Assembly (NCBI GenBank): GCA_016866785.1
Contig: VGLH01000020.1
Coordinates: 1 to 38,973 of the forward strand
DNA from: Candidatus Poribacteria bacterium
Lineage (GTDB): Bacteria > Poribacteria > WGA-4E > GCA-2687025
Direction: 5' to 3'
DNA: 38,973 nt
Part shown: positions 1 through 38,973 of the stretch, one piece after another
Numbering within the stretch: position 1 is the first letter of the stretch
How the letters are laid out: each line of letters begins with the position of its first letter
Translations under genes and position numbers: made by a program
Notes under the pieces: model-generated
Databases searched by the model: none
What the model was told of the DNA's origin: nothing
Seen by the model: the letters and a program-made list of their open reading frames with translations, nothing else

Positions 1-480
1 CGCGCCCACGTCTTCGCGACGCCGGAGCAGTTCCGCGACTGGTCGGCGTTCCCGGCGCGGGCGTTGACGGGTCTGTTGGCGCAGATGGAGGCGGAGGGAG
101 CCATCGTTCCGACCGATGTCGCGGGGCTGGGCAACGGCTGGGTTCTCGTCGAGGACGTTGGGCTCGCCGATTCGGAGCCGTCGCGCGGCGTGTTCGTCCT
201 GGGCGGCTCCGACCTGCTCGTCCTGAGCCACAGCAGCGAGCTCAAGCGGCGATACGCGGGACGTGAGATTCTGCAATACCTACTCATCGACGGAGCGTTT
301 CGGGGAGCCGTCGCGGGACATTGGCGCATTGGGCCCCACGATATCGAGGACTTGGTCGTCGAGCTCCCCGCCTCAGAGCGCAACGAGCGCCGCGACGAAG
401 TGTTAGCCGCCGTCTCGCTGCTCTACCACCCGCCCTACAGCCACATCCGTCGGTACGACGGCGAGCCTCTCGAAGCCTAG
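1..480 (+). CDS. C-terminal part of an unidentified protein, possibly winged-helix
   Basis: The frame is open from the first base of the window to a TAG at 478-480, so the gene starts upstream and only about 159 residues are visible. A TTG at 64 is an internal start candidate, but reading-frame continuity to base 1 favours a truncated gene. The segment with IDGAFRGAVAGHWRIGP loosely resembles the 'hDGxhhGxW' strand near the end of HTH_42/AlkZ-type winged-helix DNA-binding proteins. This is a weak recollection of the family pattern and the function is not established. No signal peptide or membrane segment is seen. The stop overlaps the stop of the convergent dioxygenase gene in a shared CTAG. 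Confidence 0.65.
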   Translation, partial: RAHVFATPEQFRDWSAFPARALTGLLAQMEAEGAIVPTDVAGLGNGWVLVEDVGLADSEPSRGVFVLGGSDLLVLSHSSELKRRYAGREILQYLLIDGAFRGAVAGHWRIGPHDIEDLVVELPASERNERRDEVLAAVSLLYHPPYSHIRRYDGEPLEA

Positions 481-1310
481 CGCGCCGCTGAGGACAGCGC
501 CCGTTCGACCTCCGCATCCCACGTGCCCTCGATCCGCCGTCCGTACTCGCGCTCGCCGCCCGTCGCGTTCGGACCTCGCAGGATGGGCGTCATCTGCTCG
601 TTGCGCGTCCAGTGGTCGCCCTGGGCGTAGTCGGTGTGGATGAAGTGGAGCGCGGCTCCGGCGCGGTCCTGATCCGTCGTGTTCGCCTTCGTGCAGTGCG
701 CGGTTCCGTAGGCGAAGAAGAGCGCCCCTCCCGCCGCAAGCTCGACGGCGATCGCGCGGTCTTCGGGCGGATCGCACCGGATGTGGTGATCGCTCAGCGG
801 GTCGCGATAGTGAGGGTACTCCTCGCGGAAGCTGCCGGGGACGATGTGCATGCAGCCGTTGGGGATCGTCGCGTCGTGGATGGCGATCCACATCGCCGTG
901 CCGCGCAGGGGATCGGCGATCTTGAAGTAGGCGTTGTCCTGATGCCAATTCGTGCCGATTCCCTGCCGCGCGGGCTTCCAGAACGACTGGTCGAGATGGA
1001 GCCGGAACGACTCGCCGATGAGCGCCCCGACGGCGTCCAGCACCTTCGGACAGAACGGCAGCGCCCGATAGAGTGGGCTCTTGTCGTTCAGCGGGATGAC
1101 CTGCAGGTTCTGGAGCTCACCGTCGATGCGGTTCTGCGAGCCGTCCTTCTGCACGGCGACGTTGCGGAGCGTCCCGGCGGCGCGCCGTTGGTCGTAGATG
1201 CGCGTCAGTTCGGCGCGGAGCGCGCGCGTCTCGCGGTCATCGAAGAAGCCCTCGACGGCGACGTAACCTTCGTTTCGGAACTGGGACCGTTGGTCGGCCG
1301 TCAGACTCAT
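477..1310 (-). CDS. Phytanoyl-CoA dioxygenase (PhyH) family protein
   Basis: A 277-residue protein of the PhyH family of Fe(II)/2-oxoglutarate oxygenases, which hydroxylate carbon skeletons. The iron-binding HxD motif is visible in NWHQDNAYF. A likely distal iron ligand lies in GTAHCTKANTTD, followed by the arginine of DRAGAALHF that is expected to hold 2-oxoglutarate. Length is normal for the family and no signal peptide is seen, so it should be cytoplasmic. The ATG at 1308-1310 is preceded by a GGGAGA ribosome site and, further up, a perfect TATAAT. The gene is divergent from the channel gene. The substrate cannot be read from the sequence. Such genes are strongly expanded in Poribacteria and related groups. 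Confidence 0.9.
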   Translation of the reverse strand: MSLTADQRSQFRNEGYVAVEGFFDDRETRALRAELTRIYDQRRAAGTLRNVAVQKDGSQNRIDGELQNLQVIPLNDKSPLYRALPFCPKVLDAVGALIGESFRLHLDQSFWKPARQGIGTNWHQDNAYFKIADPLRGTAMWIAIHDATIPNGCMHIVPGSFREEYPHYRDPLSDHHIRCDPPEDRAIAVELAAGGALFFAYGTAHCTKANTTDQDRAGAALHFIHTDYAQGDHWTRNEQMTPILRGPNATGGEREYGRRIEGTWDAEVERALSSAAR

Positions 1311-1354
1311 CGCGTTCTCCCTATGTCGTGGTCAGCGGGCGGCTGATTGGCTGT

Positions 1355-1360
1355 ATTATA
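1355..1360 (-). promoter_or_regulatory. -10 box TATAAT for the PhyH gene
   Basis: The minus strand reads a perfect TATAAT 45 bases upstream of the PhyH start. The -35 region is poor: 2 of 6 matches at the best spacing. On the plus strand the same bases read TATTAT and could serve the divergent channel gene. No wet evidence; inferred from consensus only. Confidence 0.45.
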
Positions 1361-1409
1361 GCCGAACCGCGCAGCGCAGCGACGCCGCGCCCGATAGGGA
1401 GCCGATGCG

Positions 1410-2591
1410 ATGCCAGACGACGAATCCCAAGACCAACGCGCGACAGCAACCGCCAAGGACGTCTATGCCGTCCTGCGAGGCGACGCGCTGCCAGATGCAG
1501 TGAAGGGCAAGCGGATCACTGAGACGGTCGACATGGTCCGTGCGGACTTGAAGCGGAACGTAGACGATAAGTGGGTTGTACCGAGCGACGTGGACTTCAC
1601 TGGCTGCTATTTCGCCAAAGATGTGGTCTTGAATAGAGTGCTGTTCAGCAGCGATGCGAACTTTGGGGCAGCGTACTTTGCAGAGCTGGCGAGCTTCACC
1701 GATGGGTACTTCGCCGATGCGGTGCACTTCGACCGCGCACAGTTCGCGGAGGCAGCGGTCTTTCATCGCGCCCAGTTCGCAGGGCGCGCCCGTTTCGCTG
1801 ACGCCCAGTTCCGAGGCAGGGCGGTGTTCTTGGGCGCGTCGTTCCTCGGCGAAACTCGCCTCGAGAATGTCCAGTTTACGTGGGCCGCGGCGTTCGAGTT
1901 CACGCGCTTCGGTCAACCCGCAAACTTCGCGCACGTACGCTACTGGCCCGACAACTTCCCGATGCGGAACATCCGACGATGGTTGCTGTCGCAAGGTGGG
2001 TTGCCGGAGCGGATCTGCTGGCGTACACCGCCGAGCGACCAGAGCCCGGGCGAGACGCGGCGGCTCGTACGACGTTGGCTTCTCCCACGTCCCGATCCGC
2101 CGACCGGACGGCCTCCGCAGAAGACATTGCCACCTCACACCGTGTTCGTGCTGGACAGCCAAAATGTCGACGAAGTCACCAACCCCCACTTCAAGCGCTA
2201 TGTCGCTGACCAGCAGTTCATCCGCAGCTTCGAGCAACGGCATCGGGGCTGGGCGGCGGTGTGGCGGTGGTCGTCGGACTACGGCAGAAACCTGTGGCTC
2301 TGGGCGTTCTGGTCGGTGCTCCTCGCTGCGGTGTTCGCGGCGATATACCGCTATGCCTTCCCGGGAGACTTCGTCTTCACGAACGCCAAGCTCTATTCTG
2401 AGTCCCAGCCGATTGGTTTCCTGAACTTCCTCTACTACAGCGTCGTCACGTTCACGACGCTGGGCTTCGGCGATATCGCCGCGACGAGCCTTCCTGCGCG
2501 CATCGCCGTCATGGTGGAGGTGATCTTCGGGTACGTGATGCTCGGCGGGCTCATCAGCATCCTGGCGAACAAGCTCGCCCGGCGGTCGTGA
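1410..2591 (+). CDS. Pentapeptide-repeat / two-TM potassium channel fusion
   Basis: A 393-residue protein with two recognisable parts. Residues about 58-178 carry pentapeptide-type A(x)F repeats (for example FDRAQFAEAAVFHRAQF), which fold as a right-handed quadrilateral helix. After a proline- and arginine-rich linker (about 180-290) comes an ion-channel module of the Ion_trans_2 type: a membrane helix at about 293-313, a pore helix, the selectivity filter TTLGFGD at 349-355 and a second helix at 363-387. TLGFGD replaces the usual TVGYGD but keeps the GFGD core of a potassium filter. The start ATG has AGGGAG about 7 bases upstream. The soluble N-terminal domain probably gates or localises the channel; this is inference. 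Confidence 0.8.
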   Translation: MPDDESQDQRATATAKDVYAVLRGDALPDAVKGKRITETVDMVRADLKRNVDDKWVVPSDVDFTGCYFAKDVVLNRVLFSSDANFGAAYFAELASFTDGYFADAVHFDRAQFAEAAVFHRAQFAGRARFADAQFRGRAVFLGASFLGETRLENVQFTWAAAFEFTRFGQPANFAHVRYWPDNFPMRNIRRWLLSQGGLPERICWRTPPSDQSPGETRRLVRRWLLPRPDPPTGRPPQKTLPPHTVFVLDSQNVDEVTNPHFKRYVADQQFIRSFEQRHRGWAAVWRWSSDYGRNLWLWAFWSVLLAAVFAAIYRYAFPGDFVFTNAKLYSESQPIGFLNFLYYSVVTFTTLGFGDIAATSLPARIAVMVEVIFGYVMLGGLISILANKLARRS

Positions 2592-2624
2592 CAGCGACCA
2601 GCGTGATCGTGTGGTGGGTGGCCG

Positions 2625-2993
2625 CTAGACGGCTCGGCGGGAGAGCTCCGGTTCGTCGGCGCGCCGCTGAGCCTTCTTCCGGACGACGATCTCCTCGTCG
2701 GGCGCGATCAGACGCAGGGCAGGACGCTTCCCGACCGTCAGCGCCAGACGCGCGATCGTACGGAGCGTGACGTTCGCCTCGCTCTTCATCAGCCGCGTGA
2801 TCCACGACGGCTTGGCGTCGATGCGCTGTGCCAGTTCCGCTTGGGTGATGCCCTCGTTAGCCATCGTCTCCAGGATGTCCGATGTCAAGGACGTATAGAG
2901 CCGCTGCAACCAATAGTCCGAGCTTTGTTCAGCGTCACGTGTCCAGTCTGCCAGTTTCACTTCTGTCTGCCCCTTCAGACGGCAGTAGTCCAC
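2625..2993 (-). CDS. XRE-family helix-turn-helix regulator
   Basis: A 122-residue protein with a Cro/C1-type helix-turn-helix at about residues 40-90; the core ITQAELAQRIDAKPSWITRL shows the two DNA-binding helices. This arrangement is also typical of HigA/MqsA-like antitoxins. No toxin gene is adjacent, so a plain regulator is more likely. The start appears to be GTG at 2991-2993. It begins only 16 bases after the stop of the PduT-like gene on the same strand, so it is probably the last gene of the microcompartment redox operon and may autoregulate it. The C-terminal tail (about 100-122) is highly charged and probably unstructured. Confidence 0.8.
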   Translation of the reverse strand: MDYCRLKGQTEVKLADWTRDAEQSSDYWLQRLYTSLTSDILETMANEGITQAELAQRIDAKPSWITRLMKSEANVTLRTIARLALTVGKRPALRLIAPDEEIVVRKKAQRRADEPELSRRAV

Positions 2994-3009
2994 GACGGCT
3001 GAATCATCG

Positions 3010-3564
3010 TCAGATGATCTCGTTCAGCAGCTCCGGACGCGGGCGGGGGATGACCGTCCGGTTCACCAGCAAACCCTTCGACGCGATGCGCTCTGAGCCG
3101 ACACGCACCGCCGACTCGACGGACGCCACGTCGCCCGTCAGCGTGCAGAACGCTTTGCCGCCCAACGCCATCGCCAGCCGAATCTCGATGAGATCGACAG
3201 CAGCGGCTTTGACGGCGGCGTCGGCGGCTTCCAGCAGCGCCGCGACGCTGAACGACTCCAGCACGCCCAGCGCGTCGAGCGTCGTCGGTGTGTTCGATCC
3301 GGTGATCGCGGGAAAGACGGCGGGATGGATGTTCGTCAGCAGGCAGGTATCGACGAGCGTCCCTTCGGCGCGGAGCACGCCGGCGTCGAGCGCTTCCTTC
3401 GTGTCGCTCACGTTCCCGCCGATGATCGACAGGTACTTGCCCGAGCAGATCGTCCGCGCAACGAGAACCTCGACGGTTCCCGCCTTGAGCATGGCGTCCG
3501 TGACGGCATAGCCAGCCGCGATGCTCGTCAACTCGATGATGCCGATCGCGTTCCGCTCTGCCAT
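3010..3564 (-). CDS. pduT: PduT-like tandem BMC-domain shell protein
   Basis: 184 residues, the same length as Salmonella PduT, with two BMC domains in tandem (about 4-85 and 95-175). PduT-family proteins form shell trimers whose pore holds a [4Fe-4S] cluster through one cysteine per subunit. The equivalent residue is visible here as Cys40 in ARTICSGKYLSIIGG. The C-terminus NRTVIPRPRPELLNEI also matches the family tail. It would pass electrons across a bacterial microcompartment shell. The ATG at 3562-3564 was chosen because homology begins there (MAERNAIGIIEL); the frame extends far upstream inside pduS, but that part is not PduT-like. It lies 29 bases downstream of the PduS-like gene. No shell hexamer, pentamer or signature enzyme is encoded in this window. 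Confidence 0.9.
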   Translation of the reverse strand: MAERNAIGIIELTSIAAGYAVTDAMLKAGTVEVLVARTICSGKYLSIIGGNVSDTKEALDAGVLRAEGTLVDTCLLTNIHPAVFPAITGSNTPTTLDALGVLESFSVAALLEAADAAVKAAAVDLIEIRLAMALGGKAFCTLTGDVASVESAVRVGSERIASKGLLVNRTVIPRPRPELLNEII

Positions 3565-3593
3565 GCCGACCCGCCTTCTCTCGTGCCGCGCGA

Positions 3594-4913
3594 CTAGGCG
3601 ACGATCTCGATGTGTTCCGCCGTGATGCTCCTCACGACGCCGTCGATGCTGCTGTGAACCCGCGCGCCCAGCGCCTTCTCCGGTATCTCCGCGATGGCCT
3701 GCCCGCGACTCACCCGCGCGCCCGCTTCGACGACCGGAACGCTGGGAGCCCCGACGTGCTGCCGCAACGCGATCCGCACGGCGGACGGCTTCCAGTCGAG
3801 CTCCGTCCACGGCGCGGCGACATCGTAAGGCTCCAACCCCAGCTTGCGGATGAGCGATTTCAGCGGGATGTGCCGGCCCTCCGCCATGGCATGAGGCTTG
3901 ATGTCGGGCGACGGGCCCAGCCACCGGTCGAGCTTCGCCTCGCGGCGGTCGGCGCGCGCGCGGTCGCAGGCTTCCTTGGGGAACAGGTCTTCGGGACACG
4001 CGAACTGCGTGCACAAGCCGCACGCGCAGCAAAGGTCCGCCCACTTGCTCCACATCTCCGACCCGCTCATCGTGAACCCCAAGCCGCGCATCACCTTGTG
4101 CGGCTGCACGTCGTAGCCCAGCAGGTAGCGTGGACATAGCTCCGTGCAGTAGGAGCACTGATCGCACGCCGACTTGCCGATCCGCCGCTGAGCGCGCTCC
4201 GGCAGCTCGCGCCGCTGGACGATCCGATGGTCGGCTGGAACCACGAGCAGCCCGCCGGTCGTCTTGGTTACCGGCCCATCGAGGTTCCGCGTGATGGAGC
4301 CCATCATCGTCCCGCCCACGAACGCGGCGTAGTCATCGACGGTGGCTCCTCCAGCGGCGGACAGCAGATCGCGCAAGGGTACCCCGATGGGAGCCTCGAA
4401 GCTCATCGGCGTCCGGACGGCTCCCGCGACGGTGAGCGCCTTCCGCGTGACGGGCTCGCCGTGCGTCGCGCGGAGGATGTTCAGGAGGCTCTCGACGTTG
4501 TGGACGACGCACCCCACCTGCAGCGGGATGCCGCCGGCCGGAATCAGCCTGTCCGTGACGGCGTGGACGAGGACGAACTCGTCGCCCGTCGGGTAGTAGT
4601 CGCCGAGTTGGTGCAGCTCGACGGGCGTTCCAGCGCGCGCTCGTTCCAGCGCCTCGACGGCGTGCGCGTGCTTCGCCTTCAGCCCGACGACGCCCCGCTT
4701 CGCCTTGGTGGCGTCCATGACGAGCCGTACCGCCCGGACGATCTCCGAGGCATGGCGCTCGATGAGCTCGGTATCTTTGTGGAGGAGGGGTTCGCACTCG
4801 GCGCCGTTGGCGATGACGACCTCGACGGTCGCCTCGAGCTTCTTGTGGGCAGGGAACCCAGCGCCCCCTGCGCCGACGACGCCCGCATCCCGCACCTGAT
4901 CGATGATGCTCAT
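3594..4913 (-). CDS. pduS: PduS-like RnfC-domain flavo-iron-sulfur reductase of a microcompartment
   Basis: 439 residues. PduS-type proteins are flavin and Fe-S oxidoreductases that pass electrons from NADH to an acceptor such as cobalamin or out through PduT. A glycine-rich VGAGGAGFP loop (13-21) marks the RnfC/Nqo1-like nucleotide domain. An SLBB-like middle domain follows. There are two ferredoxin clusters: Cys250, 253, 256, 260 (CDQCSYCTELCP) and Cys295, 298, 301, 306 (CCACGLCTQFACP). A barrel-sandwich RnfC-type C-terminal part ends the protein. The ATG at 4911-4913 is preferred over an upstream in-frame start at 4961 because homology begins at MSIIDQVRDAG and the predicted promoter lies between the two. 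Neighbouring pduT argues against a free-standing RnfC. Confidence 0.9.
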   Translation of the reverse strand: MSIIDQVRDAGVVGAGGAGFPAHKKLEATVEVVIANGAECEPLLHKDTELIERHASEIVRAVRLVMDATKAKRGVVGLKAKHAHAVEALERARAGTPVELHQLGDYYPTGDEFVLVHAVTDRLIPAGGIPLQVGCVVHNVESLLNILRATHGEPVTRKALTVAGAVRTPMSFEAPIGVPLRDLLSAAGGATVDDYAAFVGGTMMGSITRNLDGPVTKTTGGLLVVPADHRIVQRRELPERAQRRIGKSACDQCSYCTELCPRYLLGYDVQPHKVMRGLGFTMSGSEMWSKWADLCCACGLCTQFACPEDLFPKEACDRARADRREAKLDRWLGPSPDIKPHAMAEGRHIPLKSLIRKLGLEPYDVAAPWTELDWKPSAVRIALRQHVGAPSVPVVEAGARVSRGQAIAEIPEKALGARVHSSIDGVVRSITAEHIEIVA

Positions 4914-4951
4914 GGACCCCACGCGCAGATGGCTCGGCTCGGACGCCTTCC

Positions 4952-4980
4952 GGTTTAGCACGTCTGGCGCAGGGAGTCAA
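4952..4980 (-). promoter_or_regulatory. Predicted promoter of the pduS-pduT-xre operon
   Basis: The minus strand reads TTGACT (4975-4980), a 17-base spacer, then TAAACC (4952-4957). The -35 is strong (5 of 6) and the -10 weak (3 of 6). Transcription would start near 4945, upstream of the ATG at 4913. Confidence 0.4.
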
Positions 4981-4981
4981 C

Positions 4982-5010
4982 TTGACGAACGGCCATCCGT
5001 TCCGTATAGT
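4982..5010 (+). promoter_or_regulatory. Predicted sigma-70 promoter of the DUF5683-like/lipoprotein genes
   Basis: TTGACG at 4982-4987, exactly 17 bases, then TATAGT at 5005-5010. This is the best plus-strand promoter match noticed in the window. The predicted start near 5017 leaves a 48-base leader before the TTG start at 5065. Confidence 0.65.
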
Positions 5011-5064
5011 CAGAGACGCTGACGATCGTGCCGTGCCGACCCTCTTCGTGGGAACCTGCCTCCC

Positions 5065-5661
5065 TTGACGACCCAGAACGCCAGAAGGCTGCTCACCGCC
5101 ATCTGCCTGATCGCTCTGTGCGCGGGAAACGTCAGCGCGGCGGACCTCACGACGCGGGAGCGGCGACCAGCCCAGGCAACCGAAGCGACGCCAGCAGAGG
5201 AGCTTCCGCGCGACCCGCGGCTCGTCGCGCCCTATACCGCCGTCGTGCGCTCCGCCATCCTGCCCGGTTGGGGTCAGGTGCGCATCCGAGAACGCGTCGA
5301 GGGCGCGGCGTTCTTCGTTGTCACCGCCGGTCTCATGTCGGCATGGTTTGTCTCCTACCGCGATTTCCGCGATCAGTACGACCATGTCTATCTACCCGCC
5401 GTCAAACAGTACGGCGTGACTTCGCGCGAGGCGAACGCCATCTACAGCGACGTCAACGGGCGGTTCAAGGCGAGTCGGCTCTTGCTGTTTTCCGCTCTGG
5501 GCGTTTGGGGGTATAGTCTCATCGATGCTTACGTGGACGCGAACATCTTCAACGCGGAGCTTCGCGCCGAAGAGCTGCTCCGCGAGGGTGAGGAGATTCG
5601 CAAGCTCCAGTTCGAGCTGATGACGAGCGGACCTCGCGTGCGGATTCGTGTGCCATTCTAG
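5065..5661 (+). CDS. DUF5683-like envelope protein
   Basis: 198 residues. A signal peptide (about 1-25, ending GNVSA) is followed by a region with AILPGWGQVRIRERVEGAA, the signature of DUF5683-type proteins. Two hydrophobic stretches follow: about 78-97 and about 135-155 (LLLFSALGVWGYSLIDAYV). The C-terminus is charged with no further membrane segment. The function of the family is unknown; it is seen with cell-envelope genes. The start appears to be TTG; no better in-frame ATG is present. It is probably cotranscribed with the lipoprotein gene 67 bases downstream. Confidence 0.7.
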   Translation: MTTQNARRLLTAICLIALCAGNVSAADLTTRERRPAQATEATPAEELPRDPRLVAPYTAVVRSAILPGWGQVRIRERVEGAAFFVVTAGLMSAWFVSYRDFRDQYDHVYLPAVKQYGVTSREANAIYSDVNGRFKASRLLLFSALGVWGYSLIDAYVDANIFNAELRAEELLREGEEIRKLQFELMTSGPRVRIRVPF

Positions 5662-5728
5662 AGCCGGCTGCTCAGGCGACGGACGACTGCGCCAAGCGGC
5701 GTGCTTGACGGTGTAAGGGGATTGACTG

Positions 5729-6325
5729 ATGAGTAGCGTGCGTAGGTTCCGCTGGCGAGCTCTGGGTGGGCTCGCGAGCATCGCAGTCGCCATCGCGTTC
5801 CTAGGCTGCGGCGATGTCGAGAAACCGGGCGAGCAGGATCCGGTCATCCAAAGCATCAACGCTGTCCTGCGCGACCGGTGGCAGAAAGGCTACATGACGG
5901 AGGACATCGACCTCTACATGTCTGCCTATTGGGCGTCGGGCTTCCTGTATCAGTCCGACATGGGAACCGATTCCGACCCCACCGATGATGTCATCTTCGA
6001 CGACATCACCCTGGAACGCGACTCGGCGATCCGCATCTTCAAGAAGTTCCAGGATATCGAGATCGAGATTTCCGAGCCGCCAGAGGTCAAGCCGCTCAAC
6101 CAAGAGAAGACGCGCTACGAGGTGCGGAACCACTACCGCATCCAGTTTATCGTGTCCGAGGGTGTCCTCGAAGGCGGTTTTACGGGAGCCTATGCCGAGG
6201 GCGACAGCATCTTCATCTTCGAGAAGCGCTTGAACCCGTCTACGGGCAAGGACGAGTGGCGCATCGTCGAGTGGCGCGACGAGTCGTTCACGCCCGACGA
6301 GATCAAAGCCGCCAACAAGCTATAG
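5729..6325 (+). CDS. Putative lipoprotein, possible NTF2-like fold
   Basis: 198 residues with a lipoprotein signal: basic start, hydrophobic core and lipobox FLGC with Cys27 as the acylation site. The mature part is acidic. It contains INAVLRDRWQKGYMTEDIDLYMSAYW near its start and ends with KDEWRIVEWRDESF, the pattern expected at the two ends of SnoaL/NTF2-like domains. The fold call is an inference. The ATG follows AAGGGGA at good spacing. It lies 67 bases after the DUF5683-like gene. It is likely anchored in the periplasm. Confidence 0.75.
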   Translation: MSSVRRFRWRALGGLASIAVAIAFLGCGDVEKPGEQDPVIQSINAVLRDRWQKGYMTEDIDLYMSAYWASGFLYQSDMGTDSDPTDDVIFDDITLERDSAIRIFKKFQDIEIEISEPPEVKPLNQEKTRYEVRNHYRIQFIVSEGVLEGGFTGAYAEGDSIFIFEKRLNPSTGKDEWRIVEWRDESFTPDEIKAANKL

Positions 6326-6355
6326 GCAGCCTCTTACACCCCCAACGTGCGCAAA

Positions 6356-6380
6356 GAGGGCGGGTCATCGACCCGCCCTC
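6356..6380. repeat. 25-base palindrome, copy 1
   Basis: An 11-bp perfect stem (GAGGGCGGGTC with its complement) and a 3-base ATC loop, 30 bases after the lipoprotein stop. An identical copy, loop included, lies at 8491-8515. It could act as a terminator but no T-run follows. Its exact recurrence suggests a REP-like dispersed palindrome. Confidence 0.85.
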
Positions 6381-6419
6381 AGGATATCGGTCGGAAGGCA
6401 GCGGCGTCCCCTCAGTAAC

Positions 6420-6443
6420 GCGGTGTCGCTTGCGCGACACCGC
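6420..6443. other. Perfect 10-bp stem-loop
   Basis: GCGGTGTCGC, loop TTGC, GCGACACCGC. It is the second hairpin in the gap 6326-6598 and lies 39 bases after the palindrome at 6356-6380. No T-run follows. No clear promoter was recognised in the rest of the gap before the gene at 6599. Confidence 0.6.
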
Positions 6444-6598
6444 GGAACACGCGTAGGGATTGAGCCCAACGGAGTGCTGATGTATATGTTGGTGTCCTCG
6501 TCGCACGGTATCTGGGTACTGACACGACATACTGTGTAGATCCTGAGAGCGGCGACCGTGTCCGTGGAGGCGTGCCACTCGCGCTAGGGATGTAGCCA

Positions 6599-7420
6599 AT
6601 GCTGACGGCTCCTCTTCCAGAGTACGGGAGACCGCCTGTTGTCGAGGTCGTCTGTGGGATCGCGTTCGAGCCACTCGACGGTCTGCTCGTGCCGTACCTT
6701 GGCCTGCTATGGGAGACCTTCCGCTCGGACTACCCAATCTGCCGCGAACTTCCTCCCATCGCGAAGATCGTCGAGCGCTTTGGTGGCGAACCGAGCGGGC
6801 CGGAGATGCCAGATATCCGGTCGCCACTTGTTCGGTTCCTGACAAGCGACGAGCAGCGAGTCGTCCAAGTCCAGCGTGATCGGTTCCTCTGCAACTGGAA
6901 GAAGGTTGATGATGCGCAAGCGTATCCACGCTATCCCGCCGTCATCGACTGCTTCCGCCGCAACCTGGATGGGTTCGAGCATTTCCTCGCTTGTAATGGC
7001 TTGGGTGCACTGTCTGCCATCCAGTACGAGCTGACCTACGTCAACCACATCCCGCAAGGTGAGGGATGGACGGGAACGGAGGACATCGACGCGGTGTTCC
7101 CTGCGCTTCACTCGGCGGAGCTCGTAGCGCGCAGCTCTTCCCATCTTGAGGCTGTCAATTGCGGGTTCTCGTTTACGTTGCCTGACATTGACAGCCGTCT
7201 GCGCGTGACATTGGCAAATGCCCGTCGCCGTAACGACAACGTCGACATCCTGAGCCTAGACTTGCTGGTACGAGGACTGCCCAAGGACACGTCTCGCGAG
7301 GCCATGTGGCGCTGGTTCGACACAGCTCACCATGCCATCGTGAAGGTGTTCTCGGAGCTAACGAGCGAGGATGTCCAGAACGAAGTCTGGTACCGGAAAG
7401 GAAGCGTCCGTGCACAATGA
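6599..7420 (+). CDS. TIGR04255 family protein
   Basis: 273 residues. The N-terminus (YGRPPVVEVVCGIAFEPL), the central YPRYPAVIDCFRRNLDGFEHF and the C-terminal WFDTAHHAIVKVFSELTSED match my memory of the TIGR04255 family. Those are sporadically distributed proteins of unknown function, often on mobile or accessory DNA. No signal peptide or membrane helix is seen. The ATG has AGGGAT upstream. The next gene overlaps its end by about 11 bases, so the three genes 6599-8419 are one operon. Whether it takes part in the toxin-antitoxin pair downstream is an open inference. Confidence 0.75.
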   Translation: MLTAPLPEYGRPPVVEVVCGIAFEPLDGLLVPYLGLLWETFRSDYPICRELPPIAKIVERFGGEPSGPEMPDIRSPLVRFLTSDEQRVVQVQRDRFLCNWKKVDDAQAYPRYPAVIDCFRRNLDGFEHFLACNGLGALSAIQYELTYVNHIPQGEGWTGTEDIDAVFPALHSAELVARSSSHLEAVNCGFSFTLPDIDSRLRVTLANARRRNDNVDILSLDLLVRGLPKDTSREAMWRWFDTAHHAIVKVFSELTSEDVQNEVWYRKGSVRAQ

Positions 7421-7967
7421 CTGTCGGTACTACGATGTCGACCGTGCTGGCAACAGTTCTGCCGTCGCGTTCGCCAACCAGATTCCGTCCACCGACCCTA
7501 GGAGCGTAACTGCCGCACTTTTGATGTCGGCGCCCGGTACCAGTGAGCTCGGTTCACACGGTGCCCAGCTAACACTGTCCTGGGGTGATGCGCAGCTAAC
7601 GCCGCCCGTAGACTATGCTCCAGGGAACATCACCAACTGGCAGCTCGGCGTGGATGGGGTAGTGGATGACAAGACGGTCACTGTAGTCACGTCGGCAGGC
7701 ATCGTGTCGAGCACGCTGAACATGTGTTGGGTGTTCGTGGCATCAGCAACCTGGGCCGAACTGGCGCGGGTGGGATCCGACTCCGAGCCTCTGCGTAGGC
7801 AAGCTAGGTCCGGGTCTGCCCGGCGGCAGAGCTTCGATCGAGCTCGCGCTGCCGAACTCCTGAGAGCGTGGTGCGAAGCGGACACGGACGAGCAACACGA
7901 GACATGGGTGCACCTCAAGGCTACGCTTGACCAAAACCGCTCGTCGGAGCGAAAGCTCTTCCGATGA
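7410..7967 (+). CDS. Antitoxin-like protein with an unrecognised N-terminal region
   Basis: About 185 residues from a GTG at 7410, chosen because AAAGGAAG lies at good distance; an in-frame ATG at 7371 is possible but overlaps the previous gene by 50 bases. The first 110 residues or so are not recognised and look strand-rich. The last 40 residues (AAELLRAWCEADTDEQHE then LDQNRSSERKLF) resemble the C-terminal toxin-binding tail of small antitoxins that precede PIN toxins, which often end in 'ENRxSxRKLF'. The stop overlaps the PIN start as ATGA (7964-7967), a sign of translational coupling. It is much longer than a usual antitoxin. A fusion, or a shorter true start inside, are alternatives. Confidence 0.6.
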   Translation: MHNDCRYYDVDRAGNSSAVAFANQIPSTDPRSVTAALLMSAPGTSELGSHGAQLTLSWGDAQLTPPVDYAPGNITNWQLGVDGVVDDKTVTVVTSAGIVSSTLNMCWVFVASATWAELARVGSDSEPLRRQARSGSARRQSFDRARAAELLRAWCEADTDEQHETWVHLKATLDQNRSSERKLFR

Positions 7968-8419
7968 GCCGGCTCATCGTGCTCGACACGGGACCCCTCG
8001 GCATGGTGACCAATCCGACGCAGAAGGACCCGAAGACGCAGCAGTGCTCCGCGTGGCTCCAGCGTATCCTCCTTTCGGGCAATGACGTTGCCGTGCCGGA
8101 GATCGCCGACTATGAGCTCAGGAGAGAGTTGATTCGCGCACATAAACCTGAAAGTATTACGCGACTTGACGAGCTCAAGAATGGGGTCGTCTACCTGCCG
8201 ATCACGACGGATGCCATGATCATGGCGGCACGTCTCTGGGCACAGATGCGCAATCAGGGTACCCCAACTGCTCCGGGCGATGCGCTCGACGGTGACATGA
8301 TCCTGGCCGCACAGGCGGTGACAGCCGCGGCAGGCTATGACGAGATGATCGTAGCAACGACGAATATAGGGCACCTCTCGCGTGTGACAACAGCATGCGA
8401 ATGGTCCACAATACAGTGA
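7964..8419 (+). CDS. PIN-domain nuclease, probable toxin
   Basis: 151 residues with a full PIN-domain layout: Asp8 in IVLDTGPLG, Glu51 in DYELRREL, Asp109 and Asp111 in DALDGDMILAAQA, and Asn134 in ATTNIGHLSR. These acidic residues bind the metal used to cut RNA. Length is typical of VapC-like toxins. The start overlaps the stop of the antitoxin-like gene by ATGA. In this position the likely role is the toxin of a toxin-antitoxin pair. The RNA target cannot be inferred. Confidence 0.8.
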   Translation: MSRLIVLDTGPLGMVTNPTQKDPKTQQCSAWLQRILLSGNDVAVPEIADYELRRELIRAHKPESITRLDELKNGVVYLPITTDAMIMAARLWAQMRNQGTPTAPGDALDGDMILAAQAVTAAAGYDEMIVATTNIGHLSRVTTACEWSTIQ

Positions 8420-8490
8420 TCGCCCTGTCGACCCGAGCGAGTCCGGCGAACAACCTGTAGCGCCCTATTGACATCCACCACGTACGCGAC

Positions 8491-8515
8491 GAGGGCGGGT
8501 CATCGACCCGCCCTC
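8491..8515. repeat. 25-base palindrome, copy 2
   Basis: Identical over all 25 bases to 6356-6380. It sits between the convergent ends of the PIN gene (8419) and the oxidoreductase gene (8542), so here it could terminate both. Confidence 0.85.
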
Positions 8516-8541
8516 TCGTGCTTCAGACCAGTTGCCCGTGC

Positions 8542-9675
8542 TCAGTCCTTCGTCAGCGACGGCTCCAAGTGCATCGGCGGTAGCGGGTTCGGGCGAACCA
8601 TGACGCCGCCGAGCTCGTAGGACTCGATGACGGCGAAGGTGTACTCCACCGCCGCGAGCGCATCCCGTCCGCAGCCGCGTACCATCTGCTTCGGAACGCC
8701 GTTCGTGATGTCTTCCAGAAACGCGTGGAGACGCCGCGGGAACGTCTGCCCGAAGTCGTGCGTGCCCGACTCGGTGACGACGGGAGCCCCCGACGTGCCT
8801 TGCGGATGCTCCGCCGGCTGCCCGGGTCCGCGCGGATCGGGAGCCTTCCAGTAGGTCACCTTCTCGATGCAGTTCTCGATGCAGAAGGTTCCCTTCGTCC
8901 CGCCGACCTCCGCGCTCCACCAGCCCCCAAGCCCGTGCGACGCGTCGCCGCGCTGGCTCAGCAGATAGCCGACCGCCCCGCTCTCGAACCGCACGTGGAT
9001 GCTCGACGTCGTCAGCATCACGTCGCCAGCGCGCTTGCGGAACCCCGGCTGGCTCAGGAACGCCTGCACATGCGAGATGGGTCCGCAGAAGTGGTGCATC
9101 ACGCTGAACGGGTGCGACAGGAACGCCTTGAGATGGAAGTAGGGGAACCCCTTCACCTTGACGCCGCCCGGCGCTCGGTAGTTCTCAGCCTCGCCGCCCT
9201 GGAACCCCATCTTGACGAGGCAGTAGACCTGCTCGCCGATTTCGCCGTCATCGATGTACTGCTTCGCCCGCTCAGCCGGCGGCGTGAAGAAGTGGTTCAG
9301 GTTGCAGCCGAGGTAGACGTCCTTCTCCTCCGCGAGGGCGACCATCTCGCGCGCCTGGTCGACGTCGGATGAGAGCGGCTTCTCGACCATGACATGCTTG
9401 CCCGCCGACATCGCCTCCATCGCGGGTTCATAGTGCCAACTGCCGTTCTCCAGCCCGCCCGTGCAGACATCGACGACGTCCAGGTTCGGCTCGCCGTCGA
9501 GCATCTCCGCCAGGCTCCCGTACGCCTTCACGCCGTATTTCTCCGCCGCACGGTCCGCCCGCTCCTTGACCGTGTCGCAGACGGCGACGAAGTCGGCGAG
9601 CGGGTCCTTCGCGTGCGATTCCGCATGCGGGACACCGATTCCGTGCATGCCGACGATTCCGACCTTCAGTGCCAT
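8542..9675 (-). CDS. Gfo/Idh/MocA family oxidoreductase
   Basis: 377 residues. An N-terminal Rossmann fold begins MALKVGIVGMHGIGVPHAE, and the family signature EKPLSSD follows at about residue 95. Members use NAD(P) to oxidise or reduce sugars, inositols and related alcohols. The C-terminal domain has the usual mixed-sheet layout. No Tat signal is seen, so it should be cytoplasmic. The ATG at 9673-9675 has GGAAGGAG upstream; the frame runs 23 codons further but without homology. Cys-, Gly- and Trp-rich segments near GLGGWWSAEVGGTKGTFCIENC are consistent with the family. The substrate is unknown. Confidence 0.9.
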   Translation of the reverse strand: MALKVGIVGMHGIGVPHAESHAKDPLADFVAVCDTVKERADRAAEKYGVKAYGSLAEMLDGEPNLDVVDVCTGGLENGSWHYEPAMEAMSAGKHVMVEKPLSSDVDQAREMVALAEEKDVYLGCNLNHFFTPPAERAKQYIDDGEIGEQVYCLVKMGFQGGEAENYRAPGGVKVKGFPYFHLKAFLSHPFSVMHHFCGPISHVQAFLSQPGFRKRAGDVMLTTSSIHVRFESGAVGYLLSQRGDASHGLGGWWSAEVGGTKGTFCIENCIEKVTYWKAPDPRGPGQPAEHPQGTSGAPVVTESGTHDFGQTFPRRLHAFLEDITNGVPKQMVRGCGRDALAAVEYTFAVIESYELGGVMVRPNPLPPMHLEPSLTKD

Positions 9676-9870
9676 CCTGGGCGCTCCTTCCGTTCTCGCC
9701 AGTCGACTGCCGCTGACTTCCAGCGTGCGCCAGTGTCCGCCCAACGCGCCGTCCGGTCAAGCGCTCCGATGCGACGAAGTTGCGTTCCGACTGGGCAGGC
9801 TCGATACTTTGCATCGAGCCGCGAACCCATCGCCTGCCGGCAGATCGGCGGTTCCAGTGAGGAGGCTCCC

Positions 9871-10275
9871 ATGCTAGACCGCCTTCACGAGCACATCGTC
9901 CAGGAACTGCAGCAGAACGCTCGTTCCGAGTCCATTTTCGTACTGACCGCAATTGCGCTGAACCTCATCACGGTCGGCGTCAACTCCGGCCTGGCGTCGG
10001 ATATGACCGTACGAACCGTCGCCGTGCTGGTCGTGACGGTGTCCCTTGTGGTCGTCGTTAACATGGTCGCGCTGATGGGCTTGCTTCGGGGTCGCGATTC
10101 GAAGACGCGCCTGCTCAACGGGCTACTCAAGATGTACCGCGACCAGAACATCGCGGAGTATTACGACGGCGGGCTGCTCGACGACTACCGGATGCGCTAT
10201 CGCCTGTTGGTCGTCGGCGTCCTCGCCACGGGCGCGGCGTCCATCCTCATACCGGCGGTCATCCTCTCGACGTAG
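9871..10275 (+). CDS. Small integral membrane protein
   Basis: 134 residues with three hydrophobic segments: about 22-43 (IFVLTAIALNLITVGVNSGL), about 47-72 (a valine-rich stretch) and about 109-133 near the C-terminus. Between the second and third lies a charged loop with YRDQNIAEYYDGGLLDDY. I do not recognise the family. The ATG follows GGAGG at 7 bases. The stop TAG at 10273-10275 is part of the four-base duplication flanking the element at 10276-10476. The 195-base gap to the divergent oxidoreductase gene holds its promoter, which I could not identify. Confidence 0.75.
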   Translation: MLDRLHEHIVQELQQNARSESIFVLTAIALNLITVGVNSGLASDMTVRTVAVLVVTVSLVVVVNMVALMGLLRGRDSKTRLLNGLLKMYRDQNIAEYYDGGLLDDYRMRYRLLVVGVLATGAASILIPAVILST

Positions 10276-10476
10276 TGGTCTGTCAGAGTGATGGTTAGCG
10301 TTACCTGATGCGCGAAAGAGCAACCACCAACGTGTCGCTCCCGCGAAAGCGGGAGCCTAGAGTCTCTGGATTCCCGCTTCCTGGCCCCGCGAAGGCGGGG
10401 CTCGCGGGAATGACGATTCCGAAAGCCCTGCGCGAAAGCCCATCGAGGTTGTCGCGATAACCACCATGACAGACCA
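10276..10476. mobile_element. MITE-like element with terminal inverted repeats and GTAG duplication
   Basis: The 201-bp segment starts TGGTCTGTCA (10276-10285) and ends with the exact reverse complement TGACAGACCA (10467-10476). Beyond these the ends stay related: TGATGGTTAGCG against TGGTGGTTATCG, 10 of 12 matching. It is flanked on both sides by GTAG (10272-10275 and 10477-10480), as expected of a target-site duplication. It has no convincing gene. The inside carries the dispersed hairpin repeat at 10337-10414. Confidence 0.65.
10337..10414. repeat. Dispersed hairpin repeat (GCTCCCGC-type), copy 1
   Basis: GCTCCCGC, loop GAAA, GCGGGAGC (10337-10356) is followed by a nested pair: GCCCCGC/GCGGGGC (10384-10390 and 10395-10401) inside ATTCCCGC and GCGGGAATGAC (to 10414). 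A related copy is at 30590-30644. The pattern resembles dispersed 'CGGGAATGAC' palindromic repeats seen in many GC-rich bacteria. Confidence 0.75.
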
Positions 10477-10633
10477 GTAGCACCACTGCGCCAGTCGCGT
10501 GAATCACAATCCCGTCAGACACCGTTCTTTGTGCACTCTGGGAGGAGGTGAGGCTGCGGGGCAGGGCGGCCACTTGGTCATTCCGCCGCGACATCGGGCG
10601 ACGGATCGGTGTTCCGCCTGTGTGACGAAACCG

Positions 10634-10662
10634 TTGCGCCACGACCCAAAATGTGGTAGGAA
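10634..10662 (+). promoter_or_regulatory. Weak promoter candidate for the first LamG gene
   Basis: TTGCGC at 10634-10639, a 17-base spacer, then TAGGAA at 10657-10662. Four and three matches of six. Transcription from it would begin near 10669, just before the hairpin at 10673. The rest of the gap 10477-10732 shows nothing else recognisable. Confidence 0.25.
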
Positions 10663-10672
10663 GCACATAAGC

Positions 10673-10702
10673 GCGGCTTCCATGGTGGCACGTGGAAGCC
10701 GC
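10673..10702 (+). promoter_or_regulatory. 5' leader hairpin of the first LamG gene
   Basis: GCGGCTTCCA pairs perfectly with TGGAAGCCGC around a 10-base loop. It lies 30 bases before the start codon and directly ahead of the GGAGGAG ribosome site. No T-run follows, so it is more likely a message-stabilising or regulatory stem than a terminator. Confidence 0.5.
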
Positions 10703-10732
10703 GGTGTCTCTCGTCCCTATGGAGGAGATCCT

Positions 10733-11536
10733 ATGAGTCGTACGGTTACGTACATACTGACGGCGGCGTTCGCACTTGGTTTAGCCGGAGCCGCGCTTGC
10801 CGATCTGAACAAGGGCTTGATCGGCGCGTGGACCTTCGACGACGGAACGGCGAGAGACCAGGTCGGCAAGAACGACGGCAAGCTGCTCGACGGCGCGAAG
10901 ATCGTCGACAAGGGGAAGTTCGGCAAGACCGCCGACTTCGACGGCGCGAAAGCTCACATCCAGATCCCCGATTCCAAGACGTGGGAGGTGATGAAGGATG
11001 CCTTCTCCGTCGCCGCTTGGGCGTTCGTCCGGACCGGAAGGGATCACTCCGCCGTCGCCTGGAAGGGCGATAAGGTCGGCTGGGGTCCGAACTTCCTGTT
11101 CCGCATGGCGACGACGAGCAACACGAACATCACGTGGGGCGCGTGCATCTCGGGCCGCGAAGGCTGGTTCGCGACCGACAACGCGATCAAGCCGAACGAG
11201 TGGCTCCATCTCTGTCTCACGGCGGACGGGAAGCTCGTCACGGCTTACGTGAACGCGGGGGCCCCGCCGGCGACCGGAGGCGGACAGAACCCGAATCCCG
11301 TCGACGCGCCCTATCTCACCTTCCCCGGCAAGCCGATCGAGCTCGGCGTCGGCAGGGCGGTCGGCGGGAACGTCGGCAACGATGCCTATCTGGACGGTCA
11401 AGTGGACGAAGTGCTCGTGTACAACCGGGCGTTGACGGCGGCGGAGGTGAAGGAGCTGGCTGGCGGCAAGGGACCGACTCTCGCCGTCACCTCGTCCGGC
11501 AAACTCGCGACGCAGTGGGCGAAGCTCAAGCGCTGA
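10733..11536 (+). CDS. Secreted LamG-domain protein, paralogue 1
   Basis: 267 residues: a signal peptide (about 1-23, ending AGAALA) and one LamG/concanavalin-like jellyroll domain of the Laminin_G_3 type. It opens with GLIGAWTFDDGTARD and ends with LDGQVDEVLVYNRALTAAEV, both standard for the family. Such domains usually bind carbohydrate or protein outside the cell; no enzyme motif is seen. The C-terminus SSGKLATQWAKLKR matches the tail of the two other LamG proteins in this window. The ATG follows GGAGGAG. It is clearly a duplicate of the next gene: both share GWGPNFLF, EGWFATDN and ATGGG blocks at the same places. Confidence 0.88.
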   Translation: MSRTVTYILTAAFALGLAGAALADLNKGLIGAWTFDDGTARDQVGKNDGKLLDGAKIVDKGKFGKTADFDGAKAHIQIPDSKTWEVMKDAFSVAAWAFVRTGRDHSAVAWKGDKVGWGPNFLFRMATTSNTNITWGACISGREGWFATDNAIKPNEWLHLCLTADGKLVTAYVNAGAPPATGGGQNPNPVDAPYLTFPGKPIELGVGRAVGGNVGNDAYLDGQVDEVLVYNRALTAAEVKELAGGKGPTLAVTSSGKLATQWAKLKR

Positions 11537-11572
11537 CGCCCGCGCGGCGCGGAAGGTCGTCCGGCGGGCGTC
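11535..11572. other. Hairpin between the two LamG genes
   Basis: GACGCCCGC (11535-11543, overlapping the TGA stop) pairs perfectly with GCGGGCGTC (11564-11572) across a 20-base loop. It may terminate or protect the first LamG message. There is no T-run. Confidence 0.4.
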
Positions 11573-11645
11573 GATGGGCGTTCCGCCGTTCGCGGTACGA
11601 AGGTCGTGCCGGTTCGTTTTCGGTTCCCGATAGGAGGAAGTATCG

Positions 11646-12446
11646 ATGCGCGCATATCGGAGTGGGCTCGCGGTGTTGGGGTTCTGCGTGATCGCGTCGA
11701 CGGCGTCGGCGGCGCTGCTGGACGGCGTCATCTCCGTCTGGACGTTCAACGACGGAACGGCCGTGGACAAGTACAACCGGAACAACGGAAAGCTGATGGG
11801 CGCAGCGAAAGTCGCAGGCGGCGGCAAGATCGGTCAAGCCGTCGATCTGAACGGCAAGGACGCCTTCGTCGAGGTGCCCCACTCCGCGTCCATGGACAAG
11901 ATGGCGAACGCCTACACGGTCTCCGCATGGGCGAAGATCCGCAAAGGCGGCGACCACTCCGCCATCGTCTTCAAGGGCGAGAAGATCGGCTGGGGGCCCA
12001 ACTTCCTGTTCCGGCTCGCGACGACCAGCGACACGAATCTGACGTGGGGCGCCTGCGTCGCCGGCGTCGAGGGCTGGTTCGCCACGGACAACGCCTACAA
12101 GACGAACGAGTGGATCCACGTCGCCATGACCGCCGACGGCACGAAAGTCACCGCCTACGTGAACAACAAGCTTCCGGCGGCGACCGGCGGCGGCTCGAAC
12201 CCGAATCCGGTCAAGGCTCCCTATCTCACGTTCCCGACTCAGCCGATGCGCATCGGTCTGGGCGTCGGCAGAGGCGGCGACGTGAACGTCAAGGACTACA
12301 TCGACGGGCAGATCGACGAGGTCTCCATCTTCTCGCGGGCGCTGTCAGCGGCTGAGATCACGCAACTCGGAGCGATCGACTTCGCGACGCCCGTCGAGCC
12401 GCTGGGCAAGATGGCGACCGAGTGGGCAGCGCTGAAGTCCCGGTAG
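11646..12446 (+). CDS. Secreted LamG-domain protein, paralogue 2
   Basis: 266 residues: a signal peptide (about 1-22, ending STASA) and one LamG jellyroll domain from GVISVWTFNDGTAVD to IDGQIDEVSIFSRALSAAEI. It is a tandem duplicate of the gene at 10733, with long stretches nearly the same (GDHSAIVFKGEKIGWGPNF, GWFATDNAYKTNEW). The C-terminal tail is PLGKMATEWAALKSR. The ATG follows GGAGGAAG. A terminator-like hairpin at 12520 closes the pair. Its ligand is unknown and no catalytic residues stand out. Confidence 0.88.
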   Translation: MRAYRSGLAVLGFCVIASTASAALLDGVISVWTFNDGTAVDKYNRNNGKLMGAAKVAGGGKIGQAVDLNGKDAFVEVPHSASMDKMANAYTVSAWAKIRKGGDHSAIVFKGEKIGWGPNFLFRLATTSDTNLTWGACVAGVEGWFATDNAYKTNEWIHVAMTADGTKVTAYVNNKLPAATGGGSNPNPVKAPYLTFPTQPMRIGLGVGRGGDVNVKDYIDGQIDEVSIFSRALSAAEITQLGAIDFATPVEPLGKMATEWAALKSR

Positions 12447-12519
12447 CACACGCGCTTCGCAGGGGACAGATCTTAAGCCCACGTCGACGGGACTGTCACC
12501 CATCGCCAAGACAACCACT

Positions 12520-12545
12520 GGGCTGCCGTCGGTCGATGGCAGCCC
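12520..12545. terminator. Terminator hairpin between convergent genes
   Basis: GGGCTGCC and GGCAGCCC pair over 8 bp with a 10-base loop, followed by TTCAT. It lies between the LamG gene end (12446) and the FG-GAP gene end (12547), so it could serve both directions. Confidence 0.5.
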
Positions 12546-12546
12546 T

Positions 12547-14295
12547 TCATCGTGCCCAGGGCGTCAAGCGTCCGCCCTCGACGACACGGTAGCGCCGCCG
12601 TACGGCGACGTTCTCGTAGCGATCCACACCACCGCCCAGCCACCTGACCTCGATCCGGTCGATCTTCTCCGCGTCACCCAGCCCGACGACGACGCGCGTG
12701 TCGCTGTGCGACAGATAACCGCCCGTCGAGCCGACGTCGAACGTCTGCGTCATACCCCCCGCCGTCACGGTCACGACCGCCCCAACGTGCGTATGTGAGG
12801 TCCCGACCAGATGGATGGCGACCCACGACCGCGCGTTCCCGCCTTCGTTGACCAGCAGGTTCGGACGCCCGTTCCAGTTCGTCGTGACGATGTCCGTGTC
12901 GCCGTCGTTGTCGAAGTCGGCGAAGGCAACACCCCGCCCGACGCTCGGTTCCGCGAGCGCGTCCCCGCCGTCGACGACGCGGAACCCGCTGCGTCCGGTG
13001 TTCGTCAAAAGCGTCTTGGGCTGCGCGAACCGCTGCTCCGGCTCGAACCGCTCGATGTTATCCTGCAGGTGCCCGTTGACAGTCACCAGGTCCTTCCAGC
13101 CGTCGCCGTCGAGATCGACGAGCCCGACGCCCCAGCCCATCAGCGAGTAAGAGACCTCCGCGACGCCGGACGATTCGGCGATGTCGGTGAAGAACCCGTC
13201 GCTCTCGTTCCGGTAGACCGCGTTGAACTCGTTCTGGAAGTTGGTCACGACGAGATCGGGATCGCCGTCGTTGTCGAAGTCCCCACAGGCGACGCCCATC
13301 CCTGCCTGCTCCTCCCCCGTCGCGCTCACCGCCGCGCCGGAGAGCAAGCCCGCCTCCTCGAACGTCCCGTCGCCTCGGTTCAGCCAGAGGAAGTTGGGGT
13401 CGAGGTCGTTGGCGACGTAGAAGTCGATGAGCCCATCGCGGTTCAGGTCGGCGGCGACGACGCTGAGCCCGTGGCGCGGAGGCGCGGAGGCGATGCCGCT
13501 CGACACGGAGACGTCCTCGAAGGTTCCGTCGCCCCGGTTCCGAAAGAGCGCGTCGGATGCCCCCGGATAGACCTGCGGATGGCAATAGACGGACACGCCG
13601 TCCCGCTCGCAGCGGACGTCCCTCTCGACGGAGTAGTCCGCGTATCGGGCGACGTAGAGATCGAGCCAACCGTCGTTGTCGATGTCTGCGAAGACGCATC
13701 CCGTGTTCAGCCCAGGCGCCGCGACGCCCGCCCGGTCCGTGATGTCCTCGAACATCCCGTCGCCCCGGTTCCGATAGAGCGTGTTCCTGCCGAAGTTCGT
13801 GACGAACAGGTCGAGCCAGCCGTCGCCGTCGATGTCGCCGACGGCGCATCCCAGCCCGTAGCCCGTGTCGCCGACACCGGCGCGGTCGGTCACGTCCTCG
13901 AAGGTTCCGTCGCGCCGGTTCCGATAGAGGACGTTCCGCGAGGTCGGCTCGAACGGCTCGATCAACCTGCAGCCGTTGACGAAGTAGAGATCGACCCAGC
14001 CGTCGGCGTCGTAGTCGAACGCGGCGAGCCCCTGCCCGATGGTTTCCACCATGAGCCGGCGTCCGCTCGCCCCGTCCGTCGGGATGAAGTCGATGCCTGC
14101 TTCCGGCGTGCGGTCAGTGAATGTCACGTCGGCGGCAGGCAGGACGCACGCCGGCAGGAGCATCAGCAGGACGGCGAGCCAACGGCGCACCCGTGAGGTC
14201 CAGAGCGAGGTCCAGAGCGAGGTCCAGAGCGAGGTCCAGAGCGAGGTCCAGAGCGAGGTCCAGAGCGAGGTCCAGAGCGAGGTCCAGGCGGTCAC
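12547..14295 (-). CDS. FG-GAP/VCBS repeat protein with ASPIC/UnbV C-terminus (CRTAC1 type)
   Basis: 582 residues. About seven FG-GAP-type blades each carry a calcium-binding D-x-D-x-D-G-x-x-D loop (for example DYDADGWVDLY, DFDNDGDPDLV, DLDGDGWKDLV), predicting a secreted beta-propeller. The C-terminus WVAIHLVGTSHTHVGAVVTV and IEVRWLGGG fits the ASPIC/UnbV domain of CRTAC1-like proteins. The hydrophobic WLAVLLMLLPACVLPAA is a signal peptide, but it is preceded by seven WTSL units from a 12-bp tandem repeat. The GTG at 14293-14295 overlaps the TPR gene stop as GTGA, which supports it; a GTG at 14188-14190 would start cleanly at the signal peptide and leave the repeat uncoded. No good ribosome site is seen for either. 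It pairs with the TPR gene upstream, as often in soil and marine bacteria. Confidence 0.88.
   Translation of the reverse strand: MTAWTSLWTSLWTSLWTSLWTSLWTSLWTSLWTSRVRRWLAVLLMLLPACVLPAADVTFTDRTPEAGIDFIPTDGASGRRLMVETIGQGLAAFDYDADGWVDLYFVNGCRLIEPFEPTSRNVLYRNRRDGTFEDVTDRAGVGDTGYGLGCAVGDIDGDGWLDLFVTNFGRNTLYRNRGDGMFEDITDRAGVAAPGLNTGCVFADIDNDGWLDLYVARYADYSVERDVRCERDGVSVYCHPQVYPGASDALFRNRGDGTFEDVSVSSGIASAPPRHGLSVVAADLNRDGLIDFYVANDLDPNFLWLNRGDGTFEEAGLLSGAAVSATGEEQAGMGVACGDFDNDGDPDLVVTNFQNEFNAVYRNESDGFFTDIAESSGVAEVSYSLMGWGVGLVDLDGDGWKDLVTVNGHLQDNIERFEPEQRFAQPKTLLTNTGRSGFRVVDGGDALAEPSVGRGVAFADFDNDGDTDIVTTNWNGRPNLLVNEGGNARSWVAIHLVGTSHTHVGAVVTVTAGGMTQTFDVGSTGGYLSHSDTRVVVGLGDAEKIDRIEVRWLGGGVDRYENVAVRRRYRVVEGGRLTPWAR
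14195..14287. repeat. 12-bp tandem repeat, seven units plus 9 bases
   Basis: Seven exact copies of GAGGTCCAGAGC (14195-14278) are followed by GAGGTCCAG. On the minus strand it encodes (WTSL)7WTS at residues 4-34 of the FG-GAP protein. Because 12 is a multiple of 3, changes in copy number keep the frame. Confidence 0.95.
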
Positions 14296-15821
14296 GGCTG
14301 TTGACTCAGCAGCGCGCGGAGTTCGGCGGCGCGTCGGACGTAGTCCGCGTTGTCCGGCTCCAGCGTCAGCGCGCGCTCCAGCGCTCGGAGCGCGTCGGCG
14401 AGCTCGTTGCGCTTCCGGTGGACGAACGCGAGCGTGTCGAACGCGTTCGCCGTCGGTTCCCTCTCGGCGACGGACTTGGCGAGCGCAAGCGCACGATCCA
14501 GGTTCGACCCAGCGTCGGCGTAGAGCCAGGCGAGGTCGTTGGCGGCTTCCAGATTCCCCGGATCGAGGCTCATCGAGCGCTCGAACCCCTCTAGGGCGGC
14601 ATCACGGTTCCCCATCTGATAGCGAAGGCGCGCCCATTCCTCCCAAGCGTGCGAGGACTCCGGACTCATCTCCACCCAGTCGTCCATCGCGGCGATGGCT
14701 GCGCGGGGGTCGCCCGCATGCTGGAGAGCCCCGATCCGCCCGATGTGCGCGGCATCCAGCGCGGGCTCCCGCCGAATCGCCTCGCGAAAGGCATCGGCGG
14801 CGGCACGCCATTCCTCGCGTGCGGCGTGGAGCTCGCCCATGCCGAGGTAGGGCGGAACCGTGTCGGGCGCGAGACGCTGGGCATCGGCGAAAGCCTTCTC
14901 CGCATCGGCGTACCGTTCCTGCCGGAGCCGCAGGAGCCCGACGTTGACCATCGCCACTGAGGCGTCGGCTCCCAGGACGACCAGTTTCAGGTAGGCGTCG
15001 ACGGCAGGCTCGATGTTCCCCATCGCCGCGTGACGCTCGGCGAGGGAGAGGATCATCGGCAAGTCGCCCGGCGTCGCCGCGATCGCCTTCTCGATGGCTT
15101 CGATGTCGCTCTCGTACTCCTTCATCTCGCGATACGCGCGCATCGTCTCCTGTGCGGCGAGTGTGCGTCGATCTCGCGCGTATGCTTGGGCGAGCCGATA
15201 GAGCGTCGCGGAGTCGAAGGGGTCGAGCGCGATGGCAGCCTCGGCGTGCCGGATCGTCGCCTCAGTGTCGCCGCGCGATACCGCCACGGACGCCATGCCG
15301 CGGTGCGCCAGGACGGACTTGTCGTCGAGCCCGATGGCGCGGGCGTATTCGGCGGCAGCCGCGTCGAGGTTACCACGCTTCGCATAGGCGTCGCCAAGTA
15401 GCTGCGCGACCTGGGCGCTGGTGGGCGCAGCGGATCGGGCTTCCAGCAGGACGGACTCGGCATCGGCGAAGTCGCCCTGTAGGAGCGCGAGGCGTCCCAG
15501 CGTCGTCAGAACGCGAACCTTGAGCGTTGGGTTGAGCGTCGGAGCCGCGCGGGCGAGCGCGAGTCGCTCGCGGGCGCTGCGGAGCTCGCCCAGCGCGCCG
15601 TAGCACTCAGCGCTGGAGACGAGGGCTTCGACGAGCGTGGGGTCTTCGGCGTAGGCGCGATCGAACGCATCGAGGGCAGCGCGGTAGGCGAACTGGCGCT
15701 CGGCGAGCTGGATGCCCTTTTCGTAGTGCGCGACCGCAGCGGCGCGGTCGGAGACGGCGTGCCGGGCGGCAAGCAGCAGCGCGGAGAGGACGATGCGGAG
15801 CGTCGTCGATGGGCGTGTCAC
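14292..15821 (-). CDS. TPR-repeat protein
   Basis: 509 residues made almost wholly of tetratricopeptide repeats, seen as the A-x-x-x-Y/F-x-x-A-(x)n-P spacing (for example ALDAFDRAYAEDPTLVEAL, AALEGFERSMSLDPGNLEA, DALRALERALTLEPDNADY). A hydrophobic N-terminal stretch (TLRIVLSALLLAARHAVS) is probably a signal or membrane anchor. The GTG at 15819-15821 was chosen because CGGAGG lies 5 bases upstream; the frame runs on 36 codons without similarity. It is translationally coupled to the FG-GAP/UnbV gene through a GTGA overlap. TPR domains mediate protein contacts, so it may be the partner or assembly factor of that propeller protein. Confidence 0.85.
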   Translation of the reverse strand: MTRPSTTLRIVLSALLLAARHAVSDRAAAVAHYEKGIQLAERQFAYRAALDAFDRAYAEDPTLVEALVSSAECYGALGELRSARERLALARAAPTLNPTLKVRVLTTLGRLALLQGDFADAESVLLEARSAAPTSAQVAQLLGDAYAKRGNLDAAAAEYARAIGLDDKSVLAHRGMASVAVSRGDTEATIRHAEAAIALDPFDSATLYRLAQAYARDRRTLAAQETMRAYREMKEYESDIEAIEKAIAATPGDLPMILSLAERHAAMGNIEPAVDAYLKLVVLGADASVAMVNVGLLRLRQERYADAEKAFADAQRLAPDTVPPYLGMGELHAAREEWRAAADAFREAIRREPALDAAHIGRIGALQHAGDPRAAIAAMDDWVEMSPESSHAWEEWARLRYQMGNRDAALEGFERSMSLDPGNLEAANDLAWLYADAGSNLDRALALAKSVAEREPTANAFDTLAFVHRKRNELADALRALERALTLEPDNADYVRRAAELRALLSQQP

Positions 15822-15950
15822 GGAAGCCTCCGAATCCGGTGTGAGCGTATCGCTACCGCGCCGGGTCCGCAACGCGCCGGGCTCGCGTTCCCGTGGTGCG
15901 TTCGGTATCCTCTGTGGAAACGGGTTCACACCGCGCGCAAGGAGGCTCCA

Positions 15951-16658
15951 ATGCGCCTAGACAACGGGATCGAGCTCACCTGGCTCGGACACGCCAGCGT
16001 CAAGATCGTCTACGAAGGCAAGGTGACGACGATCGACCCGTGGGTGTCTACCAACCCCAAGTGTCCGCCCCATCTCAGGAAGTTCGACCGCATCGACACG
16101 ATGCTGCTCACGCACGGTCACGGCGACCACCTCTCCGATGCCGTGCCACTCGCCAAGGGGCACGAGCCGCAAGTCGTCGCCATCGTCGAGGTCGCCGGTT
16201 GGCTCGGAAACCAGGGCGTCGGCAACACAATCGGCATGAACAAGGGCGGAACCGTCTCCGTCAACGGGCTGCAGGTCAAGATGACCCACGCCCAGCACAG
16301 CAGCGCGATCGACGACCACGGCAAGACGATCTACGGCGGCGAGCCGGTCGGCTACGTCGTCGAGTTCCCCAACGGGTTCAAGGTCTACCACGCCGGCGAT
16401 ACGAACGTCTTCGGCGACATGGCGATCATCGGCGAGCTCTACCAGCCGGACCTGGCGCTGCTGCCCATCGGCGACCACTACACGATGGACCCGCGCGAAG
16501 CGGCGTACGCGGCGCGGCTGCTCAAGGTTCCCGCGATCCTGCCGATCCACTGGGGAACCTTCCCGGCGCTGACCGGCACTCCCGCCGCGCTGAGGGAGCT
16601 CGTGCGCGACCTCGACGTCGAAGTCCTCGACATGCAGCCGGGGGACGTGCTACGATAG
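15951..16658 (+). CDS. Metallo-beta-lactamase-fold hydrolase (UPF0173 type)
   Basis: 235 residues. The metal-binding set is complete: HGHGDH at 55-60, a further histidine in THAQH (113-116), Asp150 in YHAGDTN and His200 in PIHWGTFP. Length and the opening LTWLGHASVKI match the UPF0173/YtkL group of metal-dependent hydrolases, whose substrate is mostly unknown. There is no signal peptide. The ATG is preceded by AAGGAGG at ideal spacing. The gene is divergent from the TPR/FG-GAP pair and shares a 129-base gap with it. The 126 bases after it hold a weak 5-bp hairpin (16660-16676) and nothing else clear. Confidence 0.92.
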   Translation: MRLDNGIELTWLGHASVKIVYEGKVTTIDPWVSTNPKCPPHLRKFDRIDTMLLTHGHGDHLSDAVPLAKGHEPQVVAIVEVAGWLGNQGVGNTIGMNKGGTVSVNGLQVKMTHAQHSSAIDDHGKTIYGGEPVGYVVEFPNGFKVYHAGDTNVFGDMAIIGELYQPDLALLPIGDHYTMDPREAAYAARLLKVPAILPIHWGTFPALTGTPAALRELVRDLDVEVLDMQPGDVLR

Positions 16659-16784
16659 ACGGAGCTTCGATCTCCGCGATTCTTGACTCCCGCTTCTGGA
16701 ATCCGTACGCTCACGTCCGCATCGGTTGGCGCATGGACCGTGTTCAGCGCCCGAATCCACATGCTCACGAGAAGGGAAAACGGA

Positions 16785-17648
16785 ATGAAGTCGCGGCACG
16801 CGATGGCGCTGGCAGCAGCGCTCGGGTTCGCGTTCACGATGGCGGCGTCCGCCGATCAGGCGTTCCTGACAGCGACGACGAAGTCGATGCCTGGTCTGGT
16901 CGGTCATTGGACGTTTGAGGGCGACTACCGCGATGTCTCCGGCAACGGTCACGACGGCAAGGTCGCCGATCCGGCCGGCATCACCTGGGTCGCGGGCGTC
17001 AAGGGCGGCAAAGCCGTCATGATCGACAGCAAGACGGTCAACAAGAGCTTCATCGACATTCCCGCGCCCATCGGCTCGAAGTTCGATGGCCCCAAGGCGA
17101 CGGCGGTCGCCTGGGTTAAGCTAGCCCCAGTCGATGGTTGGCAGGCGATCCTTGAGCGCAACAACCTGTGGTACCTCGAAACGGAGAACCATGCGACGGA
17201 CTGGAAGGAAAACGCCGTCGTGTGGCGCATCTACGACGCGGTCGCGGTGGGCGGAGGCGGCTCCGGGCAGGTGCGCGACAATGCCAAGATCGTGATCAAG
17301 AACGACAAGTGGCACCAGCTTGGCTGGACCTACGACGGAGCTGTCATGAAGTGCTACGTCGACGGCGCGATGGTCATCAGCAAGGAATACGCTGGAGGGC
17401 TCCCGCCGACGGCGGCAACTCCCGCGACTCCTCCCGCTGGCAAGGGTACCAACTACAACCTGTCGGTCGGCACGTGGCAGCAGCGCGACGACTGGTTCAA
17501 GGGCGCTGTGGACGACTTCTCTTACTTCACAGCCGTCCTGACGGACGCGCAGATCAAGTCCCTCTACGAGTCGATGCTCGCGGCCCCCGCCGCAGTCGAG
17601 CCGGCCGGCAAGCTCGCGACGATGTGGGGCGCGACCAAGGTCGAATAG
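16785..17648 (+). CDS. Secreted LamG-domain protein, paralogue 3
   Basis: 287 residues: a signal peptide (about 1-22, ending MAASA) and one LamG domain from GLVGHWTFEGDYRDVSGNGHDG to GAVDDFSYFTAVLTDAQIKSL. A proline- and alanine-rich loop (GGLPPTAATPATPPAGKG) interrupts the domain. It is a more distant relative of the two genes at 10733 and 11646. Even so, it ends with the same type of tail, PAGKLATMWGATKVE. The ATG follows GAAGGGAAA. No catalytic residues are visible; carbohydrate or matrix binding outside the cell is inferred. A terminator hairpin follows. Confidence 0.88.
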   Translation: MKSRHAMALAAALGFAFTMAASADQAFLTATTKSMPGLVGHWTFEGDYRDVSGNGHDGKVADPAGITWVAGVKGGKAVMIDSKTVNKSFIDIPAPIGSKFDGPKATAVAWVKLAPVDGWQAILERNNLWYLETENHATDWKENAVVWRIYDAVAVGGGGSGQVRDNAKIVIKNDKWHQLGWTYDGAVMKCYVDGAMVISKEYAGGLPPTAATPATPPAGKGTNYNLSVGTWQQRDDWFKGAVDDFSYFTAVLTDAQIKSLYESMLAAPAAVEPAGKLATMWGATKVE

Positions 17649-17675
17649 CCCGGCATCACGCTCGTGACTACAAAG

Positions 17676-17703
17676 AACGCCTCTCGCCCGTGCGAGGGGC
17701 GTT
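17676..17703 (+). terminator. Intrinsic terminator after the third LamG gene
   Basis: AACGCC-T-CTCG, loop CCCGTG, CGAG-G-GGCGTT: 10 pairs with one internal T/G site, preceded by CAAAG and followed by CCTCGCTCT. The tail is only partly T-rich. Confidence 0.65.
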
Positions 17704-17740
17704 CCTCGCTCTAGACCACGATGGAGCGCCTTGGGGTATC

Positions 17741-18493
17741 ATGCGAGTAGGCATCGTCATTCCAGCGCTCAACGAGGCGGCTGCCATCGGGCGCGTCGTT
17801 GGGGACATCCCGAAGGGCGTCGCCGAGGAGATCATCGTCGTCGACAACGGCAGCGACGACGACACGGCATCCGTCGCCGAGGCTGCCGGAGCCCGGGTTG
17901 TCCGCGAACCGAGACGCGGGTACGGTTTTGCATGCTTGGCGGGCATCGCCGCGTTGTCGCCTGACGTCGACACGGTTATCTTCATGGACGGCGACCGGAG
18001 CGACGACGCCAACCAGATTCCGTCTCTGCTGGAACCGATTCGGCGGCAAGAGGCGGAGCTCGTCATCGGGTCGCGGTCGCTGGGCGAGCGAGAACCGGGC
18101 GCGTTGACCGTCCAAGCGCGATTCGGCAACTGGTTCGCCACACGGCTGATCCGGCTCATCTGGGGCGTGCGCTACACCGACCTGGGCCCCTTCCGCGCCC
18201 TGACGCGCCGGACTCTCGACGCGATGCAGATGCGCGATACGACCTACGGCTGGACGGTCGAGATGCAGATCAAAGCTGCGATGATGGCAATCCCTGTCGC
18301 CGAAGTGCCGGTACGCTATCGACGCCGGATCGGTCGTTCCAAGATCAGCGGCACGGTGCGCGGCACGATTCTCGCCGGAGCGAAGATACTCGGCGCCATC
18401 GCCTACTACTGGAACTTTGGACGCGGGAGACGGATCGTCGCGATTGCGCCGGAGTCCCGCCCATCGCCCTCCCGAGGAGGAACAGACGCATGA
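17741..18493 (+). CDS. Family 2 glycosyltransferase (DPM1-like)
   Basis: 250 residues of the GT-A fold: IVIPALNEAAAIGRVV at the start, VDNGSDDDT for nucleotide binding, and FMDGDRSDD with the metal-binding DxD (Asp83, Asp85). The family includes polyprenyl-phosphate sugar transferases. A C-terminal RIGRSKISGTVRGT segment is typical of the dolichyl-phosphate type; there is no large membrane domain. The ATG at 17741 begins the conserved strand. Its stop overlaps the Hsp20 start (ATGA at 18490-18493), so it heads the operon with Hsp20, Lon and HisF. The sugar and acceptor are unknown. Confidence 0.88.
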   Translation: MRVGIVIPALNEAAAIGRVVGDIPKGVAEEIIVVDNGSDDDTASVAEAAGARVVREPRRGYGFACLAGIAALSPDVDTVIFMDGDRSDDANQIPSLLEPIRRQEAELVIGSRSLGEREPGALTVQARFGNWFATRLIRLIWGVRYTDLGPFRALTRRTLDAMQMRDTTYGWTVEMQIKAAMMAIPVAEVPVRYRRRIGRSKISGTVRGTILAGAKILGAIAYYWNFGRGRRIVAIAPESRPSPSRGGTDA

Positions 18494-19047
18494 AGGTCCG
18501 CCGCGATCCTTTCGGGGAGTTCTTCGAGATTCAGCGGCAGATGGATCAGGTGTTCGACGCCTATCTGCAGCGAACCATCGGGTCGGAGCCGTCGCGCGCC
18601 GTCGCGCCGGAGCCCCACCTGTGGCGCCCGGCGATGGACGTCTACGAGACGGTCGACCGGTTCATCGTGAAGCTGGAACTGCCCGGCATCCAGCCTGATG
18701 AGGACGTCAAGATCACGTTGGAGCGCAACGTCCTCACGGTGCGTGGGAACCGCAGAGACCGCGCGGTCACCAAGAAAGAGCACTACCACCTCGCCGAAGT
18801 GAACTACGGTCTGTTCGAACGAGCCGTCGCGCTGCCGGACGCCGTCGACCTCGACGCCTCACCCAAGGCGCGCTACGACAACGGGTTCCTGGAGATCACC
18901 ATCCCCAAGGCGGAGCGCCATCAGCCGCGGGAGATCGAGGTCGAGATGGTCGTCCCGGAACGCCGCATCCAGATCGACGCCGCTGAGGAAAGCCCCGATA
19001 CTGAACCGGGGAGCGCTCTTCCCGTCACCCGCGAGGAGGACAAGTGA
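18490..19047 (+). CDS. Hsp20/alpha-crystallin small heat-shock protein
   Basis: 185 residues. The alpha-crystallin domain spans about 47-152, with the usual VKLELPGIQPDEDVKITL and NGFLEITIPKAE signatures. The flanks are charged. Small heat-shock proteins hold unfolded proteins for later refolding or degradation. The start ATG overlaps the glycosyltransferase stop, and the stop TGA overlaps the Lon start (GTGATG at 19044-19049). It is therefore translationally linked to the protease gene, which suits a shared stress role. The tail after about 155 is acidic and low in complexity. Confidence 0.93.
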   Translation: MKVRRDPFGEFFEIQRQMDQVFDAYLQRTIGSEPSRAVAPEPHLWRPAMDVYETVDRFIVKLELPGIQPDEDVKITLERNVLTVRGNRRDRAVTKKEHYHLAEVNYGLFERAVALPDAVDLDASPKARYDNGFLEITIPKAERHQPREIEVEMVVPERRIQIDAAEESPDTEPGSALPVTREEDK

Positions 19048-21455
19048 TGGAGCTGGATCACACGACATCGCTGGAAAGTGACGAGGAGTCGCAGGATTAC
19101 CCGTCGGAACTGCCGTTGATCGCCATGTACGGCGGAGCGGTCATCTTCCCGTTCATGCCGCCGACGCCGCCGTTCATGCCGCCCTATCTCGTGTTCCAGG
19201 GTCCACGTGCCGTCGCTGCGGTCGAAGCAGCGATGGTGAACGACCCGCGCCTGGCGATCCTTGTGCAACTGAACGCCGCGCCGGAGCCTCGAGAGCTCAC
19301 AACGGACGACATGCGCCACGTCGGCACGCTGATTTCCATCGCGAAGTACAAGAAGGAAGGCGACAGCGCGTTCGTGCTCGTTCAGGGGCGCTCGCGCGTT
19401 CGGATCGCCGGGATCGTGCAGCAGCAGCCGTTTCTGAAGGTCGCTGTCGAGTACCTCCAGGATGAGCCCTCGGAAGGCGTCGAAATCGAAGCGGCGGTCA
19501 GAGCGGTGCGGAGCCAGTTCCGCCGGATCGCTCAGTTGTCGCCGAGGCTCCAGGAAGAGGTCGCCGACCTGGCGGACAACCTGGAGGACCCGGGGCCCCT
19601 CGCCGACTTCGTCGCCGCCATCGCCGATCTGAAGACAGAGCAGCGGCAATCGATCCTCGAAGCGCTGAACGTCGGAGAACGGCTCAACGCGCTCACCACG
19701 ATGCTCGCCCACGAGCTCAACGTTGCGGAGCTCGGCGCGAAGATCCAGTCTCAGGCGCAGGAGGAGCTGACCAAGGATCAGCGCGAATACATGCTGCGCC
19801 AGCAGCTCAAGCAGATCCAGAAGGAACTCGGCGAGGCGGAAGACCCAGCCGTCGAGATCGAGGAGCTCCGCGAGAAGCTCGCCGAGGCGAATCTGCCGGA
19901 ACAAGCGCACAAGGCGGCTACGCGCGAACTCGACCGGCTCTCGAAGATGCCCCCCGCTGCCGCCGAATACACCGTCTCGCGCACCTACCTAGAGACGCTC
20001 CTGGCGCTGCCGTGGAACCAGTCGACGGAGGACCATCTCGACATCCAGGCGGCTGCTGCCGTGCTCGACGAGGACCACTACGGCTTGGAGAAGGTGAAGG
20101 ACCGCGTTCTCGAATACCTCGCGGTACGGAAGCTCAAGGCGGACATGCGGGGTCCGATTCTCTGCTTCGTCGGACCCCCCGGCGTGGGAAAGACGTCGCT
20201 CGGGCGATCCATCGCGCGGTCGCTGGGCAGGAAGTTCATCCGCATGTCGTTGGGCGGCGTGCGCGACGAGGCGGAGATACGCGGGCATCGACGCACCTAC
20301 ATCGGCGCGCTGCCTGGGCGGGTCATTCAGAACCTACGCACGGTCGAATCGAGCAACCCGGTCTTCATGCTGGACGAAGTGGACAAGCTCGGTTCCGACT
20401 TCCGGGGCGATCCGTCCTCGGCGCTCCTCGAAGTGCTCGACCCCGAGCAGAACCACTCGTTCTCGGATCACTACCTCGACGTGCCGTTCGACCTATCGAA
20501 GACCATGTTCATCGCCACGGCGAACGTCCTCGACCCCATCCCGCCGCCCTTGCGCGACCGAATGGAGGTCATCGAAATCCCCGGTTACACGACCGAGGAG
20601 AAGGTCTCCATTGCCCGCAAGTACCTCGTGCCGAAGCAGATGGACGCGCACGGCATCACGGCAGAGCACATGACCATCGACGATGACGCGCTCTACCGGA
20701 TCATCAAGGAGTACACGCGCGAAGCCGGCGTGCGGAACCTGGAACGCGAGCTCGGCACACTGGCGCGCAAGATCGCGCGCGTTATCGCCGAGGGCTCTGC
20801 CGAGACGGCAAACGTCACGGCAGAGACGATTCCGACGTATCTGGGACCCACGCGGTTCTTCTCAGAACTGGCAGAGCGCGTCAATGAGCCAGGTATCGTC
20901 ACCGGGCTCGCCTACACACAGGTCGGCGGCGAAATCCTCTTCATCGAAGCGACGAAGATGCCCGGGAACGGTGGGCTCGACCTGACGGGTCAGCTCGGTG
21001 AAGTGATGAAGGAATCGGCGCAGGCGGCGCTGAGCTACGTCCGCGCCAACGCCCGAACGCTGGGCATACCCGACGAGCTCTTCGAGAGGAACCACTTCCA
21101 CATCCACGTCCCGGCTGGGGCAATGCCCAAGGACGGACCCTCGGCGGGTGTGGCGATGGTGACCGCGCTCGCGTCGCTGGCGATGAACCGGCGCGTCAAA
21201 CCGATGCTGGCGATGACAGGCGAAATCACGCTGCGCGGTCGCGTCCTGCCTATTGGCGGCGTCAAAGAGAAGGTCCTCGCGGCGAAGCGCGCGGGCGTCG
21301 AGACCGTCCTGCTGCCCCAGCGGAATGAGAAGGACCTGGAGGACGTGCCGGAATACGCGAAGCAAGGGATGGATTTCCGCTACATGGAGACCATCTCGGA
21401 TGTGCTCAGCGCGGCTCTCGTCGAAGCGTCCGAAGCTCCAGCCGCCAAGTCGTAG
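19047..21455 (+). CDS. lon: ATP-dependent protease Lon
   Basis: 802 residues from the ATG at 19047; a GTG at 19044 in frame is an alternative. An N-terminal substrate domain (about 20-230) is followed by a coiled-coil region with EYMLRQQLKQIQKELGE. The AAA+ module has the P-loop GPPGVGKTS at about 376. The proteolytic domain has catalytic Ser699 in KDGPSAGVAM and the lysine of VKEKVLAA (740/742). It degrades misfolded and regulatory proteins in the cytoplasm. GAGGAGG lies just upstream. The N-terminal strand is unusual: the expected conserved start is followed by FPFMPPTPPFMPPYLVF, a proline-rich duplication. It overlaps the Hsp20 stop and ends 9 bases before hisF. Confidence 0.97.
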   Translation: MELDHTTSLESDEESQDYPSELPLIAMYGGAVIFPFMPPTPPFMPPYLVFQGPRAVAAVEAAMVNDPRLAILVQLNAAPEPRELTTDDMRHVGTLISIAKYKKEGDSAFVLVQGRSRVRIAGIVQQQPFLKVAVEYLQDEPSEGVEIEAAVRAVRSQFRRIAQLSPRLQEEVADLADNLEDPGPLADFVAAIADLKTEQRQSILEALNVGERLNALTTMLAHELNVAELGAKIQSQAQEELTKDQREYMLRQQLKQIQKELGEAEDPAVEIEELREKLAEANLPEQAHKAATRELDRLSKMPPAAAEYTVSRTYLETLLALPWNQSTEDHLDIQAAAAVLDEDHYGLEKVKDRVLEYLAVRKLKADMRGPILCFVGPPGVGKTSLGRSIARSLGRKFIRMSLGGVRDEAEIRGHRRTYIGALPGRVIQNLRTVESSNPVFMLDEVDKLGSDFRGDPSSALLEVLDPEQNHSFSDHYLDVPFDLSKTMFIATANVLDPIPPPLRDRMEVIEIPGYTTEEKVSIARKYLVPKQMDAHGITAEHMTIDDDALYRIIKEYTREAGVRNLERELGTLARKIARVIAEGSAETANVTAETIPTYLGPTRFFSELAERVNEPGIVTGLAYTQVGGEILFIEATKMPGNGGLDLTGQLGEVMKESAQAALSYVRANARTLGIPDELFERNHFHIHVPAGAMPKDGPSAGVAMVTALASLAMNRRVKPMLAMTGEITLRGRVLPIGGVKEKVLAAKRAGVETVLLPQRNEKDLEDVPEYAKQGMDFRYMETISDVLSAALVEASEAPAAKS

Positions 21456-21464
21456 AGGTACCCC

Positions 21465-22223
<759 letters not shown>

Positions 22224-22237
22224 CACGCCGCGTGCCG

Positions 22238-24844
22238 TCACATCCCGAACCAGTAGTCCCACTTCATCAGGAACACGTTCCCGCCGCCGTCCGTGAAGGC
22301 GCTGCCGACCTCGCGAACGCCCGGCAGTGCCGGGTCGGGCCCGTCGAACGACGCGCTGCGGGACTGCGACCAGACCGCATAGAAAGCGCTCCCCGGTTGG
22401 TACTCCCAGCGGAACACGAGGTTCCCCCGGAGCGCGCGCGCGTGGAAGTCTGGATTCTCTTTCAGCGCGCCCGAATAGGGTCTGAAGTCGTAGCTGCTGG
22501 GACGGGCGAGCTCGCGGACCGCGCCGTAGTCCCCGACGGCGACGAAGGGCTGCACGTACGCTTGCAGGCTCGCGTTCGGCGTGAGGCTCACGTTGACGCG
22601 CGTCGTGAAATCGACGGTTCGGCTCCGCAGCTTGCCGAAGATGAAGCGGTCGTCAGTGCCGTCGCCGTCGCTGTCCACGTTCGTGATCCATTGGGCGTCG
22701 CTGCCGGAGCGCGAGAACCCAGGTCCGAAGTTGAGCTCGATGTTCGGCGCCGGACGCACCGAGACATAGGTTCCCAGCCGGCGGCGGAACCCCGCGTTCC
22801 GGTCGCGTTGTCCATACTGGAAGAAAACGAAGGCGCTGAGCGGCTTGCTCCAGTCGCTGCCCAGGTTGAGCCATCCCCATGTCTCTGCCGGTCGGATGAC
22901 CAGCGGTCCCCCGCGCGTCTCGCGGTCATCCATCGCCTCGAAGTCGCGGCTGACGCCCCACCCGCCGAATCCGTAGAACCGGAGCTGGTTCCAGTTGTTG
23001 ACGTTGACCCCCCTCGCCAGGTTCACGCCGTCGTAGTTCCAGTGGGACCAGAAGTTCACGTTGTAGCCCGACCGGCGGGCGAGCAGCCAGGGCGTCTGCC
23101 GCTCCGCGTAGACATGAGCTCCCACGCGGAGTAGGTCCGGACGACCCATATAGCCCAGATCGTTCACGTCGAAGCCAGGAGAATGCGCGTCGGCGTAGAG
23201 CTGTCCCCCAAGCCAGCCGGAGAACTTCGCCAGGTACACCTGCGCGCCGTACCCGTCCTTCCGGTCGTCCAGGGAACCCGTGCGGCTCGACGCAGCGCGG
23301 GCGTAGAGCGAGTAGGCGTTTTTGCCCCACCGAGTCGTCGAGTCCGCCCCGACGACCAGCGACGGCGGAGCGCCGATTCGACTCGCAGAGGCGACTGTTA
23401 AGGCGACATTGGAACTGCCCAGTACGTCCTGCTGAACTCGCCCGACGACGTAGTTCGCGAAGGGCTCGATCTGGAAGGAACTCCGTTCCATTCGCTCGAT
23501 ACCAGCCGCGTCGTCGCGCACCGGCGAGTCGATCTGCGCGTACTCCGCCTGCGTAACGGCGTCAAGAACAGCGAACGTCGTACCACGTGCGGTCTTGCCG
23601 GAAAGCTTCGCCGCCGCGAGGATGGTCGTCGCCTCGGGACGCTCAATGACGTCCGACCCATCCGGCGTGTCGAACATCCCCGGCGACCTGCCAATCCGGC
23701 GCGAGTAGAAGAGCTGGTAGGGCGAGTCGATGCCGACGATGCCCGCGCGTGGCGGCTGGAAGAGCCCGTTGCCCTCGATGAAGAAGGGGCGACGCTCCTC
23801 GAAAAACGTCTCGAAGGTCGTCAGATTGAGCACGGCGGGGTCCGCTTCGACCTGCCCGAAATCCGGGTTCAGCGTCACGTTCAAGGATGTGCCGGACGAA
23901 ACGCCATAGCGCACGTCCGCGCCCACGGCTCCACCCAGATCGACGCCGCTCGAAGTCGACGCGTCCGCACGCTCCGCACTAGCGCGCGCGAACGGGACGA
24001 CCTCCAAATGCCTCGCCGGACGGATGTCGCGGATCCCGACAAGGTGCCCGAACCGCGGTACCCACCCGCTCTCGTTCCGCCGTACGAGAACCCACTGGTC
24101 GCGCTCCTTCTTTCGGCTGATGCCCCGCAGTAACTGGATGCCCCAGGTGTATTCGTCCTGCGGCGCGAAGCGCAGAACGTGATACGGGATGCGATACTCC
24201 GCGCTCCAGCCCGCATCGCTCCGCGACACGCGCGCCTCCCAGACGCCGTTCCAGGTGCGGTCGGGCTCCCGCCCTTCGTCCTCTTCGGCGTCCGCGAGCG
24301 CACCCGACGCCGCGACGGCGAACCATCGGCTCGTGCGATGGTCGTGGTGGGTGTCCAGACAGACGGCGACCCAGTCGTTCTCGATGTCCGCATCGCGCCG
24401 CGACAGGTTCGCGACGATCCGCTGCGGCTCGCTGTCGAGACATTCGATGCCGATGTAGAGCGCCATGTCATCGTAGAGAACCCGCACGGTCGTCGTCTCG
24501 GTGGCGGATTCGCCTTCGTGTTCGGCGGGCTCCTTCTGTAGGAACCCGCCGTTCACCGGAGCCGCTTCCCAAGCCGCGTCGTCGAGGATTCCGTCGATCC
24601 GGGGCGGCGTCCCCTCGATCCGAACCGCTTCCAGTGTCCGCGCGGGATGTCTCGGCTCCTCGGCTTGCACCGCCGCAGCGACGCTCAGGATGCACAACGC
24701 GATGAACGCTCCGATGGCTGCCAATCCGACACGGATGATCGTTTCAACCGGAAACGCCCCTGCACCCCGCCCAGCGTATCGCTCTATCACTTGGCGTTCG
24801 TAGGGGCCCAAGCGTGTCGGCGCATGGACGCGCTGTACCACCAT
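22238..24844 (-). CDS. DUF5916 outer-membrane-type protein with CBM9-like domain
   Basis: 868 residues from the ATG at 24842-24844, chosen for AAGGGGAT upstream. A long basic N-terminus precedes a membrane or signal stretch (about 37-61, IRVGLAAIGAFIALCILSVA). A carbohydrate-binding module 9-like domain follows (IDGILDDAAWEAAPV, ALYIGIECLDSEP). The rest is the DUF5916 region, with WSAEYRIPYHVLRF, NPDFGQVEADPAVLNLT and FEERRPFFIEG. Alternating strand-rich sequence and the terminal aromatic MKWDYWFGM suggest an outer-membrane beta-barrel. The function is unknown; family members lie near polysaccharide or peptide use genes. It is convergent with hisF. Confidence 0.88.
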   Translation of the reverse strand: MVVQRVHAPTRLGPYERQVIERYAGRGAGAFPVETIIRVGLAAIGAFIALCILSVAAAVQAEEPRHPARTLEAVRIEGTPPRIDGILDDAAWEAAPVNGGFLQKEPAEHEGESATETTTVRVLYDDMALYIGIECLDSEPQRIVANLSRRDADIENDWVAVCLDTHHDHRTSRWFAVAASGALADAEEDEGREPDRTWNGVWEARVSRSDAGWSAEYRIPYHVLRFAPQDEYTWGIQLLRGISRKKERDQWVLVRRNESGWVPRFGHLVGIRDIRPARHLEVVPFARASAERADASTSSGVDLGGAVGADVRYGVSSGTSLNVTLNPDFGQVEADPAVLNLTTFETFFEERRPFFIEGNGLFQPPRAGIVGIDSPYQLFYSRRIGRSPGMFDTPDGSDVIERPEATTILAAAKLSGKTARGTTFAVLDAVTQAEYAQIDSPVRDDAAGIERMERSSFQIEPFANYVVGRVQQDVLGSSNVALTVASASRIGAPPSLVVGADSTTRWGKNAYSLYARAASSRTGSLDDRKDGYGAQVYLAKFSGWLGGQLYADAHSPGFDVNDLGYMGRPDLLRVGAHVYAERQTPWLLARRSGYNVNFWSHWNYDGVNLARGVNVNNWNQLRFYGFGGWGVSRDFEAMDDRETRGGPLVIRPAETWGWLNLGSDWSKPLSAFVFFQYGQRDRNAGFRRRLGTYVSVRPAPNIELNFGPGFSRSGSDAQWITNVDSDGDGTDDRFIFGKLRSRTVDFTTRVNVSLTPNASLQAYVQPFVAVGDYGAVRELARPSSYDFRPYSGALKENPDFHARALRGNLVFRWEYQPGSAFYAVWSQSRSASFDGPDPALPGVREVGSAFTDGGGNVFLMKWDYWFGM

Positions 24845-24880
24845 TAACCGATCCCCTTGTGTGGTATTCTTGTGTGTATG

Positions 24881-24940
24881 GGACGCACTCATCGGTGCGT
24901 CCTCCACTGGCACTGAGGGCAGGTGTTCCGACGCCTGCCC
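24881..24940 (+). other. Two tandem hairpins, possible small RNA or leader structure
   Basis: GGACGCA/TGCGTCC (24881-24902, 8-base loop) and GGGCAGG/CCTGCCC (24917-24940, 10-base loop), the second followed by TTGCTTCGTCT as in a terminator. A TATTCT box at 24865-24870 would start a plus-strand transcript near 24877, but its -35 is poor. The gap 24845-25120 holds nothing else recognisable. Confidence 0.35.
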
Positions 24941-25120
24941 TTGCTTCGTCTGGGCTTGCCTACGGGCCCGCGCCGAACGTGCGCGTCAGGCGGATGTTAA
25001 TGGGTCGAAGCCCCTTCGCCGTCTAGGACCTTGTGCAGATTCTCACGATCTCGTCGCACGAAAGCGCTGCATCACTATAGACGCATCGCGGATGCATGCG
25101 ATAGCGGAAACCGCTCGCCA

Positions 25121-26194
25121 TCAGTCCAACGCGCGGACGTAAACGGCTCCCAGGTTCGTCCGCAGCTCGACGCGGGGTCCCCCGCCGTTCACGGACATCT
25201 GAAGGGAACGCCCCGAACCCTCCGGGCGTTGCCAGTCTGTCGAGATGGTTCCGAGATTCGTCGATGCCGACAGGTCGAACCCCGCGTTGCGAGGGAGCCG
25301 TGCCTCCACAGCGCCCATCGACGTCGTCGCCGTCAAGGGGGCGTCCAGCTCCTGCCGCACCGTGACCTCGATTGCGCCGCTGCTGGTATCGAGCGACGTC
25401 GGAGCAGCGATCCTCGGTGTGCGCACCGCGATGGCTCCACGTCGAGTCGTCGCTTCGAACTTGGCATCAATCCCGTCGGAGATGTCGATCTCGATCGCCC
25501 CGTTCTCCGTCGAGACGACCGTCTCGCCCTCGATCCGCGCCACCGATACGCGGACAGAGCCGTTCTTCGTCCGAGCCGATCCGACCGCGTCAACTTCGTC
25601 GAGCTGCAGCGCTCCGTTGTGAGTCAAGGCATCGACAGAGCCTTGGACATCGCGCATCTCGATTGCGCCGTTGTGCGTCAACGCGTCAATGGACCCGCGA
25701 ACGTCGGTCACGTCAATCGCGCCGTTCCGCGTCTCGAGATCCGCGTCCGCCCGGATGCCCGCGACGCGGATCCCGCCGTTGTCGGAATCGGCAACGACGT
25801 TGAGCTCTTCGGGAACCATCACGCGGTAGTCCATCGTCAATTGGCGGATGTGTGCAGATGTGCTTCCGCCCGGTATCGGCGTGTCGATGGTGAGGCGGCT
25901 TCCGTCGCGGCTGATCTTCGGCACGAAGCTCTGCGCGTAGTCGTATCCGCTATCCTCGTCGTCCGACCGAACGGTTCGCCTGGCTTCGATGCCGATCGAG
26001 CCGCTGTCCCAAGCCTCGACCCGAATCCCGCCGTTGCTGGTGTGGATGGTCAGCGACGCGATCCCAGACGGGCTCTCGTCGTAGGTCAGCGTGTCCTCCC
26101 AGCGATGGCTGCCACGCCCGACGGATACGACGCACCCGAGAATCCCCCACGAAAGCATGAGCACGACTCCTAGCGACAGCATGGCGCGCTGCAT
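25121..26194 (-). CDS. DUF4097 lipoprotein, beta-solenoid
   Basis: 357 residues. A lipobox (GILGC, Cys21) makes it a lipoprotein. The mature part is a beta-solenoid of about 20-residue rungs with at least twelve repeats, each turning at a loop of the type TRNGAI, THNGAL, TENGAI, TSSGAI or TNLGTI. This is the DUF4097 adhesin-like family, of unknown function. It starts 4 bases after the previous DUF4097 gene, so the two are cotranscribed. The ATG has AGGAGCG upstream. It probably faces the periplasm or surface. Confidence 0.88.
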   Translation of the reverse strand: MQRAMLSLGVVLMLSWGILGCVVSVGRGSHRWEDTLTYDESPSGIASLTIHTSNGGIRVEAWDSGSIGIEARRTVRSDDEDSGYDYAQSFVPKISRDGSRLTIDTPIPGGSTSAHIRQLTMDYRVMVPEELNVVADSDNGGIRVAGIRADADLETRNGAIDVTDVRGSIDALTHNGAIEMRDVQGSVDALTHNGALQLDEVDAVGSARTKNGSVRVSVARIEGETVVSTENGAIEIDISDGIDAKFEATTRRGAIAVRTPRIAAPTSLDTSSGAIEVTVRQELDAPLTATTSMGAVEARLPRNAGFDLSASTNLGTISTDWQRPEGSGRSLQMSVNGGGPRVELRTNLGAVYVRALD

Positions 26195-26198
26195 CGGA

Positions 26199-27929
26199 CT
26201 ACGCTCCTGTACGGCGATGGATCGTGATGTCGCCGCACGCCGTGTGGACGATCAAGGCGGCACCGCCGCCGCCCAGGCTGGCGATGAGGCGCGAACTCCC
26301 GTCCTCGGACACCGATGGAGCTTCGAGCCCCTCGACGTGGATGCTCCCGTCATCGCTCGTCGCGTCGAGATCGACGCCCAGCGATGCTGGCAGTTCGACC
26401 CGGATGCTGCCGTCGTCGGCACGCAGCCGGACCTCGCGGTCGACGCGCTCGCGAACCTCCGCGACGATCTCGCCGCTCCCGGACTCGACGTTCAGCGATC
26501 CGACGCTTCGGCACTGGACGCGAACACTCCCGTCGTCCGACCGGACTCGGAGCTCGTCCGAAACCGCATCGACCTGCGCCTCGACGGTCCCGCAGCCGGT
26601 GCGGAGCTCCATCTGCCGCCCAGACCCAAGGGCGACCCGCAGGCTTCCGTCGTCCGCAACCGCGCGGATCGAGTCGGCGACCTTGGCAAGGTTCGCCTCG
26701 ATCGTGCCGGAACCTGTGTGCGCCGCAAACCCTTGCGCCGATACGACCGTCGCCCGAATGGATCCATCGTCCGTGGATACGTCCGTCTCACCGGAGCACT
26801 CCGCCATCGTCAGCTCGACGTTCCCAGAACCTGTATGAACCCTCGCGGACGCGACCGACCGGAGGCGAACGCGTATCCGGCCGTCGTCGCTGCGCACGTC
26901 CGCGACCGCTTCGGGCGTTGACTCCGCATTGAGCGCGACGTCGCCGGAACCCGTCGCGATGGCGATCTCCCCGCTCCATGTCCCGCCGGAGACCGTTACG
27001 GGCCCGTCGCCGGTAGACAACCGAGCCGAACCGCCGCAATCACGGAGCACGATAGGCCCGTCGCCGGTCTCCGCGTCGATCTCCGATTGGACTCCCACGA
27101 GCGCGATGGGCCCGTCGCCGGTGCGGACTCGCACGCGCTCATAGGTTCCGCGTAGCTCGACGGCTCCGTCGCCAGTCTCCAGCTCCGCCTCGTTCGCCGA
27201 GCACTCTTGAAGGGCGACCGCGCCGTCGCCGGTGCGGATAGTGAACACATCGCCCTGGACTTTGCTGAGGGAGATAGGTCCGTCCCCAGTCGAGAGCGCG
27301 ACGTTGAGCGCTCGCAGGCCGCGCACTTCGATGGATCCCTCATTGGACTCTACGTCGAGATGGCAGCCGTCGCGTATCCGAACTTGCGCGTTCGACCGGT
27401 ACTCGGCGCGGACACCGGCGTCGTCCCTGTGGATGTGCGCTCCGGGAGAGAAATGGACCATCTCGTCGCCGGAACCCAATACGGCGACCGGCGCATCGTC
27501 CTGGTGAACGCGTACGCGCACACCTGCATCGATGCTCATGCCGCTCGCCCCCGAGCGCTCCGCGTCGACGGATCGCCCGTGCCTGCGGTCGAAGCCCACA
27601 TGACGCCCCCGATGGATCGACCTCTCCAGCGTCTTGGCATGACCGGCAGCGCTCCTCGCGGTTGACAGTGCGTCGGAAACCGCCGTCATGACGGTCGTGA
27701 CGATGGCGTTGGCGAGATCGTCGGGTCGAGCTCCAGACGTGTCCGACGCTGGCTCCGGCGGTTCGCGGTCGCGGAGTGCCCGAAGGAGCGCCTCCGCTTC
27801 GTCCGCTCCGATCTTCCCGGCAGCCAGCATCTCAAGCACCTGACGCGTCGGGCTCGGTTCTTCCCGATGATCCATCTCGTCCACTTCCTCGTCCACTTCT
27901 TGCCTCGCCTCGTTGGTGTTCTCCGACAT
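26199..27929 (-). CDS. DUF4097 beta-solenoid protein with SHOCT-like N-terminus
   Basis: 576 residues from the ATG at 27927-27929, chosen for GGAGG 5 bases upstream; a second ATG at 27939-27941 is less well placed. An acidic N-terminus leads to a short helical motif VLEMLAAGKIGADEAEALL (31-49), as in YvlB-like proteins. The rest is a solenoid of about 19 rungs. The first turns read TGDG six times in a row; then TGSG and DDG loops alternate strictly for ten rungs. No signal peptide or membrane segment is seen, unlike its neighbour. Function unknown. It lies 34 bases after the DUF2089 regulator gene. Confidence 0.88.
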   Translation of the reverse strand: MSENTNEARQEVDEEVDEMDHREEPSPTRQVLEMLAAGKIGADEAEALLRALRDREPPEPASDTSGARPDDLANAIVTTVMTAVSDALSTARSAAGHAKTLERSIHRGRHVGFDRRHGRSVDAERSGASGMSIDAGVRVRVHQDDAPVAVLGSGDEMVHFSPGAHIHRDDAGVRAEYRSNAQVRIRDGCHLDVESNEGSIEVRGLRALNVALSTGDGPISLSKVQGDVFTIRTGDGAVALQECSANEAELETGDGAVELRGTYERVRVRTGDGPIALVGVQSEIDAETGDGPIVLRDCGGSARLSTGDGPVTVSGGTWSGEIAIATGSGDVALNAESTPEAVADVRSDDGRIRVRLRSVASARVHTGSGNVELTMAECSGETDVSTDDGSIRATVVSAQGFAAHTGSGTIEANLAKVADSIRAVADDGSLRVALGSGRQMELRTGCGTVEAQVDAVSDELRVRSDDGSVRVQCRSVGSLNVESGSGEIVAEVRERVDREVRLRADDGSIRVELPASLGVDLDATSDDGSIHVEGLEAPSVSEDGSSRLIASLGGGGAALIVHTACGDITIHRRTGA

Positions 27930-27963
27930 GGTTGCCTCCATGTTCGCTTCGACGGACTGCTGC

Positions 27964-28377
27964 TCAGAGCTTTCGGATGGCTTCGACGGCGTCGTTCGCA
28001 GTGATCTCGCCGCGCTGGAGCCGGTCGAGGATCTCGCTGCGCTGCCGCTGCACCCGAGCATCCGTCGAGCCAGTCTGCGGAGCCGGATCAGTGGGTTCAT
28101 CGGAGCCCTCTCCCTCGAAGCCCATCTCGTTGATGACGGCGTTGAGCCGGTTCCTCAGCGCCGTGTAGGCAACACCCGATTCGCGCTCCATCTCCTTCAG
28201 GTTCCCCCGGTTCTGGACGAACCGCTCCAGGAACTCGAGGCTCTCCTCCGAGAGCCGGCAGAACCGCGACGCGACGAAGGTTCCACGCACCTCCGTGTCG
28301 CAGTCCGGGCAGTGAATCACCGTGATCGTCAGTTCCGTGTTCCCGCACGCCGGACATCGTTCGATGATCTTTCTCAT
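27964..28377 (-). CDS. DUF2089 zinc-ribbon/HTH regulator
   Basis: 137 residues. Four cysteines (8, 11, 23, 26 in CPACG and CPDCD) form a zinc ribbon. A helix-turn-helix follows with the family signature FLERFVQNRGNLKEMERESG and YTALRNRLNAVI. The C-terminus (113-137, SEILDRLQRGEITANDAVEAI) repeats the SHOCT-like pattern found at the start of the DUF4097 protein next door. DUF2089 genes commonly accompany DUF4097 genes, so it likely controls this operon. The ATG at 28375-28377 has GAGGGG upstream and a promoter immediately before it. Confidence 0.9.
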   Translation of the reverse strand: MRKIIERCPACGNTELTITVIHCPDCDTEVRGTFVASRFCRLSEESLEFLERFVQNRGNLKEMERESGVAYTALRNRLNAVINEMGFEGEGSDEPTDPAPQTGSTDARVQRQRSEILDRLQRGEITANDAVEAIRKL

Positions 28378-28394
28378 ATCGACCCCTCGTGCCC

Positions 28395-28423
28395 TGTATA
28401 TCTCCATATTTTGTTATTTGCAA
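28395..28423 (-). promoter_or_regulatory. Predicted sigma-70 promoter of the DUF2089-DUF4097 operon
   Basis: The minus strand reads TTGCAA (28418-28423), exactly 17 bases, then TATACA (28395-28400), in an AT-rich stretch unlike the surrounding DNA. The start would be near 28388, leaving a leader of only about 11 bases that holds the ribosome site. Confidence 0.65.
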
Positions 28424-28560
28424 GGGTAAATGGCGAAAAAGATGGCGATAAACCGAAAATTCTATACCTGTCACGTGAACCGCCACTTGCTTGAGAACCA
28501 GCGAGTAGGCTATCGTCGTCGCGTGTCCCATCGACTCCGGCGACCCGATTGGCGGACCTC

Positions 28561-29157
28561 ATGCCCGAGCCTCGCTGCCCCTTCATCGTGACGGTGACCG
28601 CGCAAGACACCGTCGGCATCATCGCCAACATCACCACCACCATCGCCGGACTCGGTGGAAGCGTTGACGAGCTCAGCCAGACCGTAATGAGCGGCTATTT
28701 CACGATCCTCCTCGCCGCGCGCTTCCCCGAAGGAACGGCGGCGGAGACCGTCCGCGCTTCCATCGAATCCGCAGGAGCCCCTCTGGGACTCGTCGCCATC
28801 GTCCGAATGGCAGCGGGCGATGCCGCCGCTGCTACGGCGTCCCTCGGCGACCGCTACGTCCTGACCGTCCTTGGAGACGACCGCGCGGGCATCATCGCCC
28901 AGATCGCGACGCACCTCGCCGCGCAGGGAATCAACATTGAGGACTTCTATGCCCGCGCCGAGGCCGGGCGGTTCATCATGGTCCTCCAGGTGCAGGTCGA
29001 GGGTGGCTGGACGTCGGATCACCTGCGGCTCGATCTAGAGGCGCTTGGCGAGGAACTCGGTCTGCGCGTCCATCTCCAACACGAAGACATCTTCCGCGCC
29101 ACCAGCGAGGTCGGAGCCGTCCGGCGGCTCGTCACGCACCGGCGCTCCGGCGGATAG
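28561..29157 (+). CDS. Two-ACT-domain regulatory protein (GcvR/UPF0237-like)
   Basis: 198 residues with two ACT domains: about 5-75 (FIVTVTAQDTVGIIANITTTI) and about 95-170 (YVLTVLGDDRAGIIAQIATHL). ACT domains bind small ligands, often amino acids, and regulate partners. The ATG at 28561 is preferred to TTG at 28549, though both lack a strong ribosome site. It ends 5 bases before the UPF0210 gene. That pairing of an ACT protein with UPF0210 is widespread and suggests the ACT protein senses a ligand for its partner. A weak promoter (TTGCTT-N18-TATCGT, 28487-28516) lies upstream. Confidence 0.88.
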   Translation: MPEPRCPFIVTVTAQDTVGIIANITTTIAGLGGSVDELSQTVMSGYFTILLAARFPEGTAAETVRASIESAGAPLGLVAIVRMAAGDAAAATASLGDRYVLTVLGDDRAGIIAQIATHLAAQGINIEDFYARAEAGRFIMVLQVQVEGGWTSDHLRLDLEALGEELGLRVHLQHEDIFRATSEVGAVRRLVTHRRSGG

Positions 29158-29162
29158 GACCT

Positions 29163-30530
29163 ATGCTCCGCACCGAAGATATCCTGATGACGCTACGGAT
29201 GTTCCGCGACGAGAACCTCGACGTGCGGACCGTCACCATGGGCATCAACCTGATGGACTGCGCCGGTCCCAACATCGACGTCGTCTGCCGGAAGGTGCGC
29301 CAGAAGGTCAACGACTTGGCGGGTCGGCTGGTGCGGGTCGGAAGGCAGGCGTCCGGCAGGTACGGCATCCCCATCGTCAACTTCCGACTCGCCGTCAGTC
29401 CGGTCGCCCTTTTCGGAGCGGGACACGGGTCGCCGGGGATGGTCCGTATCGCCCATGCGCTCGACGCGGCAGCGCAGGAGGTGAACGTCGATTTCGTCGG
29501 CGGTTTCTCGGCGCTCGTCCAGAAAGGCTGCGCCGACGCCGACAGCGCCCTGCTCGACGCGCTGCCGGACGCTCTCAGCGCGACGTCGCACGTGTGCGGC
29601 TCGCTCAACGTCGCATCGACGCGCGCCGGCATCAACATGGACGCCATCCTGCGCGTGAGCCAGTCGCTCAAGCGGCTCGCCGAACGTACCCGCGAGAGCG
29701 ACGGCTTCGGCTGCGCCAAGTTGGTCGTGTTCGCCAACATGCCGGACGACAACCCGTTCATGGCGGGAGCCGTTCTCGGGATTGGCGAGCCGGAGTGCGC
29801 GATCAACATCGGCGTCAGCGGACCCGGCGTTGTCAAGCGAGCCGTCGAGGCGCTGCGTGCGATGGAGAGCCGACCGACGTTGGGCGAGATCGCCGAGGAG
29901 ATCAAGTGCACGGCGTTCCGCATCACGCGGATCGGCGAGCTCATCGGCAACGAGGTCGCCGCCGAACTCGGCGTGCGCTTCGGCATCGTCGATCTCTCGC
30001 TGGCTCCGACTCCGCGGATCGGCGACTCCGTCGGCGAGATTCTCCAGATGCTGGGGATTCAGCGCGTCGGGGCGGCGGGCTCGACGGCGGCGCTCGCGTT
30101 GCTGACCGACGCCGTCAAGAAGGGCGGGGCGTTCGCGTCGTCGTCGGTCGGGGGCTTGTCGGGAGCGTTCATTCCGGTCAGCGAAGACGCCGTACTCGCC
30201 GCCGCCGTCGCCAGCGGAGACCTGTCCATCGAGAAGCTGGAAGCGATGACGAGCATCTGCTCGGTGGGCTTGGACATGGTCGCCGTGCCGGGCGACACGT
30301 CGGCGGAGACGCTCGCCGCTCAGATCGCCGACGAGGTCGCCATCGGCGTCATGAACAACAAGACGACCGCGACGCGGCTCATCCCGGTTCCCGGCAAGTC
30401 GGCAGGAGAGCTCGCCGTGTTCGGCGGGCTCTTCGGCGAGGCTCCCATCCTGCCCCTGCGATCCGGCGGCGAGGACTTCGTGCGCTTCGGCGGGCAGATC
30501 CCCGCGCCGATCCACTCCCTCCGCAACTAG
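29163..30530 (+). CDS. UPF0210/PFL-like family protein
   Basis: 455 residues, the usual length of the UPF0210 (DUF711) family, which is structurally related to glycyl radical enzymes. Seen here: MFRDENLDVRTVTMGINLMDC at the start, the conserved GIGEPECAINIGVSGPGVV region, and IGVMNNKTTATRLIPVPGKSAGE near the end. I do not see a clear glycyl-radical signature or an activase gene nearby. The enzymatic role of the family is unknown. It is placed directly after the two-ACT protein (5 bases), as in many other bacteria. The ATG has AGGA upstream. A dispersed repeat follows. Confidence 0.9.
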   Translation: MLRTEDILMTLRMFRDENLDVRTVTMGINLMDCAGPNIDVVCRKVRQKVNDLAGRLVRVGRQASGRYGIPIVNFRLAVSPVALFGAGHGSPGMVRIAHALDAAAQEVNVDFVGGFSALVQKGCADADSALLDALPDALSATSHVCGSLNVASTRAGINMDAILRVSQSLKRLAERTRESDGFGCAKLVVFANMPDDNPFMAGAVLGIGEPECAINIGVSGPGVVKRAVEALRAMESRPTLGEIAEEIKCTAFRITRIGELIGNEVAAELGVRFGIVDLSLAPTPRIGDSVGEILQMLGIQRVGAAGSTAALALLTDAVKKGGAFASSSVGGLSGAFIPVSEDAVLAAAVASGDLSIEKLEAMTSICSVGLDMVAVPGDTSAETLAAQIADEVAIGVMNNKTTATRLIPVPGKSAGELAVFGGLFGEAPILPLRSGGEDFVRFGGQIPAPIHSLRN

Positions 30531-30589
30531 CGGCGTCCCATCTCTGCCGCCCGCGCGGTCACCTTGTCGCTCCTACGCCCCATCCCGTC

Positions 30590-30644
30590 GCTCCCGCGAG
30601 AGCGGGAGCCCAGGGTCCTGCATCCCGACTTCCGCGGGAATGAC
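30590..30644. repeat. Dispersed hairpin repeat (GCTCCCGC-type), copy 2
   Basis: GCTCCCGC, loop GAGA, GCGGGAGC (30590-30609), then CGCGGGAATGAC ending at 30644. The stem is identical to 10337-10356. It lies 60 bases after the UPF0210 stop. The nested second hairpin of copy 1 is absent. Confidence 0.7.
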
Positions 30645-30765
30645 AAACCCAAGCTAACCGCGCGACGCCGCCATCTCGGGTTGCCGACTCCAGTCCCCGC
30701 GCACTACCCTAAGAATGGAGTCGTCGCGCATATCCCACCGATTGGAGCCCAGCCGAGGAACCGAC

Positions 30766-31143
30766 GTGACCAATCCCACGACAATCGCCCTGATCGCCCA
30801 CGACGGCAAGAAGCCGGAGATGGTCAGCTTTGTGAAGGACCATCGCGACGTGCTGGCTGGATTCACGCTGCTGGCGACGGGAACCACGGGCAAGTACGTC
30901 CAGGACGCCGGGCTGACGGTCGAGCGGGTCGCATCGGGACCCATCGGCGGCGACGCGCAGATCGCCGCGCGGGTTGTCGAAGGCAGGTGCGACGCGGTGT
31001 TCTTTTTGCGGGATCCGCTTGGGATGCATCCCCACGATCCGGACATCGCCATGCTGATGCGCGTCTGCGACGTCCACGACGTGCCACTGGCGACGAACCT
31101 GGCGAGCGCCAAGCTGATGCTCCGCGCGCTCGTGGACGGCTGA
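30766..31143 (+). CDS. mgsA: Methylglyoxal synthase
   Basis: 125 residues from a GTG at 30766, chosen for GAGGAA 7 bases upstream and because homology starts there. It converts dihydroxyacetone phosphate to methylglyoxal, a bypass of lower glycolysis. Conserved residues are all present: His12 and KK in AHDGKK, catalytic Asp63 in SGPIGGDAQIAARV, and His90 and Asp93 in HPHDPDI. The FFLRDPL and PLATNLASA segments are family signatures. The protein is close to the shortest expected length; a longer start at 30715 would add 17 residues with no homology. It should be cytoplasmic and regulated by phosphate in other species. Confidence 0.95.
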   Translation: MTNPTTIALIAHDGKKPEMVSFVKDHRDVLAGFTLLATGTTGKYVQDAGLTVERVASGPIGGDAQIAARVVEGRCDAVFFLRDPLGMHPHDPDIAMLMRVCDVHDVPLATNLASAKLMLRALVDG

Positions 31144-31210
31144 GGCGTCAACCTCGACGCGACCCGCGCCGTTGACATGGAGAGCGCATCACTCCGAAAG
31201 GATCGCTGCC

Positions 31211-31459
31211 TTGTCGGTTCCCACAGACATGCGCCACTCGATGGGGTTCCGTTCCGTACGCCGGAACTACCAGAGCCTAGCCCTGTCCGTCTTGGACCAC
31301 GCCCTTCGTGACGCAACGGGAACCCGCGAAATGCCCCCCGAAGAGCGCGTCAACGCCAACGAGTTCCTCGAATCCGAGGAAGCCGAGTTCTGGGCGGAAG
31401 CCGCTGGCGTCAACATCTGGAAGATCCGCCGGCTCCTCCGCGAGCGCCTCGGTTCCTGA
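31211..31459 (+). CDS. Small conserved-looking hypothetical protein
   Basis: 82 residues from a TTG at 31211, chosen because AAAGGAT precedes it; ATG codons at 31229 and 31241 are in-frame alternatives. I do not recognise the family. The C-terminal half (ANEFLESEEAEFWAEAAGVNIWKIRRLLRERLG) looks like two helices ending in a basic segment, a possible small nucleic-acid or protein binder. There is no membrane segment. It is 67 bases after mgsA and convergent with the ATP synthase operon; only a weak 5-bp hairpin (31513-31526) separates them. Confidence 0.6.
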   Translation: MSVPTDMRHSMGFRSVRRNYQSLALSVLDHALRDATGTREMPPEERVNANEFLESEEAEFWAEAAGVNIWKIRRLLRERLGS

Positions 31460-31555
31460 ACCCGGGCACATCGAATCGCGACGAGACGACTCCCGATACC
31501 GGAGCGTTCCGGCAGGCGTTTGCCTGGCAGGGGTATGGTGGGCGCTTCAGGCGGT

Positions 31556-31972
31556 CTAGTCGCCGTGGCCACGGGCGACGGAGAGCCGGTTCGTCGCGCG
31601 CGCAAGGGCTGCTTCCGCCCGCACGTGGTCGATATCGGCGGCATGCGAGCGGACGCGTTCGAGAGCGCGGGCGCGGGCGCGTTCGGCGCGAGGAATGTCG
31701 ATCTCGCGGGCGAACTCCGCGCTGTCGGCGAGGATCGTGACGCCGGAGCGGCGCGCTTCGAGCACACCGCCGCCGATGGCAAGGTAGGATCGTTCGTCGC
31801 CCGCGCGCGTGATGCGGACCTCGCCGACCTCCAGACTGCTCACCAACGGGACGTGACCGCCCAGGACCTCGAAAGGCGACAGTGAGCCGGGAGCCAACAC
31901 CCCGACGACGTTGCCCTCGAAGACGATGCGCGCCGGCGTGATGATCCGCAGCGAAAAGGGTCGATCGTACAT
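31556..31972 (-). CDS. atpC: F1Fo ATP synthase subunit epsilon
   Basis: 138 residues. The N-terminal beta-sandwich has LRIITPARIVFEGNVVGVLAPG and the GGHVPLVSSLEVGEV pattern. The C-terminal helical hairpin (ERARARALERVRSHAADIDHVRAEAALARATNRLSVA) is complete, so it can couple rotation and inhibit ATP hydrolysis. It is the last gene of the atp operon, 33 bases after atpD. Length is normal. Confidence 0.96.
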   Translation of the reverse strand: MYDRPFSLRIITPARIVFEGNVVGVLAPGSLSPFEVLGGHVPLVSSLEVGEVRITRAGDERSYLAIGGGVLEARRSGVTILADSAEFAREIDIPRAERARARALERVRSHAADIDHVRAEAALARATNRLSVARGHGD

Positions 31973-32005
31973 GCAGCGCCGCTCCCGCGAAATCGCAACC
32001 CGTGG

Positions 32006-33463
<1,458 letters not shown>

Positions 33464-34327
33464 TTAGGAGTACTTCAATGCCTCCGCGCCGCCGACGATC
33501 TCCGCGATCTCCTTGGTGATCATCGTCTGGCGGACGCGGTTCCCTTGAAGCGTCAGCTCCCCGATCATATCCGCCGCGTTCTTCGACGCGTTCTCCATCG
33601 CCGTCATCCGCGCTCCCTGCTCCGACGCGTAGGATTCCAGCAGCACCCGCCAGACCTGCGTGTTCACCTGCTTAGGCAGCAGCGAGTCCAAAACGGCTTC
33701 GCGCGTCGGTTCGTAGAGATACTCCCACGCGGACGCCGCGCCTTCATCCGCCTCGGCGACGGGAATGGGAAGCAGCGTCTCGAGCCGCGTGTCCTGCTGC
33801 ATGACCGAGCGGAACTCGTTGAACACGACTTCGATGCGGTCGTACTCGGCGGACGAATACCGTGTGATGATGTCCCGCGCGATCGCCAGCGCGTCGGCGT
33901 GCGACAGCTTGCGGAACAGATCGACGTAGCGCTCGATCACGTTGTAGTTGCGCTTGCTGAAGAAGTCGTTGGCGCGTTTGCCGATGCAGATGATCCCCGT
34001 TTCTGACGGGAGCTCGGCAAGCCGTTCGGTCGCCTTGCGGATGACGTTCGTGTTGAAGCTGCCGCACAAGCCCCGATCCGCCGCGACGACGACGAGCAGA
34101 TGCCGATTCGCCTCGCGTTGGGTGAGTAGAGGGTGCTCGTAGCCTTCCAAGCCGACGATCAGGCTCCCGATCGTCTCCTGGAGCTCGTGGGCGTAGGGAC
34201 GCGCCGCCAGGACGTTCTCCTGGGCGCGCCGCAGCCGAGCTGCGGCGACCATGCGCATCGCGCGCGTCACGCGTTCGATGTTCTGAACGCTCTTGATCTG
34301 TCGGCGAATCTGCCTCAGCGTCGCCAC
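33464..34327 (-). CDS. atpG: F1Fo ATP synthase subunit gamma
   Basis: 287 residues. The central shaft is recognised from its two terminal helices: RQIRRQIKSVQNIERVTRAM at the start, and the C-terminal ERGARMTAMENASKNA-like stretch, here EQGARMTAMENASKNAADMI. The Rossmann-like middle carries VVVAADRGLCGSFNTNV. The start is GTG at 34325-34327, with GAGGAGGAA about 10 bases upstream. It joins F1 to the c-ring and drives catalysis by rotation. Confidence 0.97.
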   Translation of the reverse strand: MATLRQIRRQIKSVQNIERVTRAMRMVAAARLRRAQENVLAARPYAHELQETIGSLIVGLEGYEHPLLTQREANRHLLVVVAADRGLCGSFNTNVIRKATERLAELPSETGIICIGKRANDFFSKRNYNVIERYVDLFRKLSHADALAIARDIITRYSSAEYDRIEVVFNEFRSVMQQDTRLETLLPIPVAEADEGAASAWEYLYEPTREAVLDSLLPKQVNTQVWRVLLESYASEQGARMTAMENASKNAADMIGELTLQGNRVRQTMITKEIAEIVGGAEALKYS

Positions 34328-34387
34328 AGGCTAGGGGTTCCTCCTCGTCGACTGAGCGCGTCGATGCGGGATCGACGTCTCGACGTG

Positions 34388-35911
34388 CTACTCCGAGTCG
34401 ACGGAGAACGTCTTGCGGAACGTCGCGATGGCTTCGCGCAACTGCTCCAGGTCTTCGTCGGTCAGCTTGACGCCTGACTGCAGGCGCTGAACCGTCGAGG
34501 GCATCTCACGGTCGAAGTAGGCGTGCAGTTCGCGCTCGAACCGGCGGATCGAATCGACCGGCAGATCGTCCAGGATGCCTGTCTGCGCCGCGTAGATCGT
34601 CAGAATCTGCTTTCCGACGGGCATCGGCTCATATTGATCCTGCTTGAGGATTTCCCGGAGCCGCTCGCCGCGCCGAAGTTGCGCCAGCGTCGCCGGATCG
34701 AGGTCGGAGCCGAACTGCGCGAACGCCTGCACCTCGCGGAAGCGCGCGAGCTCCGGTCGCAGACGCCCGGCAAGCTGCTTCATCGCGGGAACCTGGGCGT
34801 TGCCGCCCACGCGCGACACCGACAGTCCGACGTTCATCGCCGGGCGGATGCCCGAATAGAACAAGCCCGGCTCCAAGATGATCTGTCCGTCCGTGATCGA
34901 CCACACGTTCGTCGGGATGTAGGTCGTGACGTCCTCTTCCTGCGTCTCGATGATCGGGATCGCCGTCAGCGATCCGCCGCCGAGGGCGTCGCTCATCCTC
35001 GCGGCGCGCTCTAGCAGGCGCGAGTGCAGGTAGAACACGTCGCCGGGATACGCCTCGCGCCCGGCGGGTCGGCGGAGAACCAGCGCCATTTCGCGGTATG
35101 CCCAGGCGTGCTTGGTCAGGTCGTCGTAGACGACGAGGGCGTGACGTCCGTTGTCGCGGAAGTACTCGCCGATGGCGGCTCCGGCGTAGGGAGCGAGCCA
35201 CTGGAGCGGGGCGGGTTCGCTCGCGGTCGCCGAGACGACGACGGTGTAGTCCATCGCGCCGTGGTCTTCGAGGGTCTTGACGACCTTGGCGACCGTCGAT
35301 CCCTTCTGACCGATGGCGACGTAGATGCAAAAGACGTTGCTGTCCTTCTGATTGATGATCGTGTCGATGAGGATGGCGGTCTTGCCGATCTGCCGGTCGC
35401 CGATGATGAGCTCGCGCTGCCCGCGTCCGATGGGCGTCGTGCTGTCGATCACCTTGATGCCGGTCTGCAGCGCCTCTTTCACGGGCTGACGGGAGACGAT
35501 GCCCGGAGCCTTGCGCTCGACGGGAAGGAACTGGTCCGTCTTGATGTCGCCCTTGCCGTCGAGCGGCAACCCGATGGGGTTGATGACGCGCCCGAGGACC
35601 GCGTCGCCGACGGGAACCTCGACGATGCGCCCGGTCCGCTTGACCGTGTCGGCTTCCTTGACGAGCTGGCTGTCGCCGAAGAGCACGCACCCGACGTTGT
35701 CGTCTTCGAGGTTCAGCGCCATTCCCATGACGTCGTTCGGGAACGACAGCAGCTCGCCTGCCATGACGTTCTGGAGACCGTGAACACGGGCGACGCCGTC
35801 GCCGACCTGGAGGACGGTTCCCGCGTCGTAGACGTCGACTTCCTTCTGGAACTGCTGAAGCGACTGCCTCAGGATTCGGGAGATTTCGTCAGGTCGGACC
35901 TGCTGTGCCAT
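34388..35911 (-). CDS. atpA: F1Fo ATP synthase subunit alpha
   Basis: 507 residues. The nucleotide-binding P-loop reads GDRQIGKTA, with Ile replacing the more usual Thr. The N-terminal [14 protein letters not shown] and the C-terminal [20 protein letters not shown] are typical. It forms the alternating alpha3beta3 ring with beta and holds non-catalytic nucleotide. The ATG follows GAGGAA. It lies 60 bases after atpH. Confidence 0.97.
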
Positions 35912-35971
35912 CTGGACTCATTCCTCTTCCAAACGCTGAACGGACATCCTTGGGCTGCTGCGCGTCGAGCC

Positions 35972-36511
35972 CTACCCCTCGATCAGGCGTTCGCGCACCC
36001 TCGCCAACTGCCCCGTCAGCGAGGCGTCGACGACGGTGTCCGCGAGCTGAGCCACGAAACCTGCCTGTAGCGACGGGTCCACGTGCGTAACGAGTTCGAC
36101 GGTCGTGCCGCGCATGCGCGAGAGAGCCGCCGCCAGTGCCTGTGACTGCGCCTCGGTGAGCGGCACGGCGCTTCGGACGACTGCCTTCTCGACCCCGGAC
36201 CGTTCGTCGAGTTGTCGAAGCGCCTCTTCGACGGTCGGCTGAAGGTCGCGCTCACGCCGGCGATCGACCATCAGCAGCAGAAAGCTGACGAAGAGAGGAT
36301 GATACTGGTCGGCGAATAGCTGGTCGAATACGGCTCGCTTCGTCGCCGGGGGGATCAGCGAATCGGCGACGTAGGCGCGCAGTTCCTCGGCGCCCTCAAA
36401 CGCGCCCAACAAACTGGCGGCGGCTTCGCGGACCTCGGCGACTGTGTCCGCCTCGACGGCGGCGAGCACCAGCGCCTTGGCATATCGACGAGCGATGCGC
36501 AGGTTATGCAC
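35972..36511 (-). CDS. atpH: F1Fo ATP synthase subunit delta
   Basis: 179 residues. The N-terminal helical domain begins RIARRYAKALVLAAVE, and the C-terminal DPSLQAGFVAQLADTVVDASLTGQL matches the OSCP/delta signature. It ties F1 to the peripheral stalk. The start appears to be GTG at 36509-36511, with GAGG upstream. It is 26 bases after atpF. Confidence 0.95.
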   Translation of the reverse strand: MHNLRIARRYAKALVLAAVEADTVAEVREAAASLLGAFEGAEELRAYVADSLIPPATKRAVFDQLFADQYHPLFVSFLLLMVDRRRERDLQPTVEEALRQLDERSGVEKAVVRSAVPLTEAQSQALAAALSRMRGTTVELVTHVDPSLQAGFVAQLADTVVDASLTGQLARVRERLIEG

Positions 36512-36537
36512 GGGCGTGCCTCAACGAGCCGCTGGCG

Positions 36538-37170
36538 CTAACGCGCCTCCACAGCCCGCTCTGGAATCCGTTCGATGAAGTCGTTCACAAGCCGGCGATG
36601 CCGGTCATCGTTCAGGTCTTCGCTGAGAATCGTGCTCGCCGCCTGGATGGCGAGGTCCGCGACTTCCGTGCGAATCTGCCGGACCGCCGCCGCCGTTTCT
36701 CGTTCGATGGTCTCTCTCGCGCGTTCGAGCTCCGCTTCCGCTCCGGCGTGCGCCTTGGCGAGGATGTCGTCGCGGATGCGCGCGGCTTCCTCGACGGTCG
36801 CGTTCAGGCGCTGCATCGCCTCGCGTTCCGCGTCGATGAGGCGGCGCTGAGCTTCGGCGTTGCGCCGGTCGAGCTCCGCCTGATCCTCTTCGAGCTTCCG
36901 CAGGCGTGCGGCGATGTCGTCACGGCGCTTGTCCAGCAGCCCCCCGACACGGCGGAAGACCGCGAACCACAGGATGACGAACATGACGAGGAACCCGACG
37001 ACCTGCGCCAGGATGATCTTCGGGTCCAGATGGAGTTGCGCGGCGACGCCACCGCCACCCTCAGCGCCATGGGCGGCTTCCTCGGCAAAGGAAACCCACG
37101 CCATCGCCGTCATCGCCACGGTCATTGCCCCAAGGGCATATCGTCGTATCGCGCCGGTGAGTCTTAGCAT
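36538..37170 (-). CDS. atpF: F1Fo ATP synthase subunit b
   Basis: 210 residues, longer than the usual 155-170. The membrane helix (about 53-70, ILAQVVGFLVMFVILWFAVF) leads to a long charged coiled coil, as expected of the stator stalk. An extra hydrophobic N-terminal stretch (about 10-28) before a glycine- and alanine-rich loop looks like a signal peptide. That arrangement is known for some bacterial b subunits. The ATG at 37168-37170 is the only good start. Confidence 0.95.
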   Translation of the reverse strand: MLRLTGAIRRYALGAMTVAMTAMAWVSFAEEAAHGAEGGGGVAAQLHLDPKIILAQVVGFLVMFVILWFAVFRRVGGLLDKRRDDIAARLRKLEEDQAELDRRNAEAQRRLIDAEREAMQRLNATVEEAARIRDDILAKAHAGAEAELERARETIERETAAAVRQIRTEVADLAIQAASTILSEDLNDDRHRRLVNDFIERIPERAVEAR

Positions 37171-37194
37171 GTCGTCTGCCGGTCCCTAGCGTGC

Positions 37195-37224
37195 GCGGGA
37201 TGAGAGGGGAACCTCCCATCCCGC
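37195..37224 (-). promoter_or_regulatory. Intercistronic hairpin between atpE and atpF
   Basis: Two 13-base arms (37195-37207 and 37212-37224) with a 4-base loop. In the minus-strand message the arms pair fully, with 12 Watson-Crick pairs and one G-U. It lies 19 bases after the atpE stop and may protect or partly terminate the upstream message. Confidence 0.65.
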
Positions 37225-37242
37225 CAGCGATTCACCGTCGAA

Positions 37243-37590
37243 CTAGTGGGCGCCCATGTCCATCGCCGGAGCCGTGGGCGCAGCCGCCGGCAGCGAAGCC
37301 GGAGCCTCGACCTTCTGCTGCGCCTTCGTGACGTCGATCACTTCCTGAGGCGTCAGTTGCGGCAGCTTGCCCTGAACGACGAACGCCAGAACGAACGAAA
37401 GCAGAATGAACAGCTCGATGAACGCGAGACCGATGAGCATGGCGGTCTGGATCGCGGGAGCCGCCTCGGGCTGGCGAGACATCCCCTCAAGCCCCTGCGC
37501 GATCACCTTGCCTTGTGCCGTCGCGGCGGCGAGGATCGCGACCGGCAATCCGAAACCCACCGCGAGCGCGAGCGCTGCCAAATAGAGCAT
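37243..37590 (-). CDS. atpE: F1Fo ATP synthase subunit c, with C-terminal extension
   Basis: 115 residues from the ATG at 37590. Two membrane hairpin helices are joined by the polar loop LEGMSRQPE. The ion-binding carboxylate is Glu59 in GLAFIELFILLSF. Gln26 in AQGK lines up with a residue found in sodium-binding c subunits, but the residue after Glu59 is Leu, not Ser or Thr, so proton use is more likely. Residues 76-115 form an unusual alanine- and proline-rich tail (QLTPQEVIDVTKAQQKVEAP) not present in standard 70-90 residue subunits. Confidence 0.93.
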   Translation of the reverse strand: MLYLAALALAVGFGLPVAILAAATAQGKVIAQGLEGMSRQPEAAPAIQTAMLIGLAFIELFILLSFVLAFVVQGKLPQLTPQEVIDVTKAQQKVEAPASLPAAAPTAPAMDMGAH

Positions 37591-37654
37591 AGTGTCAGGC
37601 TCCAATCACCATCGTGAGTGTCTGTGAGGAACGCGAAGAACGTCCTCGTGTCAG

Positions 37655-37672
37655 GGTGAGCCGATGCTCACC
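37655..37672 (-). promoter_or_regulatory. Intercistronic hairpin between atpB and atpE
   Basis: GGTGAGC and GCTCACC pair over 7 bp with a 4-base loop, 12 bases after the atpB stop in the transcribed direction. With the hairpin at 37195 it flanks atpE on both sides. Confidence 0.5.
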
Positions 37673-37684
37673 GAACCGCAGCCG

Positions 37685-38563
37685 TCAGTGCGCCGCATGC
37701 GCCTGGGCGGCATGGTCGCCGTGCTCATGATCCCCATGGCTGTGGGCGTGTTCCAGGAACTGCCCGATGTAGACCGCCGTGAGGATCGAGAAGATGAAGG
37801 CTTGGATCAGACTCGCCAGCAAACCGATGAACAGAACCGGAAGCTGAACCGGGATGTAGAAGACCTGCGTCGCCAGAACGAACAGCGCGCCCAGCACGAC
37901 CTCTTTGGCGTAGATGTTCGCAAACAGACGGAGCGAGAGCGAAACCACGCGCGCGCCCTGCGTGATCGCCTCGATGGGGAACATCAGGATGCCCAGCCAG
38001 ACCGGGCGACCCCACAGGTGCATGAAATAGCCCCAGGGGCCCAGCTCCTTGATGGCGATGAACTGGACGAGCACGATGGATACGACCGCCAGAGCAATCG
38101 TCGTGTTCAACTCGGCGGTCGGAGCCTGGAACGCCGGGACGAAGCCGGATAAGTTCGCAACGAGGATGAAGACGAAGAACGACTCGATGAGTGGTAGGTA
38201 CTTCCGCCCAGCGGGCCCCAGCACCGGCGAAAACTGCTTGTCGAGCCCGTCCACGAGCCACTCGATGAAGTTCTGCGAACGCGTCACCGGCAGCGGGTTC
38301 AGCCTGCGGGCGAGCCACAGCATCGTCAGGATGATGACCACCAGGACGAGGATCGTGTTCGGAATGACGTCCAACTCGCCCCAGTTCGCCCGCGCGTAAA
38401 GCGCACGACGCCACGATTCCGGCAGGAGCGGCGCGAGGAAGGAGTTGTGCCCTTCGGTTGCAGCGCTCGCGGCGAACGGAATCGACAGGAATGCGCCGAT
38501 CCAGGCGCTCACGCGGAACGCACGTCTCGCACACGCACGAGGGGGTCTTGGATGGTCAGTCAT
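37685..38563 (-). CDS. atpB: F1Fo ATP synthase subunit a
   Basis: 292 residues from the ATG at 38561-38563. The essential arginine is Arg212 in SLSLRLFANIYAKEVV, and IEAITQGARVV and SLIQAFIFSILTAVYIG are family signatures. Five or six membrane helices are visible after residue 70. A signal-like stretch (RVSAWIGAFLSIPFAASAA) lies at the N-terminus. The C-terminal 21 residues contain eight histidines (HAHSHGDHEHGDHAAQ), an uncommon extension. It overlaps the preceding gene's end by 8 bases. Confidence 0.96.
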   Translation of the reverse strand: MTDHPRPPRACARRAFRVSAWIGAFLSIPFAASAATEGHNSFLAPLLPESWRRALYARANWGELDVIPNTILVLVVIILTMLWLARRLNPLPVTRSQNFIEWLVDGLDKQFSPVLGPAGRKYLPLIESFFVFILVANLSGFVPAFQAPTAELNTTIALAVVSIVLVQFIAIKELGPWGYFMHLWGRPVWLGILMFPIEAITQGARVVSLSLRLFANIYAKEVVLGALFVLATQVFYIPVQLPVLFIGLLASLIQAFIFSILTAVYIGQFLEHAHSHGDHEHGDHAAQAHAAH

Positions 38564-38973
38564 TGCGATCCGATGGTGGACGGGATGTTTGGAGCTTTCT
38601 GCCAACCTGTGACCAGATCAGGCTGAGAACCGCTCCGAAGTAGACAACGCACAGACCCAACGCGAACGACTCGAGCCGAAGCCAGCCTCTCCGATACAGG
38701 ACGTAGATCCCACTGCCGACGACCGCGTACTTGCCAACGAACCACCCGACCGTTCGAAGGCGGTTCCGCTTGCTCTGTCTCTGGTAGAGCCAACCGAGCG
38801 TACGCTCCAGCGACCAGAAGAACACGATCGCGACGGCGGATCCGATCAGCGCGCTTGCGGAGTGTTCGACTCCCCACGGCAGCGTGCCTAGTGCCATCAG
38901 CAACGCCAGTACAATACTGGCGCGGTACACGCCGACAATCAACCTCGAACGCACGTAGGACGGGATCGAAGAT
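38556..38973 (-). CDS. atpI: ATP synthase protein I-like membrane protein, 5' end not in the window
   Basis: At least 132 residues, with the frame open to the window edge. A GTG at 38952-38954 is a possible start, but no ribosome site precedes it, so the gene may begin outside. Four hydrophobic segments are seen: ASIVLALLMALGTL, ALIGSAVAIVFFWSL, VGKYAVVGSGIYVLY and FALGLCVVYFGAVLSL. Its place directly before atpB and its size fit the AtpI family, which helps assemble the c-ring or import magnesium. The identification rests on position and topology more than sequence. Confidence 0.7.
   Translation of the reverse strand, partial: SSIPSYVRSRLIVGVYRASIVLALLMALGTLPWGVEHSASALIGSAVAIVFFWSLERTLGWLYQRQSKRNRLRTVGWFVGKYAVVGSGIYVLYRRGWLRLESFALGLCVVYFGAVLSLIWSQVGRKLQTSRPPSDRND

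Follow-up and report, generated by a model that had tools for sequence, protein, structure and literature searches.

A short non-autonomous element with IS630-type ends at the stop codon of a membrane protein gene in Candidatus Poribacteria

Results

Structure and position of the element

The window (the whole analysed stretch of a Candidatus Poribacteria contig, 38,973 nucleotides) contains a gene for a predicted membrane protein whose reading frame terminates at the TAG of a GTAG tetranucleotide (Table 1). This GTAG is followed directly by a 201-bp element with exact 10-bp terminal inverted repeats, and a second GTAG lies at its far side. The length, ends and flanks described in an earlier sequence-only reading were verified, as was the placement of the stop codon within the left GTAG. 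That reading also took the ends to be related over about 25 bases; the exact match covers 10 bp, and beyond this the arms align only with gaps, although their pairing is retained in the predicted fold (z = -6.1). No transposase is present inside the element, which is noncoding, repeated in the genome and well within the size limit of MITEs (under ~500 bp), in agreement with its description as a MITE.

Table 1. Features of the element, its surroundings and the elements found at stop codons in the same genome
Feature	Position	Strand	Basis or remark
Upstream gene, 134-aa predicted membrane protein	9871..10275	+	Reading frame; orthologues in two same-family genomes
Left target duplication GTAG	10272..10275	.	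10273-10275 is the TAG stop codon; flank comparison across copies
Non-autonomous IS630-type element (MITE), 201 bp (very probable assignment)	10276..10476	+	Second full-length and partial copies; ends are those of an IS630-family element
Left terminal inverted repeat TGGTCTGTCA	10276..10285	+	Sequence
Internal REP/BIME-like hairpin unit GTCGCTCCCGCG...CGCGGGAATGAC	10334..10414	+	Dispersed matches; 17-copy alignment
Right terminal inverted repeat TGACAGACCA	10467..10476	+	Sequence
Right target duplication GTAG	10477..10480	.	Sequence and flank comparison
Stop-codon element	Window copy	+	End of the 134-aa membrane protein gene
Stop-codon element	C14		End of molybdopterin oxidoreductase gene
Stop-codon element	C44:7705		End of small transporter-like protein gene
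Stop-codon element	C160		Penicillin amidase gene end at one flank, a different reading frame at the opposite flank
Stop-codon element	C44:4113		End of polyprenyl synthetase gene

Orthologues of the upstream protein (50-51% identity) were found in two genomes of the same family, G001 and G003, and both end at the identical position, which bears out the claim that the insertion left the protein intact. Downstream of the G001 orthologue the element is absent, while in G003 the contig stops at the gene end. For the empty site that was to be sought in relatives, the comparison was one at the protein level between same-family genomes. The element-free junction is predicted to read CTCTCGACGTAGCACCACTG.

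Taken by itself, the structure in the window does not decide the matter. In Markov sequence, 0.32 structures of this kind (exact 10-bp inverted repeats spaced 60-400 bp apart, with 4-bp flanks that are identical) are expected per window; two were observed. A chance inverted repeat with a chance GTAG match, formed around a hairpin that is itself a dispersed repeat, was therefore weighed against the occurrence of the element elsewhere. A second full-length copy (C207:1981-2181), 91% identical to the first, lies at an unrelated site in the window's genome (G000) with CTAG on both sides. Partial copies in contigs C57, C14 and C119 all have the right end in common, followed by CTAG, and a search by the ends returned roughly a dozen short elements that share the termini and differ inside (for example C15:6272-6404, C44:18620-18762, C6:32052-32191 and C160:2426-2596). 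The genome search suggested by the sequence-only reading thus yielded full-length, partial and ends-only copies, at unrelated sites and with target duplications of GTAG/GTAG, CTAG/CTAG and others. These copies, together with a transposase-bearing element with the same ends (see below), confirm that the element is real and make a chance origin a negligible prospect.

The 201-bp element, searched in 98 relatives, matched one other genome, weakly, and a search of 83 genomes of the class for short elements with the exact ends gave pairs in only two. A distant member of the class, G075, has MITEs of its own (L134, L138, L140 and L149), whose ten-base ends match those of the window element and whose interiors are unrelated.

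At the C207 copy (L002 1497-1701), the upstream frame seems to run through the CTAG into the element (CCT AGT GGT...), which may furnish a new protein end there.

The internal hairpin as a dispersed repeat in its own right

Positions 59-139 of the element consist of a pair of inverted REP-like palindromes. This segment matches, whole or in part, about 40 further places, nearly all of them lacking the MITE ends, and 17 copies could be aligned. The internal hairpin, which the sequence-only reading had already called dispersed, is a repeat separate from the MITE. At no fewer than nine places (at least 9) the unit adjoins or sits within another dispersed repeat, whose end resembles AGGGCTGTTTCATGAACG. 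Elements of this AGGGCTGTTTCATGAACG-like kind carrying the hairpin unit occur at L007, L008, L009, L011-L015, L017 and L021, and are unrelated to the MITE ends. The window holds a further, degraded copy of the hairpin at 30587-30633, where the MITE ends are absent. Other short elements with the same ends hold a dispersed hairpin of another kind (29-115 of L064), and the MITEs seem to be end pairs placed around captured or invading hairpin repeats.

An IS630-family element with the same ends

The search for a transposase with matching ends, also suggested by the sequence-only reading, led to an IS630-family element in G003 and to a relic in the window's own genome. In G003 (contig C240, L139) the arrangement is CTAG-TGGTCTGTCA...TGACAGACCA-CTAG, with 1200 bp between the CTAGs. 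The transposase is split over two frames that overlap, the first with an HTH and the second with a DDE_3 domain, and the DDE_3 frame scores above the cut-off of the NCBIfam IS630 model; more copies of the element ends lie at contig edges of the same genome. The relic, on contig C129, is a decayed IS630 transposase gene (DDE_3) whose last codons and stop overlap the terminal repeat of the MITE in the form GTAACAGACCAC, with two changes over 13 bases. A second IS630-type gene, on C145, is interrupted by an in-frame stop and is not bounded by these ends. An intact transposase gene with these ends was sought in the window's genome (assembly ~95% complete) and was not found. The MITE has only the ends in common with the G003 element, so it did not arise from the IS found by simple internal deletion.

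Very probably the segment descends from an IS630-family (Tc1/mariner-like) IS as a non-autonomous element, which inserted at a GTAG at a gene end, with duplication of the target. The repeat family, the ends in common with a transposase-bearing element, the strict CTAG preference and the recurrence at stop codons are all directly supported. An IS630 transposase acting in trans would have bound the ends and excised the element, which would then have inserted at an NTAN site, usually CTAG and here the GTAG at the end of the upstream gene.

An IS5-type origin was entertained on account of the CTAG duplication and was abandoned in view of the IS630 element with identical ends. MITEs of IS5-group elements also duplicate CTAG-like four-base targets, and MITEPsy1 of Pseudomonas syringae, a 100-bp MITE suggested to derive from ISPsy2, is reported with four-base duplications of CTAG or YTAA (PMC3189936). 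MITEPsy1 resembles the window element as a short MITE with a CTAG-type target and differs from it in its ends. Here, however, it is an IS630-family transposase, not one of IS5, that the identical ends flank, and the IS630 relic in the window's genome terminates in the same repeat, so that an IS5-group parent is most improbable.

Target preference and landing at stop codons

In other phyla (cyanobacteria, Bacteroidales and Lachnospiraceae), elements with a related transposase show a similar end pattern, with CTAG flanks on both sides in about 20 IS copies. For a related IS of Scytonema NIES-4073, CTAG stands on both sides of 24 of 25 copies (the odd copy abuts another IS), a count that carries no information on duplication length. 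Among ten plasmid relatives the ends were readable for only a few and were uninformative. TA lies within the CTAG/NTAN target in nearly all copies, and the clade targets CTAG very strictly. A CTAG preference is known for IS630 of Shigella sonnei, from Tenzen and Ohtsubo (1991) as cited in PMC2170065.

At least five of 12 elements in the window's genome are placed precisely at the stop codon of a gene (Table 1). CTAG is scarce in the window, with 28 occurrences against about 52 expected from trinucleotides; by a tally that rests on author-chosen gene models, 15 of these are inside genes, one is in the MITE, five are intergenic and seven are stop codons. Outside gene interiors, stop codons accordingly make up 7 of the 12 CTAGs. 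The frequent landing at stop codons would follow from the fact that over half of the gene-sparing CTAG sites are stop codons, and we infer that CTAG preference combined with selection against in-gene hits accounts for it, a special mechanism being unnecessary. Through its target choice, the transposon would in this way find at stop codons most of the places where it can land without harm, at which genes survive and acquire a structured 3' end. A literature search for a stop-codon preference of such elements found no description of one. TAG terminates 19 of the 39 gene models in this window of 65% G+C, a proportion that seems high.

With the target duplicated, the left copy would still supply an in-frame TAG and keep the exact end of the upstream protein, and the 3' untranslated region of the gene would now consist of the element's hairpins. 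The predicted RNA of the element folds strongly (z about -6). A terminator with a T run was looked for at the element and not found, and an Rfam search of the element gave sub-threshold matches only.

Duplication of two or four bases

At CTAG targets, duplication of TA and duplication of CTAG give an identical picture, and only copies at other sites discriminate between them. A four-base duplication is masked at CTAG because C and G are the expected terminal bases too. If TA alone is duplicated, the element is G-TGGTCTGTCA...TGACAGACCA-C, the last base of the window copy has mutated from C to G, and the stop codon is made up of the target TA and the G of the element. Every CTAG copy is compatible with both models. 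Two copies fit TA only, C6 (TTAG/CTAG) and C160 (CTAG/CTAT), the ends being damaged in both. TA duplication has moreover been found in experiments with IS630 and ISY100 (PMC2170065).

The remaining non-CTAG copies speak against this reading. All four bases are repeated at the window copy (GTAG/GTAG) and, in G075, at L134 (GTAG/GTAG) and L138 (CTAA/CTAA). L058 (CTGT/CTAT) comes close to a four-base repeat, as do L158 (CTAT/CTTAT) and L060 (CTAC/CAAC), whose alignments require a one-base gap and which the core figure omits; the flanks of L149 are mixed (ATAG/GTAG). A likelihood comparison with a single mutation rate favoured four bases (delta lnL about 14; permutation p about 0.0009), a strength that is overstated, as the copies were author-selected and not fully independent (L134 and L149 are related). 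The flank comparison weakened the TA-only duplication with which the reading had started; we regard it as possible, if somewhat doubtful. Duplication of four bases is favoured by the flanks and falls short of proof.

For the strict-CTAG IS630 clade as a whole, the flanks suggest with about even chances that all four target bases are duplicated and not TA alone. Should this hold, the rare non-CTAG insertions, such as that at the GTAG of the window, would expose the four-base duplication, TAG stop codons would be duplicated whole with preservation of host genes as a by-product, and the IS630-type DDE transposase would join the ends to the target with a four-base stagger. To our knowledge, the duplication mechanism is considered uniform across IS630/Tc1/mariner, from which a four-base stagger would depart.

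Comparison with known elements

The window element appears ordinary in kind, its closest analogue being RUP of Streptococcus pneumoniae, for which mobilisation by IS630-Spn1 has been proposed. RUP is likewise ~100-200 bp long and noncoding, with inverted ends matching an IS630-family element and a TA-containing target (PMC2229807; PMC3049150). Its host and parent element are different. The window element, unlike RUP, has a strict CTAG target, an independent REP-like hairpin and a favoured four-base duplication. ISMae29, whose type represents IS630-family relatives with CTAG targets in cyanobacteria, has a transposase about 60% identical to the parent-type transposase over 204 residues. Unlike IS630 and ISMae29-type elements, for which the published rule is TA duplication, the window element has no transposase. 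A literature search for MITEs in Poribacteria found nothing.

Elsewhere in the window, a perfect 12-bp tandem repeat of 7.8 copies (14195-14287) lies within the start of a gene on the minus strand (12547-14295), whose protein starts MTAWTSLWTSLWTSL...; variation in the length of this repeat would preserve the frame.

Follow-up and report, generated by a model that had tools for sequence, protein, structure and literature searches.

The window analysed here is a stretch of 38,973 nucleotides from a Candidatus Poribacteria bacterium (contig VGLH01000020.1), a member of a little-studied phylum, and it carries on its minus strand a compact operon of three genes. The first (27964..28377) encodes a DUF2089 regulator of 137 aa, assigned by Pfam and by alignment with relatives. 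After a gap of 34 bp (27930..27963) comes the gene for a soluble protein of 576 aa (26199..27929), which associates a SHOCT-like domain with a Toastrack (DUF4097) solenoid having Asp-Gly turns, as identified through PF13349, PF22746 and a structure model. Only 4 bp further on, the third gene (25121..26194) encodes a lipobox-bearing Toastrack protein of 357 aa with Asn-Gly turns, recognized by PF13349 and Foldseek. For the middle gene, 27929 is the most likely start, rather than 28100, where the longest ORF begins; a GGAGG motif lies five bases 5' of the ATG at 27929, inside the 34-bp gap. The operon is flanked by a DUF5916 gene and a divergent ACT gene (ORF list and Pfam). According to the ORF list, none of its three genes encodes a multi-span membrane protein, and ORFs and Pfam together revealed within the operon neither a kinase nor a LiaI-LiaF-TM, PspC, B-box or sigma factor partner. 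No promoter site emerged from a scan, and terminator-like sites numbered one versus 1.7 expected. The 220 bp upstream of the DUF2089 gene contain no perfect inverted repeat (arms 6-11, gaps up to 12), and no 9-base word is common to more than two of the 220-bp regions upstream of six poribacterial DUF2089 genes.

The DUF2089 protein is made of a zinc ribbon (residues 8-40; PF22747, 38.7 bits) and an HTH (residues 42-88, 28114..28254 on the minus strand; PF09862, 63.5-65.5 bits), both scoring above the curated cut-offs. They are followed by a weak SHOCT-like C-terminus (residues 113-132), which remains sub-threshold in Pfam (PF22746, 12.6 bits versus a cut-off of 27) and which lines up with the same stretch in relatives. 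Searching PDB chain sequences with the DUF2089 alignment returned chance-level matches only (best E 0.053). A role of DUF2089 as transcription regulator is supported by one poribacterial fusion protein that joins it with a sigma-54 activator domain (188.7 bits). DUF2089 genes also occur in leaderless bacteriocin clusters, so the family is not bound to a membrane-stress role alone.

In the middle protein, PF13349 scores 120.6 bits for a cut-off of 22.9, and the SHOCT-like helical hairpin (27762..27845, minus strand) is found by PF22746 barely above the cut-off of 27 (27.4 bits, 2.5e-06). A hydrophobicity script detected no hydrophobic N-terminus. The pattern X-G-x-[VILFAM]-x-[VILFAM] matches 25 times, with Asp as X in 12 cases, and the turns are distributed over two zones: the first (27000..27290, minus strand) presents six TGDG turns at residues 216, 235, 254, 272, 290 and 308, and in the second (26343..26954, minus strand) G[SC]G and DDG turns alternate, ending with two DDG; this description omits matches about 10 residues off the ladder, such as those at 299, 319 and 476. 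A similar G[SC]G/DDG alternation is also seen in L089 and L100. The single-sequence AlphaFold2 model has a mean pLDDT of 76.7 with block means of 90-98 over residues 211-510, the solenoid being confidently modelled. Neither Foldseek with this model (best E 0.10) nor a PDB chain sequence search with the protein (best E 0.76, chance level) gave a significant match. In one relative of the same family, SHOCT and Toastrack flank a Fis-type HTH (PF02954, 38.8 bits), an arrangement that speaks for the solenoid being cytoplasmic and DNA-linked in that relative.

The third protein also belongs to PF13349 (39.9 bits versus 22.9). Its N-terminus, MQRAMLSLGVVLMLSWGILGC, matches a PROSITE-type lipobox pattern; the call was made by a script combining pattern and hydrophobicity, and it places a signal peptide with the lipobox ILGC at 26132..26194 (minus strand), with a predicted lipidated Cys at residue 21. 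An Lgt gene is present elsewhere in the genome, on C81 (PF01790, 149.1 bits), and the product of the third gene is thus apparently a bacterial lipoprotein. The turn pattern has 16 matches, seven with Asn, including the ladder SDNG, TRNG, THNG, THNG, TKNG, TENG (25496..25786, minus strand). The first-pass annotation had described a DUF2089 gene ahead of two DUF4097 solenoids, one soluble, devoid of an export signal and with Asp-Gly loops, the other a lipoprotein with Asn-Gly loops; coordinates, Pfam domains, turn counts and N-termini all agree with this description.

The best Foldseek matches of the lipobox-bearing model include the putative adhesins 3ljy, 3pet and 4opw, with 4qrk at rank 13, all of them with E above 0.001. 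Since the depositors of the nearest solved structures labelled them putative adhesins or lipid-binding proteins, and since the operon has no kinase or multi-span membrane partner, both solenoids might have a structural or adhesive function in the envelope, such as that of a periplasmic scaffold, with DUF2089 setting their dosage and no stress being sensed. We consider this unlikely in view of the SHOCT-like hairpin and missing export signal of the soluble protein, the internal Fis-type HTH of its relative, and the holin-4 and PspC genes linked in other loci.

Of 141 distinct DUF2089 loci, which come from several phyla, 92 have a Toastrack gene downstream; among the 114 whose sequence extends 3 kb or more in that direction, 80 have one. 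The first Toastrack starts within 1 kb of DUF2089 in 90 of these 92 linked loci. For the other 49, of which 34 have at least 3 kb of sequence, no downstream Toastrack was seen, and whole poribacterial DUF2089 subfamilies are devoid of it. Linkage is therefore conserved, and this half of the refuting condition named in the first-pass annotation does not count against its proposal. A SHOCT-bearing, non-exported Toastrack is paired with an exported one in 11 loci, four of them with a lipobox. These pairs contrast with the argument made in the main text of Ravi et al. 2024 (PMC11237479) that Toastrack is intracellular. Using a home-made profile, we found a holin-4 gene (YvlD/LiaZ type) in 14/92 Toastrack operons, six of the 14 being seeds of the profile; Pfam confirms four of these genes and adds one PspC gene. 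The source genome gave two PspA matches and none for PspC or holin-4/YvlD.

The main text of Ravi et al. describes DUF2089-Toastrack neighbourhoods with SHOCT-like domains, including a SHOCT-like hairpin on DUF2089, as PSP/Lia-like, and proposes the same membrane-stress role for the DUF2089 context (PMC11237479). The present operon resembles them by the zinc ribbon and HTH of its DUF2089, perhaps also by the weak SHOCT-like end of that protein, by the adjoining Toastrack gene on the same strand and by the hairpin on the Toastrack protein. It differs in having just three genes, none of them for PspC or any other multi-span membrane protein, whereas the published variants often, though not obligatorily, carry LiaI-LiaF-TM, PspC, B-box or sigma factor, and in that its second Toastrack is predicted to be a lipoprotein. 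A PF13349 protein whose N-terminal part is helical likewise belongs to LiaX-LiaY-LiaZ of Enterococcus and to YvlB-YvlC-YvlD of Bacillus, and holin-4 and PspC, which are the kinds of protein that partner YvlB in B. subtilis and LiaX in enterococci, occur among the operon's relatives but gave no match in the source genome. Interactions of B. subtilis YvlB with PspA and LiaH have been reported (PMC9239133). LiaG of Bacillus shares the Toastrack domain and the membrane anchoring, predicted here for the lipobox-bearing protein, but no LiaFSR genes accompany the present operon. Identity with LiaX (NCBIfam NF038025, scores of 20.9 and 39.6 for a cut-off of 350) or with LiaG (NF049997, 64.4 and 49.4 for 285) was rejected. 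Elsewhere in the genome, the paralogous locus C81 also has SHOCT-like proteins and a SHOCT-Toastrack after DUF2089, but differs by a SHOCT-only protein, Gly-Gly turns and the absence of an exported Toastrack.

Gene content, domains, tight spacing and conserved linkage are established, and we read the operon as probably a regulatory module for membrane stress that belongs with the published DUF2089-Toastrack (PSP/Lia-like) systems, has one cytoplasmic and one exported Toastrack, and in which the SHOCT-Toastrack would control DUF2089. The two fusions, the exported partners in other loci, the holin-4 and PspC genes of related operons, the PspA matches and the interactions reported for YvlB speak for this reading; the DUF2089 loci that have no Toastrack downstream, the DUF2089 genes of bacteriocin clusters, the missing PspC and holin-4 and the sub-threshold SHOCT-like match in DUF2089 speak against it. 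DUF2089 would be a zinc-ribbon HTH transcription factor acting on its own operon. The cytoplasmic SHOCT-Toastrack may bind DUF2089, or the inner leaflet, via the SHOCT-like hairpins that both proteins would have in common, its solenoid serving as a docking platform, and contact with damaged membrane or another partner would alter DUF2089 activity. The lipid-anchored Toastrack, regulated together with the other genes, could act on the membrane's outer face as effector or sensor; direct contact between the two solenoids would not be required, and, their turn residues being different, the two surfaces would neither share a binding partner nor co-assemble. An envelope-stress role, in line with the envelope-sensing system suggested by the first-pass annotation, stands as the best-supported guess. 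Its claim of novelty is not supported, as the kind of system is already in print (PMC11237479): "not described" applies at most to this phylum, the word Poribacteria being missing from the main text of that article. The idea of partners across the membrane finds no support, with no multi-span protein in the operon and neither PspC nor holin-4/YvlD in the genome.

Uniform Asp ladders and His-rich ladders occur in operons of the same family, and in two relatives the loop Asp is kept in 12/12 and 11/11 positions versus 15/39 and 6/31 for other Asp; it is retained across three genera, with the remainder of the protein at 27-28% identity. Such ladders might bind metal (calcium/magnesium-type divalents for Asp, transition metals for His), the operon then sensing ions or metal stress instead of membrane damage. 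This seems quite improbable, as 109/121 Toastracks of these operons have N, S, G or A turns, which are poor metal ligands, as only 4/8 loop His are kept in the His-type Toastrack, and as Asp before Gly is a common turn residue anyway.

Co-operonic Toastracks usually seem to differ in dominant turn residue, but the support depends on clustering: with 13 clusters, 1/17 pairs share the residue versus 4.3 expected (p 0.013), and the surplus of unlike pairs falls short of significance when each cluster at 60% identity contributes a single operon (7 clusters, p 0.087) and again at 50% identity (2 clusters, p 0.67), so that the tendency is suggestive. An obligatory difference was rejected, given these last two values and three Bacillota loci of one order with N + N. 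The proposal that turn chemistry reveals the compartment was also rejected, N, G and H turns being found in both SHOCT-bearing and exported proteins. Internal repeats become homogenized through duplication, and the differences could be without function and reflect only how the repeats expanded independently in the paralogues, a possibility to which we give somewhat less than even chances. Asn is by far the commonest turn (68/121), which makes the difference partly a matter of ancestry, and the N + N clade and the coarser clusterings point the same way; against it stand the 13-cluster result and the constancy of turn type per orthologue while other sequence drops to 27-35% identity. More speculatively, and in our opinion with a rather low probability, the ladders of DUF2089 operons (Asp or His, then Asn, then Gly/Ser/Ala) would form an identity code by which each solenoid finds a partner of its own or its own kind, preventing cross-assembly of cytoplasmic and exported proteins and giving two insulated sensors across one membrane.

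Toastrack proteins are poorly understood components of bacterial membrane-stress systems, one of which governs enterococcal tolerance to daptomycin and bacteriocins. The operon is a form of an already described membrane-stress gene set in which a cytoplasmic and an exported Toastrack are paired and the turns follow an unusual pattern. Operons of this type, with their separate turn ladders, offer constructs to test where the solenoids act, and the natural fusions (SHOCT with Fis-type HTH and Toastrack; DUF2089 with the sigma-54 activator) offer others for testing direct transcriptional control by the solenoid.

The operon lies on the minus strand and comprises three genes: a DUF2089 gene (28377-27964), whose product carries a Pfam zinc ribbon and an HTH, a gene for a soluble protein of 576 residues (27929-26199) with a SHOCT-like hairpin and a Toastrack (DUF4097, 120.6 bits), and a gene for a lipobox-bearing Toastrack protein of 357 residues (26194-25121; DUF4097, 39.9 bits). 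The intergenic gaps are 34 bp and 4 bp, and the hairpin scores 27.4 bits, barely above the Pfam cut-off of 27. The ATG of the second gene (27929) has a GGAGG five bases 5' of it, and an alternative longer ORF start at 28100 falls within DUF2089. A signal peptide and a lipobox are predicted at the N-terminus of the third protein, and no hydrophobic N-terminus was found in the second. Coordinates, gaps and Pfam domains thus bear out the first-pass annotation in placing a DUF2089 regulator and two solenoids in one operon, and the N-termini, examined by script and pattern, agree with its view that one solenoid lacks an export signal and the other has a lipobox. A DUF5916 gene lies downstream and a divergent ACT-domain gene upstream. 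Lgt is required for lipoproteins, and lgt is present in the window genome (4.35 Mb, of which the window is contig C20), adjoining a paralogous DUF2089 locus on contig C81. Besides DUF2089, this second locus (L009, G000:C81:8000-16000, 2846-4603) encodes a protein with SHOCT alone and a SHOCT-Toastrack whose turns are Gly-Gly, and it is oriented convergently to lgt and an Omp85-type gene.

The window operon is real and conserved. Of the phylum's 84 genomes, 32 have a DUF2089 match (above the cut-off in 25) and 73 a DUF4097 match. All 34 above-cut-off DUF2089 matches, the window included, divide into 17 with a downstream Toastrack within about 6.5 kb and 17 without, four of the latter having less than 1.6 kb of sequence left; apart from a single other locus, the Toastrack-less ones belong to the short DUF2089 form in one family or to a second DUF2089 subfamily in another. 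Over all sources, a same-strand downstream Toastrack was found at 92 of 141 distinct DUF2089 loci (80 of the 114 with at least 3 kb of downstream sequence), two or three of them at 29 loci, and the first lies at most 1 kb from DUF2089 in 90 of the 92, so that the linkage, whose co-occurrence in other genomes had been proposed as a check, is clearly conserved. Records with the pair come from Poribacteria, Latescibacterota, Gemmatimonadota, Chloroflexi, Spirochaetales and several Bacillota; a contig from the window's own family (G008:C20) and record JABGQA010000055.1 carry the same DUF2089 with three Toastrack genes. Four poribacterial loci (L076, L077, L078, L080) have the second DUF2089 subfamily and no Toastrack, and around them lie genes, in part arranged in tandem, that encode predicted lipoproteins of about 200 residues. 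Upstream of DUF2089 in L101, L084, L086 and L088, a TTGACA followed 17 bases later by a TATAAT-like box was seen by eye, unlike in the window operon.

A SHOCT-bearing Toastrack without export signal is paired with an exported Toastrack at 11 loci, signal peptides being called by a hydrophobicity script rather than a trained predictor. These are, in Poribacteria, the window, L068, L069, L072, L073, L079, L082 and L089 and, in Bacillota, all of one taxonomic order, L144 and L149 (both titled Halobacteroidaceae) and L155 (titled Bacillota); only the window and the three Bacillota loci have a lipobox. In locus L100 (G010), the last two Toastracks also have hydrophobic starts and the contig ends before any DUF2089. 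The exported copies are at odds with the text of Ravi et al. (PMC11237479), in which Toastrack is viewed as intracellular.

AlphaFold2, run on the single sequence, models the soluble protein as a regular strand-rich solenoid preceded by helices, with pLDDT block means of 90-98 over residues 211-510; Foldseek returned no significant match for this model. The model of the lipobox-bearing protein is confident in its middle part only, and the putative adhesins 3ljy, 3pet and 4opw were among its best Foldseek matches, with 4qrk at rank 13 and none at E 0.001; 4qrk and 4opw are structures named for Toastrack in the text of Ravi et al. (PMC11237479). The main turns are spaced 18-21 residues apart, those of the soluble protein being six TGDG and then G[SC]G alternating with DDG, and comparable zones with small departures are found in the orthologues L089 and L100 from two other genera. 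In a three-way alignment with these orthologues, loop Asp was kept at 12/12 and 11/11 positions, against 15/39 and 6/31 for other Asp and 28% and 27% for the remaining positions; as a caveat, any register of a repeat protein lets turns align with turns. Conservation is weaker in the His-type pair (4/8 loop His kept), and the Asn type offers only three comparable loop Asn. The Asp ladder is not confined to the window operon, since Toastracks rich in Asp-Gly turns occur in two poribacterial genomes in which no DUF2089 was found (L066, G061:C133; L044, G001:C213).

In 121 of 132 Toastracks one residue dominates the position preceding the turn Gly (N 68, S 20, G 15, H 10, A 6, D 2). Within multi-Toastrack operons these dominant residues are mostly unlike one another: D, H and N in G008, H, N and G in one poribacterial family, and N with S or A in Bacillota, three Bacillota loci with lipobox (N with N) being the exception. 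Pairs were tested by shuffling, with one operon per DUF2089 sequence cluster: matching pairs numbered 1/17 against 4.3 expected at 70% identity (13 operons, p 0.013), 1/11 against 2.8 at 60% (7 operons, p 0.087) and 0/2 against 0.3 at 50% (2 operons, p 0.67). Since the DUF2089 clusters are still related, the tendency of co-operonic Toastracks to differ in dominant turn residue is no more than suggestive. Turn type does not track compartment.

The first-pass annotation had raised the possibility of an envelope-sensing system not described for this group; this holds at most for the phylum, as the DUF2089-Toastrack kind is already in print in the text of Ravi et al. (PMC11237479), and the window operon is a variant of it. 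A same-strand holin-4 gene lies at most 2 kb from the last Toastrack in 14 of the 92 Toastrack operons, none of them poribacterial, as counted with a home-made profile built on six seeds that are themselves among the 14; Pfam confirmed the four genes checked as PF04020, and also one PspC gene. Both are partner types described for yvlBCD and liaXYZ. In L144 the order is DUF2089, a SHOCT-bearing frame, a short frame, a SHOCT-Toastrack and a lipoprotein Toastrack, directly followed by holin-4. In the window genome PspA is matched twice, and profile searches there for PspC and holin-4 gave no match. DUF2089 also appears in the leaderless bacteriocin literature, and a literature search on Poribacteria and envelope stress returned oil-reservoir work alone.

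Two fusions touch on transcription. In L089 (4729-6936, G008:C20), a Fis-type HTH (PF02954, 38.8 bits) lies between the SHOCT-like hairpin and the Toastrack; its pattern had 0 matches in the other 131 scored Toastracks. In L078 (4121-5389, G018:C120), the zinc ribbon and HTH of a DUF2089 of the Toastrack-less subfamily are joined, through a sub-threshold SHOCT-like stretch, to the AAA+ domain of a sigma-54 activator (188.7 bits). The classical psp operon is regulated by PspF, likewise an NtrC-type activator that carries a Fis-type HTH (PMC11237479). Both fusions agree with the suggestion, made in the text of Ravi et al. (PMC11237479), that docking to Toastrack may affect transcription by way of HTH domains that are fused to it or associated with it. 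Together with the exported second solenoid and the turn ladders, these two HTH/activator fusions are the parts of most promise.
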